A stretch of 64,000 nucleotides of DNA from an uncultured Candidatus Entotheonella sp. (GCA_951828535.1 OX639990.1:173300-237299); one strand, 5' to 3'. Positions 1 to 64,000 are shown, counted from the first letter of the stretch. The notes: generated by a model from the sequence alone, not told the origin. Program-made: numbers and translations.

Positions 1-1306
1 CGTTGGATACCGCCAGCAGCATGGCGAGCAGGGCGACGATAGTCTTGCCGCTGCCGACGTCGCCCTGGATGAGGCGGTTCATCGGGAAAGGACGACGCAT
101 GTCGGTGAGAATCTCGTCCAGCACACGCTGCTGGGCGGCAGTGAGCTGAAAGGGCAAATGTTTCAACAGCGCCTTGCCGAGATGGTTTGGCTGGTCGTAG
201 TGCTTGTCGCGGCGTGTATTGCGGACCTCGCGGTGGCGGATGGCGAGACCGAGTTCGAGCAAGAAGAACTCCTCGAATACCAGCCGCGCGTGAAAGGCGG
301 TTCGCTGCTCATTGAGAGCCTCGAGGTTGGCGTCGTCATACGGGAAATGCACCCCGCGCATGGCCTGTGCCAGTGCGGGCAGCCGGTGAGCGGTGCAGAT
401 TGAATGCGGCAGCGTCTCGCGAATGAGTGGCACGAAGGTCTCCACGGTGCTGTGCATCAGGCTCCGCATGCTCTTCTGGGTCAGCCCGGCGGTCAGCGGG
501 TAAATCGGCACCAAGCGGCCGAAATGAACCAGCTCGGCGTCGTCCTCTTCCAGGGCTTCAAGGTCGGGATGAACCACTTCGCGGCTGCCGTCATAGCGAT
601 TGAAGGCGATGAGGCCGTTGCCGACCACACGCGCGCCGATGGGAAAGCGCTCCTGCAGGGCCAGGCCGCGGTGCTGGAACCATTTGCAGGTGAGCGGGGC
701 GCTGGAGTCCTCCAGGCGCAGGGTCGCAAAGGACTTACCGCGTGACATGGGATGCAGCTGGAAGGCCGTTACCGTGCCGCAAAACGTCTGCCGGGTACCG
801 GCCTGTAGCATGCCCAGGGGGGTGATGTTGCGGCGGTCTTCATAGCGCCCGGGCAGGCACCATAGCAGATCGCCCACGGTGTGCAGGGATAGTCTTGCAA
901 GCAGGGCGGCGCGGCGTGGCCCGACGCCGCGCAGGAATTGCACCGGCTGGGCCAGCGGATCTTCGGAAGCGGTGGCGGATGCCGGCGCGAGCGGGGCGGT
1001 CCGTTTGGGCGTAGGGGCGTCGCTTCTGTCCGACAAGGTGTGCAGGCGGGAAAGAATCCGCGCGGCCTGCTGCACGCGCTGCCGTTTCTCGGTCAGCGTC
1101 AGATCGTCGAATCCCAGTACCGTTTCCGCCAATTGCGTTAACACACCGGGCATCGATGCTGGCAGCGACAATGACTGCAAAACCTGGATCTGATGCTTTA
1201 CGAACGATTCCAGGTCGCGCAATTTGTGCAGGTCGGCGTAGTCATTGCGCGTGGCGTATTGAAGGGGTTGGTCGAGACGGCTCAAGTGGGTACGGACGTC
1301 CGTCAT
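1..1306 (-). CDS. recG: ATP-dependent DNA helicase RecG (3' part beyond window)
   Basis: RecG remodels stalled replication forks and Holliday junctions by ATP-driven branch migration. About 435 N-terminal residues are visible; the C-terminal part lies left of the window. The start is the ATG at 1304-1306 (MTDVRTHLSRL). A helix-hairpin-like segment FLRGVGPRRAALLARL lies near residues 120-140, followed by the wedge/OB region, then PMNRLIQGDVGSGKT with the Walker A lysine near residue 421. In E. coli RecG this motif lies near residue 300, so this protein carries an N-terminal extension of about 120 residues. Such extensions are known in RecG from several non-enteric phyla. The gene is divergent from rpmB, with a 123-bp gap between the two starts. 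Confidence 0.95.
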   Translation of the reverse strand, partial: MTDVRTHLSRLDQPLQYATRNDYADLHKLRDLESFVKHQIQVLQSLSLPASMPGVLTQLAETVLGFDDLTLTEKRQRVQQAARILSRLHTLSDRSDAPTPKRTAPLAPASATASEDPLAQPVQFLRGVGPRRAALLARLSLHTVGDLLWCLPGRYEDRRNITPLGMLQAGTRQTFCGTVTAFQLHPMSRGKSFATLRLEDSSAPLTCKWFQHRGLALQERFPIGARVVGNGLIAFNRYDGSREVVHPDLEALEEDDAELVHFGRLVPIYPLTAGLTQKSMRSLMHSTVETFVPLIRETLPHSICTAHRLPALAQAMRGVHFPYDDANLEALNEQRTAFHARLVFEEFFLLELGLAIRHREVRNTRRDKHYDQPNHLGKALLKHLPFQLTAAQQRVLDEILTDMRRPFPMNRLIQGDVGSGKTIVALLAMLLAVSN

Positions 1307-1429
1307 CGCAGGCTCACGTGGCAGTCACGGTGCGTTGTTGCGGCCCAAGGGACAATGTGCTAGCTTTGGCGCTCGCTTTTCGAGATTAGCAAAGACAACG
1401 GACGGTTTCGGGTATGAAAGGAAGCAGCC

Positions 1430-1624
1430 ATGGCCAGAAGCTGTGACATGTGCGGCAAAGGACCACGATTTGGCCATACTATCAGCCATGCTCACAATCT
1501 CACCAAAAGACGCTGGAATCCCAACCTGCAGCCGATGCGGGTGCAGACGGCCAGCGGCCACGTCAAACGCATGAAGGTCTGTACGCGCTGCCTACGTTCC
1601 GGCAAGGTGCGCAAGCCCGCTTAA
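1430..1624 (+). CDS. rpmB: 50S ribosomal protein L28
   Basis: Small basic protein of 64 residues, a component of the large ribosomal subunit. It starts [16 protein letters not shown] and contains the family core [13 protein letters not shown]. Two Cys pairs, CDMC near residues 5-8 and CTRC near residues 51-54, make it a zinc-binding (C+) form. A good ribosome-binding site (GAAAGGAAGC) precedes the ATG. The gene is convergent with the Rel/Spo gene, only 3 bp separating the two ends, so there is no room for a dedicated terminator between them. No rpmG follows, unlike the arrangement in many Proteobacteria. Confidence 0.97.
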
Positions 1625-1627
1625 TCC

Positions 1628-3799
1628 TCACGTATGCCAATTGCCCCGCCTGACATTCCTGGCGCGGTCTACTGAAAGCACGCCCCGCACGCCTTCAATC
1701 CGGCGAATGACCTCGTTCAGATGGTTCACGTCACGGACATCGACCGTCATATCCATGTAGGCTTTCTTGTCAATGGTGGTCGTTGTGTTGAACCGGCTGA
1801 TATTCACCTTGCACGCTGAAACAGCGGCGCTCACGCTTGCCAGAACGCCTTGTTCGTCGTGGGTCACAAGCGCGATTGCCGCAGAGTGCAGGGTCTCGCC
1901 GGCATCGTCCCACGACACCGAGGTGCGCCTTTCTGCGTCGTATTCCAGCTTTCGCGTGCTTTCACAGTCCGTGGTGTGAATGCTGACGCCGCGCCCACGC
2001 GTGACGTAGCCGACGATGCGGTCGCCGGGTAGGGGGCTGCAGCAGCGAGCGATATTGATGAGGACGTCGGTGAGCCCGTGCACCTTCACCCCCTCACTGC
2101 GTGGCTGCTGTCGACCGGACGGTGCCACCTCCTTGCCCTGATTCCTTTTGTCCTTGATTAAGTTTGACGGTAGCAAACGATGCGCGACTTGCAGGGCTGA
2201 CACGCGCCCGTAACCGACGGCTTCCAGCAGATCATTCGCCCTGTGGCAGCCAAACGCCGGGGCCGCGGCGAGTAGGACGTCCGTCTTCACATAGGGCTGT
2301 GAATTCGGCGTGTACTTGCGGATTTCGTGTTCCAGGCTGCGCATGCCCAAGGCGATGCTTCTTTCTTTGTCTTCCGACTTGAGCCACGCCTTGATGCGCG
2401 TCCGAGCGCGCGGCGTGACAACCCAGCGCAGCCAGTCGCGGTTCGGCACGTGGGAGGTGGAGGTAAGGACTTCGACAGTATCCCCGTTGCGCAATTGATA
2501 ACGCAGTGGCGCCATGCGGCCGTTTATCTTGGCGCCCGTGCACTGGTGACCCACGTCGGTATGCACGGAATAGGCGAAATCCACCGCCGTGGCGCCGCGC
2601 GGGAATGTCTTCACCTCGCCGCGTGGGGTAAAGACGTAGACTTCCTCCGGGAACATGTCGATCTTGACCGTTTCCATGAACTCGATGGGGTCTTTGAGAT
2701 CCTGCTGCCATTCCATCAGTCGCCGCAGCCAGGCGAAATACTCCTCGTTCTGTTCGGTTGAGCCGCGTTCCTTGTAATGCCAATGCGCCGCGATACCTTC
2801 CTCCGCCGTGCGGTGCATCTCCTCGGTGCGAATCTGCAACTCAACGCGCTGGCGCTCGGGACCCAGCACGGTGGTGTGCAAGGATTGGTACATGTTGGGC
2901 TTAGGGAGTGCGATGTAATCCTTGAAGCGTCCGGGGATGGGCTTCCAGAGGGCGTGGATGATACCCAGGATGGCGTAACAGTTGCGCACCGTGTCGGTGA
3001 TGACCCGAACGGCCAGCAGGTCGTGGACTTCCTCGAACGGCAGTTGCTGGCGCTGCATCTTCTGGTAGATGCTGTAGTAATGCTTGGGCCGTCCCGAAAG
3101 CCGGCAGTCGATTCGCATTTGCGCGAGTTCTTTGGCTACCGTCTCCTGCACCTGTGCCAAGTAGCGCTCGCTTTCGTCCTGCTCGCCTGCGAACTGTGCC
3201 TCGATTTCCTGGAATGCACGCGGGTGCAGGTAGAAGAAGGACAGGTCTTCCATCTCGGCCTTCATCCAGGTAATGCCGAGACGATGGGCGAGGGGCGCGT
3301 AGATCTCCAGCGTTTCGCGGGCGACGAGGCGCTGCTTGTGGTCCGCCATGTGTTCCAGAGTGCGCAGGTTGTGCAGCCGGTCAGCGAGCTTGACCAGAAT
3401 CACCCGGATATCCTTGGCCATGGCAACCAGCATCTTGCGGAAGCTTTCCGCCTGCCGTTCCTCTTGGCTGAAGAACTCGAGCTTGCTCAGCTTGGTAACG
3501 CCGGAGACGAGGGCGGCGACCTCGGGGCTAAAGTCCGACGCGATCTGTTCCTCGCCGGCGTCGGTATCTTCGATGGTGTCGTGCAGCAGCGCGCTGGCGA
3601 TGGTCATGGCGTCCATTTGCAACTCGGTCAGAATGGACGCGACTTCCAAGGGATGTGAGATGTAGGGGATGCCGGATTTGCGTTTTTGATGCTGGTGGGC
3701 TTGTGCGGCAAATAGATAGGCGCGGCGAATCAGATCCGTGTCCGCTTGTGGATGATATTGCTCAACTGCGGCGATAACTGAATCAATGGTCAGCATCAT
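1628..3799 (-). CDS. spoT: Bifunctional (p)ppGpp synthetase/hydrolase (Rel/SpoT family)
   Basis: Full-length 723-residue long RSH protein that makes and degrades the alarmone (p)ppGpp. Domains in order are an N-terminal HD hydrolase (HDTIEDTD near residue 73), a synthetase domain (GRPKHYYSIYQKM near 230-250), a TGS domain (VYVFTPRGEVKTFPRGATA near 390), and a C-terminal ACT domain (VTHDEQGVLASVSAAVSACK). Because the HD motif is intact, hydrolase activity is expected. Only one long RSH is visible here, so it may be the sole Rel of the genome, but this cannot be known from one window. Two ATG codons are adjacent at the start (3799 and 3796). It is divergent from acs across a 283-bp gap. Confidence 0.93.
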   Translation of the reverse strand: MMLTIDSVIAAVEQYHPQADTDLIRRAYLFAAQAHQHQKRKSGIPYISHPLEVASILTELQMDAMTIASALLHDTIEDTDAGEEQIASDFSPEVAALVSGVTKLSKLEFFSQEERQAESFRKMLVAMAKDIRVILVKLADRLHNLRTLEHMADHKQRLVARETLEIYAPLAHRLGITWMKAEMEDLSFFYLHPRAFQEIEAQFAGEQDESERYLAQVQETVAKELAQMRIDCRLSGRPKHYYSIYQKMQRQQLPFEEVHDLLAVRVITDTVRNCYAILGIIHALWKPIPGRFKDYIALPKPNMYQSLHTTVLGPERQRVELQIRTEEMHRTAEEGIAAHWHYKERGSTEQNEEYFAWLRRLMEWQQDLKDPIEFMETVKIDMFPEEVYVFTPRGEVKTFPRGATAVDFAYSVHTDVGHQCTGAKINGRMAPLRYQLRNGDTVEVLTSTSHVPNRDWLRWVVTPRARTRIKAWLKSEDKERSIALGMRSLEHEIRKYTPNSQPYVKTDVLLAAAPAFGCHRANDLLEAVGYGRVSALQVAHRLLPSNLIKDKRNQGKEVAPSGRQQPRSEGVKVHGLTDVLINIARCCSPLPGDRIVGYVTRGRGVSIHTTDCESTRKLEYDAERRTSVSWDDAGETLHSAAIALVTHDEQGVLASVSAAVSACKVNISRFNTTTTIDKKAYMDMTVDVRDVNHLNEVIRRIEGVRGVLSVDRARNVRRGNWHT

Positions 3800-3964
3800 A
3801 TCGTCGTCTATGGTTCAATAAAGGTGTGTCTTGGTTCACAGAACGACAGATGGCGACCTTAGCAAGCAAGCTTCTGAAAGTCAAGCATTTACCGTGGTTC
3901 AAAAGGCGCTATGGACAGCTTGAAGGGAGTGGTGGCGGGTCGTTTTAGGCGCACAATCCGGCGG

Positions 3965-3994
3965 TTGACATGCCTCTTGGCAATCCATTACCAT
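3965..3994 (+). promoter_or_regulatory. Predicted sigma-70 type promoter for acs
   Basis: A perfect -35 hexamer TTGACA at 3965-3970 is followed after 18 bp by TACCAT at 3989-3994. Transcription from about 4001 would give an 80-nt leader before the acs ATG at 4083, which has a GAGGGG ribosome-binding site. No other convincing element is seen in the 283-bp gap between spoT and acs. Confidence 0.5.
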
Positions 3995-4082
3995 GCCTCG
4001 CTATTGTGAAGCTGGAAAGGGCACGGAGGCTTGATTCAGACTTTTAGAATCAGCTTGTTCTGTTAGGTCAGAGGGGTGAGAG

Positions 4083-6176
4083 ATGAGCGAACCAGAGGTT
4101 GTGGCGACGAGTGAAGCGCAGATCGCCGTGCATTGGAAGGAGGAGGCTTATATTCAGCCATCGGCGCAATTTATCGCGCAGGCGAATATGACCGATCCGT
4201 ACGTTCACGATCGGTTTGGGCTTGACCGATTTCCTGAGTGTTTCAAAGAGTACGCCGATCTCCTCGACTGGTATGCGTATTGGCATACCTTGCTGGATAC
4301 CAGTGATGCCCCGTGCTGGAAATGGTTTGTTGGTGGCAAGCTTAATGTTTCCTACAATTGTGTCGACCGTCATTTAACAAAGTATAGAAACAAAGCGGCC
4401 ATTCTTTATGTGCCGGAACCGGAAGATGAAGCTCACGTTGCCATTACCTATCAGGAACTGTACGTGCGGGTGAACGAATTTGCCGCCGTGCTACGGGATT
4501 TTGCTGGTGTCAAGGCAGGCGACCGGGTGACCATTCACATGCCGATGGTGCCGGAACTGCCGGTCGCCATGTTGGCTTGCGCCAGGTTGGGCGCCATTCA
4601 TTCGGTGGTGTTCGGCGGCTTCAGCGGCAAGTCATGCGGGGAGCGCATCGCCGATTCCGGCAGCCGGGTGCTGATCACGATGGATAGTTATTATCGCAGC
4701 GGCACACTTCTGGATCACAAAGAAAAGGCGGATGAGGCCGTGAAAACGGCGGCTGAGGAAGGCCAAGACGTTGATAAAGTCCTGGTATGGCGGCGTTATC
4801 CTGGCCAATACCATTCGGCGACGCCGATGCAGGACGGGCGTGACTATTTCGTGGACAACGAGTTGAAGACCCACGTCGGCAGCAGAATCGAGCCCGTGGC
4901 GCTGGCGGCCGAGGACCCGCTGTTCCTGATGTACACCAGTGGCACGACCGGGCGTCCCAAAGGCTGCCAGCACAGTACTGGCGGCTACCTTTCATACGTA
5001 GCAGGCACCTCCAAGTACGTGCAGGACATTCACCCCGAGGACGTGTACTGGTGCATGGCGGACATCGGCTGGATCACCGGGCATTCCTACATTGTCTACG
5101 GCCCGTTGTCTCTGGCGGCCACCACCGTCATGTACGAGGGCGTTCCGACCTATCCCGACGCCGGGCGCGCTTGGCGTATCGCCGAACAATTGGCGGTCAA
5201 CATTTTCCACACCGCCCCCACTACCATTCGCATGCTGCGCAAAGCCGGGCCTGACGAACCGCAGAAATACAATTATCACTTCAAGCACATGACCACCGTT
5301 GGTGAGCCCATCGAACCCGAGGTGTGGCAGTGGTACTACGACGTCGTTGGCAAAGGTGAGGCCGTGATCTGCGACACTTGGTGGCAGACCGAGACCGGTG
5401 GCTTCTTGTGCAGCACCCTGCCCGCTCTGCAGGCCATGAAGGCGGGCAGCGCCGGGCCCAGCATGCCGGGCATTCATCCTGTCATCTACGACGAAAACGG
5501 CGATGAGGTGCCGGCGGGGTCGGGCAAGGCGGGCAACATCTGCATCCGCAATCCTTGGCCCGGTGGCTTTCAAACCATCTGGGGCGACCGGGAACGTTAT
5601 GTATCAACGTACTATGGCAAGTACTGCAGGAACCCCGAGAGCAAGGAGTGGCGCGATTGGCCGTACTTCACCGGTGACGGCGCCATGCAGGCGGCGGACG
5701 GTTATTATCGCATCCTGGGCCGCGTCGACGACGTGATCAACGTTGCCGGCCACCGCCTGGGCACCAAGGAGCTTGAATCCGCCGGCCTCACCGTCGAGGA
5801 GATCGCCGAGGCGGCGGTCGTGCCGGTTGCGGACGACATTCGTGGGCGGGTGCCGGATATGTATGTATCTCTGAAACCCGGTTTTGACGCCGGTCCGGTC
5901 ATCGAAGCCAAGGTAATCGAGGCCATCGAGACCATCATCGGCAAGATCGCCCGTCCGAAGCACGTGTACATCGTGCCGGACATGCCCAAGACGCGCTCCG
6001 GAAAGATCATGCGCCGCGTGTTGGCGGCAATCTCGAATACCATGGATATTGGTGACGTGACCACACTGGCGAACCCCGAAGTGGTGGAATCGGTCCGCCA
6101 AATGGTCCAGGGCGAGGGCATGGTGGTGACCCAGGAAGGCCCCGAAGACCTGAAACTTTTCGGCGAGGAGCGTTAA
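4083..6176 (+). CDS. acs: AMP-forming acetyl-CoA synthetase (or close acyl-CoA synthetase)
   Basis: Converts acetate, ATP and CoA to acetyl-CoA through an acetyl-AMP intermediate in the cytoplasm. The 697-residue protein is somewhat longer than the usual 650. Visible motifs are the nucleotide-binding YTSGTTGRPKG near residue 284, the substrate-pocket motif DTWWQTETGG, the hinge region TGDGAMQAADGYYRILGRVDD, and the C-terminal PKTRSGKIMRR with Lys641 in the position of the regulatory, acetylatable catalytic lysine. The Trp in DTWWQTETGG favours acetate over larger acyl groups. It heads a rightward series: the radical SAM gene starts 18 bp after its stop. A propionate preference cannot be excluded from sequence alone. 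Confidence 0.93.
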   Translation: MSEPEVVATSEAQIAVHWKEEAYIQPSAQFIAQANMTDPYVHDRFGLDRFPECFKEYADLLDWYAYWHTLLDTSDAPCWKWFVGGKLNVSYNCVDRHLTKYRNKAAILYVPEPEDEAHVAITYQELYVRVNEFAAVLRDFAGVKAGDRVTIHMPMVPELPVAMLACARLGAIHSVVFGGFSGKSCGERIADSGSRVLITMDSYYRSGTLLDHKEKADEAVKTAAEEGQDVDKVLVWRRYPGQYHSATPMQDGRDYFVDNELKTHVGSRIEPVALAAEDPLFLMYTSGTTGRPKGCQHSTGGYLSYVAGTSKYVQDIHPEDVYWCMADIGWITGHSYIVYGPLSLAATTVMYEGVPTYPDAGRAWRIAEQLAVNIFHTAPTTIRMLRKAGPDEPQKYNYHFKHMTTVGEPIEPEVWQWYYDVVGKGEAVICDTWWQTETGGFLCSTLPALQAMKAGSAGPSMPGIHPVIYDENGDEVPAGSGKAGNICIRNPWPGGFQTIWGDRERYVSTYYGKYCRNPESKEWRDWPYFTGDGAMQAADGYYRILGRVDDVINVAGHRLGTKELESAGLTVEEIAEAAVVPVADDIRGRVPDMYVSLKPGFDAGPVIEAKVIEAIETIIGKIARPKHVYIVPDMPKTRSGKIMRRVLAAISNTMDIGDVTTLANPEVVESVRQMVQGEGMVVTQEGPEDLKLFGEER

Positions 6177-6194
6177 GCAACACGGAATAGTCCT

Positions 6195-7532
6195 ATGGTC
6201 TATAAAGCCTATTCGGTTTCCTGGAACCTCACGCAGCGGTGCAACCTGTTTTGCGCGCACTGCTACATCAGCGCTTCCGCGGGCGCCGACGCTGCAGACG
6301 AATTGACGACGGCTGAGTGCTACCGCGTGATGGACGATATCGCCCGCGTCAATCCGAGCATCTTTCTCATCCTTACCGGCGGCGAGCCGCTGCTGCGCAA
6401 GGATATATTTGACTTGGCGGCTTACGGGGCGGAACGGGATTTCACGGTCGTTCTGGGTACGAACGGGGTGCTGGTGCGCGAGAAGCAGGCCAAGCTGATG
6501 CGGCAGAGCGGCGTCCTCGGCGCCTCAATCAGTCTGGATTCCACGCGCGCCGACAAGCACGACGCCTTTCGCCATCAGGCCGGCTCCTGGGAGGGTGCTG
6601 TGCGGGCGACACGGGTCTTGAAGGACGAGGGCCTGGACTTCTCGTTGCACATGTCGGTGACCGACTGGAACGTCGACGAGATTCCGGCGATGGTCGATCT
6701 GGCGAACGACCTGGGCGCCAACGTGCTCAATTTCTTCTTTCTGGTGCGAACCGGGCGGGGCGAGAACCTGACGGATATCAGCGCGGAGCAGTACGAGGCG
6801 ATCCTGACGGCCTTGGCGCGTGCCCAAGGGGTTGGCGAAGACGGCGACACGGAGGCGACATCGGTTTTCAGCCAGCAGGAAGATCCGTGGAGCATGCCGG
6901 TCGGCGCGGCGGGCAAGCTCCTCATCCGCGCCAAGTGCGCCCCCCACTTTCGTCGCATTGTCTGGGAGCTCGATCCCAGCTCGCCGCTGCTCAAGAATTA
7001 CGCCCACGGCTCCTGCCCGGCCGGCAAATACTACTGCCGTATTACGCCGCGCGGCGATGTGACGCCGTGCCCCTATATGCCGGTCGTGGCGGGCAACCTG
7101 CGTCAGACGTCGTTCGCCGATCTGTGGGGTGGGTCCGACGTTTTCCAGGATCTGCGGGAGCCGGAACTAGGCGGGCGCTGCGGTCCGTGCGAGTTCAGCA
7201 AAATCTGTGGCGGCTGCCGCTGCCGAGCCTATGCCACCTATGGCGATTATCTGGCCGAAGACCCTGCTTGTTCCTATCAGCCGGGTCAGCACGGTGGTCA
7301 GGTGATCGAGCTTCCGGCATCGCAAACATTCGGCCTGGAGGTGAAGCCGGAACTGGTTTGGCAGCCGGCGGCCCGCGAGCGGCTGAAGGCGATTCCGTCA
7401 TTCGCCCGCGGTATGGTGGTGAAGGGTGTAGAAGCCTATGCTCGCTCGCAGGGTTACCGGGAGATAACTTCTGAGCTGTTGACCGAGATTCGCCAAACGT
7501 GGGGTGCGCGATTCCGTCCCAGACGGTCGTGA
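6195..7532 (+). CDS. Radical SAM/SPASM protein with C-terminal PCP-reductase-like domain
   Basis: A 445-residue radical SAM enzyme. The AdoMet cluster motif is CNLFCAHC (Cys16, Cys20, Cys23) and the GGEPLLR motif follows. The C-terminal half carries a SPASM-type cluster region (CPAGKYYCRITPRGDVTPC and CGPCEFSKICGGCRC), resembling NirJ/AhbC/AhbD proteins of heme d1 and alternative heme synthesis. After it, residues about 387-440 (AARERLKAIPSFARGMVVKG...) look like the small light-independent protochlorophyllide-reductase C-terminal domain (PCP_red). The next gene encodes a second such domain. The substrate is unknown: tetrapyrrole modification or peptide modification are both possible. No heme d1 or nitrite reductase gene is adjacent. 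It follows acs by 18 bp and probably shares its transcript. Confidence 0.8.
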   Translation: MVYKAYSVSWNLTQRCNLFCAHCYISASAGADAADELTTAECYRVMDDIARVNPSIFLILTGGEPLLRKDIFDLAAYGAERDFTVVLGTNGVLVREKQAKLMRQSGVLGASISLDSTRADKHDAFRHQAGSWEGAVRATRVLKDEGLDFSLHMSVTDWNVDEIPAMVDLANDLGANVLNFFFLVRTGRGENLTDISAEQYEAILTALARAQGVGEDGDTEATSVFSQQEDPWSMPVGAAGKLLIRAKCAPHFRRIVWELDPSSPLLKNYAHGSCPAGKYYCRITPRGDVTPCPYMPVVAGNLRQTSFADLWGGSDVFQDLREPELGGRCGPCEFSKICGGCRCRAYATYGDYLAEDPACSYQPGQHGGQVIELPASQTFGLEVKPELVWQPAARERLKAIPSFARGMVVKGVEAYARSQGYREITSELLTEIRQTWGARFRPRRS

Positions 7533-7595
7533 GCATCGCTGCCCCTTGTTGTTTCATGCGATAGACAGAGTTCCCCGTATAAGGAGACAGTGAAC

Positions 7596-8006
7596 ATGCC
7601 GAGCACGGAGGCCACGGGGCTTGAAAGCCGTCTGGACGCCATGCAGGAGCAATTGGCGCGCGTGCAGGAATTGTTGGTCGGTTTTTCGCAGCAGCTTGAG
7701 CAACAGCGCGTCGATACCGGTAAGGTCAACGAGAGCATCCAGCATTGGGTGACGGATTACGTTTCCCTGCGGCTGCAGGAATTGGTGCCGCACGCCTGCG
7801 AGCATGACGACGAGCCGGCGGCGGCGGACGGCCCATATTTGCCTGGCACCTCGGTTCCTTGTACCGAAGACGTGGTGCATCGTGTTGGGCGCATTCCCAT
7901 TCCGTTTGTGCGTCAGATGGTGGTTCAGAAAGTCGCCGAGCAGGCCCGGCAGGAGGGTGCAGTGCGGGTCGACGTCGCCTTCTTTGAACAGGCGGCGACC
8001 TTCTGA
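7596..8006 (+). CDS. Stand-alone PCP-reductase-like domain protein with N-terminal coiled coil
   Basis: A protein of 136 residues. The N-terminal third (LDAMQEQLARVQELLVGFSQQLEQQ) has heptad-like spacing suggesting a coiled coil. The C-terminal 40 residues (VGRIPIPFVRQMVVQKVAEQ...) repeat the pattern of the PCP_red domain seen at the end of the upstream radical SAM protein: Ile-Pro, Phe-Val-Arg, then an amphipathic helix. I chose the ATG at 7596, which lies 9 nt after AAGGAG; a GTG at 7590 is too close to that site. It is probably a partner or scaffold for the radical SAM enzyme; this is inference from domain sharing and adjacency. Confidence 0.7.
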   Translation: MPSTEATGLESRLDAMQEQLARVQELLVGFSQQLEQQRVDTGKVNESIQHWVTDYVSLRLQELVPHACEHDDEPAAADGPYLPGTSVPCTEDVVHRVGRIPIPFVRQMVVQKVAEQARQEGAVRVDVAFFEQAATF

Positions 8007-8123
8007 CAATGCAAATTGCCAGGGGAGGATCTCCTGAGTTGGCAGCACTGGCAGAGTCACGTGCTGGCGGGTCCCAAGCTGTTTGAGGCGCCGTCGTAGC
8101 GTGGCTCCTTGAGGAGGTGTGGC

Positions 8124-8546
8124 ATGGCAAAATCCACGACGCTTCACGATTTCCTGGAGCGGTTGATCGACATGGGCGGCACCTTCATCTTGCGAAATGA
8201 GCATGGCTCCATGGAACTGCGCGGGCAGGACATGTATCTGCATCCCTATGAGGAGTGGCTGACGGTGTATCACACCAACGCCGAGAGGCCCGAAGCGCGC
8301 AGCCATCTGCATCTCAAACGGCATACCCTGCAAGCGGCCACGGTATGTCGTTCGGAAGGGCAGACACCGCACTTGGCGTTCTTCAAAACTGGCGAGCCTT
8401 GTGGTGACCCGCTGCTGGTCTGGTATTTCCCCAGCTTCTACGATTGGAGCCAGGGCAAGAGTCTCATACCCGACAACGTCGCCTGCTTTGAGTCGTTCGT
8501 CGAGACGTACGGTGAGCACGTTGGCTTTGCCGAGCAGACGGGGTGA
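8124..8546 (+). CDS. Conserved-looking hypothetical protein
   Basis: A 140-residue soluble protein that I do not recognise. The start is the ATG at 8124, preceded by GAGGAGGTGT. No signal peptide or membrane segment is visible. The middle part (SHLHLKRHTLQAATV, then TPHLAFFKTG) is reminiscent of the hemin-binding HemS/ChuX fold, in which a conserved His precedes a beta strand, but this is a weak visual impression and not a call. It sits between the PCP-reductase-like gene and the D,D-carboxypeptidase in the same direction, so it may act with the radical SAM protein. Confidence 0.6.
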   Translation: MAKSTTLHDFLERLIDMGGTFILRNEHGSMELRGQDMYLHPYEEWLTVYHTNAERPEARSHLHLKRHTLQAATVCRSEGQTPHLAFFKTGEPCGDPLLVWYFPSFYDWSQGKSLIPDNVACFESFVETYGEHVGFAEQTG

Positions 8547-8591
8547 CACGATGCACGCGCAGGCAAGGAATACCCGACAGAGGAATTGCAC

Positions 8592-9995
8592 GTGATTGAC
8601 TCCTCGAATCGCCGTCTCACGCGGCTGTTGTTACTAAGCGGCTTGTTCGTGCTTTTCTTCTTCGGCTGCATATACGCCCAGGACGAGACACCGACCCCTG
8701 CGCCTCCCACGGAAACGACCGAGCCTGAAATTGCAGAGCCTTCCGGCACAGTTTCCGGCGAAAGGCCCACGGCTGAAATGCCTGAACCCTACCTGATGCT
8801 CGAGCCGGGAAGCAACCCGTCGGTCCGCGCCAAGAGTTCCGTGCTGATCGAGTATTCCAGTGGCAGGATCCTCCAGCAGCAGAACAAGGACGAGCAAATT
8901 CCCCCTGCCTCGTTTGCTAAGATGCTCACGTTGTACGTCGTATTCGATCTCATTGCAAAGCGTCAGGCACGCCTCGACGATGAGGTCTTCATTAGTGAGA
9001 AGGCATGGCGAACCGGCGGCTCGAAGATGTTCGTGCGGGAGGGCGATAGAGTGCCGTTGGAGGAATTGATCAAAGGTATTGCTGTCGTGTCCGGCAACGA
9101 CGCCTGCGTGGCGGTAGCCGAGCACTTCTCGGGCAGCGAGGAGGCGTTCGTCAAGGTCATGAACGAGACGGCCAGCCGATTGGGGATGATGAACAGCCAC
9201 TTCGCCAATTCGCATGGGCTGCCGGGCCGCGGGCAACTCACCACGGCCCGCGACATGGCCCTGCTGGCCATGCACTACCTGAAAGATTTCCCACAAGTGC
9301 TGCAGTATCACTCGCTCACGGAGTACACCTTCTCCGACATACGCCAATATAACCGTAACCGGTTGCTGCGGAGGGACGACTCGGTCGATGGTCTCAAAAC
9401 CGGCTTCACCGCCGCGTCCGGTTATCACTTGCTGGCCACCGCCGAACGGGAAGGGCGCCGGTTGATTTCGGTCCTCATGGGAGCGACCAGCCCCACCGTG
9501 CGCACGGAGGAGGCGGCGAAGCTGCTCAACTACGGCTACCGTCGCTATGCCTTCCTCGACGTGTTCCAGGAACCGGGCGCGGTGTTCGAGATTCCGGTAT
9601 TCAAGGGAAAAGAAGACAGCATCGGCGTGGTGGCGGCGCGCAATCCAATGCTCATCGTGCCGGAAGAATTCAAGGATAAGCTCGAGCGCCGTGATACGTT
9701 GCCCGAGTACCTGATTGCCCCGGTGGAGTACCAGCAGGTGGTTGGTGAATATGTCGTCGGGCTGCAGGGCAGGCCTCTGGCATCCATATCGCTCATCACC
9801 GGCGGCTCGGTTGAACGCGCAGGCCTTGTAAAGGTGCTGGCCCATGGTTTCCATTTGCTGGACCGCAAGCAGAAGAAGCTCATCATATGGGCGGCTGTGG
9901 TCGTCATGGTCCTTATTATCGGGCGGCTGTACATCGCGTACCTCAGACATAAAAGGCGAAGGAGGCGAGCGAGGTACCGGCTGGCGCGAGATTGA
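8592..9995 (+). CDS. dacC: D-alanyl-D-alanine carboxypeptidase (PBP5/6 family)
   Basis: Trims the terminal D-Ala from peptidoglycan pentapeptides in the periplasm. The 467-residue protein has an N-terminal hydrophobic export segment (LLLLSGLFVLFFFGCIYAQ), a Pro/Thr-rich linker, and the three penicillin-binding motifs: SFAK (Ser107, Lys110), SGN in AVVSGNDAC, and KTG in DGLKTGFTA. A C-terminal PBP5-type beta domain follows. Instead of the amphipathic helix of PBP5, it ends with a real hydrophobic segment (LIIWAAVVVMVLIIGRLYIAY) and an Arg-rich tail, so it is probably anchored at its C terminus. The GTG at 8592 is preferred because AGAGGA lies 7 nt upstream; a TTG at 8586 is also in frame. The symbol is chosen by family only. 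Confidence 0.9.
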   Translation: MIDSSNRRLTRLLLLSGLFVLFFFGCIYAQDETPTPAPPTETTEPEIAEPSGTVSGERPTAEMPEPYLMLEPGSNPSVRAKSSVLIEYSSGRILQQQNKDEQIPPASFAKMLTLYVVFDLIAKRQARLDDEVFISEKAWRTGGSKMFVREGDRVPLEELIKGIAVVSGNDACVAVAEHFSGSEEAFVKVMNETASRLGMMNSHFANSHGLPGRGQLTTARDMALLAMHYLKDFPQVLQYHSLTEYTFSDIRQYNRNRLLRRDDSVDGLKTGFTAASGYHLLATAEREGRRLISVLMGATSPTVRTEEAAKLLNYGYRRYAFLDVFQEPGAVFEIPVFKGKEDSIGVVAARNPMLIVPEEFKDKLERRDTLPEYLIAPVEYQQVVGEYVVGLQGRPLASISLITGGSVERAGLVKVLAHGFHLLDRKQKKLIIWAAVVVMVLIIGRLYIAYLRHKRRRRRARYRLARD

Positions 9996-10015
9996 CGATT
10001 CTCGCGCCCCTATCC

Positions 10016-10033
10016 CTCTCGCGCTAGCGAGAG
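10016..10033. other. Intergenic hairpin
   Basis: Seven-base arms CTCTCGC and GCGAGAG separated by GCTA lie between the carboxypeptidase stop and the DUF1800 start. No T-tract follows, so a classical intrinsic terminator is not supported; it may stabilise or process the mRNA. Confidence 0.3.
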
Positions 10034-10075
10034 TCCGTGTGTGGAAAATGTCAACGCCGTGAAGAGGAGAAGGCA

Positions 10076-11485
10076 ATGGTAGACAATCACGACATCGGAT
10101 TGATGGCCCACCTCATGCGCCGGGCTGGCTTCGGTGCTCCCCGTGAGGAATTGGAGCGCCGCGCCGCTAAAGGCTATGAGGCAACGGTGGAGGAGTTGAT
10201 TCATCCCAAAACCACCGAGCCGGCGGACGAATACACCCTGCTGCGCTACCAGCCGGCCGCTCTGCTGCCGGGCGGCATGCCGCCGATGGGCAACGTCAAC
10301 TGGATGTTCCATATGGTGAACACCCAGCGGCCCCTTGAGGAGAAGATGGCGCTCTTCTGGCATCACGTCTTCGCCACCGGCAATTCCAAGGTGGACAATT
10401 ACGACCAATTGCTGGCGCAGATCGCCATGTTCCGGCAGCGTGGCATGGGCAATTACCGTGACCTGTTGGTGGCCCTGGCCAAGGACCCGGCGATGCTTTA
10501 CTGGCTGGACAACAACGAGAACCATAAAGACGCCGTGAACGAGAACTGGGGGCGGGAGCTGTTGGAGCTGTTCAGCATGGGGCAGGGAAATTACACCGAG
10601 AAGGACGTACGCCAGGCGTCGCGCGCCTTCACCGGCTGGACGTTCTCGGTCAAAATTCCGCGCCTGCCGTACGGCCGTTTTCCCTGGGAGTTCGAGTACG
10701 TTGCGGAGGACCACGACGACGGCGAGAAGGAATTTCTGGGTCACACCGGCAATTTCAATGGCGAAGACATCATTGATATCGTCGTGCAGCAGCCGGCGTG
10801 CGGCCATTTCATCGCTCGCCACTTGTACAACTTCTTCGTGGCCGACGAGCCGCAGGTGCCGAGCTGGAAGATCAACCTGCCACGCGACGAGGCGGCGGTG
10901 GCGGCATTGGCCGACACTTTCCACGAGTCGGGCTACGATATCGCAGCGATGCTGACCACCCTTTTCACTTCAGACTTCTTCAAGGAAGCCTACTTCACGA
11001 AGGTGAAGAGCCCGGCGGAGCTGGTTGTCGGCACCCTGCGGCTGGTCGGTGGCGCCGAGTTGCCGCGTCCCGATTACGGCCGCGACGTGGCCCTGCAGCC
11101 AACCTACATGGGCCAGGACTTGCTCAACCCGCCGAGCGTGGAGGGGTGGCATACGGGCAAGGAATGGATCAACAGCGGCTCGCTGATGAGCCGTATCAAC
11201 TTCGTTGCCGAGATGGTCGGCAGCACCGATCTGCCTGGCGTGCAGGACATGATCGGTCGCCTCAGGGCCAAGGGTCCACTCGATCCCGATGCCTTTGTAG
11301 ATAGCTGCCTGGACCTGATGGGTCCGCTCCAGGTGGGCACGGATACCAGGCAGGAGCTGCTGGAGCAGGCCCGCGAGGGCGGCTCGCTGGCCTGGGACAC
11401 GGCGGACGAGGTCGAGGCATCGGTAGTGCGGGTCGGCGAGATGCTGCAGTTGATCGTCGCCATGCGCGAGTATCAATTCAACTAA
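10076..11485 (+). CDS. DUF1800 family protein
   Basis: A 469-residue DUF1800 protein starting MVDNHDIGLMAHLMRRAGFG, the typical N terminus of this family, with later family features KMALFWHHVFATG, NENWGRELLELFSMG and QDLLNPPSVEGWHTGKEW. The ATG at 10076 follows AGGAGAAGG. Its molecular function is unknown. DUF1800 genes are habitually followed by DUF1501 genes, as here (54 bp downstream). Most such pairs carry Tat or Sec signals, but no signal peptide is visible here, which suggests a cytoplasmic location. A hairpin separates it from dacC, so it may start a new transcription unit. Confidence 0.88.
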   Translation: MVDNHDIGLMAHLMRRAGFGAPREELERRAAKGYEATVEELIHPKTTEPADEYTLLRYQPAALLPGGMPPMGNVNWMFHMVNTQRPLEEKMALFWHHVFATGNSKVDNYDQLLAQIAMFRQRGMGNYRDLLVALAKDPAMLYWLDNNENHKDAVNENWGRELLELFSMGQGNYTEKDVRQASRAFTGWTFSVKIPRLPYGRFPWEFEYVAEDHDDGEKEFLGHTGNFNGEDIIDIVVQQPACGHFIARHLYNFFVADEPQVPSWKINLPRDEAAVAALADTFHESGYDIAAMLTTLFTSDFFKEAYFTKVKSPAELVVGTLRLVGGAELPRPDYGRDVALQPTYMGQDLLNPPSVEGWHTGKEWINSGSLMSRINFVAEMVGSTDLPGVQDMIGRLRAKGPLDPDAFVDSCLDLMGPLQVGTDTRQELLEQAREGGSLAWDTADEVEASVVRVGEMLQLIVAMREYQFN

Positions 11486-11539
11486 CCAGCCACTAAGGCG
11501 TGTGTCACGCCTGAACCGTAACAGGGGAGAGATTCAGTT

Positions 11540-12673
11540 ATGGCAGAGAAAAAAGAACCCGTTCTGGTCGTGTTGCAGTTGAGCGGCGGCAATGACTATC
11601 TGAACACGATCATCCCGTACGCCAATTCGCTTTACTGGGACAACCGCCCGGCGGTGAGTATTCCCGAGGATCAGATCATCCCGATTGATCAGGCCCTGGG
11701 TTTCAACCCGAGCATGGAAGCCCTAAAGCCAATCTACGACGCCGGTGACATGGCCGTCATCCACGGCGTCGGCTATGCCAATTCGCCGCGTTCGCACTTT
11801 CGCTCCATGGACATCTGGCACACCTGCGAGCCGGATACCGTCGGCACGGAGGGCTGGCTGGGCCGCGCCCTGCGGGACATCGACCCCAACAAAGAAAATG
11901 TGGTGACCGGTGTCAGCTTCGGCCCGAGTATGTACCGCGCCATGGCGCTGCCCGGCGTCCCCGTGGCCTGCGTCAGCGGCGACTTGGAGACCTACGGCAT
12001 GCTGCCGGGAATCGAGGGACAGCAGCGCCTCAAGGTGCTCGAGCGCTTCAAGAACGCCTACGCCCCGGCCATCGGTCTGGGCGCGGTGATGGATTACATG
12101 GGCCAGACGGGCCTCGATTCCATGGCCGGCGCGGACGTTCTCAAGGCGGCGCCGCAGCGCTACCAATCGAGCGTCACGTACCCCGACTCCAAGGTGGCCC
12201 GCAAGCTGCGCGGCGTGGCGCAGGTGCATACCGCCGAGGTGGGCACCCGCGTTTTCTATCTGGACCACGGCAGCTTTGACACGCACGCCAGTCAGGGCGG
12301 CGAGCATGCCAAACTGTGGCGCGAGGTTTCGGAAGGTGTCAGCGCTTTCTTCTCCGACCTGCGCGAGCACGATGCCGCTGACAATGTCGTGATGCTGGTT
12401 TTCACTGAGTTCGGGCGCCGGGTGCACGACAACGGCTCCGGTACCGACCACGGCGCCGGCGGCGTGGCGTTCGCCATTGGCGATCCCGTCAAGGGCGGCA
12501 TGTACAGCGAATACCCGTCGCTGAAGGCCGAGGACCTGACGCAGGGCGATCTGATGCCGAACCAGGATTTCCGTGGGGTGTACACCACGCTACTGGAAGA
12601 CTGGTTGGAACTGGATGCCCCGTCGATTGTCGGTGGCACCTTTGAGAGTCCGGCGTTCATCGCCAAGGCGTAG
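11540..12673 (+). CDS. DUF1501 family protein without Tat signal
   Basis: A 377-residue protein of the DUF1501 family, which is related to the alkaline phosphatase/sulfatase fold. Visible signatures are LQLSGGNDYLNT near the N terminus, YANSPRSHFRSMDIWH, the HGSFDTHASQ segment, and FTEFGRRVHDNGSGTDHGAG near residue 300, with the usual Asp and His ligand candidates. The family normally begins with a twin-arginine signal; here the protein starts MAEKKEPVLVVLQ and enters the first beta strand at once, so export by Tat is not expected. It pairs with the DUF1800 protein upstream and is followed 12 bp later by an NHL protein. Substrate unknown. Confidence 0.88.
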   Translation: MAEKKEPVLVVLQLSGGNDYLNTIIPYANSLYWDNRPAVSIPEDQIIPIDQALGFNPSMEALKPIYDAGDMAVIHGVGYANSPRSHFRSMDIWHTCEPDTVGTEGWLGRALRDIDPNKENVVTGVSFGPSMYRAMALPGVPVACVSGDLETYGMLPGIEGQQRLKVLERFKNAYAPAIGLGAVMDYMGQTGLDSMAGADVLKAAPQRYQSSVTYPDSKVARKLRGVAQVHTAEVGTRVFYLDHGSFDTHASQGGEHAKLWREVSEGVSAFFSDLREHDAADNVVMLVFTEFGRRVHDNGSGTDHGAGGVAFAIGDPVKGGMYSEYPSLKAEDLTQGDLMPNQDFRGVYTTLLEDWLELDAPSIVGGTFESPAFIAKA

Positions 12674-12685
12674 AAGGAAGCATCC

Positions 12686-13705
12686 ATGCTGACTACCGTA
12701 ATCGCTGGGCGGGTCTATGATTTCAGCCACTCCGTCGGCCGTAACGCCGCGGCCGGCGATGGGTTCTCCTACCCCTGCGCCATCGCGCTGGCGTCGCAGG
12801 GGGTAATGTACGTTGTCAGTCGCGGTAACGAGACGAACTACGGCTCGCGGCTTACCAAGGTGTTCGTCGGCGAGCCGGGTGAGGAGAAAGTGCTCGCCGA
12901 GTTCTATCGCTATGGTTCCAACCCTGGGCAGGGGTTGTGGCCCAATTCCGTGGCCCTGGACAAGCAGGGGCGGGTTTATGTGTCGGACGACTGGCTGAAC
13001 CGCATCGCCGTGTTTGACGCCGACGGTAATTTCATCGAGCAGTGGGGCACGGCGGGAGCCGGTCCCGGCGAGCTCGACGGCCCCGCCGGCTTGGCCTTTG
13101 ATGCGGATGACCAACTCTACGTGGTCGACAGCCGCAACCATCGCGTGCAGGTGTTTACCCCGGATGGCAAGTACGTGTCGGGCTGGGGCTCCCATGGCAG
13201 CGGCCCCGATCAGTTGGACACCCCATGGGGCATCCACATCGACACGCACGGCGGCGTTTATGTAGCCGACTGGAAAAACGGTCGGGTGCAAAAGCGCGAT
13301 CGCAACGGCCAGGTCATGATGCAATTCGGGCAGCCCGGCGACGGCCCGCGTGACCTCAACCACCCGACCAGCGTTGCCGTGGATGCGGACGACGATGTCT
13401 ACGTGGCCGATTGGGGGAACCACAAGCTGCGCATCTATCGGCCTGATGGGGATCTGATTACGTCCCTGATCGGCGACGCGCAGTGGCTGTCCAAGTGGGG
13501 CCAGCAGTCGATCGACGCCAATCCCGACATGGCCAAGATGCGCCGCCGGGTGAAGAGCCTGGAGCCCGAATGGCGCTTCTACTACCCCGTCGCCGTGGCG
13601 TTCGACGCAGAGCGGGATTTGATCATCGTGGCGGATTGCCAGCGCGGTCGCCTGCAGCTCTACAAGAAGGACAGGAACTACGCTGTCCCGCAGGCGAACC
13701 TGTAA
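12686..13705 (+). CDS. NHL-repeat beta-propeller protein
   Basis: A 339-residue protein built from five to six NHL repeats. Repeats are visible as alternating NSVALDKQGRVYVSDDWLNR, GLAFDADDQLYVVDSRNHR, GIHIDTHGGVYVADWKNGR and SVAVDADDDVYVADWGNHK blocks, each followed by a short strand with a Gly-Trp-Gly or Gly-Gln-Pro turn. NHL propellers bind proteins, RNA or ligands; some are peptidyl lyases. There is no signal peptide. The position between DUF1501 and a GlcF-like protein, with gaps of 12 and 3 bp, indicates one operon. The GAAGGAAG site supports the ATG at 12686. Confidence 0.85.
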   Translation: MLTTVIAGRVYDFSHSVGRNAAAGDGFSYPCAIALASQGVMYVVSRGNETNYGSRLTKVFVGEPGEEKVLAEFYRYGSNPGQGLWPNSVALDKQGRVYVSDDWLNRIAVFDADGNFIEQWGTAGAGPGELDGPAGLAFDADDQLYVVDSRNHRVQVFTPDGKYVSGWGSHGSGPDQLDTPWGIHIDTHGGVYVADWKNGRVQKRDRNGQVMMQFGQPGDGPRDLNHPTSVAVDADDDVYVADWGNHKLRIYRPDGDLITSLIGDAQWLSKWGQQSIDANPDMAKMRRRVKSLEPEWRFYYPVAVAFDAERDLIIVADCQRGRLQLYKKDRNYAVPQANL

Positions 13706-13708
13706 GTC

Positions 13709-14992
13709 ATGGCGCAGTCGTCGGCCTTACGGAACACGCTTCAGCAGGCTGAGACGAGTTGCATCAAGTGCGGCTTCTGCTTGCCCGTCTGCCCCACCTA
13801 TAACCTCACCGGCAGTGAAGCGGCGTCGCCCCGCGGCCGCATCGCCATGATGGTCGCGGTGGCCGACGGCGATCTTGAACCCGAGGACATCTTCACGTCC
13901 CTCGATCTTTGCCTCGGCTGTCGCGCCTGCGAAACGGCCTGTCCGGCCGGGGTGGAATTCGGCCGGCTGTTGGAGGCCGGGCGCACTGCTGCGGCTGTCG
14001 GACAGCCTGCATCGCGTTTCGGCGACTGGCTGCACCGGCTGTTCATGGAACGCATCCTGCCGTCCCCGCGTCGTTTGAATCGATTGGCCAGCCTCTTGCG
14101 TGTGTACCAGGCCAGTGGCGTGCAGGCGCTCGTGCGCTTGAGCGGCCTGCTGCCCCGGCTGGCACCAAGGCTTGCCATCATGGAAGCTCTCCTCCCTGCC
14201 GTCCCCCCTGCGAGGGCGCGTCAATCCCTGCCAATGGAAACGCCCGCGTACGGCGAGGAGCGCGGCCGGGTGGTTTTGCTCACGGGTTGCGTGACGCCGC
14301 AGGTTTTGCCGCAGGTAAATCGTGCCACCGTGCGGGTGCTGGCGCGGAATGGCTACCGTGTCCTGGCTACCCCGGCGCAACCCTGCTGCGGGGCGTTGCA
14401 GGCACATGCCAATGACTTGGAAAGCGCGCGGCGGCTGGCGCGGCGCCACATTGCCGCGTTTGAAGCGAGCGGGGCGGATTGGTTGGTGGTCAACGCCGCG
14501 GGCTGCGGGGCGTTAATGAAGGACTACGGCCACCTGCTGGCTGACGACCCCGATTTTGCGGCGCGTGCGGAGACCTTTGACGCCCGCGTGCGCGATGTCA
14601 GCGAGCTGTTGGCTGCTGTTCCACTGCGGGAACCTTTGCAATCCGTGCCGTTAAGGGTGGCGTACGATGACCCGTGTCACCTGTCGCATGGGCAGCGGAT
14701 CCGCCAACAACCGAGGGAATTGCTGCGGCAGGTGCCGGGGCTGGAACTCTTGGAGGTTCCCGAAAGCGACTGGTGTTGCGGCAGCGCCGGCACCTTCAAT
14801 CTTTTTCATCCGGAAACGGCCGGGGCGCTTCTCGACCGCAAAATGGCTCACCTTGCATCGGTGCGACCCGATGTTGTCGTCAGCGGCAATCCGGGCTGCC
14901 TCCTGCAACTGCGCCAAGGGGCTGCGCGGCATGGACTGGCCGCCGAAATCCTCCACCCGATCGAGATGCTGGACCGTGCCTACAGGACGTGA
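13709..14992 (+). CDS. glcF: GlcF-like iron-sulfur protein (glycolate oxidase Fe-S subunit family)
   Basis: A 427-residue electron-transfer protein with two [4Fe-4S] motifs, CIKCGFCLPVCP (Cys18, 21, 24, 28) and CLGCRACETACP near residue 70, then two CCG (heterodisulfide-reductase type) domains with CCGALQAH and CCGSAGTFN motifs. This is the layout of GlcF of glycolate oxidase. The partner flavoproteins GlcD and GlcE are not encoded next to it; the gene sits in an operon with DUF1800, DUF1501 and NHL genes, so its electron donor may be something else. The name is a family assignment, not proof of glycolate oxidation. Confidence 0.8.
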   Translation: MAQSSALRNTLQQAETSCIKCGFCLPVCPTYNLTGSEAASPRGRIAMMVAVADGDLEPEDIFTSLDLCLGCRACETACPAGVEFGRLLEAGRTAAAVGQPASRFGDWLHRLFMERILPSPRRLNRLASLLRVYQASGVQALVRLSGLLPRLAPRLAIMEALLPAVPPARARQSLPMETPAYGEERGRVVLLTGCVTPQVLPQVNRATVRVLARNGYRVLATPAQPCCGALQAHANDLESARRLARRHIAAFEASGADWLVVNAAGCGALMKDYGHLLADDPDFAARAETFDARVRDVSELLAAVPLREPLQSVPLRVAYDDPCHLSHGQRIRQQPRELLRQVPGLELLEVPESDWCCGSAGTFNLFHPETAGALLDRKMAHLASVRPDVVVSGNPGCLLQLRQGAARHGLAAEILHPIEMLDRAYRT

Positions 14993-14997
14993 AGGCC

Positions 14998-15762
14998 ATG
15001 GGACGCAAGCGACGAAAATCCCGCCCTCCTATCCTTGCCACCGCACCGCAAGAAGAAGATTTCCACAGACCCTTCAGTGAGGTGAGGGAAAAACTACGCG
15101 AGGTTGCAACGCGGCCTGTCTCCACCGCATCCACGCCAAAGTCTGCCCCTGCTCCGCATCGCCAAATGCCCGACCCCACGTCCAGGCAGGCACCTGACAC
15201 TGCTCACGAACAGGCACGTCGGGAGCGGGCGTTGTTCCTGTCCGAGATGGCCGGCGTAACGCCCCTGCGCAAGGATCCGCGCGGGCAGGTGGACAGGCCG
15301 CGTCCGCAACGCAGGGTCAGCGCCTACCAGGACCCGGACGCCCTGGACGAGTTACGTGACCTCGTGGAAGGGCGCGGCGCTTTTTCCATTCAGTGCACCG
15401 ATGAATACATGGAGGGCGTGGCGCCGGGTGTCGATCATCGCCTGGCTCAGCGCCTGCATCGCGGCGATTTTGCCGTGCAGGCGCAGTGCGACCTGCACGG
15501 CCACACGGTTGAAGAGGCGAAGATTGCCATGCAGCGGTTCGTGACGCAGGCACACACCGCCGGGCAGCGCTGCGTGCGCGTCATCCATGGCCGCGGGCGC
15601 AACTCCAGAGAAAATCGCCCCGTCCTCAAGGAACAGGTGCAACTCTGGCTATCCCACGGACGCCTGAGTCGTCTGGTGCTGGCGTTTGCCACCGCGCCGT
15701 TGACTGACGGCGGCGCCGGCGCGGTCTACGTGTTGCTGCGCCGCGCCTCCAGACAGCGTTAA
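14998..15762 (+). CDS. Smr-domain protein (DNA endonuclease SmrA-like)
   Basis: A 254-residue protein. A charged, Pro-rich and probably disordered N-terminal region of about 140 residues leads to a C-terminal Smr (MutS2-type) nuclease domain: CDLHGHTVEEAKIAMQRFV carries the LDLHG-type motif and CVRVIHGRGRNS the HGxG motif. It resembles E. coli SmrA/SmrB, which cleave nucleic acids (SmrB cleaves mRNA on collided ribosomes). I placed the start at the ATG 14998, 5 bp after the glcF stop; the same frame is open much further upstream but that part lies over glcF. Confidence 0.85.
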   Translation: MGRKRRKSRPPILATAPQEEDFHRPFSEVREKLREVATRPVSTASTPKSAPAPHRQMPDPTSRQAPDTAHEQARRERALFLSEMAGVTPLRKDPRGQVDRPRPQRRVSAYQDPDALDELRDLVEGRGAFSIQCTDEYMEGVAPGVDHRLAQRLHRGDFAVQAQCDLHGHTVEEAKIAMQRFVTQAHTAGQRCVRVIHGRGRNSRENRPVLKEQVQLWLSHGRLSRLVLAFATAPLTDGGAGAVYVLLRRASRQR

Positions 15763-15793
15763 CCGAACGGGTGAAAGTGGGAAGAGAGAGACG

Positions 15794-16231
15794 ATGGTCA
15801 ATTGGGACCGAAGCTTGGTGGGAAAAGTCTTCAGCCGCACCGAGCAGCACGTCACGCGCCAGAAACTCCTCGACTACGCCGGCATTCTCGGAACTACCGA
15901 CCCGGCGCACGTGGACGCGGCAGCGGCCCGCGGCCAGGGCTACCGCGACATCATCGCCTTGCCCACGTTCGTCACCTGGCATGGTGCCGGACCCATCGCC
16001 CCGCGGGAAATGGCAATCCAGGGCATCGGCATCAACGCCGGTTACGACTGCACCTTCTACGGCCCCGTCTATCCCGGCGACACACTGACCTACACCACCC
16101 GCCTCGCTGACCTCTACGAAAAGACCGGGCGAACCGGCACGATGCGCTTCGTGGTGCGAGAAACCGCGGTGACCAATCAGGACGGCAAAACCGTCGCCTT
16201 GCTGCGCAATTCGTTTATTCTGGGGTGGTGA
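15794..16231 (+). CDS. MaoC-like hot-dog dehydratase (FAS1-type N-terminal domain)
   Basis: A 145-residue single hot-dog domain protein. The N terminus (SLVGKVFSRTEQHVTRQKLLDYAGILG) and the PTFVTWHGAGP segment match the MaoC_dehydrat_N/FAS1 dehydratase type, which forms hydratase pairs acting on enoyl or 3-hydroxyacyl thioesters. The strand GPVYPGDTLTYTTRLADLYEKTGRTG is typical of hot-dog folds. A partner MaoC subunit is not adjacent, so it may form homodimers or work on its own. It is the last gene of the rightward series; downstream lies an IS remnant on the same strand. Confidence 0.75.
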   Translation: MVNWDRSLVGKVFSRTEQHVTRQKLLDYAGILGTTDPAHVDAAAARGQGYRDIIALPTFVTWHGAGPIAPREMAIQGIGINAGYDCTFYGPVYPGDTLTYTTRLADLYEKTGRTGTMRFVVRETAVTNQDGKTVALLRNSFILGW

Positions 16232-16631
16232 GGGTATTTGAATCAGCCTCTTGCCGGCATGCCTTAAGCGCGCCAGACCTGCCCTGATTGTTTCCGACAA
16301 CGGCACTGAGTTGACCCGTCGTCATGCGGTCCTGAGCTGGGCGCAGAGAATCAAGATCGACTGGCATGACATCGCGCCGGGCCTTCGGTCCAACCACGAA
16401 CCGCTGTCCGGGGCCCCCGGTCGTCTTCTGACGCCATCCGGACGTATGCCTGGACGCTGCAGGATTTTCGCGCGCATACACGGTTGAAGACGTTGCGCCC
16501 GGAGGCGGGTGGACAATCGGGTCGGGTTCGAATGCCGATTGTGCCGGATGCTTCTCGCAGCCTGCGGTTGCCAAGGCGATGGCGAGGATGAACGCTTTGC
16601 GCAGCTTGCCGTTTATGTGCGGTCCCTGCAC
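16215..16631 (-). CDS. Possible small lipoprotein, C terminus antisense to IS remnant
   Basis: An ORF of 138 codons from a GTG at 16631. The first 30 residues look like a lipoprotein signal: GKLRKAFILAIALATAGC, with lipobox-like ATAGC. The rest is low-complexity and lies partly opposite the IS3 transposase remnant at 16263-16382 and the end of the MaoC-like gene, so the C-terminal part is probably not original coding sequence. Its start overlaps the stop of the upstream phosphoesterase gene, which would allow translational coupling. It could be a truncated gene; treat as tentative. Confidence 0.35.
   Translation of the reverse strand: MQGPHINGKLRKAFILAIALATAGCEKHPAQSAFEPDPIVHPPPGATSSTVYARENPAASRHTSGWRQKTTGGPGQRFVVGPKARRDVMPVDLDSLRPAQDRMTTGQLSAVVGNNQGRSGALKACRQEADSNTLTTPE
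16263..16382 (+). pseudogene. IS3-family transposase (integrase core) remnant
   Basis: A fragment translating as RPALIVSDNGTELTRRHAVL followed by SWAQRIKIDWHDIAPG matches the middle of IS3-type OrfB transposases, around the second catalytic Asp (SDNGTE) and the DWHYIAPG block. No start, no upstream DDE Asp, and no downstream ESFNGRLRDE block with the Glu are found in any frame, so only about 40 codons survive. No terminal inverted repeats were recognised. It marks an old insertion between the rightward acs-MaoC series and the leftward phosphoesterase genes. Confidence 0.75.
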
Positions 16632-17374
16632 GCTCCTGCGACCTGTTGCGGCTGCACGATGATGCCGTGCTCGGGATGGCACTCAACCAGCAGGACGTGG
16701 CCCGGCGGGGCGGCGCTCCACTCCGGCAGGGGGGTGCCGGGGTACCAGGCCGCGACGCTGCCTTGGCTGTGGTCGGCCGTGACGTGTTTGTGGCCCATGG
16801 CGACGTAATCCCAGCCGGTCTGGCGAATCTCGGCAGCAAGAATTGGCGACGAACGTTCGGGTTGCTCGAAATCCTCGTAGAAAAAGCCGTGCGCCATGGC
16901 CACGTGCCAGCATCCGTCGTGCCGCGTGGGGATGTGCCCCAGCGGGTGAAAACCAGGTTCATGCGCTTCCATGCCCCGCCCCCAGATAACCAGATTGAGT
17001 TCCGGAAATGTGATCGTCTGGCCGTCCAACTCGGTGATGACGCGCACGTTGCCGCACGCCGTGTCGAAGTCGCAGCGGTGGTAAATGCCGTCGGGATGCA
17101 GGCAGTCGTGGTTGCCGGGCAGAATGACGACGGGGCAGTGCAGGCGCCGCAATTGGCTCTGCGCGAAGGCGATGACCTGGTCGGCAACACGATTGTGATC
17201 GAAGAGGTCGCCGGCGATGAGGACGATGTCGACCTGCGTATCGAGGGCGCGGTCAATGATGGCCCCGAAGGCACGATGAGCGCCGGGCGGCTCCGTCGTG
17301 CCTCGGGGCCAATTGTCGAGGTGCACGTCCGCCGTATGTAACAGGGTCAGCCTGCGGTTGCGGGTAGCTTCCAC
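16613..17374 (-). CDS. Calcineurin-like metallophosphoesterase (SbcD/DNA-repair exonuclease type)
   Basis: A 253-residue cytoplasmic phosphoesterase with the full dimetal site: TADVHLDN near the N terminus, IAGDLFDHNRV, LPGNHDC, and the C-terminal MGHKHV motif. It resembles the nuclease domain of SbcD/Mre11 but lacks the capping C-terminal domain and has no SbcC neighbour. The start is a GTG at 17374, one base after the stop of the winged-helix gene, indicating translational coupling. The substrate, nucleic acid or a small phosphoester, cannot be fixed from sequence. Confidence 0.82.
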   Translation of the reverse strand: MEATRNRRLTLLHTADVHLDNWPRGTTEPPGAHRAFGAIIDRALDTQVDIVLIAGDLFDHNRVADQVIAFAQSQLRRLHCPVVILPGNHDCLHPDGIYHRCDFDTACGNVRVITELDGQTITFPELNLVIWGRGMEAHEPGFHPLGHIPTRHDGCWHVAMAHGFFYEDFEQPERSSPILAAEIRQTGWDYVAMGHKHVTADHSQGSVAAWYPGTPLPEWSAAPPGHVLLVECHPEHGIIVQPQQVAGACRDRT

Positions 17375-17375
17375 C

Positions 17376-17780
17376 TCACATGTCCATTTCAGTCAAGGGC
17401 GTCCGGTGGTCGCGGCGGCGCGTCTTGGCCCTGCGCGGTTCGCGGTTCCACCGGTCCGATGGGTCGCGCTGTTTCTTGGGCTCCGTGGGTGTATCCTGCC
17501 GGGGTTTGGCTTCTCCCCTGTCGGTCAGGGCGATGTAGCGCACCCAGGAACCGCGCGGCAGGGTGGCCACGACGAGCCGTTTGCGGATGAGGCGGCGGAG
17601 GCAGGCGGACAACTCGACGCGGTCAACACTGAGGGCGCGCGCCAGGTCGGGGTAGGGGATGCCGATGCCGTCCGCAAGCTGTGGCCGTCGGCGCTGCTCC
17701 CGCCGCAGCCAGTGCAGGATGGCTTGCTGGAGGGCCGAGAGTTTCAGCTTTTTGTCACTTGCTTGTGAGGGATGATTCAC
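17376..17780 (-). CDS. Winged-helix DNA-binding domain protein
   Basis: A protein of 134 residues starting at GTG 17780 (VNHPSQASDKKLKLSALQQ). Residues about 14-90 form a winged-helix pattern: a leading helix LSALQQAILHWLRREQ, then YPDLARALSVDRVELSACLRRLIRKRLV as the turn-recognition pair and a wing GSWVRYIALTDRGEA. The last 40 residues are highly charged (Lys/Arg/Asp/Pro) and probably disordered. It resembles MarR/PadR-like folds without a clear family match. It is translationally coupled to the phosphoesterase and divergent from the deoxyhypusine-synthase-like gene, so it could regulate either. Confidence 0.6.
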   Translation of the reverse strand: MNHPSQASDKKLKLSALQQAILHWLRREQRRRPQLADGIGIPYPDLARALSVDRVELSACLRRLIRKRLVVATLPRGSWVRYIALTDRGEAKPRQDTPTEPKKQRDPSDRWNREPRRAKTRRRDHRTPLTEMDM

Positions 17781-17818
17781 AAAACGCTGCCTTATCGAGG
17801 AGGTGGACGTAGTGGAAT

Positions 17819-17842
17819 GTCGGATTATGCCGCTAATCCGAC
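17819..17842. repeat. Extragenic palindrome, copy 1
   Basis: Perfect 9-base arms GTCGGATTA and TAATCCGAC around a 6-base loop, in the divergent gap between the winged-helix and deoxyhypusine-synthase-like genes. It is one of five related copies in the window. Confidence 0.8.
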
Positions 17843-17932
17843 CTACCGAACTGAACGCACCGTGCAGCCGTGTTGCTATAATGCCCGGCAACCGTATCCC
17901 TATAGGGTCCTGTGTGAGGGAGCAATTCCAAG

Positions 17933-18943
17933 ATGCCCCGTCCGCCCGTTCGCCCAATAACGCCGGAAGACCTGCAAGCCTTGCAACGGGTACGCACGGT
18001 TTCGGTGCGAGACCGGCAGCACAAGGTGCGCGTGGCCGATTTCGTCGATCCGCAGGCTTGGCAATCCAATGGCGATCTGCGCGCCCTGTTTCCGCGTCTG
18101 CTGAAGGGCCTGGATATCGTCGAAATTGTCGATGGTTTCGTGGCCGCGCACCAGCGTGGACGGGCCATCATCCTGGCCATGGGCGCCCACGTCATCAAGT
18201 GCGGGCTCAACCCGGTCCTCATTGACATGATGCAGCGCGGCTGGCTGAGCGGCCTTGTCCTGAACGGTGCCGGGATCATTCACGACCTCGAAGTGGCGCT
18301 TGTCGGCGCGACGTCCGAAGACGTGGCGCAGGGGCTCGGTGCCGGTGCCTTCGGCATGGTGGAGGAGACACCGCGCCTGATCAACGAGGCCCTGAAAACC
18401 CATGACGCGGGCCGCCTTGGCATCGGCGCCGCGGTGGGGCAAGCCATCGCCGAAGGGGATTATCCGCACAAAGCCCACAGTCTTCTCGCCGCCGCGTATG
18501 CCTGCCAAGTGCCAGTGACGGTGCACGTGGCTATCGGCGCCGACACCATCCACATGCACCCCAGTACCGAAGCCGCCCTGCTTGGCGCCGCGACCTACGC
18601 GGATTTCCAGCGCTTAACCGTCCTACTGCGGGGCCTCCACGACGGCGGCTGCTATTGGAACGTCGGCTCCGCCGTGCTCTTGCCCGAGGTGTTCCTCAAG
18701 GCGCTGACCCTGTGCCGCAATACCGGCCACACGGTCGAGCGCTTTATGACCGTCAACCTCGACATGCTGCAGCATTACCGCACCGACGCCAACGTCGTGC
18801 GCCGCCCGACCCAGGACGGCGGGCACGGCTACACGCTGACCGGTCATCACGAGATCATGCTGCCGCTGCTCTATGCCCTGCTGCTACAGGCCATGCAGGG
18901 CATTAGTAATACCCCTTCACAAAGCCCCCATCGATCTGGGTGA
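17933..18943 (+). CDS. Deoxyhypusine synthase-like protein
   Basis: A 336-residue protein of the deoxyhypusine synthase (DHS) superfamily, a Rossmann-like NAD-binding fold. Typical blocks are VEIVDGFVAAHQRGRAIILAMG, HVIKCGLNPVLIDMM, LVLNGAGIIHDLEVAL, TVHVAIGADTIHMHP and the C-terminal GYTLTGHHEIMLPLL. Eukaryotic DHS moves the butylamine group of spermidine onto eIF5A Lys; bacteria lack eIF5A, so homologues act on something else, for example polyamines as in homospermidine synthases. By eye the position of the catalytic Lys of human DHS falls on NVVRRPT and is Arg here. The start at 17933 has GAGGGAG upstream. Its end overlaps the convergent SDR gene by 41 bp. Confidence 0.82.
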   Translation: MPRPPVRPITPEDLQALQRVRTVSVRDRQHKVRVADFVDPQAWQSNGDLRALFPRLLKGLDIVEIVDGFVAAHQRGRAIILAMGAHVIKCGLNPVLIDMMQRGWLSGLVLNGAGIIHDLEVALVGATSEDVAQGLGAGAFGMVEETPRLINEALKTHDAGRLGIGAAVGQAIAEGDYPHKAHSLLAAAYACQVPVTVHVAIGADTIHMHPSTEAALLGAATYADFQRLTVLLRGLHDGGCYWNVGSAVLLPEVFLKALTLCRNTGHTVERFMTVNLDMLQHYRTDANVVRRPTQDGGHGYTLTGHHEIMLPLLYALLLQAMQGISNTPSQSPHRSG

Positions 18944-19694
18944 CGGTGCCCGTGATGTAGCTGCAGCGCTCCGAGCTCAGAAAAACCACCAGGTCGGCAA
19001 ATTCGGCGGGTTGTCCGGCGCGCCCCATGGGAATGGGCGAGACGTACGCTTGCAGCGCCTCGTCCTCGCTGATCCCCTGCGTCTCGGCCATGTTGTGCGT
19101 TACTTGCCGCACGCGGTCGGTCAGGATGATCCCCGGACAGACCGTGTTGATCAGCACGTTGTCCTTGGCCAGTTGATTGGAGAGCGTCTTGGATAGGGTG
19201 ACCACCCCGGCGCGCGCCACGTTGGAGAGCAGTAACGCCTCGAACGGCTGTTTGACCGTCACCGAGGTGATGTTGACGATGCGGCCCCACTGCTGTGCCT
19301 GCATCTGCGGCATGACGCCGCGAATCAGGCGGATGGTGCTGAGCAGGTTCAGGTTCAGCGCCGCCAGCCAGTCGTCGTCGGCGAAATCCATGAACTGTCC
19401 CGGTGGTGGCCCGCCGGCGTTGGTGACCAGAATGTCGATGCGGCCGAAATGTTCCCGCGCTGCCCCGATCAGACTTTCGATGTCGTCCGGCCGGCTCATG
19501 TCGGCCGTCTGCGCCCACACCTCGGTGCCCGTGGCCGATTTAATCTCCTGGGCGGCTTTTTGCAGTTCGTCGTCGTTGCGGGCGCAAAGCGCGACGTTGG
19601 CCCCCTCGTGTGCCAAGCTCATGGCGCACGCCTTGCCCAGCCCCTTGCTCGAAGCCGCCACCAGCGCGACTCGCCCCTCGATGCCATAATCCAT
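18903..19694 (-). CDS. SDR-family oxidoreductase with atypical active site
   Basis: A 263-residue short-chain dehydrogenase-like protein, start ATG 19694 with GGAGAAACGT upstream. The cofactor loop is ASSKGLGKACA rather than TGxxxGIG, and NAGG is present. The catalytic Ser is kept in NITSVTVKQP, but the YxxxK pair, expected 13 residues later, reads SNVAR: Ser in place of Tyr and Arg in place of Lys. This matches a recognised FabG-like subgroup lacking the standard tetrad. The C-terminal INTVCPGIILTDR and TGTVTQIDGGFVKG segments are normal. Whether it is catalytic is unknown. selC lies 163 bp upstream on the same strand. Confidence 0.85.
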   Translation of the reverse strand: MDYGIEGRVALVAASSKGLGKACAMSLAHEGANVALCARNDDELQKAAQEIKSATGTEVWAQTADMSRPDDIESLIGAAREHFGRIDILVTNAGGPPPGQFMDFADDDWLAALNLNLLSTIRLIRGVMPQMQAQQWGRIVNITSVTVKQPFEALLLSNVARAGVVTLSKTLSNQLAKDNVLINTVCPGIILTDRVRQVTHNMAETQGISEDEALQAYVSPIPMGRAGQPAEFADLVVFLSSERCSYITGTVTQIDGGFVKGYY

Positions 19695-19856
19695 ACGTTT
19701 CTCCGCTGCGGTCTCATCGTTTGTGAACGTGGTCCGGGGCGGGCATCCACGCCGAATTCCATGGTGTCCCGGCCAAGCCCGCCGGTGGTCATGCGGGTCC
19801 CCAGCCCGTCGAGGCGAGTCGATACGCCGTCTATAAAGCCGGCGATATGGGGGGAA

Positions 19857-19953
19857 TGGCGGAAGCGTGTGGGAGTCGAACCCACCTCCGAAGTTATTAG
19901 CCCCGGTCACTGGATTTGAAGTCCAGGCGGCACACCAGCACCGATACGCTTCC
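19857..19953 (-). tRNA. selC: tRNA-Sec (anticodon TCA), CCA encoded
   Basis: A 97-nt tRNA gene with the selenocysteine hallmarks: an 8-bp acceptor stem (GGAAGCGT with ACGCTTCC), discriminator G and encoded CCA, a long variable arm, the T-arm GGTGGGTTCGACTCCCAC, and the anticodon stem-loop CTGGACTTCAAATCCAG with anticodon TCA (TGA on the plus strand at 19917-19919). The anticodon arm is the same as in E. coli selC as I recall it. It shows that the organism decodes UGA as selenocysteine; a UGA-containing gene lies at 30384-31742. selA, selB and selD are not in the window. Confidence 0.97.
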
Positions 19954-19985
19954 ACGCCATGTTTCGGCGTTCTGATTGGGCGCCC

Positions 19986-20015
19986 ATGCTAGTTGAACGT
20001 CCGTAAGCCTGTCAA
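19986..20015 (-). promoter_or_regulatory. Predicted promoter of selC
   Basis: On the minus strand TTGACA (20015-20010) is followed after 18 bp by TAGCAT (19991-19986). The expected start near 19979 lies about 26 nt before the mature tRNA 5' end. The element fits between the esterase stop and selC. Confidence 0.6.
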
Positions 20016-20028
20016 CAACGGCCTACGC

Positions 20029-20919
20029 CTACGCCGCCCGCTCACGCACGTACTCGCCCACCCGTTCGACGGCCTGCTGCCCTTCGGGGAGCAGCGGCGC
20101 GAAGAGGTGCCAGACGTGGATCATGTCGTCCCATGACTTCAGGGTGACGTCCACGCCGGCGGCCCTGGCGCGCTCGGCGAGGCGAATGGCATCGTCCAGC
20201 AGTGTTTCGGCACTGCCGACGTGGATCAGCAATGGCGGCAGACCGCTCAGGTCGGCATACAGGGGCGCCGCCAGCGGCGTACGTGGGTCGGCGCCGTTCA
20301 GGTAGAGGGTCGCCATGCGTACCAGTCCCTCGCGGCGCACCATGGGATCGACGGCGGCCTTGCTGGTCATGGATTCGCCGACGCCTTCCATGTCCACCCA
20401 TGGGGACAAGCACACGCCGGCAGCCGGCAGCGGATCGCCCGATTCGCGCAGGGCAAGCAGGGTGGCCACCGTCAAGCCGCCGCCCGCCGAATCGCCGGCG
20501 ATGACCGTACGGGCCGGGTCAGCGCCGTTGGCCAGTAGCCAGCGATAGGCCTCGGCGGCGTCCTCGACCGCAGCGGGGTACGGGTGCTCGGGCGCCAGTC
20601 GGTAGTCGATGATGAGCACGCGCGCCGCGGCGGCCTGCGACAGTCGCCCGGCCAGCTCACGGTGCGTGTCGATGGAGCCGATGACGTAACCGCCGCCGTG
20701 CAGGTACAGCATGGTGCGCCCAGCGTCGGCGCCGGGGGCCTCAACCCAGGCGGCCGGCACGCCGCCCGCGTCGATGCGGGTGAAGGTGAATTCCGCCGTG
20801 AGGGGGAATTTGGACGCCAGAACGTCGAAGCCCTTACGCATGTCGGCCACCGGTGGATTTTCCACCACGGGCCTGGAACGCAGCATGGTGATGATGTCGC
20901 TAAGTTCGGAACTGGCCAT
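20029..20919 (-). CDS. Alpha/beta hydrolase, hormone-sensitive-lipase type esterase
   Basis: A 296-residue carboxylesterase-like hydrolase. The oxyanion motif HGGGYVIGS, the nucleophile elbow GDSAGGGL, an Asp in the SAETLLDDA region and the catalytic His in DDMIHVWHLF define the HSL (bacterial acetyl-esterase) family. There is no signal peptide, so it acts in the cytoplasm on small acyl esters. It is 18 bp downstream of the lyase gene and probably cotranscribed with it. The physiological substrate is unknown. Confidence 0.9.
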   Translation of the reverse strand: MASSELSDIITMLRSRPVVENPPVADMRKGFDVLASKFPLTAEFTFTRIDAGGVPAAWVEAPGADAGRTMLYLHGGGYVIGSIDTHRELAGRLSQAAAARVLIIDYRLAPEHPYPAAVEDAAEAYRWLLANGADPARTVIAGDSAGGGLTVATLLALRESGDPLPAAGVCLSPWVDMEGVGESMTSKAAVDPMVRREGLVRMATLYLNGADPRTPLAAPLYADLSGLPPLLIHVGSAETLLDDAIRLAERARAAGVDVTLKSWDDMIHVWHLFAPLLPEGQQAVERVGEYVRERAA

Positions 20920-20937
20920 GAAATTATTTCTCCTGCA

Positions 20938-22320
20938 TCAGGTTGAGGGTCGTTCGGTCACAGTGCGACGGCTGATAGCCGTCGCAGTCTCGCGGGCCTG
21001 GATAGCGCCCTGCTCGGCGAAATGACGGCACATGCCGGTGTAGCGGCCCGGATCCAACAGGGCGGCGATCTGTTCGTCGCTCAGATGATCCCGGACTGCA
21101 GGGTCGGCGGCCAGCAATTCTTGAAATGACTGTTCCTCGGTCACGGCTGCCTGCGCCAGATCGTAGATGACGTCGTGCGCCCGTTGCCGGCCCATCTGTT
21201 GGCCGAGCTCGAGCATCAGCGCCTCTGCCATGATCAGGCCGCCGCTGAGGTCGAGGTTGCGGCGCATGCGTTCGGGAAATACCTGCAGGCCCGCGAACAG
21301 CGCGATGAGCCGCTGCAGGATGTCGCCGGTCAGGCCGCACGCCTCGCTGATGGCGCGTTGCATCATGATACTGGTCGTGCGGTCGGCCTCGTGCTCAGTC
21401 TGCATGGCCTCCAGCGCCAGCGGTACCAGAGTGCGCACCTGCGCCGCCGCCGCCACGACGTCCTGTGCCAGCTTGGGATTGCGCTTTTGCGGCATGGTGC
21501 TGCTACCCACCGTGCCCGTCGGTACCGGCTCCTCGACCTCGCCGAATTCCTGCTTCATGAGCGTGTAAACTTCCCGCCCGATTTTGCTGCAGGTGGCGGC
21601 AAGCAGGCCCAGCAGGCTCACGTACTCTGCCTGATGATCGCCCAAGGTGCGCGATGGCACCGGCATGGGCGTCATGCCAAGACGCTGCGCCATCAACGCC
21701 TGCGTCGGCAAGCCCAGCTCGCCCAGCGACGCGAGGGTGCCGGCACCGCCGCCCAGCATGGCGACGAAGACGCGCTCCTCGCAGCCGCGCAGGCGTTCCA
21801 CGTGGCGGCACAACTCGTCGATCCATACCGCCACCTTGTAACCAAAGGTTGCTGGGACCGCGTGCTGCCCATGCGTTCGTCCCGGCAGCAGGGCGTCCTT
21901 GGTCTCCTCGGCGAGGTCGGCCAGCAGGTTGAGCAGGGCGGCCAGTTGGGTGAGGAAGATCGTATGCGCCCGACGCATCAGTAGAAGTTGTCCGGTCTGC
22001 GTGATGTTCTGCGTCGTCGCGCCCCAGTGCACGTAGCCGCCGGCGTCACCGTCGCACAATCGGTCCAGCTCCCAGACCAGGGGCACCAGGGGGTGACCGG
22101 TGCGCGCCAGACCCTCCTGCACGGCGTCCATGTTGAGGTAGGAAAGTTTCGCCTTGCGGGTGATCTCCGCGGCTGCCTCCGCCGGGATGATGTCGAGTTC
22201 CGCTTGCGCCTGCGCCAGGGCAGCTTCGACGTCCAGCCAAGCCTGGTAGCGCGCCGCCTCCGAGAACAGACTCCGAATGCCGGGGTCCTCGATACGTAAG
22301 CTGGTGGGTTCTTCCTGCAT
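20938..22320 (-). CDS. Fumarase/adenylosuccinate lyase superfamily enzyme (CMLE-like)
   Basis: A 460-residue lyase carrying the superfamily signature GSSTMPQKRNP, the GGYVHWGATTQNITQTGQLL segment and the PGRTHGQHAVPATFG block. The overall pattern is closest to 3-carboxy-cis,cis-muconate cycloisomerase (PcaB) and related 2-substituted dicarboxylate lyases rather than to purine-pathway PurB. No protocatechuate genes lie nearby, so the substrate is open. I start it at the ATG 22320 (MQEEPTSLRIEDPGIRSLF), with AAGGGA upstream; the same frame is open for 22 more codons. It is divergent from the thiolase gene. Confidence 0.82.
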   Translation of the reverse strand: MQEEPTSLRIEDPGIRSLFSEAARYQAWLDVEAALAQAQAELDIIPAEAAAEITRKAKLSYLNMDAVQEGLARTGHPLVPLVWELDRLCDGDAGGYVHWGATTQNITQTGQLLLMRRAHTIFLTQLAALLNLLADLAEETKDALLPGRTHGQHAVPATFGYKVAVWIDELCRHVERLRGCEERVFVAMLGGGAGTLASLGELGLPTQALMAQRLGMTPMPVPSRTLGDHQAEYVSLLGLLAATCSKIGREVYTLMKQEFGEVEEPVPTGTVGSSTMPQKRNPKLAQDVVAAAAQVRTLVPLALEAMQTEHEADRTTSIMMQRAISEACGLTGDILQRLIALFAGLQVFPERMRRNLDLSGGLIMAEALMLELGQQMGRQRAHDVIYDLAQAAVTEEQSFQELLAADPAVRDHLSDEQIAALLDPGRYTGMCRHFAEQGAIQARETATAISRRTVTERPST

Positions 22321-22407
22321 GGGTTGGGTCCCTTCTGTAGCGCTTTGCTTGGTGTCTGCTCTTGGCAGTGTAAGGCGGCGGGCCAAACAGGGTCAACCCT
22401 GCGGCGG

Positions 22408-22436
22408 TTGCTTGCGGCCGTCGAATATCCTACAGT
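22408..22436 (+). promoter_or_regulatory. Possible promoter of the thiolase gene
   Basis: TTGCTT (22408-22413) and TACAGT (22431-22436) are 17 bp apart, about 65 bp before the GTG start. A short palindrome AGGGTCAACCCT lies just upstream at 22389-22400 and could bind a regulator shared with the divergent lyase gene. Confidence 0.35.
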
Positions 22437-22500
22437 CGTTCACCTCCATATTTCAGGGACCACCCGCGTAAACAACCTTTCATAAACAAGGGGAAACACC

Positions 22501-23697
22501 GTGAGAGATGTCGCCATTGTCAGCCCTGTTCGCACGGCGGTCGCGAGCTTTGGTGGGGCGCTGAAGGACGTGTCTGCTGCCGAATTGGGGTCGACGGTCA
22601 TCAAAGCCGCCTTGGAGCGCACCAGCCTGGCGCCCGAAAAGGTTGACGAGGTCATCCTGGGGCACGGCTATGCGAGCGGCGAGGAGCCGGCGATCGGCCG
22701 CCTGTGCGCCCTGAAGGCCGGGCTGCCCATCGAGGTGCCGGGGTATCAGTTGGACCGCCGTTGCTCGTCGGGACTGCAAGCCATCCTCAACGCCAGTATG
22801 ATGGTCCAAACCGGCAACGCAGATGTGGTGATCGCCGGCGGCGTCGAGAGCATGAGCCGGGTGGAGTTCTACAGCACGGACATGCGGAGCGGCAGCCGCT
22901 TGGGCTCCGTGACCCTGCACGACCGCCTAACGCGGGCGCGTTTCACCGTCGCCCCCGAGGAACGCTTCGGGTTTATCTCCGGGATGATCGAGACAGCGGA
23001 AAACCTCGCCGAGCGCCATGATATCTCGCGCGAGGAGCAGGATGCTTACGCTCTGCGCAGCCACCAGCGTGCTGTGGCGGCGCGGGAGCAGGGCCTGTTC
23101 GCCGGCGAGATCGTGCCGGTCAGCGTGCCGCAGCGGCGTGGGGATCCCAAGGTGTTCAACGCGGATGAGGGGCCGCGTCCTGACACGTCCCTGGAGGTTC
23201 TCGCCAAGCTGCGTCCGATGACCAAGGGCGGCACCGTGACGGCGGGCAACGCCAGCTCTCAGAACGACGCCGCGTCGGTCTGCCTCGTCGTGGCAGCCGA
23301 CAAGCTCGACGAGCTGGGGCTGACCCCGATGGCCTTTCTGAGGGGCTGGTCGGTGGCCGGCGTGCATCCGGCTTACATGGGCATCGGACCGGTGCCGGCG
23401 GTGCAGAAACTGTTCGCGCGCACCAGCATGACGTTCGACGACATCGACGTCATCGAGCTCAACGAAGCTTTCGCCTCGCAGGTGCTGGCGGTGGTGAAGG
23501 AATGGAAGCTGGAGGATGACAGCAAGTTGAACGTGCACGGCTCCGGCATTTCGCTCGGACATCCCATCGCCGCCACCGGTGCGCGCATTCTCACCACCCT
23601 GCTGCACGAGATGCAGCGCCGTGATGCGCGCTACGGCCTGGAGACCATGTGCGTCGGCGGTGGCCAGGGCGTCGCCGCGCTGTTCGAACGCCCGTAG
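22501..23697 (+). CDS. Thiolase (acetyl-CoA C-acyltransferase family)
   Basis: A 398-residue thiolase starting with GTG at 22501 (VRDVAIVSPVRTAVASFGGAL), preceded by AAGGGGAAA. The nucleophilic Cys88 lies in DRRCSSGLQ, the NEAFA motif in VIELNEAFASQ, the His in GISLGHPIAATGAR, and the second Cys in MCVGGGQGVA. This full set supports Claisen condensation or thiolysis of acyl-CoA. Biosynthetic and degradative types cannot be separated here. It is followed after 89 bp by an MBL-fold hydrolase, with an extragenic palindrome in the gap. Confidence 0.93.
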   Translation: MRDVAIVSPVRTAVASFGGALKDVSAAELGSTVIKAALERTSLAPEKVDEVILGHGYASGEEPAIGRLCALKAGLPIEVPGYQLDRRCSSGLQAILNASMMVQTGNADVVIAGGVESMSRVEFYSTDMRSGSRLGSVTLHDRLTRARFTVAPEERFGFISGMIETAENLAERHDISREEQDAYALRSHQRAVAAREQGLFAGEIVPVSVPQRRGDPKVFNADEGPRPDTSLEVLAKLRPMTKGGTVTAGNASSQNDAASVCLVVAADKLDELGLTPMAFLRGWSVAGVHPAYMGIGPVPAVQKLFARTSMTFDDIDVIELNEAFASQVLAVVKEWKLEDDSKLNVHGSGISLGHPIAATGARILTTLLHEMQRRDARYGLETMCVGGGQGVAALFERP

Positions 23698-23705
23698 CGC
23701 TGCAG

Positions 23706-23733
23706 GTCGGGTTAGGCAAAGGCGTAGCCCGGC
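23706..23733. repeat. Extragenic palindrome, copy 2 (diverged)
   Basis: Arms GTCGGGTTA and TAGCCCGGC pair with one G-T type mismatch around a 10-base loop, between the thiolase stop and the MBL gene. It shares layout and arm sequence with the other copies. Confidence 0.6.
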
Positions 23734-23786
23734 ATTCCGATTTGGCGGTCACCCACGCCGCCGGAACAACCGAAAGGGAAACCCGT

Positions 23787-24554
23787 ATGACGCACTCGCC
23801 CTACACCATCTACGCGGTGCAATACGCCCGTCGCGAGACTACCTCGACGGAGTTGTTTTACGGCGACTATCACGACACGCCGATGAAGATGGCCTATTTC
23901 GTGTGGGCGCTGGTGAGCGACCAACACACGGTGGTTGTCGACCTGGGTTTCACCGAGGAAGTCGGCACCGGCCGCGGGCGCGAGTTCATGCGTTGCCCGT
24001 CGGTGGGTCTGGCGGAGTTGGGCATCGACTGCGCCAGCGTCTCGCACGTCGTCGTCAGCCACATGCACTACGATCACGTTGGCAATTACGATCTGTTCCC
24101 GAACGCCACCTTCTACCTGCAAGAAGACGAAATGCGTTTCTACACCGGCAAGTACGTGCGCCACGCCGCCTTTCGACGCTCCATCGAGGTGGACGACGTG
24201 GTGGCCATGGTGCGTTACAACTACGAGGGGCGGCTGACGCTGGTTGACGGCGTGCGCGAGATCGTCCCGGGCGTGCACGCACACCGGGTCGGCGGCCACA
24301 CCGCCGGCCTGCAGATCGTCACGGTGCAGACCGCCCTGGGTCGGGCCGTCCTCGCGACGGACGCGTCGCATTATTACCACAACATCGAGAAGGACGTGCC
24401 CTTCATGGTGCTGCACGATCTGCCCGGCATGTACGACAGCTTCGAGCGCATGCGCGAGTTGGCCGACAAGCCGGAACTGATCGTTCCTGGCCACGACCCG
24501 CTGGTTCTGGAGCGCCTCAAGCCCGTAGCGGATGGTATCGTATCGCTGGGATAG
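23787..24554 (+). CDS. MBL-fold metallohydrolase, N-acyl-homoserine-lactonase-like
   Basis: A 255-residue zinc hydrolase. The metal motif HMHYDHVGN, a later His in RVGGHTAGLQ, Asp in LATDASHYY and the terminal His in VPGHDPLV match the AiiA-like lactonase group of the metallo-beta-lactamase superfamily. The start is the ATG at 23787 with AAAGGG upstream, not the earlier in-frame codon inside the thiolase gene. Lactone or thioester hydrolysis is plausible; quorum quenching is not implied. It is probably cotranscribed with the thiolase. Confidence 0.82.
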   Translation: MTHSPYTIYAVQYARRETTSTELFYGDYHDTPMKMAYFVWALVSDQHTVVVDLGFTEEVGTGRGREFMRCPSVGLAELGIDCASVSHVVVSHMHYDHVGNYDLFPNATFYLQEDEMRFYTGKYVRHAAFRRSIEVDDVVAMVRYNYEGRLTLVDGVREIVPGVHAHRVGGHTAGLQIVTVQTALGRAVLATDASHYYHNIEKDVPFMVLHDLPGMYDSFERMRELADKPELIVPGHDPLVLERLKPVADGIVSLG

Positions 24555-24683
24555 CTTCTTGCCGGCTCTCCCTTGGCGGGTGAGAGCCTGTCCCGGACTT
24601 GATCCGGGGTTGGGTGAGGGGAGAAGACGAGGCGATGGCAGGCTGGCATGAAGCCATGTCAGGGCATGTCAACTGGAGAGGCT

Positions 24684-25622
24684 ATGCATATACTCGTAAG
24701 CGGAACAAACGGGCTGATCGGTTCGGCTTTGACGCCGTTCCTTGAAGCGGCGGGGCACCGGATAACCCGGCTGGTTCGCGGGCGGGCGCGTCCGGGCTGG
24801 GGAGAAGTGGCCTGGCAGCCGGAGGCCGGGCGCATGGCCCCACAGGCCCTGGAAGGCGTGGACGCCGTCGTGCATCTGGCGGGCGAGAGCATCACCGGAC
24901 GCTGGACGGCGGACAAGAAGCGGCGTATCTACGACAGTCGGGTGCGCGGCACCCAGGTCATCTGCGAGGCGCTGCAACAGGTCGTCAGGCCACCCAAGAC
25001 CTTCGTATGCGCCTCGGCCATTGGGTATTACGGCAACCGCGGCGAGCGCCTGCTGCGAGAAGAGAGCCGTGCCGGGGAAGATTTCCTGGCGCGCGTCTGC
25101 GTTGACTGGGAAGCAGCGGCGGCTCCGGCTGCAGAACGCGGCATCCGGGTCGTGCCGCTGCGCCTGGGTATGGTGTTGAGTGGTTCCGGCGGCGCCCTGG
25201 GCCAGATGCTGCCGCCGTTCCGGCTCGGCCTCGGCGGGGTGCTTGGCGGCGGTTCGCAATACATGAGCTGGATCGCCCTGGACGACGTCGTGAGCGCTAT
25301 TTCCCATGTGTTGACAACGGACTCCTTGCAAGGCGCCGTGAATCTCGTGGCGCCCGAGTCGGTCAGCAATCGCGATTTTACCAAGACGTTGGGCCGAGTG
25401 TTGCGGCGCCCGACACGATTTGCCGTGCCGGCCTTTGCCGCCCGTCTGTTGTTCGGAGAGATGGCCGACGCCTTGCTGCTGGCCAGCACGCGCGTGGAAC
25501 CGGCCAAGCTCAACGCCTCGGGCTACGCCTTTCGCTATCCAGACCTCGAGAGTGCGCTGCGGCACGTGCTGGGCAAGCCCCTGCCCGAACCGAAACCGTC
25601 GGTTGAGACGCCTGTGCTATAA
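24684..25622 (+). CDS. TIGR01777-type NAD-dependent epimerase-like protein (YfcH family)
   Basis: A 312-residue extended SDR protein. It opens MHILVSGTNGLIGSALTPFL with the nucleotide-binding GxxGxxG, and contains DAVVHLAGESITGRWTADKK and ASAIGYYGNRG, which are diagnostic of the YfcH/SulA family. The DUF1731-like C-terminal domain (VPAFAARLLFGEMADALLLAS) is present. The function of the family is not established. The ATG at 24684 follows GGAGAGG. The upstream 129 bp contain a CCCGGACTTGATCCGGGG-type repeat near 24591-24613. Confidence 0.88.
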   Translation: MHILVSGTNGLIGSALTPFLEAAGHRITRLVRGRARPGWGEVAWQPEAGRMAPQALEGVDAVVHLAGESITGRWTADKKRRIYDSRVRGTQVICEALQQVVRPPKTFVCASAIGYYGNRGERLLREESRAGEDFLARVCVDWEAAAAPAAERGIRVVPLRLGMVLSGSGGALGQMLPPFRLGLGGVLGGGSQYMSWIALDDVVSAISHVLTTDSLQGAVNLVAPESVSNRDFTKTLGRVLRRPTRFAVPAFAARLLFGEMADALLLASTRVEPAKLNASGYAFRYPDLESALRHVLGKPLPEPKPSVETPVL

Positions 25623-25681
25623 TCCGCCGCGTTCCCCCGGCATCAAACTCGTTCCTGCTTATGTTGAGGAGATCGGTTCCC

Positions 25682-26557
25682 ATGAAGAAGACATTTGACC
25701 GCGCATCGCAAGACGTAGGCAACATCCTGGCCATGGAGCACGTCAACGTGACGGCCCCCTGCCAGGTGACGGCCACGCAGTTTTACGTTACCGGCCTGGG
25801 TTTTACCCGTGACCCCTACATGATGGTGAGTGCCGAAAACATGTGGGTAAACGTCGGGCAGCAGCAGTTTCACCTGCCAACCCGCGAGCCGCAAGTGCTG
25901 CGGGGCGTCATCGGATTGGTCGTGCCCGACCTCGACGCCCTCAAGATGCGCCTCACGGCGCTGCAGGATCAGATGACCGACACGCATTTCACCTGCGCCG
26001 AAGAAAACGGCCACGTCAACGTCACCGGGCCGTGGGGCAACCAGTTCCGCTGCCATGCGCCGGATTCGGAAGCATTCGGCGACATGACACTGGGCATTCC
26101 CTACGTCGAGTTTCCGGTCAAGCGGGGCACGGCGGCGGGCATCGGGCAGTTTTACAAAACCGTCATGCAGGCGCCCTACACGCTGTCGGAAGACACCAAC
26201 GGCGCCGTCGTCGAAGTGCTCCTCGGCTGTGAACAGAAGCTGGTTTTCCGCGAAACCCGGAAAGCCATTCCGGCCTACGACGGCCATCACATCGCCGTTT
26301 ACGTGGCTAATTTCTCCGGCCCGCACGCCTTTCTGGACGAGCACGGCTTGATCACCGAGGAAAGCGATCCCTGCCAGTACCGTTTCCAGGACATCGTGAA
26401 CCCCGACACCGGCAAAGTCTTGTTCACCCTTGAGCATGAAGTGCGCAGCATGCGTCACCCCATGTGGGGCCGCGAGTTTGTCAACCGCAACGCGGGGCAG
26501 GACATTCGCTCTTATGCCCGCGGCCGCGATTCGTTTGCCACGGTCGGCACAACCTGA
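25682..26557 (+). CDS. VOC-superfamily protein (glyoxalase/dioxygenase fold)
   Basis: A 291-residue protein with two vicinal-oxygen-chelate modules. The first starts at EHVNVTAPCQVTATQFYVTGLGF, with His near residue 20, and the second contains YVEFPVKRGTAAGIGQFYKTV and HHIAVYVANFSG. Metal ligand candidates are the His in MEHVNV and HHIAVY and a Glu in FTLEHEVRS. No specific substrate can be given; it could be an extradiol dioxygenase relative. The ATG at 25682 is preceded by GAGGAG. It is followed by a 497-bp non-coding gap. Confidence 0.75.
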   Translation: MKKTFDRASQDVGNILAMEHVNVTAPCQVTATQFYVTGLGFTRDPYMMVSAENMWVNVGQQQFHLPTREPQVLRGVIGLVVPDLDALKMRLTALQDQMTDTHFTCAEENGHVNVTGPWGNQFRCHAPDSEAFGDMTLGIPYVEFPVKRGTAAGIGQFYKTVMQAPYTLSEDTNGAVVEVLLGCEQKLVFRETRKAIPAYDGHHIAVYVANFSGPHAFLDEHGLITEESDPCQYRFQDIVNPDTGKVLFTLEHEVRSMRHPMWGREFVNRNAGQDIRSYARGRDSFATVGTT

Positions 26558-26752
26558 CAACCCGCCGGTTCCGGCCGACAGCAACGCCCCAACCCGTACG
26601 GAAGGCCGCCATCGGCGATGCGCCGGTGTGAGATCGAACCGCCGCTTGGCGGCCCCCGTCGCGCTTCCCTCCTCCGTTCGTGCCAGTGCTCCCTGCCCAG
26701 CAGCGCCTTCCTCCCGCGATTACGAACCCGGAGACGGATGTCCAGTTGCAGG

Positions 26753-26777
26753 TCGGATTAGCGAAAGCGTAATCCGA
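26753..26777. repeat. Extragenic palindrome, copy 3
   Basis: Perfect 8-base arms TCGGATTA and TAATCCGA around GCGAAAGCG, which can itself close further. It has the same family layout as copies 1, 2, 4 and 5. Confidence 0.75.
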
Positions 26778-26851
26778 ATAAATTGAGACGTTAGTGATCA
26801 GCTATTTAGAGCATTCTTGGTTCTGATTGAATCTCTCAATGCTCCAAAGGT

Positions 26852-26885
26852 GGTCATCCCAGGCTTGACCCGGAATCCAGTGGCG
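26852..26885. repeat. GTCAT-type intergenic repeat, copy A
   Basis: The segment begins GGTCATCCC, has a short internal stem region and ends AATCCAGTGGCG. A related segment in the opposite orientation lies at 47760-47791. Such sequences are commonly dispersed between genes in Proteobacteria. Confidence 0.5.
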
Positions 26886-27054
26886 TTGTACCGCCGAAAA
26901 ACCTGGACTGACGTGTGCTGGAATGAGTGAATGGAAGGAGCGGCCAAGTTATAAATGTAGCAATCGGGCGGTTCCGACCTTTCGGAAGCTTTCACCGACA
27001 AAGCCCTCTCCAATTCGAGAGGGGCCAGTGTCGCGGGCAGGGTGAAGCCAGCGA

Positions 27055-27642
27055 TTAAGACGCGAGCGGTATGGGCCGATGGGTCCGGTTCGCCGTAATC
27101 TGCTCCGTGTCCCACAGCTTGGCAAAGTTGTAGGCCCGCGGGCAGTGGGTGTAGGACTCTTCCACGTTGATGATGATGCCCTGCAGGTGCTTGGCGTTAT
27201 CGTCGGTCCAATAGAGGGACAACGCCACTTTCTCCCGTGCCAGCTCCTCGCGGTCCACGATGGTTATGGTGCCGTTGATCCGCACCGTATCGTTAAGGCC
27301 AGGAATCATGAACAGCAGACCGACGTGGGGGTTGTCGTCCATGTTCTGGTAGGACTGGAACAGCCGGTTGCCGGCAACGTCGGGCAGCAGCAAGCGCCTG
27401 CCGTCGATCACCTTGACGAATCCGGGTTTGCCGCCCTTCGGCGATGCATCGCAATTGCCATCCGGGTCGGACGTCGCCATCACCACGAAAGGCGAAGCAG
27501 CGATAAACGCCTGCACGAATTCCGACATCTCGCCCTTGACCTTGTCCTTGGCCCGCGGGCTCATGTCGCCAAACTGATCGTTGAACCGACTGGCATCCTG
27601 CATAATGGTGGTGGCAGCGTTCGTGGAAGCTGTAGCAGTCAT
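27055..27642 (-). CDS. Pyridoxamine 5'-phosphate oxidase-like flavin/F420 family protein
   Basis: A 195-residue split-beta-barrel protein. The core FVVMATSDPDGNCDASPKGG and KVIDGRRLLLPDVAGNRLFQS matches the PPOX-family subgroup with phosphate-binding Ser-Pro-Lys-Gly, often annotated as MSMEG_1061-like. It would bind FMN or F420 and reduce an unknown substrate. Its ATG at 27642 lies 3 bp past the hicB-like stop and has a very strong TAGGAGG site located inside the end of that gene, so the two are cotranscribed and coupled. Confidence 0.85.
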   Translation of the reverse strand: MTATASTNAATTIMQDASRFNDQFGDMSPRAKDKVKGEMSEFVQAFIAASPFVVMATSDPDGNCDASPKGGKPGFVKVIDGRRLLLPDVAGNRLFQSYQNMDDNPHVGLLFMIPGLNDTVRINGTITIVDREELAREKVALSLYWTDDNAKHLQGIIINVEESYTHCPRAYNFAKLWDTEQITANRTHRPIPLAS

Positions 27643-27645
27643 TTC

Positions 27646-27867
27646 TTACGACCTCCTAAGGAAGTTTGTCGAGTGGCCGACCCATTCAAGCGGCCTTGGC
27701 GCGTCTTCGCCCTCAACCTCAAGCCAGAGGGCGATTGCTTCCTGCATCCGTTCGAGCAATGGATCAATTGACGTGCCTTGGGTATGACAACCCTGAAGGG
27801 CGGGAACACTCCCTACGTAGTAGCCGTCCTTGTCCTTCTCGATAACGACGGCGTATTCAGTGCTCAT
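27646..27867 (-). CDS. HicB-like protein (type II antitoxin family), no HicA partner seen
   Basis: A 73-residue protein whose sequence AVVIEKDKDGYYVGSVPALQGCHTQGTS is the degenerate RNase-H fold of HicB antitoxins. There is no C-terminal DNA-binding domain, and no hicA-like double-stranded-RNA-binding toxin gene is found on either side, so it is a solitary copy. It is followed directly by the PPOX-like gene. Confidence 0.8.
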   Translation of the reverse strand: MSTEYAVVIEKDKDGYYVGSVPALQGCHTQGTSIDPLLERMQEAIALWLEVEGEDAPRPLEWVGHSTNFLRRS

Positions 27868-27962
27868 TTTCGCAGCTTACCTCAAGTCTCTAAGGATTTA
27901 CGGTTACCCCTGTCAAAGCCCGGACCCGCGCCGTGCAAGGAACCTGCCAAGGTCCCGCCAAT

Positions 27963-29936
27963 TCACTTCCCATGCCTGAAGGCATCGTAACGTGCGCTGG
28001 CCGCGGCCCCGATGCGGGGCAAATCCACCGCCAGCACGTAGCCCGCGGCGATGAGCTCCTGGGTGGCGGCTCGTACGCGGCGCAGGTATTCCTCGCGGGA
28101 GGAATAGCGTTCGTCGATGGACGGGCGCGGATCGCCGGTCGCCTCGCGATTTGCACGGGTGGCGGCGAACGGCAGGGTCCAGCCGGCCAGTCCCCCCGTA
28201 ATGCCAATCACCAGGTCCGGGTTGCCGACGGCCTCGTGCCGCAGGTTCCAGCCGGTGTGGGTGGCTACCGGCACAGTAAGGTCGGGCAGGCGAATCCCGG
28301 CCCGTTCGTTGCCGTCGGCGTCCACGTCGGAAACCAGCGCCGGATAGGTTTCTCCCTCAGCCGCCGGGAGGCGCACGGTGCGGCCATGTTCGGTTTCCGG
28401 GCCGTAGTCGAGCCGCATGGCCCGCGTCACCTTGCGTGGAAAGCACACGCCCGGCAGGCCGGGGAAGGCCGCCTCGAGGCTGTCGGAAGGCACGCCGGTG
28501 CCGTCATCCAGGGACGGGTGGCGGCTGGCGGGAGCCGGTACCCCCTCGCTGGCCCAGCGGTCGAGGTTGATCAGGGCGGCGCGCAGGAGTGGGTTGAAAT
28601 CGACCGTGTTGAACGGCAGTTGACCGCGCATACCGTCGGCGGCTCGCCACCCGGCGAGCGGGAACAGCCCAGAGGTGTGGTGCGTACCCGCAAAATGGTA
28701 GCGCCGCACCGATGGCGATTCCGGCTGGTCGCACATCGTTTCCAGGTCGGTGTGGATGAGCGCCGCGTCGCCGCGCCAGTACTCCGCTGAGGTGTTGGTG
28801 AACATGACCTTGGGCACCTTGCCCCGCGCTTCCAGGTTTGTCAGCAGGGCGCCGCGTCGGCCCGTGAGCGGGTCGGTTTGCGGCGTGTCGGTGAACGGAA
28901 ACATCTCCGGGATGATGAAGCAGACGTCCTTCGACGGCTGGCCGAAGCGCAGATTGAACTCGCCGCGCATGCCGCCCGCCACGTGCGGGATGATCCCGTC
29001 CAGTGACAGCCGCTCCGCCTCGTCCTCCATCAGGCCGTGATAAAGCATCTGCCGCAGGAACCGGCCGCTCTGCGAGGCACCGAAGGCGTAGGCGTAGTCC
29101 AGCCGGCCGGCGCAAGGGTTGCCGTCGTCCACGCCGCCGTGCTTCAGGAACGAAGCGATGTCGCGCACCGCGGCGAAGCCGAGCCCGACGATGCGGCTGC
29201 CGCGCGTGGTGTACACCAGTTGGTAGATACGCCCTGGTTCGAAACCGGCGTGCAGGTGCACGTAATGGGGTGCCGCGTCGCCCTCCGTCTGCACGAAGGA
29301 CCACGCCGCGCGCGGAATTTCGGTGGCCGGCGCGTTGGGGTGGTCGCGCACCTGCAACAGCGCCCCGGCCTCGTTGATGTCGGCGGCCGGATGCGGCGTG
29401 TGCTCGCGGTCGGAAAGAAGCAATTGCGGGGTCGATTCGTTGACCTGGAACTGGCACAGGATTCGCCCTTGCAGCGAGCCTTGCGGTCCCAGCGCCTCCG
29501 GAGTTTGCAGCCCCATCAGGCCCGGGGTTGGCGGCACATCGGCCTGCCAACCGCACCATACCACGGTGTAGCCCCGGCGCATGAGGAAGCCGTTTCCCGG
29601 CCTGGGCGGCAGGCTGTGATCGACAATATCCGGGCCGTCGTTAAAGCGCTGCAAAACCGTTTTGCGCCCGCGGTTCATCACGTCAAAAAACATCCGGCGG
29701 TTGCCGCGCCCGGCGTCTGCGGGTTGCAGCATGGCGAATCCGGCCGAGAACGCCACGGTTCCGTCCGTCTCCCGCGGGGCCAACTCCAAGTCCGTGATGG
29801 CTGCGTTACGCGGGTGTAGCGGGTCCACCGCGAAGTGCGCCGTGCCCTGTAGAAACTCGTATGGCCCCGCCGGGTCGAACGCCTCGCCGGCGGCAAAGGG
29901 CTCGCGTTGTGTAATGTCGAGTTTGACGACTGCCAT
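27963..29936 (-). CDS. Large alpha/beta hydrolase-domain protein (Abhydrolase_10-like)
   Basis: A 657-residue protein of a family annotated as alpha/beta hydrolase domain-containing. An N-terminal all-beta region (LDITQREPFAAGEAFDPAGP) precedes the hydrolase core, with the nucleophile elbow FGASQSGRFLRQ near residue 300 and a later conserved FAGTHHTSG block that may supply the His. There is no signal peptide. It is the fourth gene of the grdE-grdB-membrane protein series (60 bp after the membrane protein), so it may hydrolyse the product or substrate of that reductase; this is inferred from position. An extragenic palindrome occupies the short gap. Confidence 0.8.
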   Translation of the reverse strand: MAVVKLDITQREPFAAGEAFDPAGPYEFLQGTAHFAVDPLHPRNAAITDLELAPRETDGTVAFSAGFAMLQPADAGRGNRRMFFDVMNRGRKTVLQRFNDGPDIVDHSLPPRPGNGFLMRRGYTVVWCGWQADVPPTPGLMGLQTPEALGPQGSLQGRILCQFQVNESTPQLLLSDREHTPHPAADINEAGALLQVRDHPNAPATEIPRAAWSFVQTEGDAAPHYVHLHAGFEPGRIYQLVYTTRGSRIVGLGFAAVRDIASFLKHGGVDDGNPCAGRLDYAYAFGASQSGRFLRQMLYHGLMEDEAERLSLDGIIPHVAGGMRGEFNLRFGQPSKDVCFIIPEMFPFTDTPQTDPLTGRRGALLTNLEARGKVPKVMFTNTSAEYWRGDAALIHTDLETMCDQPESPSVRRYHFAGTHHTSGLFPLAGWRAADGMRGQLPFNTVDFNPLLRAALINLDRWASEGVPAPASRHPSLDDGTGVPSDSLEAAFPGLPGVCFPRKVTRAMRLDYGPETEHGRTVRLPAAEGETYPALVSDVDADGNERAGIRLPDLTVPVATHTGWNLRHEAVGNPDLVIGITGGLAGWTLPFAATRANREATGDPRPSIDERYSSREEYLRRVRAATQELIAAGYVLAVDLPRIGAAASARYDAFRHGK

Positions 29937-29960
29937 GTGTATTCCTCATTGCAATGGGAT

Positions 29961-29987
29961 GTCGGAATTACGCTGCGCTAATCCGAC
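29961..29987. repeat. Extragenic palindrome, copy 4
   Basis: Arms GTCGGAATTA and TAATCCGAC pair with one bulged A around CGCTGCGC. It lies between the membrane-protein stop and the hydrolase start, inside a probable operon. Confidence 0.75.
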
Positions 29988-29996
29988 CTACCTGTG

Positions 29997-30368
29997 CTAC
30001 AGGGGCTTCATGATGGCCATGAACGCGGCGATGGCGCCGAGTAGCATCACCACGACCCACAGGCTCTTGCCGCCTGTCCCGAGGCGGTACAGGAGGCCCG
30101 TCATACCGCCCAGAACCAGCCAGATCGCCAATTTGACGAACAACCAGCCCGGCCACGGCCATGGAATGCCGAGCCGCGCCATCATGCCGAAGCCGCCGAG
30201 GAGGACGAGAAGCAGCCCGATGCCGTGCGTGATGCCCGCCGGCTTGCGCCAGACGTTGTCGACCTTGGCGCCGCCGTTGAAGACGTGCACCATGACGCCG
30301 CCGAGGCTGACGAAGATCATGATGATGCCGAGGAAGTGGAGGAATTTGTAGACGGTGACGTCGATCAT
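29997..30368 (-). CDS. Small four-helix membrane protein
   Basis: A 123-residue integral membrane protein with four hydrophobic stretches: FLHFLGIIMIFVSLGGVMV, ITHGIGLLLVLLGGFGMM, GWLFVKLAIWLVLGGMTGL and WVVVMLLGAIAAFMAIM. Conserved-looking His residues in the first two helices (KFLHFLG, VHVFNGG, ITHGIG) could bind heme, as in SirB or cytochrome b561-like families, but no family is assigned. The ATG at 30368 follows the grdB-like stop by 15 bp with GGAGAA as ribosome-binding site, so it is cotranscribed and could deliver electrons to the reductase. That role is inference. Confidence 0.7.
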   Translation of the reverse strand: MIDVTVYKFLHFLGIIMIFVSLGGVMVHVFNGGAKVDNVWRKPAGITHGIGLLLVLLGGFGMMARLGIPWPWPGWLFVKLAIWLVLGGMTGLLYRLGTGGKSLWVVVMLLGAIAAFMAIMKPL

Positions 30369-30383
30369 GGGTTCTCCGTTTGC

Positions 30384-31742
30384 TCAGATGGGTGATCCAG
30401 GGGCGTGCGCCGGTGGTTCGACGTCGAACACGGTCGGCTTCTCGACCGGCGTGCGCAGGGCGTGCAACAGGCGTTCGACGAACGCGCGGCGCCAGGCGTA
30501 TTGCGCCGCCGGCGGGTCCTCCGGGTCGCCGAAGGGATGGTGGAAACGCCCGCCGCGCACGATGCGGTTGGCGCCGACGCGCGTTGCGACGGTGTAAAGA
30601 CAGGTGGCCAGGGCGGTGGGAATGCCCTCGCGTTCGCAGGCTTTGGCAATCGTAGCACCGCTACGCGTGCCGGTGCCTCACGTCGCTGGCAGCACGACGG
30701 CGCCGACGCCGCGCTGCTTCAGGGTGGTGGCCATTTCGGCGCCGATTTTCGTCATGGCGCTGAGGCTGGCGAGATTGCCGACGGTGACCAGCAGGTCGTC
30801 TAGCAGGCCGCCGATGACTCCCTCCCGCTGCAGGGCGCGCATGGCGTCCAGAGGCACGACGCGATTCGGGTCCAGCAGCGCCGCGGTGTTGTCATAGCCG
30901 CCATGTACGATCTCCCAATCGCCGGGCATCAAGTGTTGCATGTCGCCAATGGCGTAGGCGGCCCAGTGGTTGGCGCCGGCAGCGGGCAGGCGGTCGGGGT
31001 TGTCCTTGGGCACCAGGCCGCACTCGGTGACCAAGGCAAAGAGGGTGCGGCTCGGGTCGGCAAGCGGCGGGGGCGGCGGCACCGGCTTGAATGTCTCAAC
31101 GGTAATTTCGCTGGCGTAGGGTTCGCCGTTCCACTTCCGCAGTGCGAGGTCCACGGCCCGCCTCGCCGCCGGTACGCCGGTGTCCACGGTGCGGCGCACG
31201 TCGCGCGGCAGAAAGCCTTCTTGCGCCGCCGAGCCGAGGGGTTCGCCACGGGCGCGTTTGAGCGCCAAAGCCGCCATGCGTTGCAGAGCCGGTTGCATGC
31301 CGGCGGCACTGGCTGTGGTGCTCACGGCGAAAATGTGCTGCGGCAAAAACACCTCACCACCGGGGTTCTCGGCGTGCAGGCCGGTAACCGCGGGAATTCC
31401 CAGGCGCTCGACCTCCAGGCACAGCCGGCCACAGGCTAGCCCGTACCGCCCGGACCCGAAGGCCGGGCCGGCGATGAAGGCATCGGCGCCCTGCTGTCGC
31501 ACGTATTGCTGGACGTGTTCGACAACCGTTTCCTCCCGCTCGCCGAAGTAGCCATCGCCGCACACCACGGTGCCGACAACCTCGGCCTGGCCGGCGCACA
31601 ACTGTTGCAAGAGCATTCCCGGTCCCAGCGGACCCGCGTGCGTCTGCACCGCGTGATGCGCCTCGGCCTCACCGCCAATGCCGCCGAAAAATGCGTTGAG
31701 GTAGTGCACCAGGCGCAAGGGGCGAGCGGTGTCATCAGTCAT
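30384..31742 (-). CDS. GrdB-like selenoprotein (glycine/sarcosine/betaine reductase component B), in-frame UGA = Sec355
   Basis: The frame from 31742 is interrupted by TGA at 30680-30678 and resumes without shift for 98 codons to a TGA at 30386-30384, giving 452 residues including selenocysteine at 355. Clostridial GrdB is about 436 residues with Sec near 350. Before the UGA, GVGAVVLPAT aligns with the family; after it come GTGTRSGATIAKACEREGIP and TRVGANRIVRGG, matching the family segments UGTCTRCGATMVKEIERAGIP and VGANRI as I recall them. Both Cys of the usual UxxCxxC are absent (UxxGxxS). A stem-loop starts next to the UGA, and selC is in the window. Component B binds and activates the amino-acid or betaine substrate. 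The gene follows the grdE-like gene by 24 bp. Confidence 0.88.
30655..30680 (-). promoter_or_regulatory. UGA codon and candidate bacterial SECIS stem-loop
   Basis: On the coding strand the UGA (30680-30678) is followed by one G and then a 6-bp stem GCACCG/CGGTGC (30676-30671 and 30660-30655) with a 10-nt loop, GCACGCGTAG. Position directly 3' of the UGA and inside the coding region is as expected for a bacterial SECIS element bound by SelB. The loop has the G/U content such elements need, but the exact SelB contacts cannot be judged. Confidence 0.6.
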
Positions 31743-31766
31743 ACGTGTTGTCCTTCATTCGTGGTG

Positions 31767-33068
31767 TCAGGCGTCCACCGCCGACAGACCTTGGAACGTA
31801 CGCTTCCATACGGTGCCGTACCAGCACGCGATTTGCAGCGGCCCGGCGGCATCCAGGGGTTCCTGCGCGCGGTTCGGCTGCACGGTGGCGCCGCCGATGA
31901 CGCGCGAAACCGCGGGGGCTAACGGGATGTCCCACCCGACGCCGCCGACGCTGACGAGCGCATCGGCTTCCGGCACGTGATCGACGAGGGTCGGATTGCT
32001 GCCGTCGGCGTTGCCCGCCTCCTGCATGATGGCGACGGTGCGAATGCCCATTTGCTCGCAAGCCTTGATGGTCTGCATGAAGTCGATGGTATTGTTGCCG
32101 CCGGTGCCGCCGACATCCGCCGAAACGATGGCCACTTGTGCGCCCAGCAGACTGGCGAGACGTGCCATCATCCAGCCTTGTCGTTCCTTGAGCGCCTGCG
32201 TGTCTTGCCAGCCGCGGCCAATTACCACGCCGATGAAGTTGAGGTCGCGGCCATGCCGCCCGTAAAGCTCCCGCACCACGTCGTTGCGGCTGTGTCCGTA
32301 GGTGATCGAGCGCCCCGGCTGCCGGTAGTTGCCGCTGACCAGGGCGCCGTCCAGCATTTCGTTCGGGTGCAGCAGGGTTGGCTCCAGTCCCTGCGTGTGC
32401 CGGCCGTAGAGGAACGTCTGCGCCAGCAGGCCCTGCTGGTGGAGTTGATCGAGAAAAACAACGCGGGGCAGGGCGTCGTCAACGGGCTGCAAGCCGTACA
32501 CGTCGGTCTGCGGCGGTTCAAGCTCTACGGTAGTCTCGGCCAGATACACCGCCGCTTTGAGCTTGACGCGGTGCAGGGCGGTATCGAAATCGGCGTTGCT
32601 GGCGCCGGGGGCCGGGCGGCAGACCAGGACCACGTTGGCGGTGTCCGAAAAGGGGCAGCAGGCCGTTGCCGGCCCGCTCATGTCGACGGCAGCCTCGGCC
32701 GCGGACAGGGCGCCGCTGGTCGATTCTGGAAACGTGCCGCTGACCAGCACAGCGGCATCGGTCAACACGTGCGTGCGGCCGCTGCCGGCCGGCGACGCGG
32801 AACCGAAAAAGCCGGGATAGACGGTTGACCGGCCGGTTACTTTGACCATTGGCGATACGGCATCCAGAACGTGCACGATGCGGCATGATTCGCCCGGGTG
32901 GGCAAGATGCACGCCGATATCGGCAATAGCAGCAGGCTCGGCGATGCGGGTCTGGAGTTCCGCGGCGTCGATGAACAGGGTGCCGTTTTCGTAGGCGGTT
33001 CGGGAGGCGAAGGCAAGGCGCCGCACGGGGAAGGTGCCGATCTCCAGGCGCCAAATGTGGACGTTCAT
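31767..33068 (-). CDS. GrdE-like component B subunit lacking the pyruvoyl-forming Cys
   Basis: A 433-residue homologue of GrdE, the precursor of the alpha and beta subunits of component B in glycine, sarcosine and betaine reductases. Family blocks are WRLEIGTFPV, HPGESCRIVHVLDAV, FFGSASPAGSGRTHVL, DMSGPATACCPFSDTANVVL, and DGALVSGN followed by ITYGHSRNDVVRELYGRHGRD. In clostridial GrdE an Asn-Cys bond at GNC (Cys242, recalled) is cleaved and the Cys becomes the pyruvoyl group; here the site is Asn247-Tyr248. Cleavage by that route is therefore not expected. The start ATG 33068 has GAGGAAACG upstream; an earlier start at 33092 is less likely. It is first in the operon. Confidence 0.85.
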   Translation of the reverse strand: MNVHIWRLEIGTFPVRRLAFASRTAYENGTLFIDAAELQTRIAEPAAIADIGVHLAHPGESCRIVHVLDAVSPMVKVTGRSTVYPGFFGSASPAGSGRTHVLTDAAVLVSGTFPESTSGALSAAEAAVDMSGPATACCPFSDTANVVLVCRPAPGASNADFDTALHRVKLKAAVYLAETTVELEPPQTDVYGLQPVDDALPRVVFLDQLHQQGLLAQTFLYGRHTQGLEPTLLHPNEMLDGALVSGNYRQPGRSITYGHSRNDVVRELYGRHGRDLNFIGVVIGRGWQDTQALKERQGWMMARLASLLGAQVAIVSADVGGTGGNNTIDFMQTIKACEQMGIRTVAIMQEAGNADGSNPTLVDHVPEADALVSVGGVGWDIPLAPAVSRVIGGATVQPNRAQEPLDAAGPLQIACWYGTVWKRTFQGLSAVDA

Positions 33069-33142
33069 CCCGTTTCCTCGTGGCTCGCTCAAGTGCTGCT
33101 TGGCCTCTGAAGAAGTCGCCGAAGGGTCTCAAGTGAGGCGCC

Positions 33143-33171
33143 ATTATGGCAAAGCGCCTTGGACCGAACAA
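33143..33171 (-). promoter_or_regulatory. Predicted promoter of the grdE/grdB-like operon
   Basis: On the minus strand TTGTTC (33171-33166) and CATAAT (33148-33143) are 17 bp apart, with a start expected near 33136 and a leader of about 70 nt. A TTGACA at 33219-33224 on the plus strand may serve the divergent nadE, but no good -10 follows it. Confidence 0.45.
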
Positions 33172-33291
33172 GCCGAAAGGCCAGGCTCGCAGCCGCCGGC
33201 CGCGCCGTTTCGGTCGTGTTGACAATTTTGCGGGTGTGATGCAGGCTACGCGCCGTTACCGGCGTGAATTCAAGGTCATTGCGAGGATTGG

Positions 33292-35385
33292 ATGGTGCAG
33301 GCACACGGCGATTTTTTCAACTTTTACCAGCACGGTTTCATCCGTGCCGCCCTGGGCATTCCCGAGGTGCGGGTGGCGGACCCGACCTTCAACGCCGCCC
33401 GTACAGTGGCGCTGATCGAGCAAGCCGAGGCCGCCAAAGCCGTGCTGGTGGTGTTTCCGGAACTGGGCCTGACGGCCTACTCGTGCGAGGACCTTTTTCA
33501 CCAGCAAACACTGCTCGACGCCGCCCAGGAGGCCCTCGGCACCGTGCTGCGGGCGATGCGCGAGACCCACCTGATCACCGTCCTGGGCCTGCCGCTGCAG
33601 GTGGACCACCTGCTGTTCAACTGCGCCGCAGTCCTGCACCAGGGCCGCATTCTGGGCGTGGTTCCCAAGACCTTCCTACCCAACTACCGGGAATACTATG
33701 AAATGCGGCAGTTTGCCCCGGCGGCCGCGGCCCGGCGTCGTTCTGTCAGCCTTTGCGATCAGGACGACATTCCCTTCGGAGAGCGGCTGCTGTTTCGCGT
33801 CGACAGTGACCCGTCGTGGTCATTCTTCGCGGAGATCTGTGAGGACTTGTGGGTGCCGATTCCGCCGTCGAGCTATGCCGCTATGGCCGGGGCCACGGTG
33901 CTCGTGAATCTGTCGGCGTCGAACGTCACCATCGGCAAGGACGAATACCGCCACAGCCTGGTGGCCAACCAGTCGGCGCGCTGCCTGGCGTCATATCTCT
34001 ACACCGCCGCCGGCGCGGGTGAATCGACCACGGATCTCGCCTGGGACGGCCACGCCATGGTGTACGAAAACGGCACGCTGGTGGCTGAGTCGGAGCGCTT
34101 CCCATCCGACTCGCAACTGGTGCTGGCGGAACTGGACGTCGAACGGCTGTCGCAGGAGCGCATGCGCCAGACGACGTTTGGCCAAAGCGTGCAACGCCAT
34201 GCCGAGGAGGTCGAGCGGTTTCGCGAGGTGCGCGTTGAAGTTGATCTGCCGCATCGCGGGGAACGGCTGCTTTGCCAGCGTGCCTACGACCGGTTCCCGT
34301 ACGTCCCGGCCAATCCAGCAATGCGCGACCAGCGCTGTTACGAGGCGTATAACATCCAGGTGCAGGGACTGGCCAAACGATTGCGGAGCACGGGCATTGA
34401 GAACGTCGTGATCGGCATTTCCGGCGGCCTCGACTCGACGCAGGCATTGATCGTGGCGGCGCGGGCTATGGACGTGCTGGGACTTCCACGCCGTAACATT
34501 AAGGGCTACACCATGCCCGGTTTCGCGACCAGCAAGCGGACCCTGGGCAGCGCCCAGGCGCTGATGGCGGCGATTGGCTGCGAGGCTCACGAACTCGACA
34601 TCCGTCCGAGTTGCGAGCAAATGTTGCGTGATATCGGCCATCCGCTGGCCGGCAAGCCTTGGCCTGATCCGCCGTCCCCGGTGTACGACGTAACATTCGA
34701 AAACGTGCAGGCCGGCGAGCGCACCAGTCACCTGTTCCGGCTTGCCAATCATTGCAACGGCTTGGTGGTGGGGACTGGCGACCTGAGCGAACTGGCCCTC
34801 GGCTGGTCAACTTACGGCGTCGGCGATCACATGTCGCACTACAACGTCAACGCCAGCGTGCCCAAGACGTTGATCCGCTACCTCATCCGCTGGGTAGCGG
34901 AAACCGGTCAACTTGGAAACGGCGTCAGCCGCGTCCTGCACGATGTGCTGGAAACGGAGGTCAGCCCTGAACTGGTACCGGGCGATGAGGACACGGGCCA
35001 GCCCAGCCAGCGCACCGAGGAGGTCATCGGCCCGTATGAGCTACACGACTTCTTCCTTTACTACACCACCCGCCTCGGCTATTTGCCCACCAAGATCGCC
35101 TTCCTGGCTTATTGCTGCTGGCACGATGTGCTCAGCGGCCGCTGGCCCGACATTCCCACTGACCGGCGTCACGCTTACGGCATTGGGGAGATCAAGCGGT
35201 GGCTGGCGGTGTTCGCCGAGCGCTTCTTCCAACTCAGCCAATTCAAGCGAAGCTGCGTGCCCAACGGTCCCAAAGTCGGTTCCGGCGGTTCCCTCTCGCC
35301 GCGCGGCGATTACCGCGCCCCCAGCGATGCCGAAGCCATCCAGTGGCTGGAGCAGATCCGCCTGATTCCGGACCGCGATGAATGA
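33292..35385 (+). CDS. nadE: Glutamine-dependent NAD+ synthetase
   Basis: Last step of NAD synthesis: amidation of nicotinate adenine dinucleotide using glutamine nitrogen. The 697-residue protein has an N-terminal nitrilase-type glutaminase domain with Glu in [15 protein letters not shown], Lys in [17 protein letters not shown] and Cys in [12 protein letters not shown], then a C-terminal synthetase domain with the P-loop [12 protein letters not shown] near residue 380 and [16 protein letters not shown]. This is the two-domain form usual in Actinobacteria and many other lineages. The start [18 protein letters not shown] matches the family N terminus. It is divergent from the grdE-like gene. 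Confidence 0.96.
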
Positions 35386-35425
35386 ATTGCCTAGTGAGGC
35401 TAAGGGGGCTGGCGGTTTCACGTCG

Positions 35426-35451
35426 GTCGGAGTAGCGAAGCGTAATCCGGC
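35426..35451. repeat. Extragenic palindrome, copy 5 (diverged)
   Basis: Arms GTCGGAGTA and TAATCCGGC around GCGAAGCG, in the gap between the convergent nadE and cytochrome genes. Confidence 0.65.
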
Positions 35452-35501
35452 ACTCCAATAAAGCTGCTGTTCAGACCAAGGGAGTCGTCTTCGCGCGTTG
35501 C

Positions 35502-36767
35502 CTATGACGCGCCGGCGGCATGACCGCAACCGGGACAGAAGGCGTAATCGGCGTCGAGGGCACGGCCGCAATGGCTGCAGAAATTGGCGGCGGCAGGCGT
35601 GGCCGGTGGCGGGACAGACGGTGCGGTCAACGGCACGGGCTGGGTTTCGGGCGAGGTAGGAGCGGCACGCCGGCGCCGGTAGGCGATCCACAGCAGGGTG
35701 CCCAACACGTACGCGGCGGTGACGCCTGCCAGAATGCCGAAGTAGAGCAGCAAGCGGTCCTGCGGTCCGCGGGAGGCGGGGCTGTCGGCGACCGGCGGGC
35801 TACCGGCCTTGGGTACGGAGGGCCGCGGGTCGGTTTTGACGTAGCTGACGGTGAACGTCGTCGGCTGCCCGGCCGCAACGTCTCGGTAGGCGAAGCGGTG
35901 GTACGTGGTGTCGCGGCCTTCGGTTTCCTGCGCCATGGCGGGCGGCTCGGTGCCGAACTCGCTGGCCGTGTAAGGCTTTTGGATATCAATGTCGAATTGG
36001 TTTATCGGGTGAGGCGCCTCGAAGGTATAGCCGAATCGTTTGGCGTCGCCGGAAGTCTCGAAGGGATCGAAGTACAACTCGGCGAAGAAACCCGGCGAGG
36101 GCAGGGTAATCTCCAGGCTGTCCGAGGCGCCGCCGGGAATAACGCGGTGCGGATGCAGGAGGAGTTCTCCCAGTTCGGAGATCATGCCGGCGCCGATCAG
36201 TTCCGCATCCTTGGGAATGGGCAGCGTGACGTGCGTTGGGTAGGCAACACCCGGCGCCAATTCGCCCCGCACGATGATCAGCACGCGAGGGTCATCATAT
36301 TCCGGCCAGATGGAAAGCTGCAGCCGTGCGATCCGCAGATCCGCCGGCGGTTCGGCTTCGGCCTGCGCGGGCGGCGCCGGCTGCGCTTCGGCCAGCGTTT
36401 GTACGTAGGCGACTGTATTGCGGATATCCTGGTCGTCCAGTTGGCTGCCAAAGCCGGGCATGGCGTTGGACAACCCCGCCGCGGCGCTGCCGTCTTTGAT
36501 CACGGCGAACAGGTGTTCCGCGGAGCGGCCTTGCATATAGGCTGGGTCCGCGAGGTTGCGCGGCGACACCGGTAGCATGCGCGCCATGCGTCCGCCGCGG
36601 CCGTCCGCTCCGTGGCAACTCACGCACAGGCGTTCATAGATCGCCTTGCCTGCAGTGGGGTCGGGTTGTGACCACGCGACGGGAATTGGGCTGACGAGCA
36701 GAATGCCAACGATTATGTACAGCAGCTTCAATGGATGCGTCCGGGGAGGTTGGTGGTTGGGAACCAA
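35502..36767 (-). CDS. Membrane-anchored cytochrome c with C-terminal zinc ribbon
   Basis: A protein of up to 421 residues. A signal or anchor segment (LLYIIVGILLVSPIPVAW) precedes a class I cytochrome c domain with heme motif CVSCH (about 48-52) and distal Met in NAMPGFGSQL. A beta-rich region of about 200 residues follows (SIWPEYDDPRVLIIVRGEL onward), then a hydrophobic helix DRLLLYFGILAGVTAAYVLG, a Pro-rich linker and a terminal zinc ribbon CSHCG...CPGCG. The heme would face the periplasm and the zinc ribbon the cytoplasm. The annotated start at 36767 is TTG; a later TTG at 36731, directly before the hydrophobic segment, is equally possible. No oxidase genes are adjacent. Confidence 0.8.
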   Translation of the reverse strand: MVPNHQPPRTHPLKLLYIIVGILLVSPIPVAWSQPDPTAGKAIYERLCVSCHGADGRGGRMARMLPVSPRNLADPAYMQGRSAEHLFAVIKDGSAAAGLSNAMPGFGSQLDDQDIRNTVAYVQTLAEAQPAPPAQAEAEPPADLRIARLQLSIWPEYDDPRVLIIVRGELAPGVAYPTHVTLPIPKDAELIGAGMISELGELLLHPHRVIPGGASDSLEITLPSPGFFAELYFDPFETSGDAKRFGYTFEAPHPINQFDIDIQKPYTASEFGTEPPAMAQETEGRDTTYHRFAYRDVAAGQPTTFTVSYVKTDPRPSVPKAGSPPVADSPASRGPQDRLLLYFGILAGVTAAYVLGTLLWIAYRRRRAAPTSPETQPVPLTAPSVPPPATPAAANFCSHCGRALDADYAFCPGCGHAAGAS

Positions 36768-36951
36768 GCGGCATTCAGCGGGGATACCTGAGCATGACCT
36801 TCTCAGAACAGGCGGGAATTGTCAAATGCGGGGGCGCCGGAAGCCATCGGGAAGCGGTGGTGGATTTACGACACCATGACGGCCTGTCCCTCTACGTGAA
36901 CCCTCAACAATCATTAGCCGCCCCTGGCAGGACGCGGCCGGGTGTGAGGAC

Positions 36952-37338
36952 ATGACGTTATCTCCGGAATTTCAGCGCGCCCTGCAAGGCGCCAAGCTTC
37001 TTTATCTGACAACCTTTGGCGCCAACGGCAAATCCGGCACGGTGCCGGTCCTGTTCCGGTTCGATGACGACGCCATCTATTTCTGCAGCCAACGGGATAC
37101 CCTGAAGGTGCGCCGCATTCGCCAAACCGGTCGGGTGGCGGTGCACGCCGGCAATCCGAACGGTCCCAGCCTGTCGTGTCGGGCGGAACTTCTCGAGGAT
37201 GTTCCCGAATTGCAGGTGCGCCTTTTGCGCACCTATCGCCGGCGTTACTGGCTGCGGTGGTGGATCCTGGGGCCGCGGCTGCGCCAAGCTTTCGCCGACG
37301 GTACCGAAGTCCTCATCCGACTCGTGCCTGACGTGTAG
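36952..37338 (+). CDS. Pyridoxamine 5'-phosphate oxidase-like protein (F420/FMN type)
   Basis: A 128-residue split-barrel protein: LLYLTTFGANGKSGTVPVLFRFD, then IYFCSQRDTLKVRRIRQTGRVAVHAG. This is the pattern of small PPOX/F420-dependent families that reduce or bind flavin-type cofactors. There is no operon partner; it is divergent from the cytochrome gene and followed by a hairpin. The substrate is unknown. Confidence 0.75.
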   Translation: MTLSPEFQRALQGAKLLYLTTFGANGKSGTVPVLFRFDDDAIYFCSQRDTLKVRRIRQTGRVAVHAGNPNGPSLSCRAELLEDVPELQVRLLRTYRRRYWLRWWILGPRLRQAFADGTEVLIRLVPDV

Positions 37339-37386
37339 GGTGGGGCGTTCCATCCGACTTCCTTACGCCACGCCGGGCGGCGGGGA

Positions 37387-37408
37387 GGGCGGGCTGCGGG
37401 GCCCGCCC
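37387..37408. terminator. Strong GC hairpin between convergent genes
   Basis: Perfect 8-base arms GGGCGGGC and GCCCGCCC around TGCGGG, between the ends of the PPOX and crotonase genes. There is no T-tract in either direction, so it may act as a bidirectional block or mRNA 3' end rather than a classical intrinsic terminator. Confidence 0.35.
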
Positions 37409-37497
37409 CCGGACTGCGGAGGGAGAAGCGGAAGGAATATGTGGGGTTGAGGAGGCATGGGCAGGCGGGGTGACGGCGCTTGCCCGGTCACGCCGTC

Positions 37498-38289
37498 CTA
37501 GCCGCCGCGAAACATCGGCGGCCGTTTTTCCAGAAAAGCGCGGCGGCCTTCCTGGAAATCGTCGCTCTGCATGCACGCGTCACGCAGGCGTTTGAGAGTT
37601 TCGGCATGCTGCGAAAAATCCTGGAACTGCAGCACATGTGCCAGGGAGGTTTTGGTATTTTTCACCGCCAACGGGGCGTTGCGTACGATCTGTTGCGCCA
37701 TGTCGTCCGTGCGTAGTTCGAGTTCCGCTGCCGGGATGACGTGATTGACCAAACCCATGTGGTGAGCACGCTGGGCATTGAAGCGGCAGGCGGTGTAGAA
37801 GATTTCGCAGGTGTTGGCGATGCCGATCAGGTTAACGAAACGCAGGAGACCCTCGCCGGAATAAAGGGTGCCGAGGCGCGCCGGCGGCATGCAAAATATG
37901 CCGGTGTCGGCGGCGAGGCGGATGTCGCAGGTGGCGGCCAGCTCCAGCCCGCCACCCATGCAAAAGCCATGGATCGCGGCGATGACCGGGACGTGGAACG
38001 CGCGGACCTGCTCCAGCATGCGTTGGAACAGTCCGACGCCGTTGCTGTCGGGAAGGGGTTCGTTGCCCTCACGGGCGGGCAGATGGCCGATGTCGTAGCC
38101 GGCGGAAAACGCCTCTGTGCCCTGACCGCGAAGAATGAGCACACGTATGTCTGGATTCTCCACCAGCCTTCCCAAGTGTGCTGACAGGTCGGTCAGCAGG
38201 TCCGGCGACATGGCGTTCCGTTTCGCCGGCCGGTTGAGGGTGAGGGTGGCGATGTGCTCACGTTCGTCGCACAGAATCAGGTCAGACAC
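37498..38289 (-). CDS. Enoyl-CoA hydratase/isomerase (crotonase) family protein
   Basis: A 263-residue crotonase starting with GTG at 38289 after GGAAGG. The oxyanion-hole segments FSAGYDIGHLP and HGFCMGGGLELAATCD are present, with the Glu equivalent to rat hydratase Glu144 in GGLELA. The second catalytic Glu (Glu164 in rat, in the PE motif) is replaced: the segment reads CMPPARLGTLYSGEG. Such members are often isomerases, hydrolases or decarboxylases rather than hydratases. The upstream MerR regulator, 43 bp away and codirectional, probably shares its transcript. Confidence 0.85.
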   Translation of the reverse strand: MSDLILCDEREHIATLTLNRPAKRNAMSPDLLTDLSAHLGRLVENPDIRVLILRGQGTEAFSAGYDIGHLPAREGNEPLPDSNGVGLFQRMLEQVRAFHVPVIAAIHGFCMGGGLELAATCDIRLAADTGIFCMPPARLGTLYSGEGLLRFVNLIGIANTCEIFYTACRFNAQRAHHMGLVNHVIPAAELELRTDDMAQQIVRNAPLAVKNTKTSLAHVLQFQDFSQHAETLKRLRDACMQSDDFQEGRRAFLEKRPPMFRGG

Positions 38290-38332
38290 GGTACGTCCTT
38301 CCCTAAATTTCTGCCCGTTCAGGCTGCTCGGT

Positions 38333-38791
38333 TCACTGAGGCACGTCGTCTTCCAGCGTGCTGAACAACACTTCCTGCCGCCCCGCCGAAATGGCGTCCT
38401 GCACCTCGTCTCCAGTGAGAGGGATGAGCCGCAGCTGACTGTCCGGTTGGGCGTTCAGCAATTGGATAGCTTCGTTGTTCTGCATGATCTTGATGACGTT
38501 GCGCTGGCCCTTGCGATTCTCCAGCACCAGAAAATCACCCTGAGACAACGGGTTGGAACCCATGGTGCGCAGCCTGTTGAGGACATCTCGTAACGACTGT
38601 CCCCGGAGGTGTTTTCGCAATTGCGCCAAGCGACCGACCTCCCTGACGTCTTCCACGGAAAACCGTACCGGAGTTCGCCGCCGTCCGGAATAGGCATGCG
38701 GCTGAATCAATCCCGTTTCCACCCAGTACATGAGAGTGCGATAGGGGATGCCGAGTTGGGTGGCGACTGTCCGGCTGTCGTAATATTCCAC
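38333..38791 (-). CDS. MerR-family transcriptional regulator
   Basis: A 152-residue regulator. The N-terminal winged helix SRTVATQLGIPYRTLMYWVETGLIQP is MerR-type, followed by VRFSVEDVREVGRLAQLRK and the start of a coiled helix. The C-terminal half (DFLVLENRKGQRNVIKIMQ) is short and has no Cys pair for metal sensing. The GTG start at 38791 lies downstream of a promoter with nested inverted repeats, which suggests autoregulation and control of the downstream crotonase gene. Confidence 0.85.
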   Translation of the reverse strand: MEYYDSRTVATQLGIPYRTLMYWVETGLIQPHAYSGRRRTPVRFSVEDVREVGRLAQLRKHLRGQSLRDVLNRLRTMGSNPLSQGDFLVLENRKGQRNVIKIMQNNEAIQLLNAQPDSQLRLIPLTGDEVQDAISAGRQEVLFSTLEDDVPQ

Positions 38792-38803
38792 GAAGGCAAT
38801 TCC

Positions 38804-38880
38804 TTTAATGCAAATTGCATTAAAATCTTGAGTTCAAGATACGTAACGGATATTGCAACGTCAAGCGTCAAATTGCAATA
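38804..38880 (-). promoter_or_regulatory. Promoter and nested operators upstream of the MerR gene
   Basis: On the minus strand TTGACG (38864-38859) and TATCTT (38841-38836) are 17 bp apart. Three inverted repeats are superposed: TATTGCAA/TTGCAATA (38851-38858 and 38873-38880) brackets the -35; TCTTGA/TCAAGA (38826-38839, 2-bp spacer) overlaps the -10; and a perfect 10-1-10 palindrome with arms TTTAATGCAA and TTGCATTAAA (38804-38824) lies at the transcript start. The motif TTGCA(A/T)T recurs in the outer two. The AT-richness is local. Confidence 0.7.
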
Positions 38881-39009
38881 AGTTGAAATTTCTGCTCAAT
38901 TTTCTTGTAACTGTATGAAAAAAAAGAAATTGGCAGACTGGTTCCGACGAGCTTAAGGCAGGGCACCACAAATGGGGGACGATTGCGGGGGGGGGCTAAA
39001 CCGACGCGG

Positions 39010-39894
39010 TCATTCCATGTTGGATAGACCGGCTTCGTCAAGGATTTCGGGGATACGGCTCTCCTGTCCGATGGCAATGAGGTGAACGCCGTGGGCCAGG
39101 CTTTTGAGTTCCCGGATGATGCGTCCGGCGATGGCGATGCCTTGCCGCGCCGGGTCGGCAGCGTCTTCCATCTCTTTGATCAGGTGTTCGGGGATGGATA
39201 TACCCGGCACCGTGTTCAGCCGGCGGGCCATGTTCGCCGACCTGAGCACGATGCAACTGGCGAGAATCGACACCTTGTCGTCCCGCACGTCCTGCATGAA
39301 TGCCGCGAACGCCGCCGGATCGTACACCGCCTGGGTTTGGAAAAAGCGGGCGCCGCAAGCCATCTTGTCGCGCATGCGGCCGAGTTCCTTTTGCAGATCG
39401 GATGCGCCAGGGTTGACCACCGCGCCGACGCAGAAATCAGGGGCGCCGCGCAGGGATTGACCGCCGAGGTCCTGACCCGATTGCAGGGCGGCAACGGCCC
39501 GCAGCAGGCCGATGCCGTCAACATCGAACACCCCCTTGGCGTCCGGGTGATCGCCGGCTGCCGGGGTGTCGCCGGTCATCGTCAGCACGTTGCGCACCCC
39601 CAGCGTGTGGGCGGCCAGCAGGTCGGATTGCAGGGCAATGCGGTTGCGGTCGCGGCAGGTGACCTGCATGATCGGCTCGATACCCCGCTGCACCAGCAGA
39701 GACGCCGCCCCCATAGGGGCCATGCTCATGCGGGCGCTGTGCGAATCGGTCAGGTTGAACGCGTCGATGTCCTTCTTGAGTCGTTCGGCGTGAGCAAATA
39801 GCGGCTCGAGGTTGGTGCCCTTGGGCGGATTCAACTCGGCAGTGACGACAAATTTTCCCGATTCCAAAACTTCTACGAATGGACGCGCGTTCAT
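39010..39894 (-). CDS. metF: Methylenetetrahydrofolate reductase
   Basis: A 294-residue flavoprotein that reduces 5,10-methylene-THF to 5-methyl-THF for methionine synthesis or C1 transfer. Family blocks are FVVTAELNPPKGTNLEPLF with the catalytic Glu, ITDSHSARMS-like NLTDSHSARMSM, VTCRDRNRIALQSDLLAAH, and NVLTMTGDTPAAGDHP. It resembles the MetF of acetogens and other anaerobes, in which Lys/Asn replace parts of the E. coli consensus. The start ATG 39894 has GGAGG 8 nt upstream. No MetV or metH is adjacent. Confidence 0.88.
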   Translation of the reverse strand: MNARPFVEVLESGKFVVTAELNPPKGTNLEPLFAHAERLKKDIDAFNLTDSHSARMSMAPMGAASLLVQRGIEPIMQVTCRDRNRIALQSDLLAAHTLGVRNVLTMTGDTPAAGDHPDAKGVFDVDGIGLLRAVAALQSGQDLGGQSLRGAPDFCVGAVVNPGASDLQKELGRMRDKMACGARFFQTQAVYDPAAFAAFMQDVRDDKVSILASCIVLRSANMARRLNTVPGISIPEHLIKEMEDAADPARQGIAIAGRIIRELKSLAHGVHLIAIGQESRIPEILDEAGLSNME

Positions 39895-40059
39895 TTAATA
39901 AACCTCCACTATGACGGGCTGCTGGCGTGACGCTGCTGACGTGTTCGATGCCCGCCGTCCCGTAGACAGGGGCGAGCGGCGTGGCGGCGTTGACTTTGAA
40001 CGGACCCTACGCTACAACCACCCGCCATGTCGTAAATTCTCGAGGAGAAACCGCACCGC

Positions 40060-41196
40060 ATGGAAACCGCTACTGACATACAGCATTTTCGCTTCTTCGA
40101 CAACCGCGAAAAATACCTGTTGTTCGTGACCACGTGCAGCGAAAAGTGGGTCGTTGCCGACCGCGTCGGCATGGAGTTCAAGCACCTGCGACCGTCGCCC
40201 CCCGCCTTGCGGGTCTTCGACGCCGGCATGGGCGACGCGACCGTGCTCAGTCAGGTGATGCGGCAGTTGCACCACCGCTTTCCCACCATTCCCTTTCTGG
40301 TCGTCGGCAAGGAGGTCAGCCTGGAAGACGTGCGCATCAGCCTGGGGCGCATGGGGGACCGCTTTTTCGAACACCCGCAGACGGTGCTGGTGGTTACCAA
40401 CATGTTCTACTCCGAGGCGCCGCGGCTTCATCCGCGCAACCCGGCCATGCAGGCCAAGCTGAATTGGTGGGACATACCCCTGCAAGGCACGACGGCCTAT
40501 GAATTCAATCAGCAGATCAATGAGTTGCAAAGCTACCTGCGGGAGGGCTGGCAGGCCACGACGAGCCAGCGCACCGGCAATCCGCTGTATGTGACGCCGT
40601 CGGTGCTGATTCTGTACCGCGCTGACCACAGATTCGTTCTCGATCCGATCATCCCGCAGCCGGATCAGCAACATCATCAATACGACCTCGTCATCGCCTC
40701 GCAGCCTTTTCGCGCCCGTCTGCCCGCGCCGCTCAAGGTCCGCAACGTCCTGGCGCCGCTGGCCCGCAGCCTGGCGCCCGGCGGCCGGCTGGTGACCTTT
40801 CAATCCACCGGGCGCGACCCCGGCATGGAGATCATCCGCACCGTCTGGCCGGAGGAGGACCCCTTTCGCACCTCACGCCAAGCCCTGCTCAAGGAATTGC
40901 GCAGCCAATTGCAGGAGAGCGAACCGGACCTGACTTACCACCCCTATAACAAAGCACGCTCCGAGTTCAATTATGTCCTCCACACCCAGCCCTGGGAAAT
41001 CACCAACAACATCGGCACCTCCACCCTCCTCGCCGCCTGGAACGCCGCCATTTACGTCGCCCAGATCGAGGACGACTTGCTGCAGCAGGCCATGAGTCAG
41101 GGCGCTTACCTGCAAGCTACCCGGACCGTCCTGCAGAAATACCAATCCCTGTGGTTCACCGACGAGTCGTTCGTCGTGGCGCGCCGGGCGGGGTAG
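40060..41196 (+). CDS. Putative SAM-dependent methyltransferase-like protein
   Basis: A 378-residue cytoplasmic protein. The segment LRVFDAGMGDATVLSQVMRQL has the shape of a SAM-binding motif I, and LAPLARSLAPGGRLVTFQSTGRDPG looks like motifs IV-V of class I methyltransferases. Motif spacing is long, with about 70 residues (NWWDIPLQGTTAYEFNQQ...) inserted before the second half, so this is not a standard family I can name. It starts at ATG 40060 with a GAGGAG site and is divergent from metF, so folate-linked methylation is a guess only. Confidence 0.6.
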   Translation: METATDIQHFRFFDNREKYLLFVTTCSEKWVVADRVGMEFKHLRPSPPALRVFDAGMGDATVLSQVMRQLHHRFPTIPFLVVGKEVSLEDVRISLGRMGDRFFEHPQTVLVVTNMFYSEAPRLHPRNPAMQAKLNWWDIPLQGTTAYEFNQQINELQSYLREGWQATTSQRTGNPLYVTPSVLILYRADHRFVLDPIIPQPDQQHHQYDLVIASQPFRARLPAPLKVRNVLAPLARSLAPGGRLVTFQSTGRDPGMEIIRTVWPEEDPFRTSRQALLKELRSQLQESEPDLTYHPYNKARSEFNYVLHTQPWEITNNIGTSTLLAAWNAAIYVAQIEDDLLQQAMSQGAYLQATRTVLQKYQSLWFTDESFVVARRAG

Positions 41197-41476
41197 CGGA
41201 CGCACGAAGCGGCGACCCGTCTGTGGCAGCGAGATTTTCAAAGGGAAAACATGGGCCGGAAACTTGGCCGGGCCGGACTTGGCATGATGAACGAAAGTGA
41301 GGCAAACATGCCGAGGAGTTTTGAGCAGGAAGGCATTTCTGGTCTCTTCGGTCTTGAGGCACCACCGCACAGCTGAGGGATCAGCGGGGACAGGGAGGCT
41401 GTCCAAGCTGAATGCCCTATCCACTTAAGATGGTATCTTCAAGGTCGCTTTTTACTTGAACCATACAGGGAGCATC

Positions 41477-42754
41477 ATGCGCATCGAGGTTATCTGCACA
41501 GGCGACGAAGTCTTGACCGGCAAGATCGTGAACACGAACTTCACGTACATAACCCAGAAACTTGAAGATCACGGCTTGTCCGTCAAATGGGAGACGACCG
41601 TCGGCGATGACCGGGAGGACCTGCTGCAGGCATTTCGGTCTGCCGGCGAGCGGGCCGACGCAGTGATCGTCAACGGCGGGTTGGGGCCGACCGTTGATGA
41701 TCTGTCGCAGGAAGTGGCGGCGCAGGCGGCGGGGGTGGAGTTGGAACTGCACGAGGGCTGGCTGGCGCGTATGAAAGAAATGTTCGTGCGGCGCGGACGC
41801 GAGATGTCGCCGAACAACGTCAAGCAGGCCATGCTGCCGGTTGGGGCCGAACTCATCGACAATCGAGTAGGCACGGCGTGCGGCTTCGGCGTCACCATCG
41901 GCAAGGCGCGGTTTTATTTCACCCCCGGCGTGCCGCGCGAATTGCGGCCCATGCTGGAGCACGAAATTCTGCCGCGCCTGCTGCAGCGCAGCGGCGGCCA
42001 GGCGGTGATTCATCTGAAACGGTTTCACTCCTTCGGGCTGGGGGAGTCGCATGTGGATGCCTTGCTCGACGGTGTGGCAGCCCTGGCGCCGGAGGGCAGC
42101 GTGAAGCTCGGCTTTCGCGCCCACTACCCGCAATTGGAGACCAAGCTCACGGTGCGCGGACAGGATCAGGCAGACATGGCGGCCAAGCTGGCGCCGGTGG
42201 AGCACGAGGTCCGGCGGCGCATCGGCAACTTCATCCTGGCCGAAGACGACGAAACGCTGGAGGGTGTGGTGTTGTCACAACTGACTGAGTGGCGGGCGAC
42301 CTTGGCGGTTGCCGAAACGCTGACCGGTGGGCAGGTAGCAGCGAGGTTGGCGGCGCTGCCCGGCGCCGAGAGGGTGTTTCGCCGCGGCACGGTGGCAAGC
42401 AGCGGCGCGGAATTGGCCGCGGCGTTGTCCATGCCCGAGACGCCGCCCGATGGGACGCCGACCGCGGCTCTGGCCGCATCCGTGGCTCAGGCGGCGCGCC
42501 GGCAAAGTGGCGCCTCGCATGGATTATCGGTCTTGGTGGACATGCAGGCGGACGCCGACGACCGCGAAGAGGGCGGCACCATCGCGCTCGCCATCGCTGC
42601 GGGGAATGGCGTTGCGGGCCGCTGCAGCTATCTGGCCGGTGGGCGCGATTGGGTGCGGCTGGGAGCGATTGAAATGGCGCTCGATAGCGTGCGGCGATTG
42701 TTGCAAGGGCTGCCGGTCGACGAGAAGATCGATTTCGAAAAAATCGCCAGGTAG
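41477..42754 (+). CDS. cinA: CinA-family protein (COG1058/COG1546)
   Basis: A 425-residue protein with the N-terminal MoaB/MogA-like CinA domain (MRIEVICTGDEVLTGKIVNTNF, VNGGLGPTVDDLS, TPGVPRELRPML) and a C-terminal domain that in active enzymes is nicotinamide-nucleotide amidase with the motif AESCTGG. Here the corresponding segment is VAETLTGGQVAARL, without the usual Ser and Cys, so deamidase activity is doubtful; the N-terminal ADP-ribose pyrophosphatase activity may persist. The start ATG 41477 follows AGGGAG. The 280 bp between the methyltransferase-like gene and cinA show no gene or clear signal. Confidence 0.88.
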   Translation: MRIEVICTGDEVLTGKIVNTNFTYITQKLEDHGLSVKWETTVGDDREDLLQAFRSAGERADAVIVNGGLGPTVDDLSQEVAAQAAGVELELHEGWLARMKEMFVRRGREMSPNNVKQAMLPVGAELIDNRVGTACGFGVTIGKARFYFTPGVPRELRPMLEHEILPRLLQRSGGQAVIHLKRFHSFGLGESHVDALLDGVAALAPEGSVKLGFRAHYPQLETKLTVRGQDQADMAAKLAPVEHEVRRRIGNFILAEDDETLEGVVLSQLTEWRATLAVAETLTGGQVAARLAALPGAERVFRRGTVASSGAELAAALSMPETPPDGTPTAALAASVAQAARRQSGASHGLSVLVDMQADADDREEGGTIALAIAAGNGVAGRCSYLAGGRDWVRLGAIEMALDSVRRLLQGLPVDEKIDFEKIAR

Positions 42755-42883
42755 GGTGTGCGGACATGGCCAGGGAGCGCGTAGACAGGGTTGGAGGGCT
42801 GTGCTAGGCTGACGCGGGCCGTCAGAGGGCGGATGATGCCAACCCGTCCGCGCGGAATAGAGCATAGAGATGAGGTGATTGTC

Positions 42884-43108
42884 GTGCGATTCCGAGTATC
42901 TGTCGAACATCGGGAAACGTTTGTTGTTGACGCCAGTTGCGCCGCTGAGGCGCAGTTCACCGCTGCCGACTTCGCCGTCAATCACGGCGACAGCGAGTAC
43001 GCCGACCACATCCTGGAACACGCTGAAGAAACCCTGCAATACACCTGCACCCAGTTGGAAACTTGCCAGCACACCCCCCTGCTGGCTGAGGATCAACTCG
43101 ATGCCTAG
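42884..43108 (+). CDS. Small acidic hypothetical protein
   Basis: A 74-residue protein starting with GTG at 42884 (GAGGTG 8 nt upstream): VRFRVSVEHRETFVVDASCAA. It is acidic, has three Cys, and is predicted soluble. There is no family match. It lies between cinA and yacG, all rightward, with the yacG start 38 bp further on. Confidence 0.5.
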   Translation: MRFRVSVEHRETFVVDASCAAEAQFTAADFAVNHGDSEYADHILEHAEETLQYTCTQLETCQHTPLLAEDQLDA

Positions 43109-43146
43109 GGCCGCCCTCCTAGCGCACCCGCTAACGAGGCCAGTCG

Positions 43147-43368
43147 ATGAATGAAGACCGCGCCAGACGACAGATACGCCGGCAGTGCCCGCAATGTGAC
43201 CGAGAGGTGACGTGGCCCGAAACGACGACCTACCCCTTTTGTTCCGAGCGCTGCCGCTTGATCGACCTGGGCGTCTGGGCTTCCGGTGACTACCGACTGC
43301 CGGGCGACCCGGCATCGGAAAATGACCTGCGCTCGGTGGCGCCCGGCGACGACGAGGTGGACGAGTAA
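43147..43368 (+). CDS. yacG: DNA gyrase inhibitor YacG
   Basis: A 73-residue zinc protein. The knuckle CPQCDREVTW followed by YPFCSERCRLIDLGVWASGDYR is the complete YacG signature, with four Cys ligands. In E. coli YacG binds GyrB and blocks DNA binding. There is an acidic C-terminal tail. coaE, its usual neighbour in Proteobacteria, is not present. Confidence 0.92.
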   Translation: MNEDRARRQIRRQCPQCDREVTWPETTTYPFCSERCRLIDLGVWASGDYRLPGDPASENDLRSVAPGDDEVDE

Positions 43369-43407
43369 GTCCGTCCCCGCCCCGAACGCTCCACGGAGAA
43401 TCGAAAC

Positions 43408-43815
43408 ATGTTCCGTATGACGGCTATGGATCACATCGTTCTGAACGTGCGCGACATGGATGGGGTGCTGGATTTCTATCAGAACGTGCTGGGGCTGCCG
43501 GTAGAGCGGCTGGCGGAATTCCAGCGTGGAGAGGCGCCATTTCCGTCCGTGCGGATCAGTGCCGATACGGTCATCGACCTGTTCCCTGTCGCCGAGAGCG
43601 ACGACGCAACGCCCGAGCGCAGCGATCTCAACCACTTCTGCCTGGTGCTGAGCGAGAACGATATGCCGCGTTTAATGACGCATTTGACGGCGCACGGTGT
43701 GGCAATTGAGGAGGGACCGGTAACACGCTGGGGGGCGCACGGCAACGGCACGTCGATCTATTTTTCGGACCCCGAGGCCCGGCGGATCGAGGTGCGTTAT
43801 TACAGTGCGGATTGA
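43408..43815 (+). CDS. VOC-family protein (glyoxalase/bleomycin-resistance fold)
   Basis: A 135-residue single VOC protein: MDHIVLNVRDMDGVLDFYQNVLGL at the start with metal-ligand His, NHFCLVLSEND with the second His, and IYFSDPEARRIEVRYY with Glu at the end. The ligand pattern His/His/Glu suggests a metal enzyme of the glyoxalase or ring-cleavage type. It is in the same direction as yacG with a 39-bp gap. The substrate is unknown. Its end overlaps the decayed channel gene on the other strand. Confidence 0.85.
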   Translation: MFRMTAMDHIVLNVRDMDGVLDFYQNVLGLPVERLAEFQRGEAPFPSVRISADTVIDLFPVAESDDATPERSDLNHFCLVLSENDMPRLMTHLTAHGVAIEEGPVTRWGAHGNGTSIYFSDPEARRIEVRYYSAD

Positions 43816-44600
43816 CCGGCCTGTCGCACAGGGGCGAACGAAGGGCGCTCGGCGGCGATGATGTAGAGTCGGTCAATGGCCCGTATCTGGTAGGTGCCGG
43901 GCGGATTGGTGTGCAGGATGTCCTCGCCACTCTGGATGCCGACGACCAACAGGTTGTAATCCCGTTTCAGTTCCACGAGGGCTTCCAGGAACGTTTTGCC
44001 GACGACGCCGACCGGTGCGGGCGCTGCGGCAATGGGGCAGGTTGCTGGCATCCTGAAGCTCAACGCAGGTTTACAAACTCGGATACGTCGATTTGATGGC
44101 GTGGGTGCTCAGAATGGCCCGGGCATCGCTTGAAAAGGGGTCGTCTTCGGACTCGCCCGGCACAATGACGGCGCGGGCAGCCGCCAGGTTGGCTCGCTCC
44201 ATGCTGCTCAGCGTCAGATTGCCGCGTACGAGATGCGGCACCCCGGCCGGCTTTTCCGGCAAGTCGGCAACCAGCACCACCGGGGCGTTGGCGGTGCGCT
44301 AATCGCTTCTCAACTCCTCAAGAATCTGTAACGCCTTCGTATTCCAGCCGCACAGGACGAAATGATCGCTGTAGGGTTGCAGTCGGGCGAGCCGGGCATC
44401 GGAGCGCGCGCTGACCACCAAGCCGACCCTTAAGGTGCCGACGGTTGCCAACAGGCCTAGGGCGGCCAGCATGGCGACGGTGCCGAGCACGCGCCACCAT
44501 ATGGCTCCCACCGTAGGCAGCGCCTCGAATTACGCCAGACTCAGCGTGCCGCTGCCGAGAATAAGCCGCACACCCGGCGCCAACAATCCCACCAGACAGA
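43800..44600 (-). pseudogene. Decayed RCK-domain ion channel (Castor/Pollux-like)
   Basis: Conserved pieces occur in order on the minus strand: a hydrophobic segment WWRVLGTVAMLAALGLLATV, a Rossmann start YSDHFVLCGWNTKALQILEEL, an adjoining VVLVADLPEKPAGVPHLVRG and ERANLAAARAVIVPGESEDD, and a TrkA-C-like end LVELKRDYNLLVVGIQSGED with IRAIDRLYIIAA. They are broken by in-frame stops (TAA near 44530, TAG at 44301-44299, TAA at 44073-44071), a frame change near 44063 and a missing middle. The pore-forming N terminus is absent. The pattern fits a CASTOR/POLLUX-type channel now inactive. Confidence 0.75.
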
Positions 44601-44764
44601 CTGCATGACGAGCTCCCGAAACGACCTTTTGATCTGATGGGGCGCTATGCCACCAAATCGGCAGCGCGTGTGCACGAAGCAAGAAGGCAGTGTCTCACCC
44701 GGTTCCCCTCATCCCAACCCTCCCCGCGTCGAGGGGAGCGGCAGGGCGAGTGCAATAGGATGAC

Positions 44765-45556
44765 ATGATGATTGCGTTGTTCACCGATTTTGGGGTGCGG
44801 GATGCTTACGTGGCGCAGATGAAGGGCGTCATTCTGAGCATCAATGCGGCCCTGACGGTGATTGATCTCAATCACGAGGTGGCGGCGTTCAACGTGCGCC
44901 AGGCAGCTTATTTGCTGGAGGCATCGAGCCGCTATCTGCCGGCCGGCAGCATCGTGGTAACGGTGGTCGATCCCGGCGTCGGCACGACGCGACGCCCGGT
45001 GCTGTGCGCGGCACAATCTGATAGGTGGTTCGTCGGGCCGGATAACGGCGTGTTTACGCACGTCCTGACAGCACACGGGCTGCGTGAGGCTTACGAGTTG
45101 ACGGAGAGCGCCTATTTCCGGCCTCGGATTTCGTCGACCTTTCATGGGCGAGATATCTTTGCTCCGGTGGCAGCACATCTTGCCAGTGGGGTGTCGGCGG
45201 CTGATTTCGGGCCGCCTGTGGAAGACCTGGTCACCTTCCCTGTCAGTCCGCCGCGCGCAGTTGGCCAAGCTGCGATGGGCGAAATCGTACATGTCGACCA
45301 TTTCGGTAACGCCGTCACCAACGTCACCCCAGAACTGCTTCCGGGGTTACAGGTCGGCCAGAATGTCTCGTTTACGCTCGACGAGCGACGCTGGACGGTG
45401 CCCTTTTGCGCCACCTATGGCAACCAGCCGCGAGGGGAGCTCGTGGCGCTCGTCAGCAGCAACGATACTCTGGAGATCGCCCTGATGCAGGGCAACGCGT
45501 CGGCGCAAATCAACGCGCCGGTCGGTACGCGCATCACTTTCGAGCGCCAGCCTTGA
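44765..45556 (+). CDS. S-adenosyl-L-methionine hydrolase (adenosine-forming), DUF62 family
   Basis: A 263-residue protein of the SAM hydroxide adenosyltransferase family, related to fluorinases, which cleaves SAM to adenosine and methionine. Blocks are IALFTDFGVRDAYVAQMKG, VVDPGVGTTRRP, GPDNGVFTHVL, STFHGRDIFAPVAAHLA and HVDHFGNAVTNV. There is no halogenase-type insertion of the fluorinase kind. The start is ATG 44765, with a second ATG next. It is followed by an acyl-CoA dehydrogenase after 18 bp. Confidence 0.92.
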   Translation: MMIALFTDFGVRDAYVAQMKGVILSINAALTVIDLNHEVAAFNVRQAAYLLEASSRYLPAGSIVVTVVDPGVGTTRRPVLCAAQSDRWFVGPDNGVFTHVLTAHGLREAYELTESAYFRPRISSTFHGRDIFAPVAAHLASGVSAADFGPPVEDLVTFPVSPPRAVGQAAMGEIVHVDHFGNAVTNVTPELLPGLQVGQNVSFTLDERRWTVPFCATYGNQPRGELVALVSSNDTLEIALMQGNASAQINAPVGTRITFERQP

Positions 45557-45574
45557 GCGGCCTGATGGAGCATC

Positions 45575-46729
45575 ATGGACTTTCGTTTCACACCCGAACA
45601 AGAAGCCTTTCGGCAGGAGATACGCGACTTTCTGCAGGCGGCGCTGCCGTCCTCGGAGGCGGTGTCCGAAGACGCCTGGATTCTGGGATTCGACCGGGCG
45701 TTCTCGAAGAAATTGGCGGCCCGCGGCTGGATCGGTTTGACGTGGCCGCGCGAGTACGGCGGGCAGGGTCGCAATTACCTCGACCGCCTCATTCTCACCG
45801 AGGAACTATTACGCCGCGGGGCGCCGGTGGCGGCTCACTGGCTGGGCGACCGGCAGATGGGGCCGTCCATCCTGCGCTACGGCTCCGAGGGGCAAAAAGC
45901 CGCCTTCCTGCCGGGTATCGTTTCCGGCGATCTGGTGTTTTGCATCGGCATGAGCGAGCCGGGGGCGGGTTCGGACCTGGCGGGTCTGCAGACCCGCGCC
46001 GTGCAAGAGGGGGACGAATTCGTCCTGCACGGGCAGAAGATCTGGACGAGCTTTGCGCACCAGGCGGATTACTGCTATCTGGTGGCCCGCACCACGCCGG
46101 ATGGCCCGAAGCACAAGGGCATCAGCGAGTTTCTGGTCGACATGAAAACGCCGGGCATCACCATCAAGCCCATTGTGGACATGACCGGCGCGCACCACTT
46201 CAACGAGGTGTTTTTCGATGACGTGCGCATCCCTCAGGAGGCACTGGTGGGGGAGAAGGACCGCGGCTGGTATCAGATCGCCTCGCAACTCGACTACGAG
46301 CGTAGCGGCATCGAGCGGCTGATGAGCAACTACGCCCTGATGGACGCCATGCGGCGGCACATCCGCGACACCGGCAGGGACCGCAGCGAGGTGGTGCGGC
46401 ACCGGCTGGCGCAACTGCATATCGAATTCACCATGGGGAAGCTGATGATCTATCGTGTGGCTTGGCTGCTGACCCAAGGCGTCGTACCGAATGCCGAATC
46501 GGCCGCCGCCAAGGCGTACTGCACCGAGTTCGAGCAGCGCCTGGCGCAGGCCGCCAGCGAGCTTATGGGCGGCTACGGCCAGCTGCTTCCCGGCTCTCCC
46601 TGCGCGCCGCTGGATGGCCGCGTCGCCCGCGCCTACCTCTACGCCCCCGCCTACACGATCCAGGGCGGCACCTCGTCCATCCTGCGCAACATCATCGCCA
46701 CGCGCGGGCTGGGGTTGCCGCCGGGATAG
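45575..46729 (+). CDS. Acyl-CoA dehydrogenase
   Basis: A 384-residue FAD enzyme catalysing alpha,beta-dehydrogenation of an acyl-CoA. The N terminus MDFRFTPEQEAFRQEIRDFL, the FAD signature GMSEPGAGSDLAGLQTRA and the C-terminal YTIQGGTSSILRNIIATRGLGLP are characteristic. At the position of the catalytic Glu of medium-chain enzymes the sequence reads IQGGTS, so the base lies elsewhere, as in IVD-like or steroid-type FadE proteins. It is codirectional with the SAM hydrolase gene. Confidence 0.92.
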   Translation: MDFRFTPEQEAFRQEIRDFLQAALPSSEAVSEDAWILGFDRAFSKKLAARGWIGLTWPREYGGQGRNYLDRLILTEELLRRGAPVAAHWLGDRQMGPSILRYGSEGQKAAFLPGIVSGDLVFCIGMSEPGAGSDLAGLQTRAVQEGDEFVLHGQKIWTSFAHQADYCYLVARTTPDGPKHKGISEFLVDMKTPGITIKPIVDMTGAHHFNEVFFDDVRIPQEALVGEKDRGWYQIASQLDYERSGIERLMSNYALMDAMRRHIRDTGRDRSEVVRHRLAQLHIEFTMGKLMIYRVAWLLTQGVVPNAESAAAKAYCTEFEQRLAQAASELMGGYGQLLPGSPCAPLDGRVARAYLYAPAYTIQGGTSSILRNIIATRGLGLPPG

Positions 46730-46741
46730 ACGGCTGATTCG

Positions 46742-47611
46742 CTATTCTTCGTACTCAAACCAGAAGGCGTCGTCCCGCCGTACGAGGCGTCCGAACGACG
46801 GCTCCGGAAAATGCGTGGCGCAGATCAGCATGTCGGCCTCGCAGTGCGCGTCGAGAAATTTCTGCCGCGTTGCTTTGGCGCGCTCAGGCTCGAAGTCGGC
46901 CCGCATGATCCACTCCGGTTCGAGGCATTGCACCGGGTTGTGGATGAGATCGCCGGTTATGATCGCCTGCGCCCCTTGCGACGCCAGCCGCACGCTCACG
47001 TGATCCGGCGTATGGCCGGGTGTCGATTCCAGCCACACCTCGTCGTCAATTGCGAAGTCGGGCTCGACTAGTTTCGCCTGCCCCGCCTCCAGAATCGGGT
47101 ACACGCTGTCGATCAGGTGCGGCTGCGGGGTCTCGCGGTGCAACTTTTCCCAGGCATCCAGCTCGCCGCGCGCAAAGACGTACTGCGCGTTGGGGAACGT
47201 GGGCACCCAGCGGCCGTCGCGTAACTGTGTGTTCCAGCCGACGTGGTCCGAGTGCATGTGCGTGCACAGCACGTAGTCCACCGCTTCGGGGGCGACCCCG
47301 GCGCCGGCCAGCAGCGGCAGGAAGGTGCCGAGTTGCTGCAGGTGCCAGCTCGGGCGCATCTCGCGCGGCTTGTTGTCGCCCACGCAGGTGTCCACGATGA
47401 TGGTATGGCGCGAGGTTTGCACCAGAAATGCCTGGAACACCAGCACCAGATTGCCGGAAGCCGTATCCATGGCCCGCGGCAGCATCCAATTGCGGTGCGC
47501 TTCCCAGTCCTCGGGGCCGGTCTCAGGAAAAAACGTCAGGGGTTGGAAATCGGTGCCGGTGGATTCCACGATACGGGTGATGCGGATATCGCCGAGCTGC
47601 CGCTGTTGCAT
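46742..47611 (-). CDS. MBL-fold metallohydrolase
   Basis: A 289-residue hydrolase with a complete metal site: THMHSDHVGWNT, a His in STPGHTPDHVS, Asp in IITGDLIHNPVQ and the final His in ICATHFPEP. The N-terminal part (IRITRIVESTGTDFQPLTFFPET) and general layout match methyl-parathion-hydrolase/AidC-like lactonases. It is cytoplasmic and convergent with the acyl-CoA dehydrogenase, 12 bp apart. The substrate is unknown. Confidence 0.87.
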   Translation of the reverse strand: MQQRQLGDIRITRIVESTGTDFQPLTFFPETGPEDWEAHRNWMLPRAMDTASGNLVLVFQAFLVQTSRHTIIVDTCVGDNKPREMRPSWHLQQLGTFLPLLAGAGVAPEAVDYVLCTHMHSDHVGWNTQLRDGRWVPTFPNAQYVFARGELDAWEKLHRETPQPHLIDSVYPILEAGQAKLVEPDFAIDDEVWLESTPGHTPDHVSVRLASQGAQAIITGDLIHNPVQCLEPEWIMRADFEPERAKATRQKFLDAHCEADMLICATHFPEPSFGRLVRRDDAFWFEYEE

Positions 47612-48218
47612 AATGAGCGTGCCTCCTGATTGGTTATATGCGGTTAAAGCAATTCAAGGTTGAAAAGAAACGGTGTTCAAACTGACCGAGTCGCTCCGGC
47701 GGAAGCCGGGGTCGAGTGGCTTTCCGGTGACAAAGAGCCTGCCCCGGGCCGGACCCAAGGCCACTGGATTTCGGCATGCGCCGGCATGACGATACGGCGG
47801 TTTGCATGGTGCCAACCGATCTTGAACTGCCGTACCTTTGCAGGGCTGTAGGGATGAGGCAACCGTAGCACATCGCGCCGCTTCGGTTCAATGCAGCTCC
47901 GAACATGCGTCGCATCAGATTCTCCCTGTCACGCTTACAGAGAGGGAACGGCCCTTTCGGCCATCTGCCGTCCGTTTGACCATTATCCATCCATCAAATA
48001 ACTCCTGATTGCTGGCGGCTTTCAAGCCATCGGACGGCGCTCGTCCCGCCGCTCGTCAATTGGGTGTCGACTCTTTGGTGAGGAACGTGAGGGCTCCCAG
48101 GGTATACGTTGAATTGAATGACGTGGCCGGTCGCTTACCGGCCCCATCCTGAGAAAGAAGCAGGGAGAGGCGCGGTGGATTCGCTGCGGCGATTTCTCAT
48201 GGAGGCTGGGATAGAGGC
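47612..48218. other. Intergenic region with repeat, no gene seen
   Basis: About 600 bp between the MBL gene and a HicB-like gene. It contains a GTCAT-type repeat (47760-47791). Short ORFs here mostly translate the repeat and are not believable. No hicA gene was found in the stretch just before hicB. Confidence 0.55.
47760..47791. repeat. GTCAT-type intergenic repeat, copy B (inverted)
   Basis: On the minus strand the segment begins GTCATGCCGGCGCATGCCG and ends AATCCAGTGGCC. It shares start and end with copy A at 26852-26885. Confidence 0.5.
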
Positions 48219-48548
48219 ATGATGGAGTACAAAGGATATCGGGCGGCAGTGGTATACGACGACGAGGTCGGTATTTTTCACGGCGAAGTGGTCGACACTC
48301 GGGACGTCATCACGTTTGAGGGAACGCCCGTCGAACAACTGCAGAAGGAATTTCGGTTCTCTATCGACGATTATCTGACCGTCTGCGCCGAGCGAGGACG
48401 TCAGCCGGACAAGCCCTTCTCCGGGAAGATTCCCCTGCGGGTTCCGCCGGAGGTCTATCGGGCCGCAGCCGCAGCTGCCAAGGGCGCAGGCAAGAGCCTC
48501 AATGCCTGGCTGACCGAAACAGTGGAACAGGCGGCGCTTGGACCATAG
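48219..48548 (+). CDS. HicB-family antitoxin, solitary
   Basis: A 109-residue HicB protein. The N-terminal half YRAAVVYDDEVGIFHGEVVD is the partial RNase-H fold, and the C-terminal half KIPLRVPPEVYRAAAAAAKG with KSLNAWLTETVEQA is a ribbon-helix-helix DNA-binding domain. A hicA toxin gene is not found upstream or downstream, so this is an orphan regulator or a relic of a TA module. Two ATG codons are adjacent at the start. It opens a small accessory island. Confidence 0.85.
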   Translation: MMEYKGYRAAVVYDDEVGIFHGEVVDTRDVITFEGTPVEQLQKEFRFSIDDYLTVCAERGRQPDKPFSGKIPLRVPPEVYRAAAAAAKGAGKSLNAWLTETVEQAALGP

Positions 48549-48757
48549 ACCAAAGGGAGGGTATCGGTTATCTAGGCAGGGTGTAAGCATGGCGGCCCGA
48601 CCAAGCCGCGCCGTCGATAAGCGAGATTGTCGCTCGCATTTAGTTGTCACAATATCAGCGATATCTCCGAAACATTACAGGTTGGCCGGTTGGTGCCGTG
48701 TTTCGGCGTACAGACTTAAAGTTCTCCCCCCATCCAGCGTGGCTTCCCGCTAAGGTC

Positions 48758-48901
48758 TTACGCTACGGTGACCTCTATCATTTTTGGCGTCATGTTTTCA
48801 GTGAGCCCTAACAGGTAATCCGAACTCACCTGGAGGACTCTTGCCGCCGCCGCAAGGCGGTCCCCTCTAAGCATGCTTTGGCCGGACTCAACACTGCGTA
48901 T
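48758..48901 (-). pseudogene. XRE-type HTH regulator, C-terminal remnant
   Basis: The last 47 codons of an ORF read RSVESGQSMLRGDRLAAAAR and VLQVSSDYLLGLTENMTP, the second half of an XRE/Cro helix-turn-helix domain (normally RIESGxxxPRxDxLxxLAxxL). The first half of the HTH is missing: upstream the frame becomes non-homologous at about 48905 and runs into the end of the AT-rich gene at 48924. It is therefore a 5'-truncated fragment. Confidence 0.65.
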
Positions 48902-48923
48902 CGGGCGCCAAATCACGCAGGGT

Positions 48924-49598
48924 CTATTCCTGAGCCTTAAGGAACATCCTTTTGCACTTCTTTTTACACTTCTCTGAGATGACATCCAATAATTTCAGGA
49001 CCGAAAGAGCATGATCAAGATTTTTCTCACAGATTTGCAATTCCGGTATCGTTTCTTTCTTGTTGCGGGAAAATTCGAATGCTGATTCTACATGAAGAAA
49101 TAACTTGACTGTATAAGGAACGACATCTTCTATTTCTATGCCATTCCTGTCAGGATGATTAAACGTAGCCAACATCCAGCTAAGCCGAGAATGTTGTATT
49201 TGATAAATCCTCAAAATTTCAGCAATAGCTATGGCATTGCGTTCATCCACGATATGCTCGATGAGGTCTTGTAGATTCTTGATAACCCGATCCTCAAGCT
49301 TGGGGATCTCGATAACGGTGGGTTTTTCTGGTGGTTCACATTTTCGTCGTAGTGCTGTTGTGACTACACAAGAGCAATCTTCAAGATAGTCAATGATAGT
49401 ACTCAAGTCGGCTGGTAAAGCCGCCCGGCATGCCTGTTGGCGTCGGCGAAGACGCTCCTTGGACTGCCGCCTCTGAAAATCAAGTTGTTCCCACATAAAG
49501 CACATCGTAATTATCGCAGCAATCAACGCCAAGAAGCCAGCCGCGAGAGTTTGCCATTCTTTGAGGTAGTTCAAAAAATCAGTCAATTGGTTCTCCAC
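48924..49598 (-). CDS. AT-rich membrane-anchored hypothetical protein
   Basis: A 224-residue protein starting with GTG at 49598. One hydrophobic helix (LAAGFLALIAAIITMCFMW) near residues 18-36 is followed by a long, charged, largely helical cytoplasmic region (QRRQSKERLRRRQQ...) ending Lys-rich. I do not recognise a family. Base composition is clearly lower in GC than the neighbours and codon use differs, suggesting recent transfer. It is bounded by truncated genes on both sides: an XRE remnant and a DUF5615 toxin remnant. It could be an accessory or defence-related protein. Confidence 0.65.
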   Translation of the reverse strand: MENQLTDFLNYLKEWQTLAAGFLALIAAIITMCFMWEQLDFQRRQSKERLRRRQQACRAALPADLSTIIDYLEDCSCVVTTALRRKCEPPEKPTVIEIPKLEDRVIKNLQDLIEHIVDERNAIAIAEILRIYQIQHSRLSWMLATFNHPDRNGIEIEDVVPYTVKLFLHVESAFEFSRNKKETIPELQICEKNLDHALSVLKLLDVISEKCKKKCKRMFLKAQE

Positions 49599-49695
49599 TA
49601 AGCCCTTGATCGAGAACGGTGATGGCGTCGTGGCCAGCGTTACGGAACACGAGTGCCAATTCGTTCGGGAGATTCTCGTCCAGTTTCAATTTCAT
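49579..49695 (-). pseudogene. DUF5615 (PIN-like) toxin, N-terminal fragment
   Basis: Thirty-eight codons starting MKLKLDENLPNELALVFRNA, the typical N terminus of DUF5615 PIN-like toxins with the first acidic Asp of the nuclease site. The frame then stops after GLSGEPID at the point where the AT-rich gene begins; the rest of the toxin is missing. The start lies 19 bp after the end of the DUF433 antitoxin remnant, as in intact modules. Confidence 0.7.
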
Positions 49696-49714
49696 GCCTT
49701 TACGGCTTTGGCGG

Positions 49715-50036
<322 letters not shown>

Positions 50037-50054
50037 TCATTCCAGGCCGGCCGT

Positions 50055-51047
50055 TCAGTTTCCCAGCAGCATGTCCCTGAACGCCTGCCATTTGCCGGCG
50101 GTGAAGGTACGACCGCCGGCGGAGCGCACGTGTTCGTGCGGCGCGGCGCGGGAGTTGAGGGTAATGCCCCACAGACCTTCGATTTCGTTGGGCACCAGGG
50201 AGTAGCGGATATCGGTGATCATATTCTTGCCGGCCAGGGCCAGGTAGTCCCCCGAGAACCAGCGAAAACGCTCCACGTCCCGCGCCTGTTGGCTGTCGGG
50301 TTGCAGCCATGGCAGGTCACGGGCGATATCCAGCTTGGCGATGGCGTCGCCGGGATAGTGGCGGCTGCTGAGGCCCACCCGTACAGCATCGACGTAGAAC
50401 ATGCCTTCCGACTCGTAGATGATTTTCCACACCAGGAGATTGGCAAAGGTCGGCTTGGCCGAAAGTCGTTCCACAACATGTCCCCGCGTTGCTGCTACGC
50501 CATGCCCGATGGCAGCGGCGCGGTCTCGCTGCATGACGCCGAGCAACAGATAGGCCACGGCCCAGAGGAGGGCGCAGCGAGCCAGCACGGGTGACTTCCG
50601 CCAGATGGCAAACGTTACCAGGAAAAGGATTGGTACGGTGAACAGTGGATCGATGATGGAGATGTTGTTCCAGGCGACGCGCAGGTCCGAGAACGGCCAC
50701 AGGAGCTGCGTGCCGTAGCTGGTGCAGGCATCCAACAGGCCGTGGGTGGCGTAACCGGCGAGGCAAAACAGGTACGTGGTCCTGAAGCGCAGGGCGTTGC
50801 GGCCCACGAGAGGGTGCAGGACCAGGGCTGCGAGCAGGGCGCCGAACGGGATGAAAACCAGCGCGTGGGTGAACTGGCGATGGAATTGCAGCGACAGAAG
50901 CGGATCGGTGGCGGAGCTGATGAACACATCGGCGTCCGGTGCCAGGCCGGCTACCAGGCCGATGAAAGCAGCGCGGCGTGCCTGGGGCTGTTGGCTCACG
51001 GCCTGCGCGGCTGCAACACCCAGGACGCCCTGAGAGATTGGGTCCAT
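50055..51047 (-). CDS. YdjM/DUF457-type membrane-bound metal-dependent hydrolase
   Basis: A 330-residue membrane protein. The N terminus MDPISQGVLGVAAAQAV and HRQFTHALVFIPFGALLAAL with GYATHGLLDACTSYGTQLLWP match DUF457/YdjM proteins (similar to LexA-regulated, putative metal-dependent hydrolases). Several His/Asp near the membrane, DADVF, HRQFTH and HGLLDACT, could bind metal. Four or more transmembrane helices are followed by a soluble C-terminal domain of about 150 residues. It is the last gene of the leftward series, 6 bp after the CoA-transferase stop. Confidence 0.82.
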   Translation of the reverse strand: MDPISQGVLGVAAAQAVSQQPQARRAAFIGLVAGLAPDADVFISSATDPLLSLQFHRQFTHALVFIPFGALLAALVLHPLVGRNALRFRTTYLFCLAGYATHGLLDACTSYGTQLLWPFSDLRVAWNNISIIDPLFTVPILFLVTFAIWRKSPVLARCALLWAVAYLLLGVMQRDRAAAIGHGVAATRGHVVERLSAKPTFANLLVWKIIYESEGMFYVDAVRVGLSSRHYPGDAIAKLDIARDLPWLQPDSQQARDVERFRWFSGDYLALAGKNMITDIRYSLVPNEIEGLWGITLNSRAAPHEHVRSAGGRTFTAGKWQAFRDMLLGN

Positions 51048-51053
51048 GCTACC

Positions 51054-53582
51054 TCATGCTGCCGATTCAGGGCGCCAGACGTGCGGCGGGTGGGCGGTGC
51101 CGACGTGGCCCTGCTGCTCCAGGGCAGCGAGCTCGGCGGGCGAGTAGCCGAGCAGGTCGCAGTAGATGTCCCGGTTGTGCTCGCCCAGACGGACGGGTCC
51201 GGTGCGCAAGGCGTTCGGCGTGCGGGCCATGCGGAAGATCAGGCCGGGATAGAGATACGGGCGCTGCTCATCGCCCGTCGGCAGTTCCTCGAAAAATCCG
51301 CGTTCCGCGAGTTGGGAGTCATGCAGGACTTCGACGGCGTGGCGCACCGGCGCGGCACACACGCCGACGGCTTGCAAGGCGTGAAAGAGGTCCTCCTTGT
51401 CGCGCGTCGGGGTCAGCTCCGCCAGGGATTGGTCGAGTGCCTCGGCGTTCTGCAACCGCGCCGCGGCGTTGCAAAATCGGGGGTCGTTGATCAGGTTTGG
51501 CGCGTTCAGGACGTCGCAAAGGGCAGCGAATTCGGCATCCGTGCCAACATCGACGGCGATCCAGTTGTCGTCGCCTTGGCACGGATACACGTTGTGCGGG
51601 GCGTGCCGGCGATGCCGGTTGCCCTGCGACGGCGTGTCGCGGCCGTTCATGGTGTAGTCCATGATGAATTCGCCGAAAGTAGGCAAGAACCCTTCCGGCA
51701 GGGGCATTTCGATGAGTTGGCCCTCGCCGGTGCGGTCGCGGTGGCGCAGCGCCATCAGTACCGTGAGGGCGCCCTGAACGCCGGCAAGGCCATCGCTGGC
51801 CAGCGATTCGCTCAGCAGACCGGGGGGCTGGCCGGGGTAGCCGCGCAGATGGGTGTGGCCGATCATGGCCTCCACGTGCAGGCCGAAGGCGCGGTAGTTG
51901 CGGTACGGGCCATCGAGCGCGAAGGCCGGCATGCGCAGCATGATGAGGCGGGGGTTGACGCGGCGCAAGGTTTCCCAGTCGATACCGGCTTTGTCCATCG
52001 TTTGCGGGGCGTTGTTTTCGACCAATACGTCGCAATGCTTGACGAGGCGCAGCAGGGTTTCGTGCCCCTCAGGCGTCATGATGTCGCAGGTCATGGAGCG
52101 TTTGTTGCGGGCGTGCGAGTTGAAGGCGGCGTTGCGGTTCCAGGGGTCGCGCTGGGGATCGCTGTCGGCCAGGCGCGAGGGCACGCCTTGGTCAATGAGT
52201 TGGCGTGTCTGCTCGCGGGTCGGCACGCCCTCCATGCCGCGCGTGTAGGGTTGCGGCTTGTTCAGCGGCTCGACGCGCACGATGTCGGCGCCCCACTCGC
52301 CCAGTAGCTGGGTGACGTGAGGTCCAGCCCACACGACGGTGATTTCCGCCACTCGTAACCCTTCGAGTGGTAAGGGGAGCGGCGCGGCTGCGCCACGGGG
52401 TTTTGCCGGCCGGCTGGGGATTGCCGTGGACCACGCCGTGTCGCACTCGCCAGCGTGTTCGTCGAGCAGCGGGGCGCGCTGTTGTTGGCGGCGCGGCGAG
52501 CGGGTGAGGACAAACGGCCGGCCGGGATATTGCAGTGGTCCGGTTGCGGGATGATCGACAGTGTCCCAAACGCCGCGCGTTTGGAAATGCGGGTCTTGCA
52601 GCAGGTCCGCCACTGTGTTCACAGGTCCTGCCAGCAGTCCCGCAGCCTGCGCCGCGGCAACGGCCTCCCGTTTGCTCAGCGGTTCCAACCAAGCGGCGTA
52701 GGCGCTTTCGACCGCGTCGACCAACTCCTGCGGCTCGGTGCCCATGGGGGCGCCGATCTGGGGGTGATCGAGAAGGTCCTCACGGCCGATCAGCCGCAAC
52801 AGGCGCGGCAGGCGGTTCCAGGCACCCATGATGTTGACGTAGCCGTCTCGGCAAGGCCGCACGCCGGCGCCCATGCGCCAGACGGAGGGCCCACGGCCTA
52901 CGGACATGCCGGTATAGGACGCGATGGTCAGATTGGTGGATTGGCGGTCACGACAACCGGCTTGGCACTCGTATACCGAAACGTCGATCCAGTCGCCCGT
53001 GCCGCTTGCCTCAGCGCGGCGCAGTGCCATCAGGGTGGCTACCGCTGCCACCATGCCGGCGTGGTAGTGGGCGTAATGGCCAGCCAGCTTGAGCGGCTCG
53101 CGGTCCTCGTGGCCGTTGGTAATCAGGGGGCCGCCCATCGCTTGCAGGGTGAGTTCCGAGCCGCGGTAGTCGCGGTACGGCCCGGTTTGTCCGAACGGCG
53201 TGATGGACGTCAGTACCAGGGCCGGATTGGCTGTCTGCAGGGTTGGCCAGCCCCAGCCCCAGGTGTCGGCTGAGCCGGCGGGGTAATCCTCCAGCACGAT
53301 ATGCGCCCGCTCGGCAAGCCGTCGGATAGTCTCGGCGCCGTCTATGGATGCAGGATCGACGACGATGGACTTCTTGTTGCGATTCAGATGGAGGAACAGT
53401 CCGGAGCGTTCCGGGTGCGGCTCGTCGCCGGGAAACGGACCGAACGCCCGACTGTCATCGCCCCCTGGTGGCTCGAGCTTGGTGACGTCGGCACCCTGAT
53501 CGGCCAGCAATTTCGCGGCGTAGGGTCCCGCAACGCCTCGGGTGAGTTCAAGCACGCGCACGTTGTCAAGCGATCCGGCCAC
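51054..53582 (-). CDS. Tandem family III CoA-transferase (CaiB/BaiF), two-domain fusion
   Basis: An 842-residue protein made of two CaiB/BaiF modules. The first starts LDNVRVLELTRGVAGPYAAK and contains LHLNRNKKSIVVDPAS; the second starts LEGLRVAEITVVWAGPHVTQ near residue 400 and contains NSHARNKRSMTCDIMTPEG. Single-domain members (about 400 residues) form interlocked dimers, so this fusion may be a pseudo-dimer in one chain. The catalytic Asp near residue 169 of each module is not certain by eye: the first has HYHAGMVAAVATLMAL, the second LAGVQGALTVLMAL. The acyl donor and acceptor are unknown. It is preceded 60 bp upstream by the split TPP enzyme. Confidence 0.88.
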   Translation of the reverse strand: MAGSLDNVRVLELTRGVAGPYAAKLLADQGADVTKLEPPGGDDSRAFGPFPGDEPHPERSGLFLHLNRNKKSIVVDPASIDGAETIRRLAERAHIVLEDYPAGSADTWGWGWPTLQTANPALVLTSITPFGQTGPYRDYRGSELTLQAMGGPLITNGHEDREPLKLAGHYAHYHAGMVAAVATLMALRRAEASGTGDWIDVSVYECQAGCRDRQSTNLTIASYTGMSVGRGPSVWRMGAGVRPCRDGYVNIMGAWNRLPRLLRLIGREDLLDHPQIGAPMGTEPQELVDAVESAYAAWLEPLSKREAVAAAQAAGLLAGPVNTVADLLQDPHFQTRGVWDTVDHPATGPLQYPGRPFVLTRSPRRQQQRAPLLDEHAGECDTAWSTAIPSRPAKPRGAAAPLPLPLEGLRVAEITVVWAGPHVTQLLGEWGADIVRVEPLNKPQPYTRGMEGVPTREQTRQLIDQGVPSRLADSDPQRDPWNRNAAFNSHARNKRSMTCDIMTPEGHETLLRLVKHCDVLVENNAPQTMDKAGIDWETLRRVNPRLIMLRMPAFALDGPYRNYRAFGLHVEAMIGHTHLRGYPGQPPGLLSESLASDGLAGVQGALTVLMALRHRDRTGEGQLIEMPLPEGFLPTFGEFIMDYTMNGRDTPSQGNRHRRHAPHNVYPCQGDDNWIAVDVGTDAEFAALCDVLNAPNLINDPRFCNAAARLQNAEALDQSLAELTPTRDKEDLFHALQAVGVCAAPVRHAVEVLHDSQLAERGFFEELPTGDEQRPYLYPGLIFRMARTPNALRTGPVRLGEHNRDIYCDLLGYSPAELAALEQQGHVGTAHPPHVWRPESAA

Positions 53583-53642
53583 GGGTTGTCCTTTCGATTC
53601 GGACGCGGGGGAGGGAGCGTCTCGAGGGCTGGCTGCTGCTGG

Positions 53643-54218
53643 TCAGGTCGTTACACCCAGGGCTTTCATCAGTTGCGCGGCGCGCTGCGGCAGCGGCTGG
53701 CGGGACGGCGGCGGCAAGGGAATTTCGTCTGCCACGACCCTCAGGTTGACGAAGATGGGGCCTTGGCCGCTCAGAATGTCGGGCAGGGCGGCAGTAAAGG
53801 CGTCGAGCTCGTGGAAGTCATACGACTTGGCGATGCCGGCGGCGCGCGCCATGCCGGCGAAATCGAGGTTGGCGGGTCCGGGGATGGGCTGTCCACCGGT
53901 GACCTCGTAGGTGCCGTTGTGCAGCACCATAAGGATGAGATTCGGCGGCGCCTGCTGCGCGATGGTGACCAGCTGGCCGAGGTTCATCAGCATGCTGCCG
54001 TCGCCGTTGAGGACAATGACCCGGCGCTCGGGTTGCGCCAGCGCCAGGCCGAGGCCGATGTCCGAGGCGTGTCCCATACCGGTGCCGATAGTGCTGAAAT
54101 CAAGCTGATGGTCCGAAAACGCTGCCCACTGTCTGACCGCCATCATGGCGGTGAGGACAATTTCGTCGGTGCGCAGGGCGGCCAGGTGCTTCAGGGCTTG
54201 CGAGCGGGGTATCATCAA
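53643..54218 (-). CDS. TPP-binding decarboxylase, beta (pyrophosphate-binding) subunit, ComE-like
   Basis: A 191-residue C-terminal half of a thiamine-diphosphate enzyme. The motif VLNGDGSMLMNLGQLVTIAQ with following HNGTYEVTGG is the TPP/Mg binding GDG-N signature. It resembles the beta subunit of sulfopyruvate decarboxylase and phosphonopyruvate-decarboxylase-type enzymes. The partner alpha subunit is encoded directly upstream (26 bp). It would act on a 2-oxo acid; the substrate cannot be read from the sequence. Confidence 0.85.
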   Translation of the reverse strand: MMIPRSQALKHLAALRTDEIVLTAMMAVRQWAAFSDHQLDFSTIGTGMGHASDIGLGLALAQPERRVIVLNGDGSMLMNLGQLVTIAQQAPPNLILMVLHNGTYEVTGGQPIPGPANLDFAGMARAAGIAKSYDFHELDAFTAALPDILSGQGPIFVNLRVVADEIPLPPPSRQPLPQRAAQLMKALGVTT

Positions 54219-54244
54219 AGCCTTCCTTCTTCAGTATCGGCTCG

Positions 54245-54739
54245 TTACGCGTCGTATTCGCGGCCAATGAGAACCGCCACCGGCCGGCTCGTGTCGCGGC
54301 TTTCCTTGAAGGCGCCGGCGATCTTGGGCACGTCGTCGTCGGTGTCGAGCAGGTAATGGACGATGCCCCAGGCGTCGAGAATCGGCTCGGTGAAGGTGGC
54401 GGCGGAATCGACCGGACCCTGCTGGCTGACCATCTCGTGGTAGCCCCGGTACCCGACCATCAGCAACAGCGGCATCTGCGGGTTGAGGATGTTGCCGCGC
54501 AGCACGTCGCCGGACTCGAACAGACCGGTATTCTGGATCAGCACCACCGGCGTCTTGCCCCCCAGGTGCAGCCCGGCGGCGATGCCGAAGGCTTCACCCT
54601 CGCGGCAAACCGGCACCAGGTGCAGCGGCGAGGCGCTCAGGGCGTCGTACATGTAGTGCGACTCGCTGTCCGGCAGCCACACGACGTGTGTAACGCCGCA
54701 GTTCTGCATGGCCTCGACGACGAGATGGGACCTTGCCAT
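54245..54739 (-). CDS. TPP-binding decarboxylase, alpha (PYR) subunit, ComD-like
   Basis: A 164-residue N-terminal half of a thiamine-diphosphate enzyme (PYR domain): VTHVVWLPDSESHYMYDAL, then VPVCREGEAFGIAAGLHLGG with the catalytic activating Glu in CREGEA. This fits sulfopyruvate decarboxylase alpha-type proteins. Together with the following beta gene it forms a split two-subunit enzyme. No comABC or sulfonate genes are nearby. It may generate an aldehyde or CoA-linked product used by the tandem CoA-transferase, an inference. Confidence 0.85.
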   Translation of the reverse strand: MARSHLVVEAMQNCGVTHVVWLPDSESHYMYDALSASPLHLVPVCREGEAFGIAAGLHLGGKTPVVLIQNTGLFESGDVLRGNILNPQMPLLLMVGYRGYHEMVSQQGPVDSAATFTEPILDAWGIVHYLLDTDDDVPKIAGAFKESRDTSRPVAVLIGREYDA

Positions 54740-54786
54740 AGCGATGACTCTCCTTCCAGAAAGGGCGTTACGGGCCGCAGCCCCGG

Positions 54787-55895
54787 TTAACGGCGCTCTT
54801 CTCGCGGCTTGGCGAACGGGTCCGAAAATTTTGGGTCGGTGATAAACGCCGGGTCGGTCAAGGTGTGCAGGAACGCCTCGATGGCGTCCCGTCGCCTGGC
54901 GGTCAGGTTCACGCCCTTTTCCGGCAGGAAGGAACCGAGGTTTTTGTGCGACTGGATGCCGGAGCTGTAATGCTTCAGCACGTCCTGCAGGGTGGCAAAC
55001 CGGCCGTCGTGCATGTACGGCCCGGTAAGCGCCACGTTGCGCAAGGACGGCGGCTTGAAGAGCCCATGGTCGAAACCGTCCCCGGTGATCAACCCGACGC
55101 CCTTGTCAGCGTAAACCACGTCGAGCCCATTGTTGCTCGGGAAAATCAGGATCTGCGTATTGCTCAGATGGCAACGCGCACAGCGAAGCGATGAACTCTC
55201 GAACAGTTGCATCCCGAAGTATTCCTGCCCCGTGAAATTACGGAACCCCGTGGCGATGCCCTCGTCGTACTTGGATTGATAGGACACCATGGCGCGTATG
55301 AATTGCGCCATCGCCTTGGCGATACGTTCGGGGGTGACCTCTGGGCCGCCGAACGCCTTGGCGAACAGCGGTGGGTAGAAGGGCGTGGCGGCCAGCTCGG
55401 CTACGACTTGCTCGAGCGTGCTGCCCATCTCGATGGGGCTCTGAATGGGCATCAGGATGAGCTCTTCCAGCGTGCTGACGCGTGCGTCCCAGAAGAACTG
55501 GTCAGCCTGGAAGAAGCGCCCGTTGGCCAGTCCCATGGCGTTGCGCGGCGTCTTGACGCCGGCAAAGCCGATGCTGAACTGCTCCGGGTCGGAAAAGGCG
55601 TATTCCTGAAAATGGCATGAGGCGCAGGCGGTGTTGTTGGTGACCGACAGGCGTTTGTCGTAAAACAGCACGCGCCCCAGCGTGGCGCCGTGGTCGGTGA
55701 CCGGGTTGTCCTTGGGGATATTGGTTCGAATGACGGCCAGGTGTGGGGGCAGGGGAGGGTTGGCATAAGCGTAAGGCGTGTCCGGCAGGTTGGGAACACG
55801 GCTTGGCGCGTCCTGCGCATGCGCTGCGGCCAGCAGGGCCAGGAGGCTAAGCGCCGCGGCCAGAACGAGGCGTCCAAGACGATACGGGTTTCTGA

Positions 55896-55899
<4 letters not shown>
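54787..55899 (-). CDS. Di-heme cytochrome c peroxidase (MauG/CcpA family)
   Basis: A 370-residue periplasmic protein: the N-terminal signal [19 protein letters not shown] is cleaved near residue 29. Two heme motifs, CASCH (92-96) and CARCH (240-244), and the [20 protein letters not shown] and [19 protein letters not shown] segments are typical of the di-heme peroxidase family including MauG. The role may be peroxide reduction or protein modification. Its ATG overlaps the hisF stop by 4 bp (ATGA), so it is cotranscribed with histidine genes, an unusual arrangement. Confidence 0.9.
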
Positions 55900-56693
<794 letters not shown>

Positions 56694-56707
56694 CGCCGGT
56701 CGCGTTC

Positions 56708-57397
56708 CTATAGCAATTGGGCGAAGTTGCGCAGGATGCGCAGACCCCACGTCTGGCTCTTTTCGGGGTGGAACTGTGTGGCGTACAGATTATCACGCCA
56801 CAGCACCGAGGCAAACTCGACCCCGTAATCCGTGGAGGCGACCACCACCGCGGGCTCAGTCGGGATGGCGTAGTAGGAGTGCACGAAGTAGGTATAAACG
56901 CGCTCGGGCAGGCCGTTCAGAAGCGGGCAGGGGCGGTGCAGGTGGAGCTGGTTCCAGCCCATGTGCGGCACTTTAAGGCGCTGGCGCGCGGCGCTTGGCG
57001 CGGTGGGCGCTAGCCGCGGCGTTTGAGGCTGAGTGGTGCTGTCGCACGGCGAACTGTGAGGTGCCGGCTGTGGGAAACGGCGCACTTGACCCGCCACGAT
57101 GTCCAGGCCCGGCGTGGTGCCGAACTCTTCGCTCTCGGACAACAGCGCCTGCATGCCAACGCAGATGGCCAGCACCGGCTTGCCGTCGCGGATGACTTGG
57201 TGCAGCGCTTCGTCCAGACCGCGGGCGGCGAGGTTCTGCATGCAGTCGCGAAAGGCGCCAACGCCGGGAAAGACGACGCCGTCAGCCTTGGCAATCGTCT
57301 CCGGGTCGCCGCTCACCTGGGCGGCAGCACCGATTTGGCGGAAGCCGTTTTGTACGCTTCTCAGGTTTCCCCTACCGTAGTCCACAATGGCCAGCAT
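56708..57397 (-). CDS. hisH: Imidazole glycerol phosphate synthase glutaminase subunit, with insert
   Basis: A 229-residue class I glutamine amidotransferase. The nucleophile Cys79 lies in [11 protein letters not shown] and the His-Glu pair in [12 protein letters not shown]. Residues about 111-139 between GQVRRFP and [10 protein letters not shown] form an insertion rich in Pro, Ala, Ser and Thr that normal HisH (about 200 residues) lacks; it should loop out at the surface. ATG 57397 is used, giving [11 protein letters not shown]. It lies 12 bp after hisB. Confidence 0.93.
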
Positions 57398-57409
57398 GCG
57401 CAATTCCCG

Positions 57410-57997
57410 TTAGAAGGCATCCTTGGTTGTCAGCAGCCCGGCGAGGCGGGTGTCAAGCGTCGTCGCCTCATCGGCGGCGCGGCTGAAGGCTTTGAATATG
57501 GCTTCGGCGATGTGGTGGCGGTTGCGGCCGTATTGCAGGTTACAGTGCAGCGTGGCGCGGCTGTGGCTGGCAAAACCCAGGAAAAACGTTTCGACCAGCT
57601 CGACGTCGAAAGTGCCGATGCGTCCTGGAGGGATGTCGACGTTGTAGACCAGGTAAGGCCGGTCGCAGAAGTCGACCACGACGCTCGCCAGGGTTTCTTC
57701 CAGCGGCACGCTTGCCGAGGCGTAGCGCCGCAGGCCCTGCTTGCTTCCCATGGCTTGATGAAAGGCCTGACCGAGGCAGATGCCCACGTCTTCGACCGTG
57801 TGATGGTAATCGACGTCGAGATCGCCGGAGGCGGAGGCCTCCAGGTCGAAAAAGCCGTGCCGGGCCACCATGCTCAGCATATGATCGAGGAAGGGGATGC
57901 CGGTTTGCACGGTGTAGACCCCGCTGCCGTCGAGGTCGAGTGATACCTGAATATCCGTTTCGGCGGTTCGGCGATGGATGGTGCTTTGGCGTTCCAT
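57410..57997 (-). CDS. hisB: Imidazoleglycerol-phosphate dehydratase
   Basis: A 195-residue monofunctional IGPD that dehydrates IGP in histidine synthesis. The metal-binding repeats FLDHMLSMVARHGFFDL, DYHHTVEDVGICLGQAF and GRNRHHIAEAIFKAFSRA are complete. The phosphatase domain of the enterobacterial fusion is absent. It is the first gene of the his group in transcription order; hisA, usually between hisH and hisF, is absent. The 84-bp gap to prmC has no obvious signal. Confidence 0.97.
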   Translation of the reverse strand: MERQSTIHRRTAETDIQVSLDLDGSGVYTVQTGIPFLDHMLSMVARHGFFDLEASASGDLDVDYHHTVEDVGICLGQAFHQAMGSKQGLRRYASASVPLEETLASVVVDFCDRPYLVYNVDIPPGRIGTFDVELVETFFLGFASHSRATLHCNLQYGRNRHHIAEAIFKAFSRAADEATTLDTRLAGLLTTKDAF

Positions 57998-58081
57998 ACG
58001 GACGGCTCCTTGTCAACACGAATGCGTCATGGACAAAATTTAATGCTTGTGCGCGTGTTCCTGTCATTGACGATTCAAAGG

Positions 58082-58960
58082 CTACGGCATACGGGCCCAC
58101 ACCACGCGTTCGATCCCGGCGAAATCCCGATGCACCCCGGTGGCCTCAAATCGCGCCGTCTGCCGCGCAAGGGCTTGCGCGGCGCTGGCCTGCTGCCAGC
58201 CGACCTCCAGAAGCAGCATACCCTGGGATGCGAGCACGTCCGGTGCCGTGGCGATCAAGCGGCGAATCACGTCCAGGCCGTCCGTACCGCCCAGTAACGC
58301 GGTGACGGGTTCATGGTCCTTGACGTGCGTCGGCAATGCTTGCCACTCGGCTGCGGTGACGTAAGGCAGGTTGGCCACGCACACGGCAAAGCCTGACGGA
58401 TTGGGGAGCAGCGGCTCCAACAGATCCCCGCATAGCCCGAACCACCGGTCGGCGACGCCCAGTTGCCGTGCGTTGCGCCTTGCGACCTTCAGGGCCGCCA
58501 AGCTGGAATCAATGGCGCCAACGCGGCATTCCGGCAGTTCGTGCAACAGGCTGATTCCCAGATTGCCGCTGCCGGCGCCCACGTCCAAGCATCGCAGGTC
58601 GGATTCTCCATGCCGCTTCGCCCACTGTCTTGCCCAGCGCACCCCGTGCTCGACCAGCAACTCACTCTCCGGCCGCGGAATGAGAACCTGAGGGTTCACC
58701 TCAAAGCTTAGAGAGCGGAATTCCTGCTTGCCCGTGATGTACTGTGCCGGCTCGCCCTGCATCCGGCGACAGAGATGGGCCTGATAGGCGTGATGCTGCG
58801 CGTCACTGAGGGGGCGATGGGCGTCAATATAGAGATTCAGGCGCGGCAGCGTCAAGACATCGGCGAGGAGGACTTCGGCGTCGGCCAACGGTTCATCAAC
58901 CTGGCGTCGTTCCAGACATCGCGCGGCGCGCTGCAACGCCGTGCGGAGCGCCAAACTCAT
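58082..58960 (-). CDS. prmC: Release factor glutamine N5-methyltransferase
   Basis: A 292-residue class I methyltransferase that methylates the GGQ glutamine of release factors. SAM motif I is [20 protein letters not shown] and the active-site motif is ANLPYV, in place of the common NPPY. The N-terminal helical domain ([16 protein letters not shown]) is normal. Its ATG overlaps the prfA stop by 4 bp, as expected for a functional pair. Confidence 0.95.
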
Positions 58961-60045
58961 GACGCCACGGCTTCCAGCTTGGCCGCGCGGTCGGCAAGCG
59001 ACAGGGCCTCGACCAGTTCGCCGAGATTCCCTTCCATCACCTGCTCCAGCTTGTAGAGGGTGAGATGGATGCGATGATCGGTAATGCGGCTCTGCGGGAA
59101 GTTGTAGGTGCGGATGCGCTCGCTGCGGTCACCGCTGCCGATTTGTGCGCGGCGCTGTTCGGACAGTTGCGCCTGGCGTTGGCTCTCAAGGACATCGAGC
59201 AGGCGGGCGCGCAGCACTTTGAGAGCCTTGGCGCGATTCTTGTGTTGGGATTTTTCGTCCTGGCAGGTCACCACGATGCGCAGGTCCTTGCGGTCTTTCG
59301 GCTCGTACGTCACCCGCACGGCGGAATCGGTGGTGTTGACGCTTTGACCGCCGGGGCCGGACGAGCGAAACACGTCGATGCGCAGGTCAGCCGGGTCGAT
59401 GTCGATATCCACCTCCTCAGCCTCCGGCAGGATGGCGACCGTGACCGCTGAGGTGTGGATGCGGCCCTGCGTTTCCGTGGCTGGCACGCGCTGCACGCGG
59501 TGGGTGCCGCTCTCCCATTTCAGCTTGCTGTACACCTGTTGGCCGTCGACCGAGGCGACGATTTCCTTCATACCGCCGGTTTCGGTGGGGTTGACGCTCA
59601 GTACCTCAACCCGCCAGCGCTGCGATTCGGCATAGCGGCCGTACATGCGGAACAGATCGCCGGCGAACAGCGCGGCTTCATCGCCGCCGGTGCCGGCCCG
59701 TATCTCCATGATCACGCTGCGGTCGTCGTGTGGATCGCGCGGCAGTAACAAAAGACGCAAGGCCTCTTCCAGCGTTTCCAAACGGGTCTTCAGAATGTCG
59801 ATTTCATCACGGATGGAACCGGTAAGATCGCCCTCCGGGTCTTCACTTGCCAGGAGTTCCTGGTATTCCTGCAAGTCCTGTTGGGCGGTCTGATAGGTCT
59901 GATAGGCAGCCACGGCAGGCCGTAACTCGGCTTGCTCCTTGGCGTAATCGCGCAGCTTTTCCGAGTCGGCAAGGACCGCCGGATCGCTCAGAAAGCCGCT
60001 CAACTCCTCGTGCCGTTGGACAATGGATTCCAATTTCTCGAACAT
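58957..60045 (-). CDS. prfA: Peptide chain release factor 1
   Basis: A 362-residue class I release factor that recognises UAA and UAG stop codons. The GGQ motif in [21 protein letters not shown] and the region [20 protein letters not shown] are normal. RF1 does not compete with Sec insertion at UGA. It is located between rpmE and prmC, a common gene order. Confidence 0.97.
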
Positions 60046-60068
60046 AGGTCGATCCGTCCTGCGTCTGC

Positions 60069-60278
60069 TTATTCGATCGGCTTTCGACCGTATTTGCGCT
60101 GGAATTTCTCAACCCGGCCGGCCGTATCAACCAAACGCTGCCGTCCGGTAAAGAACGGGTGGCATTTGGAGCAGATGGCCACGCGCAGATCGGGAACGGT
60201 GGAGCGCGTCGCATAGGTGTTGCCGCAGGCGCAAGAAATCGTCGTTTCAATGAATTTGGGGTGAATGTCCGGTCTCAT
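60069..60278 (-). CDS. rpmE: 50S ribosomal protein L31 (zinc-binding type)
   Basis: A 69-residue protein starting [23 protein letters not shown] 60278, with AGGAGAAAAAC upstream. The Cys set (CACG near residues 16-19 and CSKCHPF) is the C+ zinc form (RpmE). It lies between rho and prfA. Confidence 0.96.
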
Positions 60279-60348
60279 GTTTTTCTCCTGGGATTGGATA
60301 TCCAAGGCCGAGTGACATTGGCAAGAGGGAAGGCGTCAGCAGGCTTTC

Positions 60349-61644
60349 TCAGCTGTTCATCGAGCGGAGAAAATCGCCATTCGTCTGGCTCTCTTTAATC
60401 TTGTCGATCAGCAATTCCATGCTGTCGACCGTATTCAGGGGGTTCAGAACCTTGCGCAGCACCCACACGCGGTTGAGCTCGTATTCATCAAGCAGCAACT
60501 CTTCCTTGCGGGTACCGGAGCGGTTGACGTCGATAGCCGGGAAGACTCGCTTGTCAACCAAGCGGCGGTCGAGGTGGATTTCCATGTTGCCGGTGCCCTT
60601 GAACTCCTCGAAGATGACCTCGTCCATGCGGCTGCCGGTTTCCACCAAAGCCGTGGCGATGATGGTCATGCTGCCGCCCTCCTCGATATTACGGGCAGCG
60701 CCGAAGAAGCGTTTCGGCTTTTGCAGGGCGTTGGAATCAACGCCGCCGGAAAGCACTTTGCCGCTCGGTGGCACGATGGTGTTATAAGCGCGCGCCAAGC
60801 GCGTGATACTGTCGAGCAGGATCACCACGTCGCGCTTGTGCTCGACCAGCCGCTTGGCTTTCTCGATCACCATTTCGGCCACCTGCACGTGGCGGGTAGC
60901 GGGTTCATCGAAGGTCGAGCTCACCACCTCGCCTTTGACCGAACGCTGCATGTCGGTGACTTCCTCCGGACGCTCGTCGATCAGCAGCACGATCAGGACA
61001 ATTTCCGGATGATTACACGTCACGCTGTGGGCGATCGATTGCAGGAGCATGGTTTTACCCGTGCGCGGTGGCGCCACGATGAGGCCGCGCTGTCCCTTGC
61101 CGATGGGCGTCAGCAGGTCCATGACTCGGGTTGAAGTGTCGGTAGGATCGGTTTCAAGATGAATGCGGGCGTCGGGGTATAGCGGCGTGAGGTTGTCGAA
61201 GAGAATTTTGTCCTTGGCCAGTTCAGGATTTTCGAAATTGATGGCCTCGACCTTGAGCAGGGCGAAATAGCGCTCGCTATCCTTGGGCGGTCTGACCTGG
61301 CCGGAGATGGTGTCGCCGGTATGGAGGTCGAAGCGGCGTATCTGGGAGGGTGAGACGTAGATATCGTCCGGCCCGGGAAGATAGTTGTAACTGGGCGCCC
61401 GCAGGAATCCGAAGCCGTCAGGCAGGATTTCCAGAACGCCCTCCCCGAATATCAAGCCGTTTTTCTCCGTCTGAGCTTCCAGAATCTTGAAGATCAACTC
61501 CTGCTTGCGTAAACCGCTGGCCCCGCCTACGTGGAGTTGCTTGGCCACGTCGGAGAGATCGGCGATAGTCATTTCTTTCAATTCGACGATGTTCAAGCGC
61601 CCTTTGTGCATGGCCGGGATTTCAAGAGTGGTCTCAACTGCCAT
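60349..61644 (-). CDS. rho: Transcription termination factor Rho
   Basis: A 431-residue hexameric RNA-dependent ATPase. The primary RNA-binding fold contains [16 protein letters not shown], the Walker A is [12 protein letters not shown], and the Q-loop/R-loop regions [20 protein letters not shown] and [20 protein letters not shown] are present. The ATG at 61644 ([15 protein letters not shown]) is chosen because GAGAGG lies 5 nt upstream; a TTG at 61656 is in frame but lies inside a short upstream ORF. A long leader (475 nt) and a strong promoter precede it, suggesting autoregulation as known for other rho genes. Confidence 0.97.
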
Positions 61645-62126
61645 ATGTCCTCTCAACCTCCATAAGTCGCATGCATATAGCTGGGGGCATGCGTACGTAG
61701 GATATTCTGTCCTCGGTTACTGCCCTTGCAACTGTGACAGCAGTACGGCATGAAACTGGCACTCCTTACTTATATGGGTCGGTGAACCGCTTGACGGTAT
61801 ACAACGCCGGACGAACAAGGGAAGCCGCGATGGAATTTATGAAAACCATGGTAAGAATGGATGAGGACCCTTGCACAACCTACGCTGCGCGCGCTAACTC
61901 GCATCCCTTGAGAAGGGCGTGTCCATTTATCGTAGGCAAGCATGATGCCATGTAAAGGGAAATCCTTACGCTCGGCAGAGGATATAACCCCTTCGTCGGA
62001 TGGCTTTGGGATGGCTGGTTATTTGTGCAATGGAATCCTGTACCGGATAGGCCGACCGCTGCGGGAACCAAGGCAGCGTGGTGTTGAAACAACCTCTGCG
62101 GGGCTCGTTTGGGTGAATTTCGCAAG
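61645..62126 (-). promoter_or_regulatory. Long rho leader RNA
   Basis: Between the promoter and rho lie about 475 nt that code for no recognisable gene apart from two short ORFs. The start of the leader is rich in C and poor in G in stretches such as GTTTCAACACCACGCTGCC, which could serve as Rho loading sites for attenuation, as known for E. coli rho. No riboswitch class is recognised. Confidence 0.45.
61653..61751 (-). CDS. Short upstream ORF coupled to rho
   Basis: Thirty-two codons with a good AAGGAG site 10 nt before the ATG (61751). The peptide starts [15 protein letters not shown] and has three Cys near the N terminus. Its TGA at 61655-61653 ends 8 nt before the rho ATG, inside the rho ribosome-binding site (GAGAGG), so ribosomes finishing it would be placed to initiate rho. 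This is direct sequence observation; a regulatory role is inferred. Another short ORF with a weaker site lies further upstream at 61880-61951. Confidence 0.45.
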
Positions 62127-62155
62127 ACTATACGAGTCGCTCCCCATAGTGTCAA
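62127..62155 (-). promoter_or_regulatory. Strong predicted promoter of rho
   Basis: On the minus strand TTGACA (62155-62150) and TATAGT (62132-62127) are separated by exactly 17 bp, a near-consensus sigma-70 promoter. The -35 begins 5 bp after the tsaC stop, so rho is independently transcribed and the start falls near 62120. Confidence 0.75.
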
Positions 62156-62160
62156 CCCTT

Positions 62161-62826
62161 TCAGCCTTTTTCTGTGCGGTTTTTCGTGATTCCGCAACCC
62201 AGCACGGACTCAATGGCTTCCTGTGGAATTCTGCCGGCACGGATCATACGTGGCGGTTCGACGGTGATATCGAGGATGGTCGAAACCTGCGGTTCGTTGG
62301 CGCTACCCGCGTCAAGAATAAGATCGACGTCCGGGGCAAGCTGTACCTCCACCTCAGCGGCGCTCAGGGCGGCGGCAGCACCGGAGCGATTGGCGCTGGA
62401 AGCGGTGATGGCACTGCCGACGCGCAGCGCGAGACCCTGGCTGAGCGGCGAGTCTGGCCAGCGCACGCCGATGCGTCCGGTGTTGCCGAGCAGCGTGGCC
62501 GGCAGGTTCGGATGCGGCGACAGCAGCAGCGTAAGCGGACCGGGCCAGAATGCCGCCATGAGCGATTCAGCGCGTCGCGGCCAGGCGACGGCAACATCTG
62601 AAAGCTGCTCCGGCGCGCCGATGATCAGCGGGATGGCCTTATCGGATGAGCGGCCTTTGAGGGCATACAGGCCGGTGATGGCTTGCGGCAGCCGAGCGTT
62701 CACTGCCAAGCCGTAGACGGTGTCCGTCAGGTAGGCCACGATGCCGCCGCGCCGCAGTATGGACGCGGCATCGTCGAGCACACCCGATGCCGGGCACTGC
62801 GGATCGACTTTGACACAACGCGTCAT
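62161..62826 (-). CDS. tsaC: L-threonylcarbamoyladenylate synthase (TsaC/YrdC/Sua5)
   Basis: A 221-residue enzyme that makes threonylcarbamoyl-AMP for the t6A modification of tRNA. Substrate-binding residues lie in LTDTVYGLAVNA, LYALKGRSSDKAIPL, FWPGPLTLLL, GRIGVRWPDSPL and ASSANRSG. It is short and lacks the Sua5 C-terminal domain. Its ATG overlaps the purE stop by 4 bp (ATGA), so purE and tsaC are cotranscribed. Confidence 0.93.
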   Translation of the reverse strand: MTRCVKVDPQCPASGVLDDAASILRRGGIVAYLTDTVYGLAVNARLPQAITGLYALKGRSSDKAIPLIIGAPEQLSDVAVAWPRRAESLMAAFWPGPLTLLLSPHPNLPATLLGNTGRIGVRWPDSPLSQGLALRVGSAITASSANRSGAAAALSAAEVEVQLAPDVDLILDAGSANEPQVSTILDITVEPPRMIRAGRIPQEAIESVLGCGITKNRTEKG

Positions 62827-63338
62827 GAACCGGTTTCCGCCAATTGCGCCTGCAGGGTTTCGGCGGCTTTCTCGACGCCGGAAGCCAGTTCGGCCTTGTA
62901 GTGCCGCAGGCGTTCCGACACGTCCGTCGTCGTCAGCGCAACGATCTGCGCCGCCAACACGCCGGCATTGGCTGCTCCAGCTTTGCCGATGGCGACCGTG
63001 GCGACCGGAACGCCGCGCGGCATCTGCACCGTTGCCAAGAGGGCGTCAAGGCCTTGCAAGGACGACGAATCAATGGGCACGCCGATAACCGGCAGCGTGG
63101 TTTCGGCGGCAACCACCCCGGCAAGATGGGCAGCTCCGCCAGCACCGGCAATGATGACCTTGATACCCCTCCCGGCAGCGTCGCGTGCGAGCGCCCCGGT
63201 GCGTTGCGGGGCACGGTGTGCCGAACTGATCGTCACCTCGTAGGGTACTTGAAAGCGGTCCAGCATTTCCGCGGCGCTCTGCATGATCGGCCAATCGGAG
63301 GCGCTGCCCATGACAACGGTTACCACAGGCTGGGTCAT
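62823..63338 (-). CDS. purE: N5-carboxyaminoimidazole ribonucleotide mutase
   Basis: A 171-residue PurE of purine biosynthesis. VVMGSASDWPIMQSAAEML contains the phosphate-binding GSxSD, EVTISSAHRAPQRT the SAHR motif with catalytic His, and VIIAGAGGAAHLAGVVAA the AGxAAHLPG-like block. The ATG at 63338 is preceded by GAAAGGAAC; the longer frame upstream is unlikely. purK is not adjacent. It is divergent from the phosphorylase across about 150 bp. Confidence 0.95.
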   Translation of the reverse strand: MTQPVVTVVMGSASDWPIMQSAAEMLDRFQVPYEVTISSAHRAPQRTGALARDAAGRGIKVIIAGAGGAAHLAGVVAAETTLPVIGVPIDSSSLQGLDALLATVQMPRGVPVATVAIGKAGAANAGVLAAQIVALTTTDVSERLRHYKAELASGVEKAAETLQAQLAETGS

Positions 63339-63491
63339 GATGCGTTCCTTTGTGAAATAGAGTAAGGCATGGAGGTGTGACAGACGTCCGAGCCGCGGCG
63401 GCTTGTCACGCAGGTGCCCGCGTGTCACAGTTTGGTTGTTCCCTACATCTGGGAAAGCCAAATGCTAGCATCAAACCGGAAGGCATTTCCA

Positions 63492-64000
63492 TTGACACCC
63501 GATCAGTTCCTGTCCGTCGAACCGGCCTCCCGGATCGAGCCGGCGGATTTCCTGGCGCACGTACTGGCGCAATATGGGGTTGGGCCCGCCGACCTCGACG
63601 TGCGGCAGGTTGTCCTGCTGACTTTCATCCCGGTGCTGCAGCACCGCTTGTTACGGCATCTGGATATGCCGGCGCCACAGTCGCAGTCGATCATGCGGCA
63701 GGCGTGGTACAACCCGGAAGGTCGGGCGTTTTCCACGCTGGCATCGCCCGTCGGGGCGCCGGTGGCAGTGATGCTGTTGGAACAGTTGATCGCACTCGGT
63801 GCCCGGCGATTTCTGTATCTCGGATTTTGCGGCGCATTGGATCCGGCTCTCACCATCGGCGACCTGTTCATCCCGCAGCAGGCGATCCGGGAAGAGGGCA
63901 CGTCGTACCATTACCTGCCCGCCGGGGTCGAGCCAACGGCGGCGGCGGCGATGGCTACTCTGCTTCAGGAAGAGGGCGAGCGTCAGGGCGTCCACGCCAA
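63492..64000 (+). CDS. Nucleoside phosphorylase family protein (5' part)
   Basis: About 169 residues are visible before the window ends. The start is TTG at 63492 (TPDQFLSVEPASRIEP), with GGAAGG upstream. The segments STLASPVGAPVAVMLLEQLI and LYLGFCGALDPALTIGDLFI followed by AIREEGTSYHYLP match the PNP/uridine phosphorylase family, in which GFCGAL binds phosphate. The nucleoside specificity cannot be decided, because the C-terminal part is missing. Confidence 0.8.
   Translation, partial: MTPDQFLSVEPASRIEPADFLAHVLAQYGVGPADLDVRQVVLLTFIPVLQHRLLRHLDMPAPQSQSIMRQAWYNPEGRAFSTLASPVGAPVAVMLLEQLIALGARRFLYLGFCGALDPALTIGDLFIPQQAIREEGTSYHYLPAGVEPTAAAAMATLLQEEGERQGVHA

Follow-up and report, generated by a model that had tools for sequence, protein, structure and literature searches.

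Sequence evidence for a leaderless DUF1800–DUF1501–NHL trio in Candidatus Entotheonella and SAR202 bacteria, with a displaced glycolate-oxidase-type GlcF gene beside it

Four closely spaced genes of an uncultured Candidatus Entotheonella sp. raise the question of which of their products belong to one functional unit and what this unit does. The genes lie in a stretch of 64,000 nucleotides (the window) from a genome that consists of a single 3.6-Mb contig (G000), and the original prediction interpreted them as an operon for an intracellular redox complex. An ORF and Pfam check returned the same four open reading frames, with the families, coordinates and gaps that had been predicted, and a fifth gene directly behind them:

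10076..11485, + strand: DUF1800 protein, 469 aa, leaderless (Pfam PF08811, 2.8e-105)
11540..12673, + strand: DUF1501 protein, 377 aa, leaderless (Pfam PF07394, 1.9e-23)
12686..13705, + strand: NHL beta-propeller, 339 aa, leaderless (3.8e-35), the third member of the trio
13709..14992, + strand: GlcF, with two Fer4 motifs and two CCG domains
14998..15762, + strand: Smr-domain protein, which also follows GlcF at the related locus L014

The intervals between these genes are 54, 12, 3 and 5 bp, and the Smr-domain gene is probably unrelated to the cassette. The DUF1800 protein matches its family over the full length (residues 12-467) with 353 bits against a curated cut-off of 26.1, and the DUF1501 protein reaches 83.7 bits against a cut-off of 27, with the best stretch at residues 227-332. 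The nearest public match of the latter, 93% identical, is on the uncultured Candidatus Entotheonella chromosome OY282375.1. Elsewhere in the window, positions 6195-8006 encode a NirJ/AhbD-like radical SAM protein that carries a PCP_red domain at its C-terminus; the protein encoded next, of 138 aa, matches PCP_red weakly.

To identify the conserved unit, we used the 80 best DUF1501 relatives, selected by similarity to the query; many of them come from MAGs, and their loci span Chloroflexota/SAR202, Rokubacteria, Entotheonella, Alphaproteobacteria and Acidobacteria. DUF1800 adjoined DUF1501 at all 80 loci, and NHL was next to DUF1501 at all 77 loci where this could be tested, the other three contigs ending less than 300 bp from DUF1501. 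GlcF was present at one of the 80 loci (L014). Thus, a genome search for the proposed four-gene set found DUF1800-DUF1501-NHL to be widespread, whereas the version with GlcF was confined to the window and the 93%-identical locus L014 of genome G001, that is, to one genus. Judged by these gene neighbourhoods, what is conserved as a unit is the leaderless trio of DUF1800, DUF1501 and NHL.

The paralogues within single genomes point in the same direction. G000 has six DUF1501-DUF1800 pairs: an NHL gene accompanies each of the five leaderless ones, and the Tat-led sixth pair lacks one. Five of the nine NHL genes in G000 are in these trios. As only about 1% of the genome is no more than about a kilobase away from an NHL gene, five such associations out of five would arise by chance with a probability of roughly 1e-10 (a rough estimate). 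The gene order is 1800-1501-NHL in three trios, 1800-NHL-1501 in one and 1501-1800-NHL in one, and the same members in different orders suggest functional linkage rather than inherited synteny. Eight SAR202 genomes carried 3, 4, 8, 9, 10, 10, 11 and 14 DUF1501 copies, indicating paralogue expansion; NHL was found within 1.5 kb of DUF1501 in 28 of the 30 inspected copies, and neither NHL nor DUF1800 was found within that distance in the remaining two. In G001 (C1:2289569-2289884), DUF1800 and DUF1501 fragments of 56-84% identity lie in different frames and are probably a decayed copy of the trio. At 35 SAR202 loci (within L016-L061; e.g. L022:7511-7834), a gene for an acidic protein of ~108 aa without a Pfam match directly follows NHL. 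This protein, absent from the Entotheonella and Rokubacteria loci, is possibly a fourth subunit in the SAR202 clade.

The original prediction had described DUF1800 and DUF1501 proteins as normally exported pairs that lack signal peptides here. The second part of this statement was borne out: leaders were assessed from upstream stop codons and from hydrophobicity and RR motifs, with Tat-led homologues as controls, and by these criteria neither window protein has a signal peptide. The DUF1501 frame in the window has an in-frame stop six codons before the ATG, and the relatives have the identical leaderless start with in-frame stops close by, which rules out a misread start that hides a Tat leader. 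In a 71-row DUF1501 tree, all 48 leaderless proteins formed one clade with an SH-aLRT support of 100. The first part holds for DUF1501, since those control loci of other families in which the N-terminus could be read had an RR/KR motif with a hydrophobic leader and no nearby NHL of the trio type, but not for DUF1800: no more than roughly a third to one half of the control pairs had a DUF1800 with a leader. Among the Tat-led pairs of L193-L211, for example, DUF1800 is often without a leader, and these pairs are possibly exported as a DUF1800-DUF1501 complex in a piggy-back manner. As a leaderless DUF1800 in a Tat-led pair fits binding to DUF1501 before export, it supports direct contact between the two proteins.

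The redox proposal included GlcF, which had been noted to occur without GlcD and GlcE. Indeed, no such partners are adjacent, but an orthologous GlcD-GlcE pair is present in G000 (C1:2301695-2304420), 2.1 Mb from GlcF, and no GlcF gene was found within the 12 kb examined around this pair. The same arrangement exists in G001: in both genomes the GlcD-GlcE pair lacks GlcF (L157, L158), which instead stands behind the trio. The window GlcF scores 307 bits against the NCBIfam equivalog NF008434, below its cut-off of 333. Its orthologues in sister genera (63-65% identity) are encoded inside contiguous GlcD-GlcE-GlcF operons (G003:C278, L159; G002:C8, L160), the GlcF and GlcD trees are concordant, and the window GlcF groups with the GlcF of these intact operons (support 100/99). 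G000 also has an intact second GlcDEF set (L161), and the trio of the sister genus G003 (L162) has no GlcF. On this phylogenetic and positional evidence, the window GlcF is the iron-sulfur subunit of a glycolate-oxidase-type GlcDEF enzyme that has been displaced from GlcD-GlcE and stands outside the conserved trio. Since D-E-F are contiguous in the sister genera and D-E stand alone here, either GlcF moved or the operon was split in the Entotheonella genus.

This bears on the proposal of a redox complex inside the cell, assembled from all four products, in which GlcF would pass on electrons from a DUF1501/DUF1800 reaction. The 3-bp distance between NHL and GlcF, their probable co-transcription and the preservation of this layout in two species of the genus are in its favour, as is the unrelated locus L081, where genes for rubrerythrin and a further CCG iron-sulfur protein come after the trio. 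However, 79 of the 80 trio loci, including that of G003, lack GlcF, its orthologues belong to GlcDEF operons, the orphan GlcDE pair of the same genome needs a GlcF, and DUF1501 is predicted to be a hydrolase (see below). We consider such a redox complex highly improbable: as the missing third subunit of the distant GlcDE pair, GlcF provides no evidence for it, and the sister-genus operons, the trees and the trio loci oppose GlcF as a fourth member of the cassette.

Which reaction, if any, could DUF1501 catalyze? The original prediction offered a hydrolytic or a dehydrogenase function, and the predicted fold is consistent with the former and lends no support to the latter. No solved relative of DUF1501 or DUF1800 was found by sequence. 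The AlphaFold model of DUF1501 (pLDDT 87.9) gave 268 Foldseek matches in the PDB at E<=0.001 (E down to 1.8e-7, probability 1.00), and the best 50 of them were sulfatases, LtaS, YejM, MCR-1 and other proteins of the alkaline phosphatase (AP) superfamily. TM-scores to the nearest AP-superfamily structures were modest, about 0.4, with about 10% identity; in 11 of the 54 DUF1501 members, weak matches to Pfam Sulfatase point in the same direction. Residues S85, H86, D247, H249, E290, R293, D303 and H304 are invariant in all 54 members, Tat-exported homologues included, and D19 is kept in 53. Along the predicted fold, D19 comes after strand 1, followed by S85-H86 at a helix start, D247-x-H249 and D303-H304, which we take to be the order of the ligands and the nucleophile in the AP superfamily. 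By fold order and conservation, Ser85 is likely the nucleophile, and Asp19, Asp247, His249, Asp303 and His304 are likely metal ligands. The model suggests that DUF1501 most likely acts as a hydrolase or transferase that depends on metal. It has a predicted fold in common with sulfatases, LtaS and MCR-1/EptA-type transferases and has invariant Ser and Asp/His residues, but differs from those enzymes in its cytoplasmic location and its distant relationship.

The DUF1800 model is all-helical (pLDDT 92.4) and had no fold match in the PDB (best E 1.7). DUF1800 is weakly similar to PSD1/DUF1553 and PSD2/DUF1585 (21 of 47 members, best 7e-5), and no homology between DUF1800 and DUF1501 was detected. 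Mean identity to the window proteins was 66% for DUF1501, 64% for DUF1800 and 47% for NHL; the faster divergence of NHL is what would be expected of the part that sets specificity.

Apart from the trio itself and the ~108-aa protein of SAR202, the only neighbour shared across loci was a Fur-family gene; no shared metabolic neighbour was found. At 12 trio loci, the cassette is preceded at a distance of 27-304 bp by a Fur-family gene in the same orientation: five of these loci are in Chloroflexota (perhaps two lineages), four in Rokubacteria, one in G003 of the Entotheonella family (L015) and two in Alphaproteobacteria, where the gene is IrrA above the curated cut-off at both. Four of the eight SAR202 genomes have another Fur gene immediately behind the NHL gene of one trio. 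Boxes of the TTAGAA-N3-TTCTAA type, presumably PerR-box/Irr-box-like, occurred in seven upstream regions compared to 0.64 expected. They are perfect at four Chloroflexota loci, immediately before fur, and have one or two mismatches between Irr and DUF1800 at both alphaproteobacterial loci; in the seventh region (L086), where no Fur gene was found, the box has two mismatches. The presence of Fur-family regulators in several lineages suggests that the cassette probably responds to metal or peroxide status. Neither a Fur gene nor a box adjoins the majority of trios, including all five of G000, and no Fur-type box was found before the window DUF1800 with up to three mismatches; Fur-family regulation may be specific to some trio copies. 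An imperfect hairpin at ~10016-10033 was dismissed as a conserved element, as it is not kept in L014. At L081:5854-13212, genes for Irr, DUF1800, DUF1501, NHL, rubrerythrin, the CCG iron-sulfur protein and DUF3501 follow each other in one direction, and at four Rokubacteria loci (L042:5223-5885, L064, L066 and L069) a gene for a ferredoxin and HbpS-like fusion lies closely upstream of the fur-trio cluster.

The Fur/Irr linkage and the lack of a constant metabolic neighbour would also suit an inactive cytosolic sensor or scaffold, in which a binding-only AP-fold protein, DUF1800 and the propeller are coupled to metal or redox regulation. We regard this as improbable, since the conservation of S85, D247, H249, D303, H304 and D19 described above is unlike that of a typical pseudo-enzyme. 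Alternatively, the trio could carry out a catabolic step for hard-to-degrade dissolved organic matter (e.g. sulfate or phosphate esters), with a different substrate for each paralogue and with Fur being incidental. The 3-14 paralogues per SAR202 genome fit this, as do the frequent neighbours (SDR, CoA-transferase, MmgE/PrpD, LLM monooxygenase and MFS proteins, named by eye from sequence) and the appearance of the three families beside other expanded SAR202 COGs in the relevant passage of PMC6946804. The neighbours vary by locus, however, and many of them belong to a single syntenic SAR202 locus; moreover, the fact that separate lineages repeatedly show linkage to different Fur subfamilies is hard to dismiss as incidental. 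We consider a purely catabolic role rather unlikely.

We slightly favour the interpretation that the trio is a cytosolic metal-dependent hydrolase or transferase complex, probably metal- or peroxide-responsive in several lineages, and that GlcF is an unrelated passenger. We infer complex formation, catalysis and regulation as follows. DUF1800, DUF1501 and NHL would form a soluble cytoplasmic complex in which DUF1501 would act on a phosphate, sulfate or related ester by hydrolysis or transfer. DUF1800 would be its obligate helical partner, needed for activity or assembly, and the faster-evolving propeller would select the substrate, i.e. what the complex binds. A PerR/Fur-like regulator, or Irr in Alphaproteobacteria, would control the cassette in several lineages, and expression would track metal, haem or peroxide status in some of them.

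COG4102 corresponds to DUF1501, and we take COG5267 to be DUF1800 and COG3391 to be the propeller family. A Tat-exported DUF1501-DUF1800 pair (COG4102/COG5267) occurs beside bacterial chitin synthase genes (PMC5122149). It shares with the trio both Pfam families, their adjacency and the invariant DUF1501 residues; in contrast, the trio has a DUF1501 without a Tat leader, an additional NHL protein, a separate clade and many paralogues per genome. The planctomycete-specific PSCyt/PSD gene pairs (PMC5615132) resemble the trio in the weak similarity of DUF1800 to PSD1/PSD2, in their unassigned function and in their high copy number, whereas the trio has no cytochrome c domain, is leaderless and has an NHL partner. 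In a correlation analysis of the most abundant SAR202 COGs, Saw et al. (2020) list COG3391, COG4102 and COG5267 together as uncharacterised; that passage makes no mention of a single leaderless cassette or of regulators (PMC6946804).

DUF1501 and DUF1800 are large families of unassigned function, and the trio represents a distinct cytosolic form of them that adds a third partner and a hint at regulation. Placing GlcF outside the system removes a false lead, and the trio proteins, being soluble and without export signals, are suited to expression and assay. From the passage in PMC6946804, its three COGs appear to be the trio, which would explain why these uncharacterised families are listed jointly in SAR202, abundant deep-ocean bacteria. 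Tentatively, and with less than even confidence, we suggest that an unrecognised cytosolic enzyme trio, made up of an AP-fold hydrolase, a new-fold DUF1800 protein and a substrate-setting propeller and controlled via Fur-family proteins according to metal or peroxide state, may be one of the main paralogue expansions in SAR202 and Entotheonella and may lie behind the three COGs.
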